The notes beneath the pieces were generated by a model, which was given only the letters and a program-made list of their open reading frames with translations, was not told the DNA's origin and made no database searches. A DNA stretch of 49,921 bases from Chloroflexota bacterium (GTDB lineage Bacteria; Chloroflexota; Dormibacteria; Dormibacterales; Dormibacteraceae): positions 1-49,921 of the forward strand of contig VBFH01000074.1 of NCBI GenBank assembly GCA_005883575.1. Direction: 5' to 3'. Below are positions 1 through 49,921 of the stretch, in pieces (the stretch's first letter is position 1; every line of letters starts with the position of its first letter). Made by a program: the position numbers and the translations under genes.

Positions 1-391
1 CACTAACTAGCGGTTCTGTCAGAAGCCTGAACCACGCAAAAGAGGTTGCCATCGCTTCCCTTTCAGCGGATGGTGATTGGCCGGGCGAGCTTCGCCGCTT
101 CGACCGTCCGGGCTGTTCGGCGGGGGGCGGGTCTCGCGACGTGAAGTTCGCTGACGAGGACCTTTGTCCGAAGCCTCGCGACCTTTGCGACCTGAAACGC
201 TTCGCCTTCGTCAGAATGTCGGCAATGAACGCTGAAGAACTCGAATGTCGTGAATCTTGCGCTGCTGAAGGCCCTGCCTGAGCGAATGGGAGGCCGTAGT
301 TGAGAGCGCATCTGGAACCGGTACATAGGCAGGCCTTTCAGTTACCTCAGTAGGGGGCTGTGGCCAGCAATGGGCGCGCCCCCCGAAACGG
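1..391. other. Stretch with no supported gene
   Basis: No reading frame here has a ribosome site, protein-like composition or recognisable motif. A 46-codon frame from GTG 141 to TGA 281 on the plus strand reads somewhat protein-like but has no Shine-Dalgarno and is too short to defend. The base composition is visibly less GC-rich than the rest of the window, as is common at an island edge or a decayed region. Confidence 0.5.
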
Positions 392-610
392 CTATCCTTT
401 TGGAGAGGACAGCGGGGCAAGGTGTAATGCTCGGTGTCGCTCTTCCGCGTGTCTGCGTCGTCCGGTCGTTCCGTCCATGTACGACTCGAAATCGTCGATG
501 TCGTCCTCTCGTTCCCAATGCACGTTGACTAGATGGTTTCGCAACTCCACCCAATCCACATGTACAGGCCACGAGGAATCGTGCGTATGGCGAACAGAGA
601 CGTTAGCCAC
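392..610 (-). CDS. Possible small His-rich protein (about 72 aa)
   Basis: The frame is open to 862, but only its last 70 or so residues look like protein. They contain ELRNHLVNVH followed about 20 residues later by RRRHAEERH. This His spacing (HxxxxH, then HxxxxH) resembles the small metal-binding proteins common in actinobacterial phages and islands. The start is unclear: GTG at 610 is used here, without a Shine-Dalgarno. Codons beyond 610 read as low-complexity noise. It lies about 250 nt downstream of the small gene at 859-1044 on the same strand. I do not recognise a named family and assign no function. Confidence 0.35.
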   Translation of the reverse strand: MANVSVRHTHDSSWPVHVDWVELRNHLVNVHWEREDDIDDFESYMDGTTGRRRHAEERHRALHLAPLSSPKG

Positions 611-858
611 GGGCGCTCTGCAGGAATAAGTCAATGACCAAGTTCGGCATGCTAATAACGAGCACGTCAGGGCACTTGGTCGCTCCCCCGTGAGGCGGCT
701 ATCCGGGGGGAGGGTGGCCGAACGACAGCTTTCGTCGCCCGGAACCGCTGGACAGAGCCGAGCTCGGGAAGTCGGGGGAACGTTTGGCGCTGGTCGGGAC
801 GGCCTCCGCCAAGTCTCGTATCCGGCGGCCATAGTTGAGTCTTGCGATACCGGTTGGC

Positions 859-1044
859 TCACGCACCTGCGCCGCCGTCGGCGCCGGCAGCAGCCTCGAG
901 CACGTTGACCTTAGCCTGCAGCCGCTCCTTCTCGTCGCGAGCTGCCAAGAGGATGACCAACTCCTCAAACGAGAGGCAGTCGCCCTCACGCCTCGCGATG
1001 TGATCCTCTAGCCGTCGGACCTCTTCGTGGGTTAGATCTCTCAT
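859..1044 (-). CDS. Small acidic coiled-coil protein (61 aa), unknown function
   Basis: A 61-residue reading frame is preceded by a near-perfect Shine-Dalgarno, GGAGGTGAG abutting the ATG, which is the main reason to call it real. The protein is highly charged: LTHEEVRRLEDHIARR at the N-terminus, FEELVILLAARDEKERLQAK in the middle, then a helix ending in an Ala/Gly tail. It should form one or two amphipathic helices, possibly a coiled coil. No catalytic motif, signal peptide or membrane segment is visible. No family recognised; plausible roles such as an antitoxin-like or small regulatory protein would be guesses. Confidence 0.55.
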   Translation of the reverse strand: MRDLTHEEVRRLEDHIARREGDCLSFEELVILLAARDEKERLQAKVNVLEAAAGADGGAGA

Positions 1045-1258
1045 CTCACCTCCGGCGGTTGCATGGGGCGCTTCTGGTAGCGCCTCGGGAAGGGCTGGCC
1101 GTGCGAGTGCGTCACTCGGCGCTACCGATCATCGTGGCCTGACCCTGTGACCTCGGCATCGAACCCGTGACTGGCTTGCATGACTTGGTGCCCACTTGGA
1201 TGGGGCGGTTTGTCCCCGCTGCGAATAGGCCGTCTCCTGGCGGGGTATCAACAACCAT

Positions 1259-1726
1259 ATGAGCAGCAGTTTTCATGACTTCAACCGCAACCTGATCAAG
1301 GACCTGCGGGCCCACGGCGGCAAGGCCACCAGCGGACCGTTCATGGGGCGCGACGTCCTGATCCTGACCACCAAGGGCGCGAAGTCCAAAGAGGATCGGG
1401 AAAATCCGCTTGTCTACACCCAGGACGACGGCCGAATCGTAATCGTCGCCTCCAAGGGCGGGGCCCCGACCAACCCGTCCTGGTACCACAACCTCAAGGC
1501 ACATCCTCTCGTCACAGTTGAGATGGAAGGCAGGAAGTTCCAGGCTCGCGCAGATGTGATTGACGGCGAGGACTACGAGCGCCTCTACAAGCAGCACGCC
1601 GATATCAACCCCGGGTTCTGGGATTACCGCCAGAAGACGTCGCGCAAGATCCCGGTGGTCGTGCTCGAGCCACTCGACGGCGACAAGCCAGACTTAAGGG
1701 GCAACACCCGCCGAGCAACGGAGTAA
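1259..1726 (+). CDS. Deazaflavin (F420)-dependent nitroreductase-family protein
   Basis: The 155-residue protein matches the DDN family (PF04075) fold: a split beta-barrel with the conserved run GRDVLILTTKGAKSKEDREN, then a VIVASKGGAP strand and the hallmark NPSWYHNLKAHPLVTVEM region around residues 73-90. Family members bind F420 (or FMN) and reduce quinones or nitro compounds at the membrane face. F420 use is family knowledge, not seen directly. No Shine-Dalgarno precedes the ATG; a weak -10-like TATCAA sits 7 nt upstream, which suits a leaderless message. It opens the plus-strand gene block. Confidence 0.85.
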   Translation: MSSSFHDFNRNLIKDLRAHGGKATSGPFMGRDVLILTTKGAKSKEDRENPLVYTQDDGRIVIVASKGGAPTNPSWYHNLKAHPLVTVEMEGRKFQARADVIDGEDYERLYKQHADINPGFWDYRQKTSRKIPVVVLEPLDGDKPDLRGNTRRATE

Positions 1727-1736
1727 CCTTCGCCGG

Positions 1737-2276
1737 GTGCCCGATTTGAGCCATCTCTGGCAGCGTTTCCTGCTCGCCAGCGCCCTCGTTTTCGGCCTCG
1801 CGCTGGGCGTCGCCGCGACCGTGTTCGGCTACAGCAACACAGCCCCAGTCAACCTGGGATGGTCGGTTTTCCACCTCCACGCGATTCCACTGTGGACAGT
1901 AGCCCTCGTTCCCCTCGCCGTCGTCCTCGTCGCGGGCACCGTTTACCACTGGTTCAACAGCCTCCACCACTTCACCGAGCACATGCGCCACCGGCGGCGG
2001 GTCCACGAGCTCGAAGCCGAGGTGAGCTCGCTTCGCAAACACCTGGACGAGCTGCTCCAGATGCCAGACCACTCGGAGGCGACGGTCGTCGCAGTCGGGG
2101 CTGAGCCCGCACCGCCGTCCGCGGTGCTCGAGGCGGCGAGCTCGAACGGCGAGGAAAAGGCGGCCAAGAAGTCGCGCAAGCGTGTCTCGCTGACGATGGA
2201 GTCAGAACCGGAGCCGGCAGCTGTCATCACCGACGGATCTCCGGAGCCCGCCGAAAACTCCACGCCGAAGAGCTGA
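1737..2276 (+). CDS. LapA/DUF1049-like two-helix membrane protein
   Basis: The 179-residue protein starts at GTG 1737. Two hydrophobic segments (about residues 9-31 and 45-68) flank a short loop containing NTAPVNLGWSVFHLHAIPLW, the usual layout of LapA-domain (DUF1049) proteins, where an xxNxxxVxxxF pattern joins the helices. A charged coiled coil follows (about 80-107, HELEAEVSSLRKHLDELL), then a long Ala/Glu/Lys tail likely to be unstructured in the cytoplasm. Its stop overlaps the ATG of the next gene by one base, so the two are translationally coupled. In proteobacteria LapA-type proteins help lipopolysaccharide assembly; the role here is unknown. Confidence 0.7.
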   Translation: MPDLSHLWQRFLLASALVFGLALGVAATVFGYSNTAPVNLGWSVFHLHAIPLWTVALVPLAVVLVAGTVYHWFNSLHHFTEHMRHRRRVHELEAEVSSLRKHLDELLQMPDHSEATVVAVGAEPAPPSAVLEAASSNGEEKAAKKSRKRVSLTMESEPEPAAVITDGSPEPAENSTPKS

Positions 2277-3070
2277 TGGACGACTCGGAACGCCGGGACA
2301 TCAGTGATCGGCGTCGCGCCGGCAGGCTTGTCGTCCCTTCCGAGCAGGCGCCGGCTGATCGGGCGCTGCTCGAGCGCAGCGCCATCGAAGAGCTCAGCCA
2401 CCACGCCGACCCCTGGCGCGTCCTACGGATCCTCTCCGAATTTGTTGAAGGTTTTGACGCACTTAACGAGGTTGGGCCGGCGATCACGGTGTTCGGGTCC
2501 GCCCGCGCGAGCCTGAACGATCCCTACTACAAGGCCGGCGAAGCGCTGGGCGCCGCGCTGGCCAATCGCGGATTCGCGGTCATCACCGGCGGCGGGCCTG
2601 GAATCATGGAGGCGGTCAACAAGGGCTGCCATGAGGCGGGTGGGCTGTCGGTAGGCTGCAACATCGAGCTGCCCCACGAACAGTCGCTCAACAAATACGT
2701 CGACCTCGGCGTCGAGTTCCGCTACTTCTTCGTGCGCAAGAACATGTTCGTCAAGTACGCACGCGGCTTTGTGATCTTTCCCGGCGGGTTCGGCACGCTG
2801 GATGAGCTGTTCGAGTCGCTGACGCTCGCGCAGACCGGCAAGATCGAGCACTTTCCGATCGTGCTTTTCGGGTCGCCGTACTGGCGAGGCCTTCTCGACT
2901 GGCTCAATGAACACGTCCTCTCGGCCGGCGCGATCGCTCCCGAGGACCTCAAGCTCATGACCCTCACCGACGATCCGGAGGAGGCGGCGGAGATGGCGAC
3001 GCGCCCGCTCCCGGTCCAGATCCCCATGCCTCGCGAGCAGACAGGCGAACCCAAGGCGGGCGCCCAATAG
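2276..3070 (+). CDS. LOG-family protein (nucleoside-monophosphate phosphoribohydrolase-like)
   Basis: A Rossmann-like lysine-decarboxylase-fold protein of 264 residues. The defining motifs are intact: GGGPGIMEA at 105-113 and PGGFGTLDE at 169-177, the latter carrying the catalytic Arg/Glu region of cytokinin-activating LOG enzymes. Known members release the base from nucleoside 5'-monophosphates. The first 60 residues form a charged extension (DRRRAGR) typical of the longer actinobacterial and Chloroflexota TIGR00730 proteins. It overlaps the LapA-like gene upstream, and its TAG stop overlaps the likely start of the phospholipase-D gene. Confidence 0.88.
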   Translation: MDDSERRDISDRRRAGRLVVPSEQAPADRALLERSAIEELSHHADPWRVLRILSEFVEGFDALNEVGPAITVFGSARASLNDPYYKAGEALGAALANRGFAVITGGGPGIMEAVNKGCHEAGGLSVGCNIELPHEQSLNKYVDLGVEFRYFFVRKNMFVKYARGFVIFPGGFGTLDELFESLTLAQTGKIEHFPIVLFGSPYWRGLLDWLNEHVLSAGAIAPEDLKLMTLTDDPEEAAEMATRPLPVQIPMPREQTGEPKAGAQ

Positions 3071-4134
3071 CCTCGCTGGACTTCTATTTCCTCACCGACG
3101 GCGGTCAGGCCGCCGACGGGGTGGCACAGCGACTCGCCTCCTTTCTCGACGGCGCGACCAGGGCGCTCGATGTGGCGATCTACGACCTTCGCCTCGAGCA
3201 ATCGCCGGCGGCCACGCTCCTCAACTCCTTCCAGGCAGCGGTCAAGCGCGGCGTCAGCGTCCGCCTGATCTTCAACCAGGACCACTCGCAGGCCATCCCG
3301 GTCCCGCCGCCTCCCGAGATCGACTGGGCGTTCGTCGACCGGCTCAAGGCCGCGGGCGTCCAGACCAAGCCCGTGCCAGGCGTGCCCGACCTGATGCACC
3401 ACAAGTACGCCGTCCGCGATGGGGCCTCGGTGCTTACCGGCTCGACAAACTGGACCAACGACTCCTGGAACCGCGAAGAGAACGTGATGTTCACCGCGGA
3501 CTCGAAAGAGGTCGCGGCCGCCTACGCGATCAACTTCGAGACCCTGTGGGAGAAACCGATCGTCTCCCTCTCGGGTCGGATATCGTCACCATGGTCCGTG
3601 CTCGACGACGGCACCCGCGTGCGGCCTTACTTCTGCCCAGGGCGCGGCCTCAAGCTCGTCCACGCGATGTCGCGCTCGATCGCGTCCGCGAAAAAGCGCA
3701 TACGCGTCTGCTCGCCGGTGATCACCTCAGGTCCCGTGCTGGGCACACTGGCAGAGATGTGCGAGCAGGCGAAGGTCGACATCGGCGGCGTCTACGATGC
3801 GACGCAGATGGATGAGGTCCAGCACCAGTGGTCGAGCCAGGGCGGCGCCGCCTGGAAGATCGGCGCTTTCCACACCATCACCGCGGCGGCGCACTTCGGA
3901 GCCAAGCGTTCGACTCCTTACGCAGTGGGCACGGTCCACGACTTCATGCACGCGAAGATCCTGGTCGCCGACGAGTACCTGTACGTGGGCAGCTTCAACC
4001 TCTCCCACAGCGGGGAGAGCAACGCCGAGAACGTGCTCCAGATCGAGAGCCAGGCCGTCGCCGACCTGTGCGTGTCGTACATCGATCGCGTGGCCGCTCG
4101 CTACGGCGGCGCTCCGGTCCGCATCGCGCCCTGA
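3067..4134 (+). CDS. Phospholipase D-like protein with two HKD motifs
   Basis: Two intact HxKxxxxD motifs are present, HHKYAVRD (near nt 3400) and HAKILVAD (near nt 3950). Each is followed by the expected GSTNWT/GSFNLS segment, so one chain supplies both halves of the active site. Family members hydrolyse phosphodiesters (phospholipids or nucleic acids); which substrate cannot be told. The first canonical start is GTG 3121, but the in-frame codons before it (DFYFLTDGGQAAD) look like the first strand of the fold. A start at ATA 3067, overlapping the LOG stop as ATAG, or at CTG 3076, is therefore more likely. No signal peptide is seen. Confidence 0.85.
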   Translation: MASLDFYFLTDGGQAADGVAQRLASFLDGATRALDVAIYDLRLEQSPAATLLNSFQAAVKRGVSVRLIFNQDHSQAIPVPPPPEIDWAFVDRLKAAGVQTKPVPGVPDLMHHKYAVRDGASVLTGSTNWTNDSWNREENVMFTADSKEVAAAYAINFETLWEKPIVSLSGRISSPWSVLDDGTRVRPYFCPGRGLKLVHAMSRSIASAKKRIRVCSPVITSGPVLGTLAEMCEQAKVDIGGVYDATQMDEVQHQWSSQGGAAWKIGAFHTITAAAHFGAKRSTPYAVGTVHDFMHAKILVADEYLYVGSFNLSHSGESNAENVLQIESQAVADLCVSYIDRVAARYGGAPVRIAP

Positions 4135-5534
4135 GTAGCCGTAGAGGTCGGGTTCTGTGGCTCGGCGCGGCTCTGGCAGCCGTCCTCGCCGTCGTCACGC
4201 TGTGGACCGTGCCGCGACTACAGCCCGCGACCGGCACGCTCGTGGTGATCGCTGCCGGCCGGTCGGCCACGACGCTGCCGCCGTCGGCGCTTATGGTCCG
4301 GCAGGCCGGCGACTCCTGGTCAGCCGTGGGCAGCGTCTCGGGCAGCGTGCCGGCCGCGCCGGATCAGCGCCAGCTCCTCGTCGCGTCCGTGCCGGCCGGG
4401 ACCTACGACGGCGTCCGGCTCGGTGACGCTACGCAACCGGTCGCGATCGCGGTGGTCGCAGGCCAGGTCGAGCCGCTCTTGCTGGGCGTGGAGTCGGGGA
4501 GGCTCATCGCCGGCGCGGTCTACGCCGGGAACGACGACGTCAACCTCGGGCTTGGCGAGCTGGCGGGCAAGTTCATCGCGATGCCGGGTTTCGACCTCAC
4601 CGACCAGTCGGGCCATGCGTTCAACCTGGGCTCGATCGCCGGCAAGGACGTCGTGGTCGCCGCCTTTCACACGACTTGCCACGAGACCTGTCCGCTCTAC
4701 GCGGCGCTGTTTTTCCAGCTGTCGAAGCAGACGAAGGGCACCGTGAGTCTCGTCGAGGTCACCACTGACCCAACCACCGACACCCCCGCGGTTCTGGCCA
4801 CCTACGCCAGGCAGATCGGGGCGACCTGGACGTTTGCGACAGGAACCTCAGCCCAGGTGGCGAGCTTCTGGAAACCGTTTGCGGTCGAGCTGGCGACCGG
4901 CGACACGCATACGTCGACGCTGGCGTTGATCGATCGCCACGGCTATATGCGCCTCGTCTACCGCGGAGTGCCCAAGGTCGGCAGCGAAATCCCGCCATCG
5001 CTCGTGACGTCGCTGAGCGCCCAGGGTTTGAGCGAGCTGGCGTCCGGCGGGGATGGATGGGGCGCACCCGACGTGCTGCAGGCGCTGGGGACGATCGCGC
5101 GCGTGGAGCAGTCACCCGAACCCGCGGGCGGCAAGGCGCCGGACTTTGCCCTCGTCTCGACGGACGGCTCGACCGTGCGGCTCACCGATCTACTCGGAAA
5201 ACCACTCGTGATCAACTTCTGGGCCACCTACTGCCCGCCATGCAAAGCCGAGATGCCGTTGCTGAGCAGGAGCCTGGCCACCCGGCCGGGCGTGACGTTG
5301 GTGTTGATCAACGAGGGCGAAAGCCGCGACGCAGCGCAATCGTTCTTGTCGGGCCTGAAAATCGACCGTCCGGCACTGCTGGACTCCGACCTCAAGGTGG
5401 GCCGAGCGTATGGGCTGTCGGCGCTGCCGATGACGATCTTCGTCCGCTCCGACGGAACCATCGACCGCAAGCAGATCGGCCAGCTCGACCAGCGCGTCCT
5501 GGACGCGGAGCTGTCCAATTTGAGCAGCCAGTAG
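4131..5534 (+). CDS. Membrane-anchored Sco1-TlpA redoxin fusion
   Basis: Two thioredoxin-fold domains sit in tandem after an N-terminal signal anchor (SSRRGR, then a hydrophobic helix) and a beta-rich segment. Domain 1 is Sco1/SenC-like: TCHETCPLY gives the CxxxC copper site, and DTHTSTLALIDRHG gives the third ligand His. Domain 2 is TlpA/ResA-like with WATYCPPCKAEMP (CxxC). Sco proteins load copper into the CuA site of cytochrome oxidase and TlpA-type domains reduce that Sco/CuA site, so the fusion joins both steps outside the membrane. No ATG, GTG or TTG lies at the natural N-terminus: CTG 4131 overlaps the upstream TGA as CTGA and gives a perfect signal anchor; GTG 4068 is an alternative. 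Confidence 0.87.
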   Translation: MSSRRGRVLWLGAALAAVLAVVTLWTVPRLQPATGTLVVIAAGRSATTLPPSALMVRQAGDSWSAVGSVSGSVPAAPDQRQLLVASVPAGTYDGVRLGDATQPVAIAVVAGQVEPLLLGVESGRLIAGAVYAGNDDVNLGLGELAGKFIAMPGFDLTDQSGHAFNLGSIAGKDVVVAAFHTTCHETCPLYAALFFQLSKQTKGTVSLVEVTTDPTTDTPAVLATYARQIGATWTFATGTSAQVASFWKPFAVELATGDTHTSTLALIDRHGYMRLVYRGVPKVGSEIPPSLVTSLSAQGLSELASGGDGWGAPDVLQALGTIARVEQSPEPAGGKAPDFALVSTDGSTVRLTDLLGKPLVINFWATYCPPCKAEMPLLSRSLATRPGVTLVLINEGESRDAAQSFLSGLKIDRPALLDSDLKVGRAYGLSALPMTIFVRSDGTIDRKQIGQLDQRVLDAELSNLSSQ

Positions 5535-5546
5535 ACTGGCTCGCTG

Positions 5547-6458
5547 GTGCTCTCAGTCGGGTTTTTTCGGCGTCTAGCCTTTCTGACCGCGTTCTTCGCC
5601 TACCTCCAGATCGCGCTTGGCGGCGTGGTCCGAGTCTCCGGTTCCGGTCTCGGATGTCCGGACTGGCCGCTGTGCAATGGTCGGCCGTATCCGCCGCCAA
5701 ATGTGCATTCGATCATCGAGTACTCGCATCGGACCGTCGGCACGATCACTGGGGTATTGCTGATCGCGACCGTGATCACCGCCTGGATCGTGTTTCGAAA
5801 TCGCCGCCCTCTCGTCGCGTGGCTGGCCACGGCTTCGCTCGTGGCGATCGCCGCTGAAGGTGCGCTTGGCGCCGTGGTGGTGGTGAACCAGCTCGCGCCC
5901 TGGCTCGTGTTGGTGCACCTCGGCCTGGCGATGGTCATCCTGGGCTGCCTCCTCGCCACGGCCGTGATGGCGCTGCCCTCAAGCGCTGGGATCGCCGATC
6001 GTGGGTTCCGTCGCATGGTCGCGATCGCAGCCGGCGCGACCTACGTGCTCCTGCTCACCGGCTCGACGGTCGTGGCGAGCACAGCCGACGAAGGCTGCCA
6101 CGCGTGGCCTCTGTGCGGCAGCGGCCTGACGCCCGACTTCGCCGGCGCGAACGCGTTCACGATGCTGCATCGGGGCGCTGTGCTCGCGATCGGCTTGCTC
6201 CTGATCTATACGCTGCGTGACGCGATCCGGCGTCCCGAGGTGCGGTGGGTCGCGCTTGCGACTCTGCTCGTTTTCGGTCTCCAGGTCGCGGTCGGCACCG
6301 CCGCCGCGCTCACGGATGCAGGGCTCTTCACCGGAATGCACGTGGCGATCGCGACCCTGGTCTGGGCCGGGATGCTGTCGATCGCCCTGGTGGCGCTACC
6401 GCGAGCCGACCGCGAACCGGCGCTGGCCCACCTCGCCGTAGACCAGCGACCGGCATGA
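5547..6458 (+). CDS. ctaA: Heme A synthase (CtaA/Cox15)
   Basis: An integral membrane protein of 303 residues with eight predicted helices in two four-helix halves. The conserved heme ligands are visible: EYSHRTVG, LVHLGLAM, TMLHRGAV and TGMHVAIA. Paired extracytoplasmic cysteines occur in each half (CPDWPLC and CHAWPLC), as in the Bacillus CtaA type. It oxidises the C8 methyl of heme O to give heme A for aa3 oxidases. The GTG start is supported by the immediate hydrophobic helix; a TAGACT hexamer lies 9 nt upstream. The stop overlaps the ATG of the heme O synthase gene (ATGA). Confidence 0.95.
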   Translation: MLSVGFFRRLAFLTAFFAYLQIALGGVVRVSGSGLGCPDWPLCNGRPYPPPNVHSIIEYSHRTVGTITGVLLIATVITAWIVFRNRRPLVAWLATASLVAIAAEGALGAVVVVNQLAPWLVLVHLGLAMVILGCLLATAVMALPSSAGIADRGFRRMVAIAAGATYVLLLTGSTVVASTADEGCHAWPLCGSGLTPDFAGANAFTMLHRGAVLAIGLLLIYTLRDAIRRPEVRWVALATLLVFGLQVAVGTAAALTDAGLFTGMHVAIATLVWAGMLSIALVALPRADREPALAHLAVDQRPA

Positions 6459-7309
6459 GCCGCCTGCGCGATTACTTCAGCCTGCTCAAGCTCCGGGTCG
6501 TGCTGCTTCTCGATGCAACCGCGGTCGGGGTGATGATCCCCGCCGCGCACGGGCATCCGGGCCTGGTCTCGGTGATGGCGGTGCTCGTCGGTGGCACCTT
6601 CGCCGCCGGCGGCGCCCACGCGATCAACTGCTGGTTCGACCGCGACATCGACGCGGAGATGAACCGGACCCGGCGGCGCCCGCTGCCCAGCGGCCGCATC
6701 CCCGCGTGGCACGCGCTGGTCCTCGGGGTGGTTCTCAACGTGGCCGCATTTGTCGTGCTGTGGGCCGGCGCCAATCTGCTCGCGGCGGTGCTCGCCCTTG
6801 GAGGCACGCTCGTGTACGTGTTCGTGTACACGTTCTGGCTCAAGCGCTTGACGCCCCACAACATCGTCATCGGCGGGGCGGCGGGTGCGATGCCTCCGCT
6901 CGTCGGCTGGGCGGCGGCCACCGGACGCCTCGACCTCACGGCGCTCGCGCTGTTTGGAGTCGTCTTCTTCTGGACGCCGCCGCACTTCTGGGCCCTCGCC
7001 CAGATGCTCAAGAACGACTACGCCCGTGCCCACGTGCCGATGCTGCCGGTGGTGGCAGGAGACCAGTCGGCGAAGCGGCAGAGCCTCGTGTACGCAGTCC
7101 TCACGGCAGCCGTCAGCCTGGTGCCGTTCTTCACCGGCGCAGCCGGGCCCGTCTATCTCGCCGGCGCGATCGTCCTGGGCGCCGGGCTCGTGGGAATCTC
7201 GCTGCTCGATCTCGAGGTCCGCGGCTGGACCCGGCGGTTATGGAGGTACTCGATGATCTACGTGGGGGTGCTCTTTTTCGTCTTCGCCGTCTCTCCATTC
7301 CTGTCGTGA
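6455..7309 (+). CDS. ctaB: Protoheme IX farnesyltransferase (heme O synthase)
   Basis: A UbiA-superfamily polytopic protein of 284 residues. The two Asp-rich prenyl-diphosphate motifs are present: NCWFDRDIDAEMNRT near residue 55, and the second-loop region MLKNDYARAHVPMLPVVAGD near residue 190. They match CtaB/CyoE rather than other UbiA enzymes. It transfers a farnesyl group to heme B. The ATG at 6455 overlaps the ctaA stop as ATGA, so the two heme enzymes are coupled, and the GTGA at its own end couples it to the hydrolase gene. The TPPHFWAL motif is typical of the family. Confidence 0.95.
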   Translation: MSRLRDYFSLLKLRVVLLLDATAVGVMIPAAHGHPGLVSVMAVLVGGTFAAGGAHAINCWFDRDIDAEMNRTRRRPLPSGRIPAWHALVLGVVLNVAAFVVLWAGANLLAAVLALGGTLVYVFVYTFWLKRLTPHNIVIGGAAGAMPPLVGWAAATGRLDLTALALFGVVFFWTPPHFWALAQMLKNDYARAHVPMLPVVAGDQSAKRQSLVYAVLTAAVSLVPFFTGAAGPVYLAGAIVLGAGLVGISLLDLEVRGWTRRLWRYSMIYVGVLFFVFAVSPFLS

Positions 7310-7962
7310 CGCTGGAGATCGTCCGACTTCATCTGGCACACCTCAGCACCCTGAACAACATCCCGGTGCACGGGTTCGTGATCAAGCACCCGCGCGCGGG
7401 GGCGATCCTGGTCGACACTGGCGTTGGATGGGGCAACGACCGGCTGATCCAGGAGTGGAAGGTCGTGAACCGCCACGCCGCCGACGCGCTCGCCGAGCAC
7501 GATCTGAGCCCGGCGGACGTGAAGATCGTCATCAACAGCCACCTCCATTTCGATCACTGTGGGCAGAACGCCGTCTTCAAGCACGCTCCATTCCATATCC
7601 AGCGATCAGAGCTGACGCGGGCTCGAAGGTCGGGCGACGCGGCCGAATGGTTCGACTTTGCAGGTGCTCGCTTCGAGCTGCTCGACGGGGACGCCGAGAT
7701 CGCGGATGGGGTGCGAGTGGTGGCGACGCCGGGCCATACGGTCGGTCACCAGAGCGTCTTCGTCGACACCGCGGACGGGTCGGCGGTGATGATCGGTGAC
7801 GCCGCTTACACGGCTGACATCTACCGTGAGGCTGACAAGGCCGACCTCGCGAAGTGGCCGGGACAGCACGCCAACCGCCGCAGCTGGACGAGGTCGCTGA
7901 AGAAGGTCCACGCCCTGCACCCTCACGCGGTTCACTTCTGCCACGACACGCGCGTCCTCTAG
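7306..7962 (+). CDS. Metallo-beta-lactamase hydrolase, AHL-lactonase-like
   Basis: A 218-residue MBL-fold protein. The zinc motif is HLHFDH at residues 79-84, followed by TPGHTVGHQS and GDAAYT, which supply the third His and bridging Asp. A final conserved His near the C-terminus (AVHFCHDT) completes the site. The sequence pattern resembles N-acyl-homoserine-lactonase-type members, but substrate cannot be inferred; quorum quenching would be speculation. The GTG start overlaps the ctaB stop (GTGA). Its TAG stop directly abuts the GTG of the sulfurtransferase gene, so the run from ctaA through this gene is probably one transcript. Confidence 0.85.
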   Translation: MTLEIVRLHLAHLSTLNNIPVHGFVIKHPRAGAILVDTGVGWGNDRLIQEWKVVNRHAADALAEHDLSPADVKIVINSHLHFDHCGQNAVFKHAPFHIQRSELTRARRSGDAAEWFDFAGARFELLDGDAEIADGVRVVATPGHTVGHQSVFVDTADGSAVMIGDAAYTADIYREADKADLAKWPGQHANRRSWTRSLKKVHALHPHAVHFCHDTRVL

Positions 7963-8778
7963 GTGACGTTCGGGCCGCTCGTCAACGCGGATTGGCTGCG
8001 CCAGCATATCGGCGATACAGACCTGCGGATGATCGACTTTCGCTGGTATCTGCAGGACCGCCACGGGCGCGAGGAGTACCTGCGCGGACACGTCCCCGGC
8101 GCGGTGTTCGTCGAGCTTGAGTTGATCACCGGGAAAGAGGGGGGAGGCCGGCACCCGCTGCCCTCCGCGGATCAGTTCCAGAACGAGATGTGCAAGGCGG
8201 GAGTCGATCAATCGAGCCGGGTCGTCGTCTATGACGACGCCGGCGGCGCGGTGGCGGCGAGGCTCTGGTTCTTGCTCGGGTACTTCGGGCACCGGGCGCA
8301 GGCCGTCCTCGACGGCGGGCTTGGTTCATGGGAGGGACCCCTCGAGACCGAGATCCAGCATGTCGAGCCTGGGGACTTCCACGCCGCTGTTCCCGACACG
8401 CGGCGTGTGCTTGACTTCGAAGCCGTGCGCGCCCTGCGCGATGTGCCTTTGATCGACGCGAGAGCCGGCGCGCGATATCGCGGCGAGACGGAACCGATCG
8501 ATCCCAAGGCAGGCCATATACCGGGCGCGCAGAGCGCGCCGTTCACGGAAAACGTCCGACCGGACGGACGTTTCAAGTCACCGGGAGAGCTTCGCAGCCA
8601 GTACAAAAAGCTCGGCGCCGAGAACGGCGCCGTCTTCTACTGTGGCTCGGGCGTCAACGCGACTCAGCACCTGCTTGCGATGGAGATCGCGGGTCTGCCG
8701 GGCGCACGCCTCTACGCGGGTTCGTGGAGCGACTGGTCGAATCGCGACCTGCCCGTTGCCACCGGCGAAGAACCTTAG
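7963..8778 (+). CDS. Two-domain sulfurtransferase (3-mercaptopyruvate/thiosulfate type)
   Basis: Tandem rhodanese domains in 271 residues. The C-terminal domain carries the active-site loop CGSGVNA with Cys227, the form expected in 3-mercaptopyruvate sulfurtransferases rather than the basic CRKG loop of classical rhodanese. In the N-terminal domain the equivalent loop reads YDDAGGAVAARL without Cys, as usual for the inactive structural half. It moves sulfane sulfur to acceptors such as thiols or cyanide in the cytoplasm. GTG 7963 follows the previous stop with no gap, so translation is coupled. Confidence 0.9.
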   Translation: MTFGPLVNADWLRQHIGDTDLRMIDFRWYLQDRHGREEYLRGHVPGAVFVELELITGKEGGGRHPLPSADQFQNEMCKAGVDQSSRVVVYDDAGGAVAARLWFLLGYFGHRAQAVLDGGLGSWEGPLETEIQHVEPGDFHAAVPDTRRVLDFEAVRALRDVPLIDARAGARYRGETEPIDPKAGHIPGAQSAPFTENVRPDGRFKSPGELRSQYKKLGAENGAVFYCGSGVNATQHLLAMEIAGLPGARLYAGSWSDWSNRDLPVATGEEP

Positions 8779-8787
8779 TATTCGGCT
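8776..8787 (+). promoter_or_regulatory. Leaderless -10 element of fabI
   Basis: TAGTAT at 8776-8781 is followed by 6 nt (TCGGCT) and then the GTG start. There is no Shine-Dalgarno, so the RNA would begin at or next to the start codon. The same stretch, TTAGTATTCGGCTG, recurs before livG. A TTGCCA at 8756 could be a -35 but the spacing (14 nt) is short. Confidence 0.55.
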
Positions 8788-9576
8788 GTGATCCTGAAGG
8801 GCAAACGAGTGCTTATTGCGGGGATGTCCGATCGCCGGAGCATCGGCTTCTCGATCGCGCAGGAATGCCAGCGCGAAGGCGCCGAGATCTTGCTGACGAG
8901 CTTCGGCCGCATGATGAGCATCACGGAGATGACCGCGAAAAAGCTCGATCCCGTGCCGCAAATCCTGGAGATGGATGTAACGAAACCTTCAGATATCGAG
9001 AATGCGGCCAAGGAAACCTCGAAGCGATGGGACCGCCTCGATGGGATGGTGCATTCGGTCGCGTTTGCTCCGGCGGACGCGCTCGGCGGCCAATTTCTTA
9101 ACACACCGTGGGAAAGCGCGGCGACTGCGCTGCAGGTGAGTGCATTTTCGTTCAAAGAAATGGCGCGCGGTTTCCTGCCCCTGATGCAGGATCACGGCGG
9201 TTCAATGGTCACGCTCGACTTCGACAATTCGACGAATGCATGGCCGAAATACGACTGGATGGGGGTCTCGAAGGCAGCACTTGAATCGGTCACGCGCTAC
9301 CTGGCGAGGGACCTCGGCCGCTACAAGATTCGCGTCAACGCGGTCTGCGCCGGACCCCTGGCAACCCTCGCGGCCAGCGGCATCCCCGGGTTCAAGGATT
9401 TCGAAGAGGTTTGGGAAAAGCGTGCGCCCCTGGGCTGGAACCTGCAGGACAAATCCCCGGTGGGACGTGCGGTCTGCGTCGTCCTTTCGGATTATCTCGA
9501 CCTGACCACAGGCGAGCTTTTGCACGTCGACGGCGGCTATCACGCGATGGGGAGTGAACTGCCTCCAGCCGATTGA
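8788..9576 (+). CDS. fabI: Enoyl-[acyl-carrier-protein] reductase, InhA-like FabI
   Basis: A short-chain dehydrogenase of 262 residues with the FabI-specific catalytic pattern YxxxxxxK: Tyr155 and Lys162 in YDWMGVSKAALE. The cofactor region AGMSDRRSIGFSIA near the N-terminus is the atypical FabI glycine motif that binds NADH. C-terminal features (RAPLGWNLQDKSPVGRAVC and TTGELLHVDGG) and the LDFD strand before the active site resemble mycobacterial InhA closely. It carries out the last reduction of each fatty-acid elongation cycle. The GTG start is supported by a -10 element 6 nt upstream rather than by a ribosome site. Confidence 0.93.
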   Translation: MILKGKRVLIAGMSDRRSIGFSIAQECQREGAEILLTSFGRMMSITEMTAKKLDPVPQILEMDVTKPSDIENAAKETSKRWDRLDGMVHSVAFAPADALGGQFLNTPWESAATALQVSAFSFKEMARGFLPLMQDHGGSMVTLDFDNSTNAWPKYDWMGVSKAALESVTRYLARDLGRYKIRVNAVCAGPLATLAASGIPGFKDFEEVWEKRAPLGWNLQDKSPVGRAVCVVLSDYLDLTTGELLHVDGGYHAMGSELPPAD

Positions 9577-9621
9577 CCCAACATCTTGTGTCCGCCAGGC
9601 GACAAGCGCGCAACATCGTGT

Positions 9622-9680
9622 TAGGCTCTCCCAAAATCTCGGCGTGGCCGCCTCGCCGCCACGGCCGGCAAACGGGAGGA
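9622..9680 (+). repeat. Leader element, copy A
   Basis: The segment CCCAAAATCT, then GGCGTGGCCGCCTCGCC, then GCCGGCAAA and CGGGAG closely matches, block by block, the leader of prfA at 33275-33345. It begins just after a TAGGCT hexamer (9622-9627) and ends in the Shine-Dalgarno GGGAGGA of the RNase H-like gene, so it would form most of that gene's 5' untranslated RNA. The central part can fold on itself. Confidence 0.5.
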
Positions 9681-9687
9681 GTGCAGC

Positions 9688-10101
9688 TTGCGGGAGTGCC
9701 TGGTGATCTACGTAGACGCCGCGCTGGACAAGCATGGCCGGGCCGGATGTGGCCTGGCCGTTTTTGTTAGAGGCCGAGCTGTCTACACAGAGTCGTTCGG
9801 CTTTTCGCATGTCGGTGGCTCGGCCCAACTGGAGGCACACGTGTGCGCGGGCGCGCTCGATCTAGCCGCCGCGCGCTGGCCACATCACCGTGTGATCGTG
9901 CGCACTGATTGCGCTCCGGTGGTCCGCAGCCGAATGCCGTCGAGCGACAGCTTTCGATTGGCCGTGCACGAAGTTCGCGAACGATGCCGGCGTGGCTGGC
10001 GCGTGGTTCGTTATGTCAGTCGTAAAGCAAATCCCGCGCATGAGCTTGCACGCGAGGGATTGAAGAGTCTCTCCAAACAACAACTCCTGGCCGCGGCGTA
10101 A
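9688..10101 (+). CDS. RNase H-fold protein (reverse-transcriptase-like RNase HI family)
   Basis: A 137-residue single-domain protein. The expected order of acidic residues is seen: Asp10 (YVDAALD, first strand), Glu49 (QLEAH, helix A) and Asp74 (VRTDCAP). The C-terminal NPAHELAREGL corresponds to the usual NxxADxLA motif, but His118 stands where the fourth catalytic Asp is normally found. Members cleave RNA in RNA-DNA hybrids or act on related substrates; activity is uncertain here. The TTG start is chosen because GGGAGGA lies 7 nt upstream. A strong terminator follows the gene, so it is a single-gene unit. Confidence 0.75.
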   Translation: MRECLVIYVDAALDKHGRAGCGLAVFVRGRAVYTESFGFSHVGGSAQLEAHVCAGALDLAAARWPHHRVIVRTDCAPVVRSRMPSSDSFRLAVHEVRERCRRGWRVVRYVSRKANPAHELAREGLKSLSKQQLLAAA

Positions 10102-10122
10102 CTCGGCTCGAAATATTTTGGG

Positions 10123-10165
10123 ATCGAGCGCAGCTTAATATTGCTGCGCTCGATTTTCTTTTTGT
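10123..10165 (+). terminator. Rho-independent terminator after the RNase H-like gene
   Basis: A perfect 12-bp stem (ATCGAGCGCAGC with its complement), an 8-nt AT loop and a T-rich tail (TTTCTTTTTG). It ends only about 12 nt before the ATG of the AT-hook gene, whose Shine-Dalgarno lies between them. Confidence 0.9.
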
Positions 10166-10177
10166 TGAGGAGGGGTA

Positions 10178-10531
10178 ATGTCACCTGAGGAAGCACAGCA
10201 AAACGCTCCGCGCCGTCGGGGACGTCCACCAGGGTCGAAAACGCGCCGCGTGCAGCGCAAGCGCGCGGGCGGTGGAGATCTGGTCGGTCAGCTGAATAGT
10301 ATGGTCGCCGAACTCATCAAGAAAAATCGCCAACTCCAGCGCCAGGTCACCAGGCTGAGCGAGAAGGCGGGCGCGTCCAAAGCGACCAAGGGGGTGGAGC
10401 GCGGCATCCGCACGATCTCAAGACGCGTCCAGCGCGCTCTGGGTGGGAAAACCACGACCCGCAGGCGCGCTGCACCGGCCAACGGTCGGCGGCGGAAGAC
10501 GACCACCCGAAGGCGGAGAGCGAGCTCCTAG
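10178..10531 (+). CDS. AT-hook, Arg/Lys-rich DNA-binding protein
   Basis: A small basic protein of 117 residues. Residues 12-20 (RRRGRPPGS) contain the AT-hook core RGRPPG, which inserts into the minor groove of AT-rich DNA. A helical segment (about 34-62, QLNSMVAELIKKNRQLQRQV) could dimerise as a coiled coil, and the C-terminal third is almost only Arg, Lys, Thr and Ala, like histone H1 tails. A nucleoid-associated or xenogene-silencing role is inferred. GAGGAGGGG upstream of the ATG is a strong ribosome site. Its end overlaps the convergent zinc-ribbon gene by 4 nt. Confidence 0.75.
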   Translation: MSPEEAQQNAPRRRGRPPGSKTRRVQRKRAGGGDLVGQLNSMVAELIKKNRQLQRQVTRLSEKAGASKATKGVERGIRTISRRVQRALGGKTTTRRRAAPANGRRRKTTTRRRRASS

Positions 10532-10899
10532 TAGCCCCCTGACTCCATGTGCTTGGCGGTGCGGTACGCGTCGACGATGCTGAAAAGCCACAAGCCACCA
10601 CCGCCAAGCTCCATCGGCACACCGACCGCGGCGCCGATCACCGTCAGGTCGAGGTCGAAGCCGAAGAACTGAAGCCCGCCGATCCCGACCAGATACGCGA
10701 GCCCCTTCACGTTGTGGCCGAGGTAGAAGTGGCCCAGACCTGGAACGATCGCCAGCGCCGCGGCCACGGCAGGACTCTTGCGCGGCCGGACCGAGGAGCT
10801 GTGGTAACCGCCGGAGGCGGGGGACCCGCAGCGTGGGCAGGGCGCCGTCGGATTGGTGAGGAGCGCCCCGCAGCGCCCGCATAGAACCTCGGAAGCCAT
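10528..10899 (-). CDS. Zinc-ribbon membrane protein (TM2-like)
   Basis: 123 residues: an N-terminal zinc ribbon with Cys7, Cys10, Cys21 and Cys24, a basic linker, then hydrophobic helices. The pattern GLGHFYLGHNVKGLAYLV resembles the TM2/GYF-like membrane domain (PGxGxFYxG), seen in many small proteins of unknown role. The ribbon would face the cytoplasm. It is divergent from the acyl-CoA dehydrogenase gene, with only 37 nt between starts, so the two promoters must overlap. No function is known for this arrangement. Confidence 0.72.
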   Translation of the reverse strand: MASEVLCGRCGALLTNPTAPCPRCGSPASGGYHSSSVRPRKSPAVAAALAIVPGLGHFYLGHNVKGLAYLVGIGGLQFFGFDLDLTVIGAAVGVPMELGGGGLWLFSIVDAYRTAKHMESGGY

Positions 10900-10923
10900 C
10901 CCTACCTATCTTGCCAATTTTGC

Positions 10924-10936
10924 TAGCGTCCTAACC
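10924..10936 (+). promoter_or_regulatory. Leaderless -10 element of the acyl-CoA dehydrogenase
   Basis: TAGCGT at 10924-10929 lies 7 nt before the GTG start (10937), with no Shine-Dalgarno between. It shares the 37-nt intergenic space with the divergent zinc-ribbon gene. Confidence 0.45.
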
Positions 10937-12109
10937 GTGGATCTCGGATTCACGCCCGAAGAGGAATCCTTCCGGCACGAGGTCCGAACGTGGCTGAAGG
11001 CCAACCTTCCCGCCGCGTGGCGGCAGGACGGAAAGGGAGGCTACCGGGACGAGGAAGACACCCAGCTCCAGCGCGATTGGCAACGCAAGCTCTACGAGGG
11101 CGGATGGCTGAAGCTGGGCTGGCCGAAGGATGTCGGCGGCCGCGGCGCCACGCCGGTGATGCAGGCGATCTACCAGGAGGAGATGGCGAGATCGGGTGCA
11201 CCAGGGATCCTCGGCCGCCTCGGCGTGACCCTGCTCGCACCCACCCTCCTGGCTCACGGTACGGCCTGGCAGAAAGAGGCCTACGTTGAAAGGATCCTCA
11301 GCGGCGAGCTCATCTTCTGCCAGGGCTTCAGCGAGCCGGACGCTGGAAGCGACCTCGCGGGTCTCCGCGCACGAGCCGAGCGCCGCGACGGCAAATGGGT
11401 GCTCAACGGCCAGAAGACCTGGTCAAGTGGAGCTCATTACTCCGACAAAAGCTTTCTGCTCGCGCGTACGGACGCGGGCGCCGAGCCGCATCGTGGGATC
11501 GGCTTTTTCCTGGTCGACATGCACCAGCCGGGCGTTGAGGTTCGGCGGATCAAACAGATGACAGGCGGCGGGGAGTTCGGCGAGATCTTCCTATCGGGCG
11601 CTGAGGTCGAGGAGCGGGACCTCGTCGGTCAGCCTGGCGACGGTTGGAAGATCGCGATGACGGTGTTTGGCTTTGAGCGCGGCGGTCTCGCCCAGGCCGC
11701 GCGCTTCGAGCAGGCGGTGAATGAGCTAGCCGCGCTCGCACGCGAACGCGGCGCCGGTACTGATGCGACCACGCGACAGAAGATCGCCCAGGCGCGCATC
11801 GAGGCGCACGTCTTCAGGCTGATCGGGCTGCGCAACCTGACTCGGGCCCAGCACGGCCACGCACCCGGACCCGAGGCGAGTGTGACCAAGCTCTACTGGA
11901 GCGAGATGGACAAGCGCCTTCAGGAAGCCGCGGTCGGCGTCGAGGGCATGTACGGCGCGCTTACCCCCGATTCCGCCTACGCGATCGAGGATGGCCGGTG
12001 GCAGTACGGCTGGATGTGGGCCCAGGCGGAGACCATCTACGCGGGCTCTTCCGAGATCCAGCGCAACATCATCGCGGAGCGGGTGCTCGGTCTCCCGCGC
12101 GGACGATGA
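10937..12109 (+). CDS. Acyl-CoA dehydrogenase
   Basis: 390 residues from GTG 10937, with the three ACAD parts in order: an N-terminal helical domain (FTPEEESFRHEVRTWLK), a middle beta domain (FCQGFSEPDAGSDLAGL, where acyl-CoA and FAD contact) and a C-terminal helical domain ending in YAGSSEIQRNIIAERVLGLPR. It uses FAD to introduce a trans-2 double bond into acyl-CoA thioesters. An upstream ATG extension adds only low-complexity residues. The ATGA overlap with the first dehydratase gene suggests the oxidation and hydration steps are co-produced. Confidence 0.93.
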   Translation: MDLGFTPEEESFRHEVRTWLKANLPAAWRQDGKGGYRDEEDTQLQRDWQRKLYEGGWLKLGWPKDVGGRGATPVMQAIYQEEMARSGAPGILGRLGVTLLAPTLLAHGTAWQKEAYVERILSGELIFCQGFSEPDAGSDLAGLRARAERRDGKWVLNGQKTWSSGAHYSDKSFLLARTDAGAEPHRGIGFFLVDMHQPGVEVRRIKQMTGGGEFGEIFLSGAEVEERDLVGQPGDGWKIAMTVFGFERGGLAQAARFEQAVNELAALARERGAGTDATTRQKIAQARIEAHVFRLIGLRNLTRAQHGHAPGPEASVTKLYWSEMDKRLQEAAVGVEGMYGALTPDSAYAIEDGRWQYGWMWAQAETIYAGSSEIQRNIIAERVLGLPRGR

Positions 12110-12525
12110 GCACGACCACATCGGTCATTGATCGGCTGCGGGCTCGCGTCGGTGTCGACGGGCCGGCCGTGACCGCGACGGTCGAAGCGGGTCACCTCAA
12201 GCGTTTTGTCGACGCGATCGGCGATCCGAATCCGCGCTGGAGGCAAGAGGTTCCGCCCACCTTCCTGGTGGCGCTGGCCCCAGTGTCGCTGCACCTGGCT
12301 GAAGCCGAGGAATACGGCAAGGGCTGGCTGAACGGCGGCAATCGCTTCGAGTATTTCGTGCCCGTGATGGTCGGCGACCAGATCACCGCGCGCGGCCGCG
12401 TCGCCGACGTCTACGAGAAGGAAGGCTCGAGCGGAAACCTGCTCTTCATCATCTTCGAGACGGACTACACCAACCAGAAAGGCGACCTGGTGGCGCGTCT
12501 GCGCGGGACGGCGATCCGCCGGTGA
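12106..12525 (+). CDS. MaoC N-terminal-type dehydratase subunit (HadA-like)
   Basis: A 139-residue single hot-dog domain. The pattern VEAGHLKRFVDAIGDPNPRW followed by PPTFLVALAP, and later NRFEYFVPVMVGDQI, matches the FAS1-like/HTD2 dehydratase domain that acts as the substrate-binding partner in HadAB-type heterodimers. The catalytic Asp-His pair is absent, as expected for this partner. It overlaps the acyl-CoA dehydrogenase (ATGA) and the next gene (GTGA), so the two subunits should be made at equal levels. The substrate could be an acyl-CoA or acyl-ACP. Confidence 0.82.
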   Translation: MSTTTSVIDRLRARVGVDGPAVTATVEAGHLKRFVDAIGDPNPRWRQEVPPTFLVALAPVSLHLAEAEEYGKGWLNGGNRFEYFVPVMVGDQITARGRVADVYEKEGSSGNLLFIIFETDYTNQKGDLVARLRGTAIRR

Positions 12526-12914
12526 GCGTGCAGGTGGGCCAGGAGCTGCCCGAGCTGGTCAAGCATCCGACCACGCGCCAGCTCGTCCAGTACGCGGGGG
12601 CGCAGGGGGACTTTTACGAGATCCACTACGACCAGGCGTACGCGAAGAGCGTCGCGCTGCCGGGAGTGATCTTGCACGGGCTGCTCAAGGCTGCGTTTCT
12701 GGGCCAGCTCGTCACCGACTGGCTCGGGGATCGGGGCAGGCTGAGCACCTTCGAGGTGAGCTACCGCGGGGTGGACATGCCGGGCCATCCATACCGCTGC
12801 CGCGGCCGCATCACCAGCGTCGACGGCGCCAACGTCGGGCTCGAGGTCTGGGGCGAGGATGAAAACGGCAAGCGCACCACGGTTGGAACTGCGACCGTCG
12901 AGATGAGCAGCTGA
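12522..12914 (+). CDS. MaoC-type dehydratase subunit (HadB-like)
   Basis: 130 residues in a hot-dog fold with the hydratase-2 motif intact: Asp30 and His35 in GDFYEIHYD, plus the LHGLLKA segment that forms the oxyanion side. This is the catalytic partner for the preceding HadA-like protein. Together they would hydrate an enoyl thioester or dehydrate its 3-hydroxy form. The neighbouring acyl-CoA dehydrogenase points to a beta-oxidation or lipid-modifying pathway. The GTG start overlaps the previous stop, and its own stop overlaps the ATG of the DUF2269 gene. Confidence 0.85.
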   Translation: MSVQVGQELPELVKHPTTRQLVQYAGAQGDFYEIHYDQAYAKSVALPGVILHGLLKAAFLGQLVTDWLGDRGRLSTFEVSYRGVDMPGHPYRCRGRITSVDGANVGLEVWGEDENGKRTTVGTATVEMSS

Positions 12915-13372
12915 TGTTCTCGTTCTACCTGGTGCTGAAGTTCATCCACATCCTTGCGGCGATCGTTGCCGTCGGTTCGAACGTCACCTACGGCGTCTGG
13001 AACCTACGGGCCCAGAACGATCCATCGCACACGGGCTTCGCGCTCAAAGGACTCAAGTTCCTCGACGACCGAATCGCGAACCCGGCTTACGGCCTGCTTT
13101 TGATCACGGGTCTGATCATGGTCTTCGTGGGGAACATCCCGATCACGTCCCTGTGGATCGTTATCGCGCTGATCCTCTTCGCCGCGGTGGTCGTCCTTGG
13201 AGTGGCTTTCTACTCGCCGCTCCTGAAAAATCAGATCAGGCTTGTCGAGGCTGGTGAGACTTCCTCACCGGAATTTGCGCGCCTGATGGCCCAGAGCCGA
13301 AGGTTCGGTCCCGGGCTCGGGGTGATCGTGCTGGTGATCCTGGTCATGATGGTGTTCCAGCCCCACCTGTAG
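12914..13372 (+). CDS. DUF2269-family membrane protein
   Basis: 152 residues with four predicted helices. The first helix has FIHILAAIVAVGSNVTYG and the third region GLIMVFVGN, matching the DUF2269/CopD-like family of small four-helix proteins with a conserved His in helix 1. Function is unknown; distant relatives bind heme or copper. It is the last gene of the acyl-CoA dehydrogenase/dehydratase transcript. Its 3' end overlaps the convergent membrane gene of the transporter operon by up to 142 nt. Confidence 0.75.
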   Translation: MFSFYLVLKFIHILAAIVAVGSNVTYGVWNLRAQNDPSHTGFALKGLKFLDDRIANPAYGLLLITGLIMVFVGNIPITSLWIVIALILFAAVVVLGVAFYSPLLKNQIRLVEAGETSSPEFARLMAQSRRFGPGLGVIVLVILVMMVFQPHL

Positions 13373-14061
13373 ACCGCCAGGAGGAGCAGCACCGACCCGT
13401 CGATCACGCAGTAGCCGCCGGCGATGACCGATGGCGGGTTGCCCGAGGAGATGTGGGTCCAAGGCGCGACTGGCATCCAGTACCAGTTGCCGAACGACGT
13501 GCCGCAGATCTCGAGCTCGCTGACGATGAGGAAGACGGCGGCGAAGAGCGGCCAGCGCGGGGATCGGAGCAAGAAGTAAGCGAACACGGGGAGGCACAGC
13601 GCTCCCTGGATGTCCAACCGTCCGGTGAGGAGGGGCAGCATCGTCAGGCCCAGCGCGGCCCAGATGCTGGCGGCGCCCAGGACGGCGTACGCGACGCGAC
13701 GTCCATAGCGCTGGACGACCGGCGTTTGGGCGGCAAGCAGGCCGAAGAGATAGACGATGCCGTGGCCCGGCGGAACGAACAGCGGCAGGTTGTGCAGTCG
13801 GTAGCGGTAGATGCCCCACACGAGCGAGCCGAAGATCTCGAATCCCGTCGCTACCAAGACGCAGGTCCACACCTGCACTCGCTGCTCCTTCGGAGCTTTG
13901 AGCGCCGCGAGGTAGAGGACGCTGAATGTGAGCAGGCCGAGGAGGAACTGCTGCCACGCTGCCGTGATGCGGCTGTCCGCGAACAGCCCGACCGGGGTGT
14001 AGACGAGGAGGTAGACCTGCAGCCAGTACGGCCGCAGGCCAGTAGCGATCTTCTTGACTAC
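13231..14061 (-). CDS. Polytopic membrane protein of unknown function
   Basis: At least six hydrophobic helices can be read, with the strongly protein-like segments VWGIYRYRLHNLPLFVPPGHG and, near the C-terminus, FGNWYWMPVAPWTHISSGNP and GGYCVIDGS. I do not recognise the family. The first canonical start is GTG 13878, but about 60 further in-frame residues upstream (PYWLQVYLLVYTPVGLFADS and a following helix) look genuine and reach the stop of the binding-protein gene. The start may be GTA 14061 overlapping TAG, or an internal ATC or CTG. The last 45 or so codons run antisense to the DUF2269 gene and may not be functional. As the end gene of the transporter operon, it could be an accessory factor. 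Confidence 0.65.
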   Translation of the reverse strand, partial: VVKKIATGLRPYWLQVYLLVYTPVGLFADSRITAAWQQFLLGLLTFSVLYLAALKAPKEQRVQVWTCVLVATGFEIFGSLVWGIYRYRLHNLPLFVPPGHGIVYLFGLLAAQTPVVQRYGRRVAYAVLGAASIWAALGLTMLPLLTGRLDIQGALCLPVFAYFLLRSPRWPLFAAVFLIVSELEICGTSFGNWYWMPVAPWTHISSGNPPSVIAGGYCVIDGSVLLLLAVYRWGWNTIMTRITSTITPSPGPNLRLWAIRRANSGEEVSPASTSLI

Positions 14062-15299
14062 TTGATCGTGCCTCGCTCGTCGATCAGGCTGCCCTGCAGC
14101 TTCCAGCCGGTGCCGGCCCAGGTGATCACCTGCTCCTGCATGATCGGGAAGTGGTCGCTTGAGGTCGTTGTCACCTTGATGCCTGGAAGCAAGAACGGAT
14201 TGCTCTCATTGAGCTGGCTGCTGGCGATCTTCATGATGTTCGCGCGAGTGAGGTTGGAGCCGGCCTGCTTGATCACGTCGACCATCGTGTAGGCGACCGC
14301 GACGCCGTAGATGTTGAAGCCGTCGTTGACGTTGCAGGTCGAGCAGTTCGCGATCACCTGCTTGTACAGCTTCATACCTTCGTCCCCGGCCCACTGGGGG
14401 TCCGTCGGGTCCTTGATGTAGCCGACGCTCGTGACGTTCTTGAGCGCGGCGCCTGACTTCGCGGCCAGGCCCATGTAGACCTGCGGGTTGGACACCGAGT
14501 TGAGGTAGATCGTGGGCTCCCAGTGCAATCCCGCGGTGATAAAGGCAAGCGACTGGATGGTCGGCTTAGGGGTCGAGAACAGGAACACCGTGTCAACGCC
14601 CGCACCCTTCAGCTTCGTGAGCTGGGCAAACGGGTTCGCGGCGGTGACGTCATAGCTCTCCTTGTCTTTGATCATCGTTGAGGCTTTGTCGCCGAGGCCG
14701 TCGGTCAGGCCCTTCAGGTAGTCCTGGCCGTAGTCATCGTTCTGGTAGAGCACGCCGATCGATGCGTTGGGGTGGTTCGCCAACACATCCTTCGCGTAGA
14801 TACGCGCCTCGCCCTGGTAGGGCGGCTGCCAGCTAAGAGTCCACTGGTTCGAGTTAAAGTCCTTGCCCCACGTCGTCGCACCAGTGGCCACAAAAAGCTG
14901 CGGCACCTTCTTGGAGTTCAGGTACTCGCGGACCGAGGTCTGGGTCTGCGTGCCCAGGCCACTGAACATGGCGAACACCTGGTCCTGCTCGACCAGCTGC
15001 TTGGTCAGGGGCACGGTCTGGGCGGGGTTGTACCCGTCGTCGAGGATCTTGAAGGTGATCTTCCGGCCGTTCACGCCGCCTTGATTGTTGTTCACGTGCG
15101 TGAAGTACGCGTTCTCGGCGTTGGCGATCGTCCCGTACGCCGCCGCCGCGCCAGACAGGGCGTTTGTCGTGCCGAGAAGGATCGAGTTGCTGGTGATGCC
15201 CACGTCAGTCTGCGTGGTGGGGGTGATGCCGCCGCCGCAGGCGCCCACGCTTAGCAAGAAGGCCGCCACCGCGGCGAATCCAGGTGCCTTACGTCCCAT
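14058..15299 (-). CDS. Branched-chain amino-acid-type ABC transporter binding lipoprotein
   Basis: 413 residues. The N-terminus is a lipoprotein signal with lipobox VGAC (Cys21). The mature part is a type-I periplasmic-binding fold of the LivJ/LivK group (Leu/Ile/Val-binding), with ILLGTTNALSGAAAAYG near the N-terminus and VPQLFVATGATTWG in the hinge region. Being a lipoprotein suits a monoderm or atypical envelope. ATG 15299 is preceded by GGGGAGGAG at a good distance, so this gene has its own strong ribosome site although it follows livM. Substrates of this family include amino acids, urea, short amides and aromatics, so the exact ligand is open. Confidence 0.9.
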   Translation of the reverse strand: MGRKAPGFAAVAAFLLSVGACGGGITPTTQTDVGITSNSILLGTTNALSGAAAAYGTIANAENAYFTHVNNNQGGVNGRKITFKILDDGYNPAQTVPLTKQLVEQDQVFAMFSGLGTQTQTSVREYLNSKKVPQLFVATGATTWGKDFNSNQWTLSWQPPYQGEARIYAKDVLANHPNASIGVLYQNDDYGQDYLKGLTDGLGDKASTMIKDKESYDVTAANPFAQLTKLKGAGVDTVFLFSTPKPTIQSLAFITAGLHWEPTIYLNSVSNPQVYMGLAAKSGAALKNVTSVGYIKDPTDPQWAGDEGMKLYKQVIANCSTCNVNDGFNIYGVAVAYTMVDVIKQAGSNLTRANIMKIASSQLNESNPFLLPGIKVTTTSSDHFPIMQEQVITWAGTGWKLQGSLIDERGTIK

Positions 15300-15331
15300 A
15301 GAAACTCCTCCCCGCTTTGATGCCCTTGTAT

Positions 15332-16420
15332 TTAAACAGTCTGGGGGTCCGGGGGCATCTGTCCAGTCTTGGGATCGCTTGCTCCTCGCAGACGCCGATT
15401 GAGAATCACGTAGCCGCTGCGCAGCAGGCCGACGATCCCGTTTGGGGCGAACATCATGATCAAGATGAGGACCACCCCATACGAAACGGCGGGGCCTGCA
15501 TTCTTCACCGTCGACGTGATCTGGTCGGGGAGCCAGGTCTGGCTGGGCACCCACTGGTTCGATCCGATAGGCAGGAAGAAGGCGAAGATCGCTCCCAGCA
15601 ATGGGCCTGGGATCGAGGCAAGGCCGCCCACCACCGCGCCCACGAGCAGCTGAATCGACAGCGACACTGGGAAGGTGTCGGGGCTGATGAAGCCGGTCGA
15701 CAGGGCAAAGAGCGATCCTGCCGTGCCGCCGTAGAACGCGGAGATGCCGAAAGCCAGCGTCTTGTAGCCGGCAACGTTGACGCCTGAGGCCGCGGCAGCC
15801 ACCTCACCGTCGCGGATCGCCCGCATCGCGCGTCCTGGCCGATGACGCACGAGGTTCCAGGCGAGCCAGAACAGCACCACCGCTAGCAGCAGCGTGATGT
15901 AGTAGATCCACTGGTCGCTCGTCATGGCCGTGCCGGTGACAAAGGCGAACGCCTCCCTTGCGAAGTCCGGCGGGTCTGGCTGAAGGACAAGGATTCCCTG
16001 GACTCCTCCGGTCAGCCCGGCGGGTCGCTTGATCAGGCTCGGCGTGACCACGGCGAGGGCGAAGGTTGCGAGGGCGAGGTAGAGCGGCGAAAGACGCAGC
16101 GCCGGGATGCCAAAGAGAAACCCGACCCCGCCCGTGAACACGGCCGCGATCGGGACCGTGACGAGGTAGTCCATCTTGTAGCGGTGGGCGAGGATGGCCG
16201 AGACGTACGCCCCGAGCGCCATGAACGCACCGTGGCCCAGGGAGAGCTGGCCGCTGTAGCCGACGAGGATGTTGAGGCCCATGATCGCGATGGCGAGGAT
16301 CAGCGCCTGCGTCCACTCGCTGGCGAGGAAGCTGCTGATCACGGTGGGAAACCCGAGGAAGAAGACCAACGTCAGCGCGACGAGCCAGTAGCGGGGCGGA
16401 GCGGTGCGGATTCGGTTCAA
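15332..16420 (-). CDS. livM: ABC transporter permease, LivM type
   Basis: 362 residues with about nine to ten helices. The family signature GYSGQLSLGHGAFMALGAY lies near residue 55 and the coupling-loop region RAMRAIRDGEVAAAASGVN near residue 200, both diagnostic of LivM. A hydrophilic tail (ASDPKTGQMPPDPQTV) ends the chain. The TTG start sits one base after the livH stop (TGAGTTG), so translation is coupled. It forms the membrane channel with LivH and is powered by LivG and LivF encoded upstream. Confidence 0.92.
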   Translation of the reverse strand: MNRIRTAPPRYWLVALTLVFFLGFPTVISSFLASEWTQALILAIAIMGLNILVGYSGQLSLGHGAFMALGAYVSAILAHRYKMDYLVTVPIAAVFTGGVGFLFGIPALRLSPLYLALATFALAVVTPSLIKRPAGLTGGVQGILVLQPDPPDFAREAFAFVTGTAMTSDQWIYYITLLLAVVLFWLAWNLVRHRPGRAMRAIRDGEVAAAASGVNVAGYKTLAFGISAFYGGTAGSLFALSTGFISPDTFPVSLSIQLLVGAVVGGLASIPGPLLGAIFAFFLPIGSNQWVPSQTWLPDQITSTVKNAGPAVSYGVVLILIMMFAPNGIVGLLRSGYVILNRRLRGASDPKTGQMPPDPQTV

Positions 16421-16421
16421 C

Positions 16422-17303
16422 TCAGACGCGGCGTACCGCTGCGCGGCCGAACAGACCGTTCGGTCTCAGGATCAGTACCGCGACGATTATCCCGAGTCCC
16501 ACCGCGAGCTGAAGGTCGCCGCCGACGCCAGGGATATAGGAGCCGGCGAGGTTGACGGTCACCCCCACGATCAGTCCGCCTACGACAGCACCGAGCGGGC
16601 TTTCGATGCCGCCCAGAACGGCCGCGGCGAAGGCGTAGATGATGATCGTCTGCATCATGTTCGGCTCGAGCAGCAGGATCGGCGCCACCATCATGCCGCT
16701 CACCGCCCCCACTGCCGAAGCCAATCCCCAACCCAGCGCGAGCATCCAGCTCACCTGAACACCGAGTAGCCGGCTCGCCTCGGGGTGATGGGCGGCAGCC
16801 CGAAGCGTGAGGCCGACCGTCGTGTGCTGGAGGAGCAAGTAAACGCAGAGCAGCACCAGGCCCGACACGGCGATGACGCCCAGGTCGCGGTAGCTGATGA
16901 AAACGCCGGCGAGGTCGACGCTGTCCGGAGAGAACGGGCTCGGGAAGGATCGCGGCACATATCCCCAGATGAAGCCCGCGAGGCCGTTGACGAGCGTCGC
17001 CAGGCCAAGGGTGATGATGACCAGCGTCAGGACCGGTGCTCGTTCGGCCGGTTTGATGACCACCCGCTGGATGACGATTCCGCCGCCGAACGCGAGCACG
17101 AGGGTGACCGGAAAAGCGATCCAGAAGCTCATGCCGCGATTCACGAGGCTGTAGGCGACGAACGTCGCCAGCATTGCCATCTCGCCCTGGGCGAAGTTGA
17201 CCAGTCCCATAGCGTTGTAGATGAGGACGAGCGCGAGCGCGAGGCTGGCAAAGATGCCGCCGGTCGCGATCCCGCTCACGACGAGCTGCAGAAACTCCTG
17301 CAT
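16422..17303 (-). CDS. livH: ABC transporter permease, LivH type
   Basis: 293 residues, about eight helices. Family hallmarks are seen: GLVNFAQGEMAMLATFVAY near residue 33, LRAAAHHPEASRLLGV (the cytoplasmic loop that contacts the ATPase) and AAVLGGIESPLGAVVGG. It pairs with LivM to form the translocation path. It begins 5 nt after the livF stop. Nothing unusual in length or motifs. Confidence 0.93.
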   Translation of the reverse strand: MQEFLQLVVSGIATGGIFASLALALVLIYNAMGLVNFAQGEMAMLATFVAYSLVNRGMSFWIAFPVTLVLAFGGGIVIQRVVIKPAERAPVLTLVIITLGLATLVNGLAGFIWGYVPRSFPSPFSPDSVDLAGVFISYRDLGVIAVSGLVLLCVYLLLQHTTVGLTLRAAAHHPEASRLLGVQVSWMLALGWGLASAVGAVSGMMVAPILLLEPNMMQTIIIYAFAAAVLGGIESPLGAVVGGLIVGVTVNLAGSYIPGVGGDLQLAVGLGIIVAVLILRPNGLFGRAAVRRV

Positions 17304-17308
17304 ATCCG

Positions 17309-18022
17309 CTAGTAGCCGAGGTACGAGCGGCGAACCGACTCGTTGCCCTGCAGCTCGGCGCCGGCGCCCTGCACCGCGACCCGACCGACCTCGAGCACGT
17401 AAGCGGTGCTGGACATGTCGAGTGCGATGCGCGCGTTCTGCTCGACCAAAAGCACCGCGACCTTGCTCGTCAGATTGATGCTGCGGACGATCTCGAAGAT
17501 CGAGCGGACGACGATCGGCGCCAGGCCCAGCGACGGTTCGTCGAGTAGCATGAGCCTCGGCCTCATAAGGAGTGCGCGAGCAAGGGCCAGCATCTGCTGC
17601 TCGCCGCCGGAAAGGGTGCTGGCGGACAACCGGCGCCGCTCCTTGAGCACGGGGAAGTATTCGAAGACGCGGTCGTAGTCCTTGCGCACCTCGGCGCCGT
17701 CACGTCGCAGGTGGGAGCCGAGCCGGAGGTTCTCGTCGACGGTCAGCTCCGTGCAGATCCCGCGCCCTTCTGGGACGTGGGCGATGCCGCCACGCACTAT
17801 CTCCTCGGTCGACATGCGGCGAAGCGAGCGACCGGCGAACCGGATGTCACCGCTCCAGCGCACGCCACCTGTGATCGCGCGAAGGGTCGTCGTCTTACCC
17901 GCGCCGTTCGCGCCGAGCAACGAGACCACGCCGCCCTCCGGCACCGAGAGTGACACTCCATGGAGGACCGAGGTTGGCCCGTATCCGGCGTGGACGTTCT
18001 CAAGCTCGAGGATCGCGCTCAT
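17309..18022 (-). CDS. livF: ABC transporter ATPase, LivF type
   Basis: 237 residues with all nucleotide-binding motifs intact: Walker A GANGAGKTTT near residue 37, signature LSGGEQQMLALARAL, Walker B LMLLDEPSLG and the switch His in LLVEQNAR. The SLGLAPIVV segment after Walker B is typical of LivF. Its ATG overlaps the livG stop by one base (TGATG), so the two ATPase subunits, which work as a heterodimer, are coupled. Confidence 0.94.
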   Translation of the reverse strand: MSAILELENVHAGYGPTSVLHGVSLSVPEGGVVSLLGANGAGKTTTLRAITGGVRWSGDIRFAGRSLRRMSTEEIVRGGIAHVPEGRGICTELTVDENLRLGSHLRRDGAEVRKDYDRVFEYFPVLKERRRLSASTLSGGEQQMLALARALLMRPRLMLLDEPSLGLAPIVVRSIFEIVRSINLTSKVAVLLVEQNARIALDMSSTAYVLEVGRVAVQGAGAELQGNESVRRSYLGY

Positions 18023-18783
18023 CAGGCTGCGCCCAGATAGGCTTCGATCACGGCGGGATTGCGCTGCACCTCAGCGGGGCTGCCCTCGGCGATCTTCTTG
18101 CCGAAGTCCAGCACCACGACTCGGTCGCAGATGCCCATCACGAACGCCATGTGATGCTCCACCAGGAGCATCGTCACATCGAGGTCGGTGTGGACCCGGC
18201 GAAGAAGACGGGCCATCGCGTCGACCTCCTCATGGCTGATGCCGCCGGCGGGCTCGTCGAGGAGCAAGAGGCGCGGCTTGGACACGAGTGCGCGAGCCAG
18301 CTCGACTCGTTTCTGGAACCCAAACGGCAGCGTGGCCACCGGTCGCTCGGCGTGCGCGCCGAGGCCGACGAAATCGATCATCTCGAGTGCCCGCTTGCGC
18401 GAGGCAGACTCGGCGGCAACAGCACCGGGCAGCGGCACCGAGGCCTGCAGCCATCCGCTCCTGGTCTGCGTATGGTCGCCGACCAGCACGTTGTCGAGCA
18501 CAGTCATCGAGCGAAACAGCGCCACGTTTTGGAAAGTGCGCGCCAGACCATGGCGGATGACGTGGTGCGATCGAATGGTCTGCACGGACCGTCCGCTGAC
18601 GAGGACTGTGCCGCCGCTGGGCCGGTACACGCGCGTGATGACGTTGAAGAGCGTCGTCTTGCCCGCGCCGTTCGGGCCGATGAGCGCGACGACCTGACCG
18701 GCGTCGACGTCGAACGACACGCGGTCGAGGGCCACCACTCCACCGAAGCGAACGCTCAGCTCTCTCACCTCGAGGAGCGCCAT
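18022..18783 (-). CDS. livG: ABC transporter ATPase, LivG type
   Basis: 253 residues. Walker A is GPNGAGKTTLF, the signature is LPFGFQKRVELARAL (the Pro/Phe variant seen in many LivG proteins instead of LSYGQ), Walker B is LLLLDEPAGG and the switch is LLVEHHM. The GLARTFQNVALF segment (Q-loop) is characteristic of LivG. This is the first gene of the minus-strand transporter operon and has a leaderless-type start: no Shine-Dalgarno, with a -10 element 7 nt before the ATG. Confidence 0.94.
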   Translation of the reverse strand: MALLEVRELSVRFGGVVALDRVSFDVDAGQVVALIGPNGAGKTTLFNVITRVYRPSGGTVLVSGRSVQTIRSHHVIRHGLARTFQNVALFRSMTVLDNVLVGDHTQTRSGWLQASVPLPGAVAAESASRKRALEMIDFVGLGAHAERPVATLPFGFQKRVELARALVSKPRLLLLDEPAGGISHEEVDAMARLLRRVHTDLDVTMLLVEHHMAFVMGICDRVVVLDFGKKIAEGSPAEVQRNPAVIEAYLGAA

Positions 18784-18796
18784 CAGCCGAATACTA
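18784..18796 (-). promoter_or_regulatory. Leaderless -10 element of the liv operon
   Basis: Read on the minus strand, TAGTAT (18796-18791) is followed by TCGGCTG and the ATG of livG. The stretch TTAGTATTCGGCTG is identical to that before fabI at 8775-8788, so the two promoters probably share a sigma factor or regulator. Confidence 0.55.
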
Positions 18797-18851
18797 AGTT
18801 CGGCTGGTCAGCGAAGGAAATTAGTCGCCTGGCTGGGGAATCTCCGCCGAG

Positions 18852-19793
18852 TCATCCACCTCGGGGGGCTCCTCGAAACCCCAGCCGGCTTTGCCGGTTC
18901 CCCATTCCACCGGAGGTCCCCATTCGACCTGGGGTTCCTGCGGCACGGCTGGCAACCGGCGTGAGCGGCGTGACCGGCATGACCGGCGGCCGAGCCGGCG
19001 CTGCCGGCGGCGCCGAGCGCATCGGCTCATTCCAGGCCGATGGTGCCGGAGCCTGCGACGGTCCACTTGGCGGCGTGCCGAACCCGGCAGAGTAATCGGG
19101 TCGCGTGGCGCGATGAACGACCGCGGCGGAAGGGAGCAGCGACGGGCGCCGCGGGCGCCGGATGGCGCTGAACGCCCAGTACGCGAGAGACAGCAAGAGC
19201 GCGCCGGCGCCGAAGATCGGCAGGAACACGAACGGTGGCCTCGAGATGACGTCGAAGCCGCTGAGCGAGGTCGAGATCCGGGCCGGCGTGGCCACGAAGG
19301 CCGGAGTCTCTTCCGGCGAAGCAGATGGTGACGGCGACTCTGATGGCGTGGGCGAGGGCGAGGGCGACGCGCTTGCGGCCTGGAGGGTGAAGTTCGCGCA
19401 CGGATTGGGCTGCACGCTTGCGCAGAGCTTGTGCACCCCAGGCGGGTCGCCGGCAAAAGGCTTGACGCGCGTGTTGAAGCTGCCGTTGCTGTCCGCGGTC
19501 GCCGAGCCCGCGACCTTGGTCGGCTGATCCCAGTAAAGCGTGAGCGTCTCATTGGGCAGGAACTGCCCGCCGCTCACATTGATCACGGTGGTCGGGTTCC
19601 CGGCGGTGACATCAAGAGAAAGGAAGGCGTTGACCGGGATGGGGCTTGGGGATGGTGATGGGGATGGCGTAGGGGTAGGCGTTGTGGCGGGAGTCGCGCC
19701 AGCGGGAGATGGACTCGGACTGGTCGTGGGCGTATCCGCAGCGATGACGAGCAACCACACGGGTAAGAGCACCAGGAGCCGGAGAAAACGCAT
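18852..19793 (-). CDS. Secreted Ser/Pro/Thr-rich single-helix membrane protein (possible frameshift)
   Basis: 313 residues from ATG 19793. A signal peptide (MRFLRLLVLLPVWLLVIAAD) is followed by a Thr/Ser/Pro linker with long SP repeats, an Ig- or CNA-like beta domain (about residues 55-120) with two cysteines, a second SP-rich linker, one transmembrane helix (FLPIFGAGALLLSLAYWAF) and a basic, Pro-rich cytoplasmic tail. This is the layout of a surface-exposed anchored adhesin or sensor stalk; function unknown. The last 33 or so codons look non-coding, while the +1 frame from about 18955 to 18821 encodes a natural-looking acidic Trp-rich tail, so one extra base around 18951-18956 is suspected. 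Confidence 0.7.
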   Translation of the reverse strand: MRFLRLLVLLPVWLLVIAADTPTTSPSPSPAGATPATTPTPTPSPSPSPSPIPVNAFLSLDVTAGNPTTVINVSGGQFLPNETLTLYWDQPTKVAGSATADSNGSFNTRVKPFAGDPPGVHKLCASVQPNPCANFTLQAASASPSPSPTPSESPSPSASPEETPAFVATPARISTSLSGFDVISRPPFVFLPIFGAGALLLSLAYWAFSAIRRPRRPSLLPSAAVVHRATRPDYSAGFGTPPSGPSQAPAPSAWNEPMRSAPPAAPARPPVMPVTPLTPVASRAAGTPGRMGTSGGMGNRQSRLGFRGAPRGG

Positions 19794-19825
19794 GAAGCCC
19801 GGGAACGATACCAGAGTCCGTTTTG

Positions 19826-20554
19826 TTACACCGGGGGCCACGGGATCGACCACGCGGAACTCGGCTCCGGGAAGCGCCAGCGGGGGTCGAGGACCCCTCG
19901 CAGCCGCCGATTCAAAACCCGAACTTCGCCCGCGCTGAGCAATCCTTTCATGGTTTTTCCGAGCGATCCACGCTCCAGGTCGATCAGCCCCCGCTCCACG
20001 TCCCCACACAGGTCCGGCGGCAGTGGGTGGCCCGCGAAGTCCCAGATCACAGTTCGCAGCTTGTGGTCGACGTGAAAGGTGAGGCCGTGGTCGATGACCC
20101 AGACGTTGTCTTGGGCGTCGAAGAGACAGTGGCCCGACTTGCGGTCGGCGTTGTTGGTGATCACATCGAACAGCGAGACCCGGATCCACGTGTCTGCGTA
20201 CGACTTGTTCGCGCCCAGGAAGTGCCGGCCGTCGGCTGCGATGAACAGCTGGACGGCCCCGACTCCATGAGGCGCCTTCCGTCTCACGACCGTAGGCGGG
20301 ATCCGAGGCCACCCGAGAACCTTGCTCAGCTCATACGCCGCGACCTCGCGCTGGTACAGCGTGCCGGCCTCGAAATCCCATAGCGGAGACTCGCCTCGAG
20401 CAGGCTTGTAGACGGCGCGCAGCCCCGCTGATCCGTATGGGCCGAGGCGGGCCAGGAACGTGTAGTTGGAGGCCCCGTGGAGCAGGCCAAGGATCTTGAA
20501 GTGGGGCAGGTCCCGGAGCTCGCGCTCCGCGTCCTCAGAAGATTGGGCGTGCAC
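19826..20554 (-). CDS. SCO1664-family PI3K/PI4K-like kinase-fold protein
   Basis: 242 residues matching TIGR03843. A nucleotide-binding Lys lies in AVYKPARGE (Lys50). The catalytic-loop equivalent is DVITNNADRKSGH (Asp137 with Asn135), and the metal-binding Asp is in VWVIDHGLTFH (Asp155). These are the same elements used by HipA and phosphoinositide-kinase folds, so ATP-dependent phosphotransfer is plausible; no substrate is known. The GTG start overlaps the DUF3090 gene by 20 nt. In actinobacteria the two families travel together with a histidine phosphatase gene, which is not seen here. Confidence 0.85.
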   Translation of the reverse strand: MHAQSSEDAERELRDLPHFKILGLLHGASNYTFLARLGPYGSAGLRAVYKPARGESPLWDFEAGTLYQREVAAYELSKVLGWPRIPPTVVRRKAPHGVGAVQLFIAADGRHFLGANKSYADTWIRVSLFDVITNNADRKSGHCLFDAQDNVWVIDHGLTFHVDHKLRTVIWDFAGHPLPPDLCGDVERGLIDLERGSLGKTMKGLLSAGEVRVLNRRLRGVLDPRWRFPEPSSAWSIPWPPV

Positions 20555-21062
20555 CGTTCATGACCGGGCAGGGATGGCCGGAGGCGTCGACGGGCAGCCC
20601 GCAGCGCGGGCACAGAGGGCGACCGGCGGACAGCACCGATTCCGCCTGCTTCGAGAAGGCGACGACCTGGTCATGGCTGAGCCAGAAGCGAACGCTTGGA
20701 GCATCGTTCGCGGTCGGGGCCTCCTCGGACTGCTCCCCCGCGGCGGCCTGGCTGGCAACGAGGACGAACATCTGGCGCGCCTCGTGGTAGCCCAGGCCCA
20801 TCTCGCCGATCTGCCACTCGGGATCGCCCGGTACCGGCTCCGGCTCGCTGGCCATGGGAATGGGCGCCTCGGAGGTCTCGATCTGCTGGGCCTCGAGCAT
20901 CTGGTGCAGGCGGACGATAAGCGCCTGGATCTGTGACTTCTCGCAGCTCAGGGTCAGGGTCCGCCCTGAGCCGGACGCGAGGAGGAAGAAGCGCCGCTGG
21001 CCCGGTTCGCCGACGGCCGCCACAGCGATCGTGTCGACCGGGTCGAGCTCGTAGATGGCCAT
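20535..21062 (-). CDS. DUF3090-family protein with C-terminal zinc motif
   Basis: 175 residues matching TIGR03847. The N-terminal half begins IYELDPVDTIAVAAVGEPGQRRFFLLA, as in the family. The C-terminus carries the invariant metal-binding tail CPRCGLPVDASGHPCPVMNG (Cys151, Cys154, His163, Cys165). Function is unknown; the strict pairing with the SCO1664-type kinase-fold protein suggests they act together. It is the first gene of a minus-strand unit and is leaderless-like (TAGTCT 7 nt before ATG). The central Glu/Pro segment (about 63-82) is probably flexible. Confidence 0.87.
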   Translation of the reverse strand: MAIYELDPVDTIAVAAVGEPGQRRFFLLASGSGRTLTLSCEKSQIQALIVRLHQMLEAQQIETSEAPIPMASEPEPVPGDPEWQIGEMGLGYHEARQMFVLVASQAAAGEQSEEAPTANDAPSVRFWLSHDQVVAFSKQAESVLSAGRPLCPRCGLPVDASGHPCPVMNGARPIF

Positions 21063-21075
21063 CGCCTAAAGACTA
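21063..21075 (-). promoter_or_regulatory. Leaderless -10 element of DUF3090 gene
   Basis: On the minus strand TAGTCT (21075-21070) precedes the ATG at 21062 by 7 nt, and no Shine-Dalgarno intervenes. The 110-nt gap to dnaK is a divergent promoter region. I see no CIRCE or HAIR operator in it. Confidence 0.5.
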
Positions 21076-21172
21076 GGTCGCGGGTTGGTTTTGCGGCCCT
21101 CGATGCGGGGAACAAGTCACAGGTAACCCTTTGCAAACTCGAATCCATCCCACCTGGAGGAACAGCTGACAT

Positions 21173-23080
21173 ATGCCTAAAACCGTAGGAATCGACTTGG
21201 GGACGACGAACTCGGTCATCGCCGTCATGGAGGGCGGCGAGCCCGTTGTCATCCCCAACTCCGAAGGTTCGCGCACCACGCCCTCCGTCGTCGCCTTCAC
21301 CAAGTCAGGTGAGAGGCTGGTGGGCACGCTGGCTCGCCGGCAGGCGGCCGTCAACCCCGAGAACACCGTCTACTCGATCAAGCGGTTCATGGGCCGCAAG
21401 TTCGGCGAGGTGGACTCCGAGCGGAAAATCGTGCCCTACCAGGTCAAGCCCGGCAAGGACGATCGAGCGGTCGTGTTCGTGCCGAACGCAAGCAAAGAAT
21501 TCACGCCCGAAGAGATCTCGGCCATGATCCTGCAGAAGCTCAAGGCCGACGCCGAGGCCTACCTCGGTGAGAAGGTGACCGACGCGGTCATCACCGTGCC
21601 CGCGTACTTCAACGACTCGCAGCGCCAGGCGACCAAGAACGCCGGCCAGATCGCCGGCCTCAACGTGCTGCGCATCATCAACGAGCCGACCGCCGCCTCC
21701 CTGGCCTACGGCCTGGAGAAGAAGGCGAATGAGACCATCCTCGTCTTCGACCTCGGTGGTGGAACCTTCGACGTCTCCGTACTCGACGTGGGTGACGGTG
21801 TGTTCGAGGTCAAGTCCACCAACGGCGACACCCACCTCGGCGGCGACGACTACGACCGCCGGATCGTGGACTGGCTGGCCGACGAGTTCAAGAAGCAGAA
21901 CGGCATCGACCTGAAGACTGACCGCCAGGCTCTGCAGCGCCTCACCGAGGCGGCCGAGCGCGCGAAGATCGAGCTCTCGAGCCGGCTCGAGACCACCATC
22001 AATCTGCCGTTCATCACCGCGGACCAGACCGGTCCGAAGCACCTCGAGATGACCCTTACGCGAGCCAAGTTCGAGTCCCTGACCGCTGACCTGACCGAAC
22101 GCTGCCGCCAGCCGTTCCTCTCAGCTTTGAAGGACGCAAGCCTCACCCCCCAGCACATCAACGAGGTCGTGCTGGTCGGTGGTGCGACACGTATGCCGAT
22201 CATCCAGCAGCTCGTCAAGGATCTGCTCGGAGGCAAGGAGCCGCACAAGGGCGTCAACCCGGACGAGGTCGTCGCCGTAGGCGCGGCGATCCAGGCCGGA
22301 GTGCTGAAGGGCGAGGTCAAGGACATCCTGCTCCTGGACGTGACGCCGCTTTCGCTGGGCGTCGAGACCCTAGGCGGGGTCATGACCAGGCTCATCGATC
22401 GCAACACCACCATCCCGACCTCTCGCTCCCAGGTCTTCTCGACCGCCGCGGACAACCAGACCTCGGTCGAGGTCCATGTTCTGCAGGGCGAGCGCGAGAT
22501 GGCGCGCGACAACCGCACCCTGGGCCGCTTCCACCTGGACGGAATCCCACCCGCGCCTCGGGGTATGCCGCAGATCGAGGTCACGTTCGACCTGGACGCC
22601 AACGGCATCCTGAACGTGAAGGCGCAGGACAAGGGCACCGGCCGCGAGCAGTCGGTCACCATCACCGCGTCCTCGACCCTGAACAAGGAAGAGGTCGACC
22701 GCATGGTCAAGGAGGCCGAGGCCCACGCGTCGGAGGACCGCGCCAAGCGCGAGGAGGTGGAGCTCCGCAACCAGGCGGACCACATGATCCACCAGGCCGA
22801 GAAGGTCATCAAGGAGAACGAGTCGCGCATCCCGGAGGACGTCAAGAGCGAGGTCAACACGAAGCTCGAGGCGCTCAAGATCGCGGCCAAGGGCTCAGAC
22901 ACCAAGGACCTGCAGCGGAAGATGGACGACTTCAACGAGTCGCTGCAGAAGATCGGCCAGCACATCTACCAAGGGACCGGAGCCGCGACGCCGACGGGCG
23001 CTGCTAGCGATGGCGCGCCGGCCGGCGAAGAGAAGAAAGAGGGCGACGTCGTTGATGCCGACTATCGCGAGGTCAACTAA
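21173..23080 (+). CDS. dnaK: Chaperone DnaK (Hsp70)
   Basis: 635 residues, full length. The ATPase domain begins [17 protein letters not shown] and contains the phosphate loops [19 protein letters not shown] and the adenosine motif [14 protein letters not shown]. The linker [13 protein letters not shown] is intact, the substrate domain follows, and the tail ends [11 protein letters not shown], the bacterial counterpart of the EEVD tail. It refolds proteins with GrpE and a J-protein, neither of which is next to it. GGAGG lies 12 nt before the ATG. A strong terminator immediately follows, so dnaK is monocistronic here. Confidence 0.97.
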
Positions 23081-23096
23081 CTAAATCGCCACCGGA

Positions 23097-23130
23097 GGGC
23101 TCGGGCATGTGCCCGAGCCCTTATTTTTTG
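23097..23130 (+). terminator. Rho-independent terminator of dnaK
   Basis: A perfect stem GGGCTCGGGC / GCCCGAGCCC closing a tetraloop (extendable by one A-T pair), followed by TTATTTTTT. The first ATG of the downstream reading frame (23107) lies inside this hairpin. Confidence 0.93.
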
Positions 23131-23136
23131 CCTGCC

Positions 23137-24306
23137 GTGGTCACGTACTTTCGGGAGCGAACCCGCCTGTGGGCGGTGGCGGGCGTGTGGACAGGTGCCC
23201 TGCTCAGCGCCCTCAACCTTTACGCGGCGGTGGCGACATACATCCCCCAGTTCCTCGTCCGCAATGACTTCCGGCTGGTATACGGCGCGGCGCTGAACGC
23301 CTGGGAACACGGTTACGGCCATCTCTATGACCTGGGGGGGCAGAAGAACACGGTCGAGGGCCTCGGCGCTTACTGGTCGCCGTTCCTGAATCCGCCGCCG
23401 CTCGCGTGGTTGGGCACGCCGTTTCTCCTCCTGCCTTTTGATGCCGCGATCGTCTTGTGGTCTGCGCTGCTGGTGGCGGCTGCGCTTCTCGCCTGGTGGC
23501 TGGTCGCGCCGGGCACGGGCCTGACGCGTGCGGCACACCTCGCCCTGTTTGTCGGTCTGTTCCCGACCGCGTTCGGCGTGATGGTCGGCCAGCCGGTGGC
23601 GCTGGTCGCCGCTGCGGTGGCGGCGTCGTGGTGGCTGGCGGAGCACAGGATGCCGGTGCTGGGCGGACTCGCGCTGAGCCTGGTCGCGATCAAACCGCAG
23701 CTGGCGCTGCTCGTCCCGCCATGCCTGCTGGTGGCAGGCCAGCGCCCGATGTTCGTCGCGTGGCTCGGCGCCACCGCGCTGATGGTTGTCGTCGCCTTGG
23801 TGCTCCTCGGCGGGGACGGCCTCCAGCGCTACCGCGACGTGCTTGCGCTCGCGTCGCAGTGGGAGCCGACGCGCCGCTACGCGATCGCCGGTCCGCTCGG
23901 GCTTGGGCCGCAGGTCTACGTCGTCGAGGCTGTGGTGGTCGGAGTGGCGATGTTCGCCGCCTGGCGCCATCGCCATGCCGGCACTGGGCTTCCGATCGCC
24001 ACCGGCATCGTCGCCTCGCTTCTGTTCACGCCGTATGTGGGATTCCAGGACTTCGCGATGCTCGTCGTCGCCGGCTGGCTCGTGATGCGGTCGCGGGCGA
24101 CGACCGTGCAAGTGGCGTTGCTGGTCGGCGGCTACGCGCTCCTCGAGCTCGCGCTGGTCGTCCTCGCGTTGCCAATCCTGGTCGCGGAGGCGGCTCTGCT
24201 GATCTCCTTGGCCTGGCCGGGCGATTCCGCTCGTCTAGCGCCAGGGGAGCGCTTACCCGTGTCGCGAGATGCCCGTTTGGCGCCGGAAGCGCGGAATGAA
24301 TCGTGA
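23137..24306 (+). CDS. GT87/DUF2029-like membrane glycosyltransferase
   Basis: 389 residues with about ten hydrophobic helices. The first extracytoplasmic loop contains NDFRLVYGAALNAWEHGYGHLYD and, after it, YWSPFLNPPPLAWL, the conserved region of the GT-C DUF2029 family that holds the catalytic Asp. Later segments (GLALSLVAIKPQLALLV) fit the same family. In mycobacteria such enzymes transfer mannose from polyprenyl-phosphate donors onto cell-wall glycolipids. GTG 23137 is preferred because the upstream ATG falls inside the dnaK terminator; TTG 23128 is also possible. The last 25 residues are a charged tail. Confidence 0.8.
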   Translation: MVTYFRERTRLWAVAGVWTGALLSALNLYAAVATYIPQFLVRNDFRLVYGAALNAWEHGYGHLYDLGGQKNTVEGLGAYWSPFLNPPPLAWLGTPFLLLPFDAAIVLWSALLVAAALLAWWLVAPGTGLTRAAHLALFVGLFPTAFGVMVGQPVALVAAAVAASWWLAEHRMPVLGGLALSLVAIKPQLALLVPPCLLVAGQRPMFVAWLGATALMVVVALVLLGGDGLQRYRDVLALASQWEPTRRYAIAGPLGLGPQVYVVEAVVVGVAMFAAWRHRHAGTGLPIATGIVASLLFTPYVGFQDFAMLVVAGWLVMRSRATTVQVALLVGGYALLELALVVLALPILVAEAALLISLAWPGDSARLAPGERLPVSRDARLAPEARNES

Positions 24307-24316
24307 ACGCGGCGAC

Positions 24317-24392
24317 TGGAGCCGACGGTGGGATTCGAACCCACGACCTGCCACTTACGAGGCGGCTGCTCTGCCAGCTGAGCTACGTCGGC
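24317..24392 (-). tRNA. tRNA-Thr (anticodon CGT)
   Basis: A complete cloverleaf of 76 nt is read on the minus strand. The acceptor stem is GCCGACG with CGTCGGC and the D arm is GCTC/GAGC. The anticodon stem GCCGC/GTGGC (one G-U pair) holds loop CTCGTAA, and the T arm is GTGGG TTCGAAT CCCAC. The discriminator T is followed by a genomically encoded CCA. Anticodon CGT reads the Thr codon ACG. Confidence 0.97.
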
Positions 24393-24464
24393 GCGACCTT
24401 TCGCGACAGTTTTGGCGGCGAAATTTGGCCATCTCGCGAGGGCCTAGGCTAACATCGGACGGGG

Positions 24465-24953
24465 ATGCGAACTCTCGACGTGGAACGACTGGTGGCGGGC
24501 GATTATGCCGTGATCAAGCCGCTTCTGGTCGAGCTTCACCTTACCGAACAGGCCCACTACGAAGACCATCCTCAGTTGCCACGCGAGGAGATCGAGAGGC
24601 ACCTCGCGCTGGTCCCATCGGCGTTCCGCGGCGAGAACGTCATCTACGTGGTGCGCGACGAAGTCGGGCAGGTGGTCGGATTTTGTTGGATCGTCCTCTA
24701 CGATCCCGGCACCGGGCTGGAGGGGGAGGTCGCCGAGCTCTATGTGGCCGAGGGGCACCGGGGCAGGGGTATCGGTGAGATGCTCGTCCGCCAGGCGGTC
24801 AGGCTGTTCGCCGAGCGCCGCGTCACCCTCGCGTACGTCTGGACACGGCCGGACAACGATGCCGCGGTCAAGCTGTATCGGTCGGCGGGTTTTGAGCCGA
24901 ACCGCCAGCTCGTGATGACCTGGTACCCGGTGGAACCCCTGGCCCAGAGCTGA
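24465..24953 (+). CDS. GNAT-family N-acetyltransferase
   Basis: 162 residues with a clear GNAT core. The beta-4/alpha-3 acetyl-CoA site is VAELYVAEGHRGRGIGEMLVRQAV (pyrophosphate loop RGRGIG), and the later VWTRPDNDAAVKLYRSAGF is the typical beta-5 region with NxxAxxLYxxxGF. The acceptor is unknown; small molecules, protein N-termini or antibiotics are all possible. ATG 24465 is preceded 9 nt upstream by TAACAT, suggesting a very short leader. It lies directly after the divergently read tRNA gene. Confidence 0.9.
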   Translation: MRTLDVERLVAGDYAVIKPLLVELHLTEQAHYEDHPQLPREEIERHLALVPSAFRGENVIYVVRDEVGQVVGFCWIVLYDPGTGLEGEVAELYVAEGHRGRGIGEMLVRQAVRLFAERRVTLAYVWTRPDNDAAVKLYRSAGFEPNRQLVMTWYPVEPLAQS

Positions 24954-24970
24954 CCTCCGCCGCCTCCACC

Positions 24971-24982
24971 TAACATCAGCTC
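24971..24982 (+). promoter_or_regulatory. Leaderless -10 element of the HtrA-like gene
   Basis: TAACAT at 24971-24976 lies 6 nt before the ATG with no Shine-Dalgarno. The same hexamer precedes the GNAT gene (24450) and pyrG (28381). Confidence 0.5.
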
Positions 24983-26050
24983 ATGCGCCCCGTCTTTGGC
25001 CCATTGCTGGCCGTTTTGGCCGGGCTTCTCGCGACCGCCATCGTCGCAGCCGGCGTGACCCTGGCGATCCTGCGCCTCCAGTCGCGCACCAACACGCAGC
25101 AGGTGAACCTGCGGCCCGGTGTCACGCTGACCCAGGACTCGGCGATCGTGCAGGCGGCGGCGAAGGGCCGGCCGGCCGTCGTCAGCGTGGTCACGCAGCA
25201 CCAACCGAGCGTCGTCCGGGGCTCTGGCTACCTGGCGACGAGCGACGGTTACATCGTGACCAGCATCAACGTGATCGCCGGCGCCAACGGGATGACGGTC
25301 CTTGTGCCGGGCGACTCCGCGCCGCACGCCGCGCGGCTGGTCGACTACGACTGCCAGACAGGCGTAGCTGTGATCAAGATCGACAAGGTCAGCGGGCTGC
25401 CGACGCTCGCGTTCGCGGACCCCACAGCGCTGGTCCAGGGCCAGGTCATCGTCGCCGTCGGCGGTCCGGTCGAGGGCGGCGCGGTCACGCCCGGCTACGT
25501 GAGCGCCATGCACCGGGTAACGGCGGCGAAGGACCCCGTAAATCTCGGCCACATGCTGCAGTTCAGTGACACGATCCAGACGAATGTCGCGATCGACGAC
25601 GGCACCTCCGGAGGGCCGCTGCTGAATGTCAGCAGCCAGGTCATAGGCATCTCCATGGTGTCGCCGACCGAGCTGGCGGGCTTCGGCTTGAACGTCGCCG
25701 ACATCCAGGACGACGTCCAGCAGATCCTGTCGACCGGACAGGTCCAGGTTGCGTCCCTGGGCGCGACCACAAGCGATGTGACGCCCGAGAGCGCGGCGCT
25801 CGGCGGACTGCCAGAGGGCGCTCAGCTGCTCATCGTCGAGAAGGGAGGCCCGGCGGCATCCGCGGGATTGCAAAACGGGGACGTGATCACACAGATCGAC
25901 GACGTCAAGCTGGATTCCGCGCATCCGCTTTCGCTGCTGCTCCGCTCGCGCTTTCACGCCAGCCAGCGCGTGACCGTGACCTACACGCGCGGCAGCAGCT
26001 CGACGCAAGCCGAGCTCACGCTGACCGGCCAGCACCCGACCTGCTCGTGA
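24983..26050 (+). CDS. HtrA-like membrane pseudo-protease with PDZ domain
   Basis: 355 residues: one N-terminal membrane anchor (about 5-30), a trypsin-like S1C domain and a C-terminal PDZ domain (GGPAASAGLQNGDVITQIDD). The fold motifs align to DegP/HtrA, but the triad is broken: GYIVTSINV has Asn96 where the His should be, and CQTGVAVIKI has Gly127 where the Asp should be. Only the nucleophile remains (Ser209 in DDGTSGGPLLN). Loss of both His and Asp predicts no serine-protease activity, so a chaperone, scaffold or peptide-sensing role is more likely. It overlaps argS by the GTGA of its stop. Confidence 0.85.
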   Translation: MRPVFGPLLAVLAGLLATAIVAAGVTLAILRLQSRTNTQQVNLRPGVTLTQDSAIVQAAAKGRPAVVSVVTQHQPSVVRGSGYLATSDGYIVTSINVIAGANGMTVLVPGDSAPHAARLVDYDCQTGVAVIKIDKVSGLPTLAFADPTALVQGQVIVAVGGPVEGGAVTPGYVSAMHRVTAAKDPVNLGHMLQFSDTIQTNVAIDDGTSGGPLLNVSSQVIGISMVSPTELAGFGLNVADIQDDVQQILSTGQVQVASLGATTSDVTPESAALGGLPEGAQLLIVEKGGPAASAGLQNGDVITQIDDVKLDSAHPLSLLLRSRFHASQRVTVTYTRGSSSTQAELTLTGQHPTCS

Positions 26051-27696
26051 CTTCAGTCATATCGCGCGGCGTGCGCGCAAGCATCAACCAGGCGCTGCTC
26101 GACGCCGTGCGGACGCTGGGCGTCGAGGGCGAGATTCCTGACCTCGAGCTCGGGCGGGCAAAGGTTCCCGGCCATGGCGACTACGCAACTTCGGCGGGGC
26201 TGAAGCTTGCGCGCGAGCTTCGGCAACCGCCCGCCTCGATCGCGGCGCGACTTGCGGAGACGATCTCAGTCCCAGACGGGGCCGCCACGGTCGAGGCCGA
26301 CAGCGGCTACGTCAACTTCCGCCTCGCCGAGGACTGGCTTCGCCGCCTCGTGGGCCAGGTCACGTCTGCCGCCGGCCGTTACGGCGCGCGCGACGTGGGC
26401 CGCGGCGAGCGCTTGCAGGTCGAGTTCGGCAGCGTCAACCCGACCGGACCGCTGCACATCGGTCACGGACGCGGCGTAACCCTCGGCGACTCGATCTGTC
26501 GTCTCCTCGAGTTCACCGGGCACGACGTGCAGCGCGAGTACTACGTCAACTCCGACAACCTGCAGACGCGCAGGTTTGGGCTCTCGGTCTTCGCGCGACT
26601 GCACGGCCTCGAGCCGCCCGAAGGCGGCTACACGGGCGACTACGTGAAAGAGCTCGCGGAGATGGCGCGCCACGACCTGCCGGACATCGAAAAGCTTCCG
26701 GCGGATGAGGCCGAGCCAAAGCTCAGGATGTACGCGATCGACAAGATGGTGGAGCGCATTAAGGCCACCGTCGCCCGCGTCAACGTGCGCTACGACGAGT
26801 GGTACTACGAGAACCGGTTGTGGGAGGCGGGCCTTGCACAGGCGGCGATCGAAAGATTGCGCGAGTCGGGAAACATCAAGGACCGAGACGGCGCCCTCTG
26901 GTTCGGCGAGCCGAACGATGAAGAGGAGGACCGCGTCGTCATTCGGGCCAACGGCCAGCCGACCTATTTCGCGTCTGACCTCGGCTATCTGCTGAGCCGC
27001 TTCGAGCAGCGCGACTTCAACCGAGTGGTCGAGGTGTGGGCCGCGGACCACCACGGCTACGTGGCGCGGATGAAGTCGGCCGCCGCGGCGCTTGGCTTCG
27101 ACGCTCAAAAGCTCGTGATCATCCTCCACCAGATGGTCAACCTCAAGGAAGGCAAGATGTCGAAGCGCGCGGGACGCTTCGTCACCCTCGATGAGCTCGT
27201 GGATCGCGTCGGTTCGGACGCCGTCCGCTACTTCTACCTGATGCGGTCGCCCGACACCACGATCGAGTTCGACCTCGAGCTCGCGGTGACTCAGGGAAAC
27301 GAGAACCCCGTCTATTACGCCCAGTACGCGCACGCCCGCCTGGCGAACGTCGAGGCGACGGCCCGTGAGCGTCACCCACAGCTGCCCGAGAGAGCCGACG
27401 TGTCGTTGCTGGCGCAGCCATGGGAGCTGGACGTGGCGCGGCAGCTCGCGTTCTGGCCGGACGTGGTCGAGGACGCGGCCACGCTGCTGGAGCCGCATCG
27501 CATTCCTTATTACGTGCACGACCTCGCGACCGCGGTGCATCGCTTCTATCACGCGGGCAACGCCCAGACCGAGCACCGCGTGGTCGTGGATGACCCCGAG
27601 GCAACAAGGGCGAGGCTGGAGCTGTGCCGGGCCGCGCGTCACACTTTGAAGACGGCGCTGGACCTCATGGGGGTCGGCGCACCCGAAAGGATGTAG
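26047..27696 (+). CDS. argS: Arginyl-tRNA synthetase
   Basis: 549 residues with the class I signatures: HIGH motif as PTGPLHIGHGRG near residue 138 and the KMSKS motif as KMSKRAGRF near residue 372. The N-terminal Add-1 domain (ALLDAVRTLGVEGEIPDLE) recognises the tRNA elbow and the C-terminal DALR domain ends the chain (RLELCRAARHTLKTALDLMGV). It charges tRNA-Arg with arginine. GTG 26047 overlaps the upstream stop, tying its translation to the HtrA-like gene. Confidence 0.97.
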   Translation: MTSVISRGVRASINQALLDAVRTLGVEGEIPDLELGRAKVPGHGDYATSAGLKLARELRQPPASIAARLAETISVPDGAATVEADSGYVNFRLAEDWLRRLVGQVTSAAGRYGARDVGRGERLQVEFGSVNPTGPLHIGHGRGVTLGDSICRLLEFTGHDVQREYYVNSDNLQTRRFGLSVFARLHGLEPPEGGYTGDYVKELAEMARHDLPDIEKLPADEAEPKLRMYAIDKMVERIKATVARVNVRYDEWYYENRLWEAGLAQAAIERLRESGNIKDRDGALWFGEPNDEEEDRVVIRANGQPTYFASDLGYLLSRFEQRDFNRVVEVWAADHHGYVARMKSAAAALGFDAQKLVIILHQMVNLKEGKMSKRAGRFVTLDELVDRVGSDAVRYFYLMRSPDTTIEFDLELAVTQGNENPVYYAQYAHARLANVEATARERHPQLPERADVSLLAQPWELDVARQLAFWPDVVEDAATLLEPHRIPYYVHDLATAVHRFYHAGNAQTEHRVVVDDPEATRARLELCRAARHTLKTALDLMGVGAPERM

Positions 27697-27709
27697 GAGA
27701 GCAAGACCA

Positions 27710-30065
<2,356 letters not shown>

Positions 30066-30074
30066 AGGACCCAC

Positions 30075-31043
30075 ATGGAGCAGCACAGGAGCGGTATTCC
30101 TTCTTTTGAGGCGCGCGGCGAGCTGTCGCTGGAGCTCGTACATGCCACAGAGGCGGCCGCACTGGCCTGCGCGTCACTCCTCGGCAAGGGCGACCCCGAT
30201 GGCGTCAGCGACGCGGCGGGAGAGGCCATGCGCCGCGCCCTCGAGCGCTCGGTAGTGACCGGAACGGTGGTCTTGAGTCCGCGCCAGCAGGCCCACCTAC
30301 CACAAGGGGCTGTCATCGCAGGCGGCGAGCACGCTGTCGACCTCGGCGTCTACCCGGTCGAGGGCGCGAGCCAGGTCGCGCGCGGACACATCAACGCCGT
30401 GTCCCTGCTCGTCGCGGTCGAGTCGGGAGGCTTTGCCAAGCTCCCCGCCGTCTCCCAGGTGGAGAAGTTCGTCGCGGGGCCTCGTGCTCGCGGCGCGGTC
30501 GACCTGGACGACCCTGTGGCGGACAACCTGAGGCGGATCGCGTTTGCCCACGATGTCCGCGTTCAGGACTTGACGGTGGCGATCCTGGAGCGCCCGCGCC
30601 ATCAGGAGATCATCGGCGAGGTCGCCGCGGCAGGTGCACGGATCCGCACGTTGGAGGAAGGCGACTTCGCGAGCGCGGTCATGGCCGCCGCCGGCGGAAC
30701 GGGGATCGACGCCGCGATCGGCATCGGCGACCTGCACGCAACACTCATCGCCGCTTGTGCCGTTCGCTGCCTGGGTGGAGAGTTCGTTGCCCGCCTGCTA
30801 CCACGCACCGAGGACGAAAGGCGGCTGGTCGGCGACCAGACGTCTCGCGTCTACGGCGTGGCCGACCTGGCGCCGGCCGCGGACATAGCCGTAGCGATCA
30901 CGGGCGTGACCGGGGGCCCGCTGCTTCCTGGCGTGACATTCGGCAGCGGGTTCGCGGAGACGTCGTCGTTGGTGATGTCCACCCGCCAGGCGACCGTCCG
31001 CCGCCTGACCACCCGGCACCACCTGGTGGCTGACCGCCAGTAG
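30075..31043 (+). CDS. GlpX-like protein lacking catalytic motifs
   Basis: 322 residues that align along the whole length with class II fructose-1,6-bisphosphatase: LELVHATEAAALACASLLGK at the start, VADNLRRIAFAH, VAILERPRHQEII and AITGVTGGPLLPGV. Key catalytic motifs are altered. The metal-binding GEGE-x-DEAP is replaced by LSPRQQAHLP (67-76), VDPxEGT reads VYPVEGA (92-98, first Asp lost) and GAPEGV reads GDLHATL. FBPase activity is therefore unlikely; a structural, regulatory or altered-substrate role is inferred. It follows pyrG by 9 nt and is probably co-transcribed. Confidence 0.8.
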   Translation: MEQHRSGIPSFEARGELSLELVHATEAAALACASLLGKGDPDGVSDAAGEAMRRALERSVVTGTVVLSPRQQAHLPQGAVIAGGEHAVDLGVYPVEGASQVARGHINAVSLLVAVESGGFAKLPAVSQVEKFVAGPRARGAVDLDDPVADNLRRIAFAHDVRVQDLTVAILERPRHQEIIGEVAAAGARIRTLEEGDFASAVMAAAGGTGIDAAIGIGDLHATLIAACAVRCLGGEFVARLLPRTEDERRLVGDQTSRVYGVADLAPAADIAVAITGVTGGPLLPGVTFGSGFAETSSLVMSTRQATVRRLTTRHHLVADRQ

Positions 31044-31093
31044 GAACCCGGATTAGTCCTCCCGGGTAGCGGGTATCTATAAGAGGTAATTCT

Positions 31094-31978
31094 TTGAGCC
31101 AGAACGATCCTTACAGCCCGCCGCAGGGTGGCCAGTACATCCCACCGGCCCCGCAGTTCCAGGGGACGTCGGACATTCCGCCGCAGTCGCCGTACCACTA
31201 CTCGCCCGCGCCCCAGCGGTCAAGCCGCAGCGCGCTCGGCTGGCTGGGTTCGGCCGCGCTGGCCGTGTGGGCCGTGGTCAAGTACGGCCTCGTTTTCCTG
31301 GTCAAGATCCCAGCCCTCGCCACGCTGCTCTCGGCCGCTGTGAGCTTCGGCGCCTACTCGCTGGTGTACGGCGGGTGGTTTGCGGTGGCCCTCGTGGTCA
31401 TGATCTTCGTCCACGAGATGGGGCATGTTCTCGAGATCAGGCGCCAGGGCATGCATGCGACCGCTCCGATCTTCATCCCCTTCCTGGGCGCCGCGATCTT
31501 CCAGCGCCAGCACCCGACCGACGCCCTGAAGCAGGCCCAGATCGGTATTGCGGGCCCGATCGCCGGGACGATCGGCGCGACCGCGGCGTGGGTGCTCTTC
31601 AGCGCGACGCAGAACCCCGTGTTCCTGCTCGCGGCTTCGATCGGCTTCTTCCTGAACCTTTTGAACCTGATTCCGGTCTGGCAGCTCGACGGGGCGTGGG
31701 TCCTGGCGCCGGTTTCGCCGTGGTTCCAGGTCGCGGGACTGGGGATGATCGCGATCAGCGTCTTGATCTTCCACTTCGCCAGCTTCCTGCTGATCATCAT
31801 CGCCTTGCTCGGAATCCAGACCATGCGCGCGGGCTTCCGCAACGCGAAGAATCCCTACTACACCTCCGTGCCCATCAGCGCCCGGCTGGCCCTCGGCGGC
31901 GCCTGGCTCGGCCTCGTCCTCTACCTCGGCGTGATGAGCCTGCAGGCTGAGAGTTTGTTCGTCTCGTTGGCTCGGTAA
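31094..31978 (+). CDS. Site-2 protease-family (M50) membrane metalloprotease
   Basis: 294 residues. A Pro/Gln/Tyr-rich cytoplasmic N-terminus (about 1-45) precedes roughly six helices. The zinc motif HEMGH is at 107-111, and the third ligand lies in NLIPVWQLDGAWVL (LDG motif, about residue 200). AGPIAG in the core is also typical. This resembles the minimal M50 proteases of Chloroflexota and actinobacteria, without PDZ or CBS domains, that cut membrane proteins within the bilayer. The TTG start is backed by AGAGGTAAT upstream, and TATCTAT at about 31073 may be its -10. Confidence 0.85.
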   Translation: MSQNDPYSPPQGGQYIPPAPQFQGTSDIPPQSPYHYSPAPQRSSRSALGWLGSAALAVWAVVKYGLVFLVKIPALATLLSAAVSFGAYSLVYGGWFAVALVVMIFVHEMGHVLEIRRQGMHATAPIFIPFLGAAIFQRQHPTDALKQAQIGIAGPIAGTIGATAAWVLFSATQNPVFLLAASIGFFLNLLNLIPVWQLDGAWVLAPVSPWFQVAGLGMIAISVLIFHFASFLLIIIALLGIQTMRAGFRNAKNPYYTSVPISARLALGGAWLGLVLYLGVMSLQAESLFVSLAR

Positions 31979-32002
31979 ACTACTACCCTCCCTGGAGAAC
32001 CC

Positions 32003-32212
32003 ATGAAGCTACAGATCCATCCCACCTTTTACGAAGACGCGCTCGTCACGTGCGCGTGCGGCAACACGTTCACGACCGGTTCCACCCGCAAGGAGCTCAA
32101 GACTGAGATCTGCTCCGTCTGCCACCCGTTCTTCACGGGCACGCAGCGGATCGTGGACACGGGCGGGCAGGTCGAGCGGTTCCGGAAGCGGGCTGCTAAG
32201 ACCAGGGTCTAG
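32003..32212 (+). CDS. rpmE: 50S ribosomal protein L31
   Basis: 69 residues, zinc-binding form: Cys17 and Cys19 (TCACG) and Cys37 and Cys40 ([10 protein letters not shown]) form the expected metal site. GGAG lies upstream of the ATG. It is the first gene of the large rpmE-to-murA superoperon, and the stop abuts the ATG of the DUF1385 gene with no gap. Confidence 0.97.
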
Positions 32213-33229
32213 ATGCCGCAGCCGGATCCGGCCGCGGTTGACTCGGTAACCCCAAGCCCCCACCCGGCCCTTCGGGCCGACCTTCTCACGAGTGGGGAGG
32301 TGAAGCCTGCCAAGGATGGGGGGGTCAAGGCGGCCAAGGAGCAGTTCTTCTATGGCGGTCAGGCCGTCATCGAGGGCGTGATGATGCGCGGCAAGAGTCA
32401 CTACGCCGTCGCGATTCGCCTGCCCACGACCAAAGAGATCGTGGTTGACCGCGGCGAGCTGAAGGCCCCGATCTACACGAACCCGGCCTGGAAGCTGCCG
32501 TTCATCCGCGGTCTCGCGCTGATCGGTGAGCAGCTCCATCTCGGCATGAAGTCGCTTATCTGGTCGGCCAACATGAACGCGGGAGCGCACGACGTCCAGA
32601 TCGGGAAGAGAGAGATCACCGGCTCGGTCGCGGTGGCGGGAGTCTTTGCGCTCGCGCTGTTCATCGGCCTGCCTTTGCTGCTGGCCAGCGTCGCCGTCCA
32701 CCGAAGCGGAAGCTTCGCGTTCGTCCTGGTCGAGGGCTTGATCCGCGTCGGCCTTGTCCTGGGCTATCTGGCGGCGATCTCGCTGCTGCCCGATGTTCGA
32801 CGCGTGTTTCAGTACCACGGCGCCGAGCACAAGACCATCAATGCGTTCGAGTCCAACTGGGCGCTCGACGTGCCGTCGGTGCGTCGCGCCAGCACGCTGC
32901 ATCCCCGGTGCGGCACCGGGTTTCTTCTCGTCGTCTTGGTCGTGAGCGTGATCGTGTTCAGCGTGGTGGCGTTGTTTCACCCCAACCTGTTCTGGCTCGT
33001 TATGAGCCGAGTGCTCGCGATCCCCCTGATCGCCGGCACTGGCTTCGAGCTGATCCGCTTCATGGCACGGCATCGCTACAACCCCATCGTTCGGATCGCC
33101 CTCCTGCCGGTGCTCGGAACGCAGAAGTTCACCACGCGTGAACCGTCTGACGACATGCTCGAGGTTGCGATCTGCGCCTTCAACAGCGCGCGCCAGGGCG
33201 AGGAGGAGTCGGCGGGAGCGGCGGCGTAA
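32213..33229 (+). CDS. DUF1385-family membrane protein
   Basis: 338 residues. The conserved start of the family is YGGQAVIEGVMMRGKSHYAVA at about 47-67, followed by two helices, then VFQYHGAEHKTINAFE and STLHPRCGTGFLL, invariant in DUF1385. The paired His/Cys positions suggest a metal or heme site, but no function is known. DUF1385 genes often sit between rpmE and prfA, as here. The first 45 residues are not conserved and are encoded over a nested palindrome (32257-32297); the true start could be later, for example GTG 32300. Confidence 0.85.
   Translation: MPQPDPAAVDSVTPSPHPALRADLLTSGEVKPAKDGGVKAAKEQFFYGGQAVIEGVMMRGKSHYAVAIRLPTTKEIVVDRGELKAPIYTNPAWKLPFIRGLALIGEQLHLGMKSLIWSANMNAGAHDVQIGKREITGSVAVAGVFALALFIGLPLLLASVAVHRSGSFAFVLVEGLIRVGLVLGYLAAISLLPDVRRVFQYHGAEHKTINAFESNWALDVPSVRRASTLHPRCGTGFLLVVLVVSVIVFSVVALFHPNLFWLVMSRVLAIPLIAGTGFELIRFMARHRYNPIVRIALLPVLGTQKFTTREPSDDMLEVAICAFNSARQGEEESAGAAA
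32257..32297. repeat. Nested palindrome inside the DUF1385 5' end
   Basis: An outer pair CCCCAC (32257-32262) / GTGGGG (32292-32297) encloses a perfect hairpin CGGCCC TTC GGGCCG (32265-32279). It resembles a REP-type interspersed palindrome inserted into, or serving as the leader of, the gene. Confidence 0.5.
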
Positions 33230-33274
33230 TGATGGAGATTCACGAGGGGGGCAGGCTCCCCTTGTGGGGAACCC

Positions 33275-33345
33275 CCCAAAATCTTCTGGCGTGGTCGCTT
33301 CGCCCTTTGGTGGCGGTTGCCCGGCAAAGCCGGGCAACGCGGGAG
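33275..33345 (+). repeat. Leader element, copy B, with hairpin
   Basis: CCCAAAATCT, GGCGTGGTCGCTTCGCC, GCCCGGCAAA and CGGGAG match copy A (9622-9680) in the same order, with longer spacers. It includes a perfect 10-bp hairpin GTTGCCCGGC AAA GCCGGGCAAC (33316-33338) just before the prfA ribosome site. A second imperfect stem (GGCTCCCC / GGGGAACC) lies upstream at about 33254-33272. No T-tract follows, so it is not an intrinsic terminator. Confidence 0.55.
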
Positions 33346-33352
33346 TAAGGAA

Positions 33353-34429
33353 GTGATTGATCGGCTGGAGTCGATAGCGAGGCGCTATCGCGAGATTGAA
33401 AACGCGATGGGGCGTCCCGAGGTCGCGTCGGACCACGAGCAGCTTACAAAGTTGGCCCGCGAACAACGGTCAATGCGCGAGATCGTCGAGGCGTACGACG
33501 CGTACCGCCGCGCGCGCAGGGAAATGGAGTCTGCGCACGACATGCTGCGACACGAGAAAGACCTGGAGATGCAGGAATACATGCGCTCCGAGGAGCGCCG
33601 CGCCGCCGAGCAGGTGGAGAAGCTCGAAGAAAAGCTCAAGGTGCTCCTGCTGCCGAAGGATCCGAATGACGACCGCGACGTTGTGGTCGAGATCCAGGGC
33701 GCGGAAGGGGGGGAGGAGGCGGCGCTCTTCGCAGCCGACCTCTTCCGCATGTACACGCGCTGGGCCGAGAAAAAGGGATGGAAGGTCGAGGTCGTCGACG
33801 CGTCACCGACCGGGATGGGCGGATACGACAAGATCGAGTTCGAGGTCCACGGGCAGGGTGCGTATTCACAGCTGAAGTACGAAGGGGGCGTGCACCGCGT
33901 CCAGCGCGTACCGAAGACGGAGGCGCAGGGCCGGGTCCATACTTCGGCGGCGACCGTCGCCGTGCTCCCGGAGGCCGACCCCGTGGAGGTCGAGCTCAAG
34001 CCGGAAGATCTCGAAATCAAGGCCTCCACCTCGACAGGCCCGGGCGGCCAAAGCGTGAACACCACCTACTCGGCAATCCGCATCACCCATAAGCCGACGG
34101 GCCTCGCAGTCAGCATTCAGGACGAGAAGTCGCAGCTCCAGAACAAGGAGAAGGCCATGCGTGTGCTCCGGGCGCGGCTGTATGAGATGAAGCTTGCCGA
34201 GCAGCAGGAGGCGATCGGGGCGCAGCGGCGGGGCATGGTTCGCACTGGCAACCGCTCTGAGAAGATCCGGACTTACAACTTCAAGGACAACCGGGTGACC
34301 GACCATCGCATCAACCTCACGCTGCACAAGCTGGACAGGGTCATGGCCGGTGACCTCGACGAGCTAGTGTCGGCAGCGATCGCGGCCGAGCGCGCGGCAC
34401 AGCTCAACGGCGGCGACGCTGTGGCGTGA
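33353..34429 (+). CDS. prfA: Peptide chain release factor 1
   Basis: 358 residues from GTG 33353. The stop-codon-reading tripeptide is PKT ([16 protein letters not shown]), which marks RF1 rather than RF2. The catalytic GGQ is at about 231-233 in [20 protein letters not shown]. The N-terminal coiled domain is normal in length. It releases peptides at UAA and UAG. An earlier in-frame ATG would start inside the leader hairpin and adds non-conserved residues, so it is rejected. Its stop overlaps the prmC GTG (GTGA), coupling RF1 to the enzyme that methylates it. Confidence 0.96.
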
Positions 34430-35256
34430 CCATCGTTGAGGTCCTGAAGCTCTCCGCCGACTATCTCCAGAAGCACGGATCGGATTCCGCACGCCTCGAC
34501 GCTGAGATCCTCCTTGCGGATGTGTTGGGCTTGCGCCGGCTCGACCTCTATCTGAGGTTCGACCGCAAGCTGCAGGAGGACGAGCTGGCCGCCTACCGCA
34601 GCCTCGTTGCGCGACGCGCGAAAGGCGAGCCCGTCGCTTACCTGGTCGGGCATCGGGAGTTCATGGGACTCGACTTCGAGGTCACGCCTGACGTGCTGGT
34701 GCCAAACCCAGACACCGAGGTGCTGGTCCAGCGTGCTGTGGCGATCGCACGCGAGGTCGGGGCGCCGCTGCGGGTGGCCGACGTCGGCACGGGAAGCGGA
34801 TGCATCGCCATCTCCATCGCGCACTACGCGCAGAACACAGCGGTCTGGGCGTCGGACATCAGCCCGCAGGCGCTAGCCGTGGCCGCCCGCAATGTGGCCC
34901 AGCACGGGCTGGCCGGCCGCGTGCACCTCGAGCCCGGAGACCTGATGCGTGGGCTCAGCGGGGAGTTCGACCTCGTTTGCGCCAACCTTCCGTATGTGGC
35001 TGCCAACGCCAATCTTCCGGCCGAGGTCTCCGCGCAGCCCTCGCGGGCCCTCTTTGCCGGCGACGGTGGCGCTGCGCTGGTCCGCGAGCTTCTCGCCGAA
35101 GCGCCCGCCAGGCTCAAGCCAGGCGGCCGGGTCCTGGTGGAGCTCGATCCGTCGATCCTCACTGCCGTGGCCGACGTCGCCGGCCACGGTTTCGCTGGAC
35201 ACCGGGTCCACCGGGATGCCGGCGGTCGAGAGCGCGTCCTCGAAGCATGGTCCTGA
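34426..35256 (+). CDS. prmC: Peptide chain release factor N5-glutamine methyltransferase
   Basis: 276 residues. An N-terminal helical RF-binding domain is followed by a Rossmann methyltransferase with SAM motif [17 protein letters not shown]. The substrate motif, usually NPPY, reads NLPY (CANLPYVA, about residue 187), a variant found in several Chloroflexota. It methylates the Gln of the GGQ loop in RF1, encoded just upstream. The end overlaps the next gene by 10 nt. Confidence 0.93.
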
Positions 35257-35831
35257 AGCCGACCCAGGCCGGACTACAGCGCGCGGCGCAGCTGCTGCGC
35301 AGCGGGGCGGTCGTGGCTTTCCCGACCGACACCGTCTACGGCCTCGGGGCCAGCGCGGACGACGAGGTGGCGCAGAGGCGGATCTACCAGATCAAAGGCC
35401 GTCCCGTCGGACTGCCGCTGATCCTCATGGTGGCAGCGGTGTCGCAGCTCGAAGGTCTCGTGCATGTCGACTCGCGCGCGGAGGAGATGATGCGCAAGTG
35501 GTGGCCGGGGCCGCTGACGCTCATCCTCTACGCGTTCGGAGGGGGCACCCTGGGGGTCCGGATACCAAAGCACAAGGTGGCGCTGGCCCTGCTCCGGCAC
35601 GCGGGACCGCTGCTGACCACCAGCGCCAACCTGCACGGCCAGGATCCAGCCATGGACGCGGACCAGGCGGGTGCGCTCTCAGGGGTAATGGCCGTCGTCG
35701 ACGGCGGCGTGGCGCCCGGCGGCACGGCCTCGACCGTGCTAGACCTCACCGGGCCTGAGCCGCACGTCCTGCGCGAGGGCGCGATCCCAACGCCCGAGCT
35801 GCTCGGGCCGCCTCAACCTCGCTCGGGATAG
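35247..35831 (+). CDS. L-threonylcarbamoyladenylate synthase (Sua5/TsaC)
   Basis: 194 residues of the YrdC fold: [38 protein letters not shown] and the strand [12 protein letters not shown], then TTSANLHGQ. It makes threonylcarbamoyl-AMP for the t6A modification at position 37 of ANN-reading tRNAs. Single-domain (TsaC-like) length, without the C-terminal Sua5 domain. ATG 35247 overlaps the prmC end; no ribosome site of its own is obvious. Confidence 0.93.
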
Positions 35832-35841
35832 CATCACCACC
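35829..35841 (+). promoter_or_regulatory. Leaderless -10 element of glyA
   Basis: TAGCAT at 35829-35834 followed by 7 nt (CACCACC) and the GTG start, without Shine-Dalgarno. It suggests an internal promoter within the superoperon. Confidence 0.5.
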
Positions 35842-37116
35842 GTGAGTCCCTCGATAACCACGATGACCTTTCGCGCCCTCGACGAGCAGGATCCGGACGT
35901 CGCGCAGCTCATTCGCAACGAGTTCCGGCGTCAGTCGGAGACGCTGGAGCTGATCGCATCGGAAAACCTGACCAGCCCCGCCATCCTCGAGGCCCTCGGC
36001 ACGCTGCTGACCAACAAGTACGCCGAGGGCTATCCGGGGCGCCGCTACTACGGCGGCACCGGCGAGGTGATCGACAAGATCGAGAGCCTGGCGGTGGAGC
36101 GCGCGAAGCAGCTTTTCGGCGCCGACTACGTCAACGTTCAGCCGCATTCGGGATCGCAGGCAAACGCTGCCGTCTACATGGCGGTCTGCCAGCCGGGTGA
36201 CCGCGTGATGGGGATGGACCTCTCCGCGGGCGGTCATCTCACCCACGGCAGCCCGGCCAACTTCAGCGGCAAGCTGTACGAGATCCACCCCTACGGCGTC
36301 GACCGCGAGACGGAGCGGATCGATTACGAGGCGGTGCAAGAGCTCGCCGAAGAGGTACGGCCGAAGATGCTGCTCGCGGGGTTCTCGGCTTACTCGCGCG
36401 TCATCGATTGGGGCCGGATGCGGCAGATCGCAGAGGGGGTCGGCGCGACGCTGTTTGTGGACATGGCGCACGTCGCGGGCCTGGTCGCGGGTGGCGTGTA
36501 TCCGTCGCCGATCCCGCACGCCGCCATCACATCGACCACCACGCAGAAGACGCTGCGCGGGGCCTGGGGCGCGATCATCCTGTGCCGCAACGACTGGCAG
36601 AAAGCCATCGACTCGGCGGTATTTCCTGGCATCCAGGGAGGCCCGCTGATGCACGCGATCGCGGCCAAGGCGGTCTGCTTCGGCGAAGCGCTGAAACCCG
36701 AGTTCAAGGACTACGCGAAGCAGGTCGTCGTCAACGCCAAGGCGATGGCGACAAGGTTGATGGAGCGCGGCCTGCGTCTTGTCAGCGGGGGCACGGACAA
36801 CCACCTGATGCTCATCGACCTGCGACCGCAGAAGCGGACGGGGAAGCAGGTCCAGGACATTGCGGACAGCGTGGGCATCACCCTCAACCGCAACTCGATT
36901 CCGTTCGACGACGCCTCGAAATTCAACCCCAGCGGCGTCCGCGTCGGCACTCCACTCGTAACGACGCGCGGGATGCGCGAGGCCGAGATGGTCGTGATCG
37001 CGGACTGCATCGCGGACCTCGTGGAGCGCATCGATGACCCCGCCACGCTGGACGCCGTCCACGAGCGGGCGCTCGAGCTCTGCCGTAAATTCCCGATCCC
37101 CTATGCCTTCGATTAG
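35842..37116 (+). CDS. glyA: Serine hydroxymethyltransferase
   Basis: 424 residues, full length. PLP and substrate residues are mostly as expected: [51 protein letters not shown] and [15 protein letters not shown]. The PLP lysine is Lys236 in [14 protein letters not shown]. Two departures stand out: the residue before the lysine is Gln instead of the usual His, and AWGA replaces the usual PRGG; LSAGGH also replaces LAHGGH. The enzyme interconverts serine and glycine with tetrahydrofolate. Activity is likely but kinetics may differ. Confidence 0.93.
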
Positions 37117-37272
37117 TGACTAGCGAGTCTCCCAAGTTTCTTGCGTCTTCGCGTCCTCGACCGCCGGGCGCCGCCCCGGGCGGCGTTTGCGCTCCCTCGC
37201 GTGCTCATCGTTTCCTTGGCTCCGGCCGCCGATGCCGCAAATCCCCGGCGGAATTCGGAGCCGCCCTAGTCA
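37117..37272. other. Intergenic leader before the wecA/tagO-like gene
   Basis: 156 nt without a gene. It contains CCCAAGTTTCTTGCGTCTTCGC at 37131 onward, a weak match to the start of the repeated leader element, followed by an imperfect GC-rich hairpin (CGCCGGG ... CCCGGGCGG, about 37152-37184). No T-tract, so termination is not supported. Confidence 0.35.
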
Positions 37273-38382
37273 TTGTCTGACTTCTTCAGCGGCGCGGCTC
37301 TCGCCAACCTGACCGAGCATCTACTGCCCGGCGTGTGGCCGTTTCTGCTCGCCCTGCTCGGATGCATCGTCCTCACCCCGCCGGCGATCTGGTTGTCCCG
37401 GCGATACACGGTTGTCGCGCAGCCGGGCGGGCGTCACGCGCACGCGAGCCCGACTCCGGTGCTGGGCGGCCTCGCGATGTGGGGCGGCTTTGCCCTGGCC
37501 ACGATCGTTTTCCTTCCCCGAGACATTCAGACCTTGGGAGTTGTGCTGGTTTCCGGGCTGGCGATGGGCCTGCTGATCGTCGACGACAAGCGGGGGATGA
37601 GTCCGCTGGTCAAGCTCGGGGTTCAGGTCGGGCTGGCGGTAATCGCGGTCGTGGTGTTCGGCAACGAGATCAAGTTCTTCAGCCTGCCCGGCGGGCACAT
37701 CGTGCAGCTAGGCCTGCTCGTCGCGCCCGTCAGCATCTTCTGGCTCGTCGGCATGCAGAACACCGTCAACTTCCTCGATGGCGCGGACGGTCTGGCCGCC
37801 GGGGTGATCGCGATCGTAGCCCTGATCCTGATGCTGGCCGCGGGCCAGCTCAAACAGCTCGAGGTTGTGCAGTTGAGCGGCGCGCTCGCGGGGTGCTGCG
37901 CCGGCTTCCTGCTGTACAACTTTCCGCCCGCACGCATCTTCATGGGCGACTCCGGAGCGCATTTTCTCGGCATCGCCCTCGGCATGATCTCGATCCTCGG
38001 CGTGGCGAAGGTTGCCGTGGCCTTTGCCCTGGCCGCGCCGGTGCTCGCGCTCGCCGTCCCCATCGCGGACACCGGCTGGGCGATCCTGCGCCGGCGTCGG
38101 CTCGGCACGTCGCTGGCGGCGCCAGACCGGCTCCACCTCCACCACCGCCTGCAATCCTTCGGCCTCGACGCCCGGCAGACCTGCTTTGTCTTCTACGCAG
38201 CCAGCGCACTGCTGGGCGGCCTCGGGCTGACGCTTTTCGGGCACGGCCGCATCCTGGCCGTGGTCCTCGTCGCCGCCGCTGTTCTGACCTCGACGGTGGC
38301 CGCCGACCTGCTGCAGCACACCGGGTGGCGAATACCAGCTCCATTCCTCCGCCGGCTCCTCGGCGAACCGAGTACCCGATAG
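37273..38382 (+). CDS. Polyprenyl-phosphate sugar-1-phosphate transferase (WecA/TagO family)
   Basis: 369 residues, about ten helices. Catalytic motifs: DDKRG (104-108) for the first Asp-rich loop, NFLDGADGLAAG (166-177), FMGDSGAHFLG and the basic LHLHHRL loop. This fits the MraY/WecA superfamily, most like WecA/TagO (GlcNAc-1-P transfer to undecaprenyl phosphate) rather than MraY. It would start teichoic-acid, O-antigen or arabinogalactan-type linkage synthesis. The TTG start lacks a clear ribosome site. In Mycobacterium the same position before atpI holds wecA (rfe). Confidence 0.88.
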   Translation: MSDFFSGAALANLTEHLLPGVWPFLLALLGCIVLTPPAIWLSRRYTVVAQPGGRHAHASPTPVLGGLAMWGGFALATIVFLPRDIQTLGVVLVSGLAMGLLIVDDKRGMSPLVKLGVQVGLAVIAVVVFGNEIKFFSLPGGHIVQLGLLVAPVSIFWLVGMQNTVNFLDGADGLAAGVIAIVALILMLAAGQLKQLEVVQLSGALAGCCAGFLLYNFPPARIFMGDSGAHFLGIALGMISILGVAKVAVAFALAAPVLALAVPIADTGWAILRRRRLGTSLAAPDRLHLHHRLQSFGLDARQTCFVFYAASALLGGLGLTLFGHGRILAVVLVAAAVLTSTVAADLLQHTGWRIPAPFLRRLLGEPSTR

Positions 38383-38395
38383 AATTCGGAGGGGC

Positions 38396-38608
38396 ATGGC
38401 GCCCACTCCGAGTACAGGCCCGACGGGGGCTGACATGGCGGGAATCGGGATTTATTTCGCCGCCGCTGTCCTGCTACCTCTACTCGGAGGTGTCGCTCTC
38501 GACAAGATGCTCCACACGGCGCCGGTGTTCGTCCTCGTAGGCCTGGTCGTGGGTCTGGCGGCAGGCGCGACCGGCATCTGGTTGAAGGTGAAGGAGTTCT
38601 CTAGGTGA
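38396..38608 (+). CDS. AtpZ/AtpI-type F0F1 assembly protein
   Basis: 70 residues with two helices (about 14-34 and 42-64). GIGIYFAAAVLLPLLGGVALDK is characteristic of the F0F1-ATPase gate family (PF09527), with Gly-rich helices and a conserved Asp at the loop. Such proteins help cation (Mg) handling or c-ring assembly. GGAGGGG sits before the ATG, with TAGAAT further upstream as a possible promoter. It overlaps the next gene by GTGA. Confidence 0.8.
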   Translation: MAPTPSTGPTGADMAGIGIYFAAAVLLPLLGGVALDKMLHTAPVFVLVGLVVGLAAGATGIWLKVKEFSR

Positions 38609-38943
38609 CGTCCGGAGGCCTGATGCGGCAAACCGTGGTGACATGCTCAATCGTGGCCCTCGTGGTCGCCGCGATCGCATCCATCACAGGGCATGTGGGG
38701 GTCGGTCTTGGGCTTGCCGCGGGATTGATGCTCGGTTCCGTGAACGGTTATCTGATCCAGGGGCTGCTGGTTCGCGGCGCTCCATTCGTGGCCGCGAGCT
38801 TGATGCGGATCCTGGTGTTCAGCTCGATCGTCCTGCTGGCCGCGTTGACTGTGCGCGGCGCAGCCTGGACGGTGGCACTCGGGATTGGAGTTGCCCAGCT
38901 CGTCATGGTCGGGGTGGGCGTTCGATTGGGCCTGAGACGGTGA
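38605..38943 (+). CDS. ATP synthase subunit I-like protein
   Basis: 112 residues, four helices, with GLAAGLMLGSVNGYLIQ (the GxxxGxxNxY pattern of ATP synthase I chain, PF03899). Its GTG start overlaps the preceding gene and its stop overlaps the atpB start (GTGA), so AtpZ, AtpI and subunit a are made as one coupled set. Acts as a c-ring assembly helper in other bacteria. Confidence 0.78.
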   Translation: MTSGGLMRQTVVTCSIVALVVAAIASITGHVGVGLGLAAGLMLGSVNGYLIQGLLVRGAPFVAASLMRILVFSSIVLLAALTVRGAAWTVALGIGVAQLVMVGVGVRLGLRR

Positions 38944-39722
38944 TCCTCAGCGATTCGTCCTTCGGCACGCATCCCACCGTCGACCTTGGCTGCGGCACAC
39001 TCTGCACCTTCAACTACGACAGCGTCATCTCCAGCCTGGTCGCCGTGCTGATCACGCTCGGGCTCGGGTTCTGGATCCGATCCAAGCTGAAGAGCGGAGA
39101 ACCGGGTCGTGTCCAGGCGGTCTTCGAGTGGGGTTACAACCAGTTGAGATCGCTGATCAGAGCCAACGTTTCCGACGACGCCCTCTTCATCATCCCGTTG
39201 GCGCTGACGCTGTTCCTGTTCATCCTCGTCGCCAACTGGCTGGAGCTCCTGCCCCTGGCGATCTTCCCGATCCTCCACGGCGCGAATGCCGACCTGAACC
39301 AGACGCTGGCGATGGCTTTGATCGTGATCGGCGTGGTCCAGTGGTACAGCGTGCGGGTGCTGGGCTGGCGCGGCTACTTCCGGCGGTTCACGAAGCCTTT
39401 CGAGATGCCGCTTGCGTTTCGCATCGGCTTCATGCCCTTCAACATCCTCGAGGAGGTCGTCAAGCCAGTCACGTTGTCCTTGAGGTTGTTCGGCAACATC
39501 TTTGCCGGGGCGGTGATGATCGCCTTGATCGCCGGCTTCGGGATGCTCGCCTTGCCAGGCGTCGGCACCGTTGGCGGCACCGTTCTTGGCACGATCCTGC
39601 TGTCGATCTGGAAAGCGTTCGACGTGATCTTCATCGGCTTCATCCAGGCATTCATCTTCATGTTGCTCACGGTCATCTACTTCGGCATGGCGCGCGAAGG
39701 CCTCGAGCACGAACACCATTAG
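38940..39722 (+). CDS. atpB: ATP synthase subunit a
   Basis: 260 residues from GTG 38940. The essential Arg is Arg182 in TLSLRLFGNIFAG, which faces the c-ring glutamate. ADLNQTLAMAL and the final QAFIFMLLTVIYF helix are conserved. It forms the proton half-channels. It overlaps the AtpI-like stop and is followed by an AGGAGG ribosome site for atpE that begins within its stop codon. Confidence 0.95.
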   Translation: MILSDSSFGTHPTVDLGCGTLCTFNYDSVISSLVAVLITLGLGFWIRSKLKSGEPGRVQAVFEWGYNQLRSLIRANVSDDALFIIPLALTLFLFILVANWLELLPLAIFPILHGANADLNQTLAMALIVIGVVQWYSVRVLGWRGYFRRFTKPFEMPLAFRIGFMPFNILEEVVKPVTLSLRLFGNIFAGAVMIALIAGFGMLALPGVGTVGGTVLGTILLSIWKAFDVIFIGFIQAFIFMLLTVIYFGMAREGLEHEHH

Positions 39723-39731
39723 GAGGGTTAC

Positions 39732-39983
39732 ATGACTGATCACGGACTCGTTCTCGCCGGGGCTCTTGTCGGGTTCGGACTCGCGATCGGCCTTGGCGCC
39801 GTCGGCGCCGCATTCGGCGACGGCCTCGCAGGCAATGCGTTCATCGGTGGCGTCGCCCGGCAGCCTGAGGCACAGGGCAGGATGATCCCGTGGCTGTTCA
39901 CGATCGTCGGCCTGGTCGAGGCGATGTACTTCATCAACCTGGCATTCGGCTTCGTGTTCCTCTCCAACGTGCCGAGCAAGTAA
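39732..39983 (+). CDS. atpE: ATP synthase subunit c
   Basis: 83 residues, helical hairpin. The ion-carrying residue is Glu63 in [13 protein letters not shown], and the polar loop is [11 protein letters not shown] with the RQP contact to the F1 stalk. The first helix has the GxGxG packing pattern. No Gln/Glu sodium-binding partner is seen in helix 1, so proton coupling is expected. AGGAGG six nt before ATG is the strongest ribosome site in the operon, fitting the many copies needed. Confidence 0.96.
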
Positions 39984-39988
39984 TCGCA

Positions 39989-40516
39989 ATGATCTTTCTG
40001 GCGACAACGGGCACGGCCGGCGTCATCGACATCAATGGAACCGTGGTCGTGGAGCTGATCACGTTCCTGGTGATGCTCGCTGTCCTCGCACGGTACGTGT
40101 ACCCGGAGATCGTCAAAGTTGCTGAAGCGCGGCAGCGCGCAATTGCCGAGCAGCTCCAGGAAGCCGAAAAGGCAAGAGCTGAAGCGGAGGCGCGCCTCAA
40201 GGAAGCACAGGCCCAGATGGAGGACGCGCGCAAGACCGCGCAACAGGTCATCGACGCGGCCAACAGGTCGGGCGAGCAGGCGCGCCAGGATCTCAAGCAA
40301 AAGGCAGAAGAGGAGGCCAGGCGGATCGCCGAATCGGCTCGCAAGGAGATCGAGGTCGAGCGTGAGCGAGCGGTTCAGTCGGCCCGCGACGAACTGGCGG
40401 GCCTCGTGGTAGTGGCCACGGAAAAAGTCATCGGCGCGACGCTCGACGATCGCAAGCACCGAGAGCTGATCGAGCGGGCCATCGAGGAGGTCGCGAGTGG
40501 CGACGGAAGCCGCTAG
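39989..40516 (+). CDS. atpF: ATP synthase subunit b
   Basis: 175 residues from ATG 39989: one membrane helix (about 18-38, VELITFLVMLAVLARYVYP), then a long right-handed coiled coil rich in Ala, Glu and Arg (AEARQRAIAEQLQEAEKAR onward) and the delta-binding end VATEKVIGATLDDRKHRELI. It is the peripheral stalk. It overlaps atpH by 20 nt. Confidence 0.94.
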   Translation: MIFLATTGTAGVIDINGTVVVELITFLVMLAVLARYVYPEIVKVAEARQRAIAEQLQEAEKARAEAEARLKEAQAQMEDARKTAQQVIDAANRSGEQARQDLKQKAEEEARRIAESARKEIEVERERAVQSARDELAGLVVVATEKVIGATLDDRKHRELIERAIEEVASGDGSR

Positions 40517-41027
40517 GCGCTACGGAAAGGCAGTGTTCGAGCTGGCCCAGCAAGAAGGCCAGCTCGAGGAGTGGGGCCGGCGCCTGAGCAAGATCCGCGA
40601 GCTGTTCGCCGACCCGGAGGTGGCGGCCGTGCTCAGCAATCCGACGATCGCGACCGAGCGGCGCGATGCCCTCGTTTCAACGGCGCCTCATCTGGTCGAT
40701 GACGAGGCCACCACGCTTGCCCGGATGCTGATCGAGTCAGGACGCATCGACGAGGCGTCTGCGATCGAAGAGGAGTTTCATCGCCTGGCCGACAAGGCGG
40801 CCGGTCGGGTGCGTGCCACCCTGACCACGGCCGTCGAGCTCGAGCACGCGGACCGCGACCGGGTCCAGCGAGAGCTGGCGAAACGTCTGAACAAAGAGGT
40901 CAGGCTGAGCGTCGTCGTCGATCCGCGCCTCATCGGCGGGCTGAAGCTTCAGTACGGAGATCGGGTAGTCGACGCGAGTGTGGCCACCAGGTTGCAGCAG
41001 CTGCGCCGCCGTCTCGCGGCGACTTAG
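40497..41027 (+). CDS. atpH: ATP synthase subunit delta
   Basis: 176 residues with the OSCP-like layout: ARRYGKAVFELAQQEGQ at the N-terminus and the C-terminal VVDPRLIGGLKLQYGDRVVDASVATRLQQL. It joins the b stalk to the alpha subunits. The GTG start lies within the atpF end. Normal length. Confidence 0.94.
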   Translation: MATEAARRYGKAVFELAQQEGQLEEWGRRLSKIRELFADPEVAAVLSNPTIATERRDALVSTAPHLVDDEATTLARMLIESGRIDEASAIEEEFHRLADKAAGRVRATLTTAVELEHADRDRVQRELAKRLNKEVRLSVVVDPRLIGGLKLQYGDRVVDASVATRLQQLRRRLAAT

Positions 41028-41039
41028 GAGAGAACGCGA

Positions 41040-42665
<1,626 letters not shown>

Positions 42666-43547
42666 ATGCCGGCATTCAGGGACATCGTCCGCCGCATCGA
42701 CTCGATCAAGAACACGCAGAAGATCACCAAGGCCATGCAGGTCGTTGCCGCGACCCGGCTCCGTCGCGCGCAAGCGGCGGTCCAGGCCACGCGGCCGTAC
42801 GCGGACAAGATGGTGGAGGTCCTGCAAACCGTGAGCGAGCGGTCGACGGAGTACAAGCACCCGTTCCTCATCCGGCGGGAGGGCAAACGCGCGGTGATGA
42901 TCCTGGTCACTACGGACAAGGGACTCGCGGGCGCTGTCAACGTCAACAACATTCGGGCCGCGACCCGATATATGAGCCAGAATTTCCCGGAGCAGCAGCG
43001 CTACGTGACGCTCGGCCGCAAGGGACGCGATTTCCTGCTCCGCTACCGCCGCGACGTGATCGCGGAGGTAAGCAACCTGCCTGACCGGCCGAGTCAGGGA
43101 CAGGTTCTGCCCGCGGTGACCGTCGCGCTGGAGGAATACACGAAGGAAAATGTGGACGCCGTGCTGCTCTGCTACGCGAAGTGGATTTCCACGATCAGGC
43201 AGGAACCGACCGTGCGCGTCCTCATCCCCGCTGAGATTCCGGCGCGCGACCGCGACGCGACCGGACCACGCGCGGACTACATCTACGAACCGGACCCGGA
43301 GTCGGTGCTCGACGGTCTTTTGCCGCGCTATGTCGAGACGCAGGTCTTCCAGGCGGTGCTCGAGAACAAGGCCAGCGAGTACTCGGCCAAGATGATCGCC
43401 ATGCAGAACGCGACCAACGCGGCCGGCGACCTGATCGATTCGCTCACCCTCTACGCGAACAAGGTCCGCCAGGCGGGAATCACCACCGAGTTGATGGAAA
43501 TCGTCAGTGGCGCCGCGGCGCAGGAAGGTTCGAGCCGAGGGAGGTGA
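42666..43547 (+). CDS. atpG: ATP synthase subunit gamma
   Basis: 293 residues. The N-terminal helix RDIVRRIDSIKNTQKITKAM and the C-terminal helix MQNATNAAGDLIDSLTLYANK form the rotor coiled coil. The ATG directly follows the atpA stop. Central Rossmann-like part is normal in length. Confidence 0.95.
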   Translation: MPAFRDIVRRIDSIKNTQKITKAMQVVAATRLRRAQAAVQATRPYADKMVEVLQTVSERSTEYKHPFLIRREGKRAVMILVTTDKGLAGAVNVNNIRAATRYMSQNFPEQQRYVTLGRKGRDFLLRYRRDVIAEVSNLPDRPSQGQVLPAVTVALEEYTKENVDAVLLCYAKWISTIRQEPTVRVLIPAEIPARDRDATGPRADYIYEPDPESVLDGLLPRYVETQVFQAVLENKASEYSAKMIAMQNATNAAGDLIDSLTLYANKVRQAGITTELMEIVSGAAAQEGSSRGR

Positions 43548-43552
43548 CATAG

Positions 43553-45408
<1,856 letters not shown>

Positions 45409-45439
45409 GGCGGCTCAGACCGTTTACTTTTAGCCCCTG

Positions 45440-46759
45440 ATGGACGCGAGCTCGCGGGGGCGCGATCGGGCCCTGAGGATCACGGGCGGGAGCCGGCTTG
45501 CCGGCGACGTCTGCGTGAGCGGCTCCAAGAACGCCGCCCTGCCGGAGATTGCCGCCGCTCTCCTCACGGCCGAACCGCTGACTCTCCACAACGTGCCTCG
45601 AGTGACCGACATCGCCGTCATGGGCGAGATTCTTAGCTTGCTGGGAGGCGAGGCCAGGGGTCAGGGCACCGTGGTCATCGACACGGGTGGGGTTACCGAC
45701 AGCGACGTTCCCGACCACCTGGGGCGCCGGATGCGCGCGACCATCGTCCTCCTGGGGGCGCTGCTCGCGCGCTTCGGGCACGCCCGCGTGCCAAGGCCGG
45801 GCGGCGACGACATCGGCGCCCGCCGCGTTGAGCAGCATCTCCGCGGGCTGCGCCAGATGGGCGCGCACGTCAACGAGACCCAGACCGAGATCGTCGCCAC
45901 CGCGGAGCGGCTCCGGGGCGACCGCATCGTGTTCGACCTGCCGACCGTCACCGGCACCGAAAACATCCTCCTGGCCGCGGTCAAGGCCGAAGGCCGGACC
46001 GAGATCTTCAATGCGGCGCGCGAGCCCCACGTCCAGGATCTGTGCCGCCTCCTCATGAAGATGGGCGCCCGCATCGAAGGGGTCGGCACCGAGCGGCTGA
46101 TCGTCGACGGCACCACCGAGCTCGGAGGCGCGGAGCACACCGTGATCGCCGACTACCTGGAGGCGGGCACGTACGCGATCGGCGTCGCGGCCGCGGGCGG
46201 AGAGCTGCGCATCGAGTGCACCCGCCCCGAGGACCTGCAGCTGCTTCTCCTCAAGCTCGAGCAAGCGGGGGCGCACGTGCAGGTCGGCGACGAGTGGTTT
46301 CGGGTGGGGAGGGAGCCGGCGACGCCGCTGCGGCCCATCGACATGTCGACCTGGACTTTCCCTGGTTTCCCGACCGATCTGCAAGCGCAATACATGGCCT
46401 TGATGACGCAGGCCGACGGCGAGAGCGTCATCTCCGAGTACGTCCACGAGAACCGCTTCCAGCATGTTCGCGAGCTGGCCAAGATGGGCGCGGGGATCAC
46501 GGTCGAAGGCCGGCTGCACGCCATCGTGCACGGACCCGCCCGGCTGCGCGGCACGGAGCTCGCGATCCCGGACATCCGCTCTGGCGCAGCGCTCGTGATC
46601 GCCGCCCTCTGCGCGGAGGGCGACAGCCTGCTCCGCAACTCCTGGCATGTGGAGCGCGGCTACGAAGACATGGTGGGCAAGCTCGCATCGGTCGGGGCGC
46701 GGATCAAGACGGTCAGGGTGGATTCGGAGCCACCCTCAGGCCAGCACACCTACGAGTGA
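45440..46759 (+). CDS. murA: UDP-N-acetylglucosamine 1-carboxyvinyltransferase, Asp-type
   Basis: 439 residues in the EPSP-synthase fold. The N-terminal Lys is in VSGSKNAALPEIAAAL. The active-site loop reads PGGDDIGARRVEQHL: Asp123 stands where most MurA have the fosfomycin-target cysteine (PGGCAIG). Asp at this position is known from Mycobacterium, Chlamydia and Borrelia and keeps catalysis while removing fosfomycin sensitivity. It makes the first committed step of peptidoglycan synthesis. The ATG is preceded by TTTACTTTTAG, a possible promoter. Its stop overlaps the MreB-like ATG by one base. Confidence 0.95.
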   Translation: MDASSRGRDRALRITGGSRLAGDVCVSGSKNAALPEIAAALLTAEPLTLHNVPRVTDIAVMGEILSLLGGEARGQGTVVIDTGGVTDSDVPDHLGRRMRATIVLLGALLARFGHARVPRPGGDDIGARRVEQHLRGLRQMGAHVNETQTEIVATAERLRGDRIVFDLPTVTGTENILLAAVKAEGRTEIFNAAREPHVQDLCRLLMKMGARIEGVGTERLIVDGTTELGGAEHTVIADYLEAGTYAIGVAAAGGELRIECTRPEDLQLLLLKLEQAGAHVQVGDEWFRVGREPATPLRPIDMSTWTFPGFPTDLQAQYMALMTQADGESVISEYVHENRFQHVRELAKMGAGITVEGRLHAIVHGPARLRGTELAIPDIRSGAALVIAALCAEGDSLLRNSWHVERGYEDMVGKLASVGARIKTVRVDSEPPSGQHTYE

Positions 46760-47604
46760 TGCTTTCGCGAAAGATCGGCATCGACCTGGGCACGTCGACG
46801 ATGCGGATCTTCGTCAAGGGCGAGGGCGTGGTCATCAACGAGCGGTCACCGATCGAGTTCGAACGTGACAGTCCGCGGACCCTTCATCACTTGATCGGCA
46901 TGGCGAGCGGGAGACCGCGCCTGTTCAAGCCCGACGTGATCGTCTCCGTGCCGTCGGCCGTCACCTCAGGGGAGCGACGGCGGGTCACCGAGGCCGCCAT
47001 CTCGGCCGGCGCGCGGCAGGTCTGGCTCATCGACGAGCCGCTGGCAGCGGCCATGGGCGCGGGACTACCTATAGGCGAGCTCCGCGCCAGCGCGATCTGC
47101 GAGATCGGCGCCGCCACAACGGAGATCGCGGTCATCGCGCATTCCGGAACCGTGATCGAGCGCTCGATTCGAGTCGGCGGCTATGCGATCGACCGGGCGA
47201 TCGCGAGCCGGCTCCTGATCAGCGAAGGCGATGCGGAGGAGGTGAAGATCGCGGTTGGGTCGGCCATGCCGATGGATCAGCCGCTCGTGATGCACCTGGG
47301 CAGCGTCGAGATTTCGTCCAACCAGATCGTCGAGGCGATCGAGGAGCCGATTCACCGCATCGCAGCCGCGATTCGCGACGTGCTCGAAGAGACGCCGGCC
47401 GATCTCGCGGACGACATCCGCGACCGCGGCATCGTCCTGTCAGGTGGCGGGGCGCAGCTGCGCGGGCTGGATCGCTATATCTCCATGCGTGCGGGGATCC
47501 CCGCGAAGGTGGCAGAGGAGCCGCAGACGTCGGTCGTCCGCGGCACCGGCATGGCGCTGGAGAACTTCGAAGTCCTGAAGCGCAACCAGAGCTACTTGCG
47601 CTGA
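46759..47604 (+). CDS. Shortened MreB/Mbl-like actin-fold protein
   Basis: 281 residues, about 50-60 fewer than MreB. KIGIDLGTSTMRIFVKGEGVV begins it, LIDEPLAAAMGAGLPIGE and GIVLSGGGAQLRGLDRYI match MreB, and the end RGTGMALENFEVL also fits. About 35 residues are missing between the first strands and VIVSVPSAVTSGERRR, which removes most of subdomain IB used for filament contacts. The second phosphate loop is EIGAATTEIAV instead of DIGGGTTEVAV. It may bind nucleotide weakly or polymerise differently. The position after murA recalls mbl near murAA in Bacillus. Confidence 0.85.
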   Translation: MLSRKIGIDLGTSTMRIFVKGEGVVINERSPIEFERDSPRTLHHLIGMASGRPRLFKPDVIVSVPSAVTSGERRRVTEAAISAGARQVWLIDEPLAAAMGAGLPIGELRASAICEIGAATTEIAVIAHSGTVIERSIRVGGYAIDRAIASRLLISEGDAEEVKIAVGSAMPMDQPLVMHLGSVEISSNQIVEAIEEPIHRIAAAIRDVLEETPADLADDIRDRGIVLSGGGAQLRGLDRYISMRAGIPAKVAEEPQTSVVRGTGMALENFEVLKRNQSYLR

Positions 47605-48704
47605 CGGGACTGCAGGTAGTCGTCGACGGGTCGGGACTGGAGCGACCTTGGGCCGGGGTCGGCGTGTACACGAGCCAGATCCTCCGCGCCATGGCCGTCG
47701 ACCGACCGGATTGCCGGCTCACCGTGTTCGGCCCCCGGCGCGCCTTCATGCACGTGCCCAACGCCACGTACCGGCTGCTGCCGCAGACGAGGTTGTTGGG
47801 CCGCCACGTCCAGTGGCCTGCCATCATCCGCCGGCTGCGGCCACACGCCTACTTCGGCCCGGCGGGGGTGCTGCCCCTCGGCAACGTCGGGTGCCCTTCC
47901 GTCATCACCGTTCATGACCTCGCCATCTACCGCAATCCCCGCTGGTTCCCGGGCCGGCAGCCGCTGAGCACGCGCTTTGTCGTCCCCCGATCGGTGCTCC
48001 GAGCGGACGTCGTGATCGCCGTCTCCGAAAACACGGCGCGCGACGTCGTCGACATCTTCGGTATCGATCGGAAGCGGATCGAAGTGGTGCCGCACGGCGT
48101 TTCCCCGAAGTTTCGACCGATGGGCCGCGACGAGCTCGCGGACGCTCGCGTCCGGCTCGGACTGCCGGAGCGATTCATCCTCTTCGTGGGCACGGTCGAG
48201 CCGCGCAAGAACCTGGAGACGCTGCTCGACGCGTGGGTGACGATGCGCGACCGACCGGACCTCGTGGTCGTCGGCTCCTGGGGCTGGCGGTACGAATCGA
48301 TCCGCGACAAGATGGCCCGGCTCGGCCCGCGCCTGCACCACCTCGAATCGGTCGACCCTGATCAACTCCCGGCGATCTACAACCTGGCGCGCGTGCTCGC
48401 GCACCCGGCCTGGTACGAGGGATTCGGGCTTCCTCCGCTCGAAGCGATGGCCAGCGGCACGCCCACGGTGGTCGCGGACACGTCGAGCCTGCCCGAGGTG
48501 GTGGCCGACGCGGGCATGGTCGTGCCGGCCGGGGATGTCGACGCCTGGCGCAAGGCGCTGGAGCGAGTGATCGCCGACACCGACCTCGCGGCCGGCATGC
48601 GCCATCGCGGCATATTGCGTGCGGCCCAGTTCAGCTGGGAACGCGCGGGGCAGCTGACGTGGCGTGCCGTCGACGACTCGATCAGGGCCCGAGCAGCTCC
48701 CTGA
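47601..48704 (+). CDS. Glycosyltransferase family 4 protein
   Basis: About 367 residues, GT-B fold. The N-terminal Rossmann strand LQVVVDGSGLERPWAGVGVYT lies upstream of the first canonical start (GTG 47664), so translation must begin earlier. CTG 47601 overlaps the upstream TGA as CTGA and is the only near-cognate codon at the right place. The C-terminal donor domain has FVGTVEPRKNLETLLDAW and the EX7E-type region HPAWYEGFGLPPLEAMASG. Retaining transferases of this kind build exopolysaccharide or cell-wall glycans. Its end overlaps the convergent GT4 gene by 23 nt. Confidence 0.88.
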   Translation: MTGLQVVVDGSGLERPWAGVGVYTSQILRAMAVDRPDCRLTVFGPRRAFMHVPNATYRLLPQTRLLGRHVQWPAIIRRLRPHAYFGPAGVLPLGNVGCPSVITVHDLAIYRNPRWFPGRQPLSTRFVVPRSVLRADVVIAVSENTARDVVDIFGIDRKRIEVVPHGVSPKFRPMGRDELADARVRLGLPERFILFVGTVEPRKNLETLLDAWVTMRDRPDLVVVGSWGWRYESIRDKMARLGPRLHHLESVDPDQLPAIYNLARVLAHPAWYEGFGLPPLEAMASGTPTVVADTSSLPEVVADAGMVVPAGDVDAWRKALERVIADTDLAAGMRHRGILRAAQFSWERAGQLTWRAVDDSIRARAAP

Positions 48705-49758
48705 CGGCGCCGGCGATTCCCGCGGCCGTCTTGTCCCAGGTGAACCTGGCGGCGCGGGCTCGAGCCGCCAGCGAGAGCTGCGTTCGCAGCGCCTTGTCGC
48801 CGAGTGCGACCTCGAGGACGCCGGCCACCTCCTCGGGTCGGGCCGCGGCGTGAAAGTAAAGTGCCGCATCGCCGCCGACCTCAGGAAGGGATGAAGACTT
48901 GGCGGCGACGACCACCTTGCCTCGCGCCATCGCCTCCAAGACAGGCAGCCCGAAGCCTTCGTACAGGCTGGGCACGACGACCGCGCTCGCGTGCTTGTAA
49001 AGCAGCTCGAGCGTCGGCTGGTCGACCATGCCGAGGACGCGACAGTGGCTGGAGCTGCGCAGTCTCGCGGTGAGGGTGGGATCGCGCTCGGGGCCCGCGA
49101 CCGCAAGGGTCACGCCGTCCAGACGCTCCACGGCCTCGAGCGCGGCCGCCTGGTTCTTGCGCGCCTCGATGCGACCGACCTGAAGCACGAAATTTCCGTT
49201 CAACCCCAGCTCGGCGAGCCGAGAGGGCGCAGCAGGATCGGCAGAAGGCGGGCTGACCCCGAGCGGCACCACCCGTACCCTCTCCGGATCGACGCCGTAG
49301 AGCTGAACAAGGTCCTGACGCGTCGACTCGGACACCGCGATGAGGAGGCGGGAGCGCGCGATCGCCCAACGCGTGCTCAGGCGGAGGTACGCCATGTCGG
49401 CGGACCCATAGGCTTCGGGATGGCGCTTGAACGCCAGGTCGTGGACGACGGTCAGCACCTTTCCCGCCCACGCGAACGGAATTGCGTGCCCGGGCACGAA
49501 CAGCAGGTCAGGACGCTCGGCCGCAAGGGCCAGCGGGAGCCGCACCTGCGACCAAAGACGCGGAAAGGGCAGGACCATCGCGTCGACGCCCAACCCGGCG
49601 CGAGGGCGCGAGGCGAAAAAGCGCCACCCCAACTCGGGCGCAGCCGCCGGCAGGCGCCGCGACACCTCGCGCGTGAAGATCTCGGTGCCCGTAAGCACCG
49701 GCCGCGTGGCGGGGTTGATGTCGACCGCGACGGTGCTGCGCGGCGAACCGGAGGGCAC
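48682..49758 (-). CDS. Glycosyltransferase family 4 protein
   Basis: About 358 residues. The acceptor domain begins VAVDINPATRPVLTGTEIFT, followed by VVHDLAFKRHPEAYG. The donor domain has LQVGRIEARKNQAAALEAVE and VVPSLYEGFGLPVLEAMARG. It is a paralogue-like partner of the convergent gene, so both probably serve one glycan pathway. The frame is open to ATG 49785, but that codon would overlap the divergent gene's start. GTG 49758, with AAGG 9 nt upstream, is preferred; TTG 49764 is also possible. Confidence 0.88.
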   Translation of the reverse strand: MPSGSPRSTVAVDINPATRPVLTGTEIFTREVSRRLPAAAPELGWRFFASRPRAGLGVDAMVLPFPRLWSQVRLPLALAAERPDLLFVPGHAIPFAWAGKVLTVVHDLAFKRHPEAYGSADMAYLRLSTRWAIARSRLLIAVSESTRQDLVQLYGVDPERVRVVPLGVSPPSADPAAPSRLAELGLNGNFVLQVGRIEARKNQAAALEAVERLDGVTLAVAGPERDPTLTARLRSSSHCRVLGMVDQPTLELLYKHASAVVVPSLYEGFGLPVLEAMARGKVVVAAKSSSLPEVGGDAALYFHAAARPEEVAGVLEVALGDKALRTQLSLAARARAARFTWDKTAAGIAGAVRELLGP

Positions 49759-49770
49759 GATCAACGACCT

Positions 49771-49783
49771 TAAGCTATGGCCC
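49771..49783 (+). promoter_or_regulatory. Leaderless -10 element of the last ORF
   Basis: TAAGCT at 49771-49776 lies 7 nt before ATG 49784, with no Shine-Dalgarno. It is also the upstream region of the divergent glycosyltransferase. Confidence 0.4.
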
Positions 49784-49921
49784 ATGCGGCTTGTTATCGG
49801 CCGAGTCGTCGCGGCGCTGGTCCTGCTCGCAGGGGCCGGCTACCTGCTGCAGGCTTCGGCGGGCGGCCGCGACCACGACTCGATTCATCGGCAGGTGGTC
49901 CCGTTCGGGCGCTCGACGTTG
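49784..49921 (+). CDS. Secreted or membrane protein, N-terminal fragment
   Basis: The first 46 residues run off the window. MRLVIGRVVAALVLLAGAGYLL is a signal peptide or membrane anchor, followed by a polar stretch (GGRDHDSIHRQVVPFGRSTL). No family can be named from this. It is divergent from the GT4 gene. Confidence 0.6.
   Translation, partial: MRLVIGRVVAALVLLAGAGYLLQASAGGRDHDSIHRQVVPFGRSTL

Follow-up and report, generated by a model that had tools for sequence, protein, structure and literature searches.

A probable NrdR-controlled leader of an RNase H-like gene and a separate dispersed two-hairpin element before prfA in a Dormibacteraceae genome

Two leader regions were compared in a stretch of 49,921 nucleotides (the whole of the DNA analysed here, called the window), one lying before an RNase H-like gene (A) and the other before prfA (B). 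The results make it probable that A is an NrdR-controlled promoter and 5' leader of the RNase H-like gene, and that B is a separate, dispersed two-hairpin insertion element. B does belong to a dispersed family of two-hairpin elements, and this family is the novel part of the analysis. The likeness between A and B is a matter of chance.

Similarity between the two leader regions

A sequence-only reading had taken A (9622-9680) and B for two copies of one element, possibly a regulatory RNA leader or a dispersed palindromic repeat. The pattern that it described was confirmed: four blocks stand in the same order in both regions and a gene start follows each. The shared blocks extend over 9630-9679 in A and 33275-33345 in B, with CCCAAAATCT starting at 9630 and 33275, GGCGTGGYCGCYTCGCC starting at 9641 and 33288, and GGCAAA and then CGGGAG further downstream in both. 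Hairpins are likewise present in both regions, which also speaks for a common origin. The local alignment of A and B contained 10 identical bases, a 2-base gap and 18 columns with 3 differences, for a score of 17, and an 87-base query from B reached a mean of 13.2 and a maximum of 15.5 in 40 shuffled windows. Since the A-B pair had been picked from the whole window, it is the all-against-all count that applies. Such a search of the real window gave 35 direct pairs with a score of at least 17, among which A-B ranked 32nd, and seven shuffled windows gave 3-12 pairs each at this score, so that chance explains the likeness.

The shared letters are also poorly kept where A and B are compared with their own relatives. 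TCCGAAATCC replaces CCCAAAATCT in most orthologues of A in the genus and the second block varies freely, and in the other genera compared the whole stretch from promoter to ribosome site is only about 10 bases long. In the relatives of B, conservation within the element is lowest in the stretch that resembles A, a spacer between two hairpins. A covariance model built from 17 copies of the B family gave no match at 9600-9690 even when filters were switched off and E values up to 10 were admitted, and Rfam 15 at gathering score found nothing in the window except one tRNA. No other site in the genome has CCCAAAATCT with GGCG at most 8 bases away. A longer exact pattern, searched in 84,980 species, occurred in at least 117 contigs, and among the matches listed the hits look like unrelated chance matches, many of them apparently coding. 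Two copies of a single leader or repeat are thus a highly improbable account of A and B, and the candidate that they are homologous but degraded copies was rejected on the chance-level score, the missing model match and the unconserved shared letters.

Promoter and leader of the RNase H-like gene

The features of region A are as follows.

9576-9591, + strand: NrdR-like box 1, ACCCAACATCTTGTGT, 13 of 16 positions matching the consensus; conserved in orthologues, with variation in the sequence of this first box
9599-9604, + strand: -35-like GCGACA, from sequence inspection, with GACA conserved; below the threshold of the consensus scan and 17 bp before the -10
9608-9623, + strand: NrdR-like box 2, GCGCAACATCGTGTTA, 9 of 16 positions, 32 bp from box 1
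9619-9627, + strand: extended -10-like TGTTAGGCT, kept in almost every one of the 20 aligned leaders; start site predicted
9643-9663, + strand: genus-specific leader hairpin (stem 9643-9650 with 9656-9663), from covariation in 11 genomes
9674-9681, + strand: ribosome site GGGAGGAG, from sequence; conserved
9688-10101, + strand: RNase H-like gene with a TTG start, its fold assigned from motifs and a weak model

In the aligned leaders, the part best conserved across genera runs from 9576 to about 9635 and contains the promoter and the box pair, which lies just upstream of the interval first singled out and overlaps it. The pair matches at 22 of 32 positions and is the best in the window at an offset of 31-32; none of 300 dinucleotide shuffles reached this score, a count which was not a planned test because the NrdR idea was formed after the conserved alignment had been seen. 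A box pair at offset 31-32 was present in 20 of 20 orthologous leaders, which are not 20 independent cases since close orthologues share ancestry, and in the L326 leader the best score is shared by the conserved pair and one other. The same genome carries a box pair at offset 32 in the promoter of nrdJ, a gene that we take from its sequence to encode a class II ribonucleotide reductase; none of 500 shuffles reached that pair. The genome also has nrdR itself (TIGR00244 above the curated cut-off, C51:17396-17833). Conservation and the nrdJ promoter are more independent support for NrdR at A than the shuffles are.

Published NrdR sites consist of two boxes 31-32 bp apart (PMC2892513) with a spacer of 15-16 bp (PMC12051234), and the consensus is acaCwAtATaTwGtg as cited in PMC4009431 (for the box pairs, Rodionov and Gelfand 2005), matched here over 16 positions as acaCwAtATaTwGtg(t). 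Like the box pairs of ribonucleotide reductase promoters, A has two 16-bp near-palindromic boxes at a 32-bp offset placed on a promoter, and its genome has both nrdR and a similar pair before nrdJ. It differs from those systems in that the gene presumed to be controlled is RNase H-like rather than a ribonucleotide reductase, and in that the second box is degenerate: taken alone, box 2 is a weak candidate site with its 9 of 16 positions. The boxes might instead bind another regulator, for example of the TetR or GntR type, with the NrdR likeness a coincidence. Box 2 is a near-perfect short palindrome, AACATCRTGTT, unlike box 1, and the upstream gene is fabI, which makes a fatty-acid regulator conceivable. 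Such a regulator is nevertheless unlikely, because this genome repeats both the box type and the 32-bp offset in its nrdJ promoter, and the offset at A agrees with the published NrdR geometry (PMC2892513, PMC12051234).

A sigma-70 consensus scan of the A promoter gave no hit at threshold, since the -10 hexamer TAGGCT departs from TATAAT, and the putative promoter was called from conservation and spacing. Box 2 lies between the -35-like and extended -10 elements and reaches onto them, a position that suits a repressor. Taken together, A is a probable new NrdR target with predicted sites. When dATP is plentiful, NrdR would bind 9576-9591 and 9608-9623, flanking and overlapping the promoter, and would lower transcription of the RNase H-like gene together with that of nrdJ; when dATP falls, both genes would be released. 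The transcript would start near 9634 and would carry a short hairpin before a strong ribosome site. To our knowledge NrdR does not usually control RNase H-like genes, and a limited literature search found no paper naming one as a target. If NrdR does act at A, this group of bacteria would adjust an RNase H-like enzyme in step with deoxynucleotide supply, which would provide a testable link between dNTP levels and the removal of RNA from DNA.

The hairpin in the leader was examined by covariation. Four of the eight stem pairs show double compensatory changes, 94% of the cells are paired, and the whole structure scores above all 500 shuffles; the fold in the genome itself is not exceptional (z -1.4), and the hairpin is absent from the aligned leaders of the other genera compared. 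The earlier idea of a regulatory RNA leader therefore survives for A as a short hairpin covarying within the genus, and fails as an element common to A and B. The hairpin may influence translation or RNA stability. In three leaders (L323-L325) the hairpin region is longer, and L323 (G004) holds repeats such as CCCAGAAGCAAACGG.

The RNase H-like gene or its leader was matched in 39 of the 42 genomes of the family, and the translated protein is very highly conserved across the genera compared. Its residues D10, E49 and D73 sit in RNase H-like motifs, and a single-sequence model, of low confidence with a mean pLDDT of 46, shows the order of strands and helices of RNase H. No Pfam, NCBIfam or meaningful PDB sequence match was obtained; with motifs and a low-confidence model but no profile match, the product of 9688-10101 is probably, and not certainly, RNase H-like. 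A strong terminator-like hairpin with a T run follows the gene at 10120-10157, which suggests a single-gene unit.

The family of two-hairpin elements before prfA

Element B and its parts are listed below.

33241-33356, + strand: the complete element B, which ends on the start of prfA (GTGA); full-length covariance-model match of 110 bits
33241-33266, + strand: hairpin 1, from folding, compensatory changes and the model
33267-33277, + strand: GGGAACCCCCC arm, conserved in relatives and in the model
33278-33312, + strand: variable spacer, containing most of the chance likeness to A
33313-33340, + strand: hairpin 2, from folding, compensatory changes and the model
33353-34429, + strand: prfA, with a GTG start; best protein matches of 52-56%, spread over several phyla

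Members of the family share one order of parts, namely hairpin 1 (CACAAGGGGGGCAGGCCCCCCTTGTG and variants), GGGAACCCCCC, the variable spacer and hairpin 2, which reads GGTTGCCCGGC AAA GCCGGGCAAC and is followed by GCGGGA. B has both hairpins, the GGGAACCCCCC arm and a 3' GCGGG before the start codon; it was itself among the 17 copies used for the covariance model, and independent support comes from BLAST of the B region in relatives. Double compensatory changes were seen in 9 of 21 pairs and affect both stems. The covariance-model search that the sequence-only reading had proposed as a check, which left A unmatched, found this element of about 115 bp in 35 of the 42 genomes and in 12 of 14 genera, with up to 26 copies per genome, the counts for weaker subfamilies depending on a model in which the strongest subfamily predominates. 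No match was found at 1e-7 in 200 sampled genomes of the phylum outside the family. In the genome studied here, another complete copy precedes leuD, and weaker relatives are found at other places. The suggestion of a dispersed palindromic family settling upstream of genes accordingly holds for B, whose relatives often lie immediately before genes and whose two stems both show compensatory changes, and does not extend to A. At two loci, L249 and L263 (G003:C79 and G000:C14), two or three relatives of the family stand head to tail in tandem.

It was also considered whether B-type elements are regulatory leaders, acting as attenuators or as translation switches for genes such as prfA and leuD. 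Both stems carry compensatory changes, and the start codon follows GCGGGA by about 10 bases in most of the prfA, leuD and nuo copies, a near-fixed distance that speaks for such a role. Against it, the elements are patchily distributed in the genus, many of them are found downstream of genes or antisense to gene ends, and one genome has 26 copies, so we regard a leader function as quite improbable.

Among known repeats, REP/BIME and other small palindromic repeats are short, GC-rich, hairpin-forming sequences dispersed in many copies within one lineage, and the B family resembles them in all of these features. We know of no REP or BIME with long variable target duplications and a reading frame that ends on the next start codon. 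Rickettsia palindromic elements occur in coding regions and can be read in frame, as can B-type elements. They differ in that the B family would keep the host protein by duplication of a gene end and restart, not by translation of the element within the protein. No described family resembling B was found in a literature search that covered few subscription journals.

Target duplications and the reading frame through the element

The flanks of 24 of 80 B-family copies are alike (score of at least 18), as against 3.5% of mismatched pairings. A few of these 24 reflect tandem elements, and the rest are target duplicates of 23-186 bases, the left duplicate usually ending 2-7 bases before hairpin 1. 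Copies often have such flanks, in which the start or the end of a gene is repeated. Genes affected in this way include prfA, leuD (at three insertion points), nuoH and the first prfB frame as far as the frameshift stop, the names other than prfA having been assigned by reading the protein sequence; apparent 3' ends of genes, in antisense, are duplicated as well. At the leuD copy of the genome studied here the duplicate is 39 bases long and exact, and in six genomes of the same genus leuD follows directly after leuC with a single leuD start and no element. Insertion of a B-type element would thus duplicate 4 to about 186 bp of the target, a mobility that we infer from the flanks, and the duplication would leave the gene start or end intact in one of its two copies.

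The direct repeats could also be ordinary tandem duplications made by slippage, with the element as a passenger. This is the kind of origin that might be expected from the two tandem elements with a gene start between them (prfA in G009 and G011, leuD in G009), and it would suit an element that has no inverted terminal repeats and whose carriers almost all lack an IS1634-family transposase. It would not readily account for single copies whose duplications end 2-7 bases from hairpin 1 at many unrelated loci, for the six genomes with one leuD start and no element, or for three different insertion points at leuD. We therefore consider slippage somewhat unlikely.

Long direct repeats of variable length, 8-514 bp, are known for IS1549 and IS1634, and a 2008 review of the IS4 group stated that no mechanism had been put forward for them (PMC2266710). 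The B family shares such duplications with these insertion sequences and differs in that its elements are about 115 bp long, carry no gene and have no inverted terminal repeats, end-to-end comparison of their termini scoring no better than shuffled sequence. An IS1634-family transposase was over the cut-off in 1 of the 42 genomes, many of which are incomplete assemblies, and that genome gave no element match. Without inverted ends, and with the transposase missing in nearly all carriers, the B family was not filed with IS1549 and IS1634. An IS1634-family transposase as the mover of the family was rejected, as it was not found in nearly all carriers.

The reading frame that enters the element from the duplicated gene start was then followed. 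Ten copies have a duplicated gene start. In 8 of them, the frame that begins at the left start has no stop codon across the element until a TGA overlapping the start codon on the right; the other two are each the second element of a tandem array. We estimate about five independent insertions among the open-frame copies, and high GC content makes open frames through these elements less surprising. A frame open up to an overlapping stop would fit ribosomes that stop and restart, so that coupling to the upstream gene would be kept. It is possible, at somewhat less than even confidence, that B represents a new kind of mobile element, gene-less, with two hairpins and no inverted repeats, which makes duplications of a few to nearly 190 bp and stays silent inside operons through a duplicated gene end and an open frame with stop and restart. 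If the family works as proposed, it would add to the known cases of long target duplications of variable length, and a tiny element could enter essential genes (prfA, prfB, leuD) without breaking them.

Several observations were made at individual loci of relatives. At the secA-prfB junction (L238, L242, L246 and L256), the first prfB frame is duplicated to the left of a B-family element, and in most of these the duplicate extends to the frameshift CTTTGA. Between leuC and leuD, five genomes of the same genus (L342, L351, L352, L354 and L355) carry differing GC-rich CCCTCTCCCC...GGGGAGAGGG inserts, which make this a site with two kinds of small insert. The leuD locus of G001 (L346) holds a B-family relic without hairpin 1, where 12 bases resembling the leuD start are duplicated.
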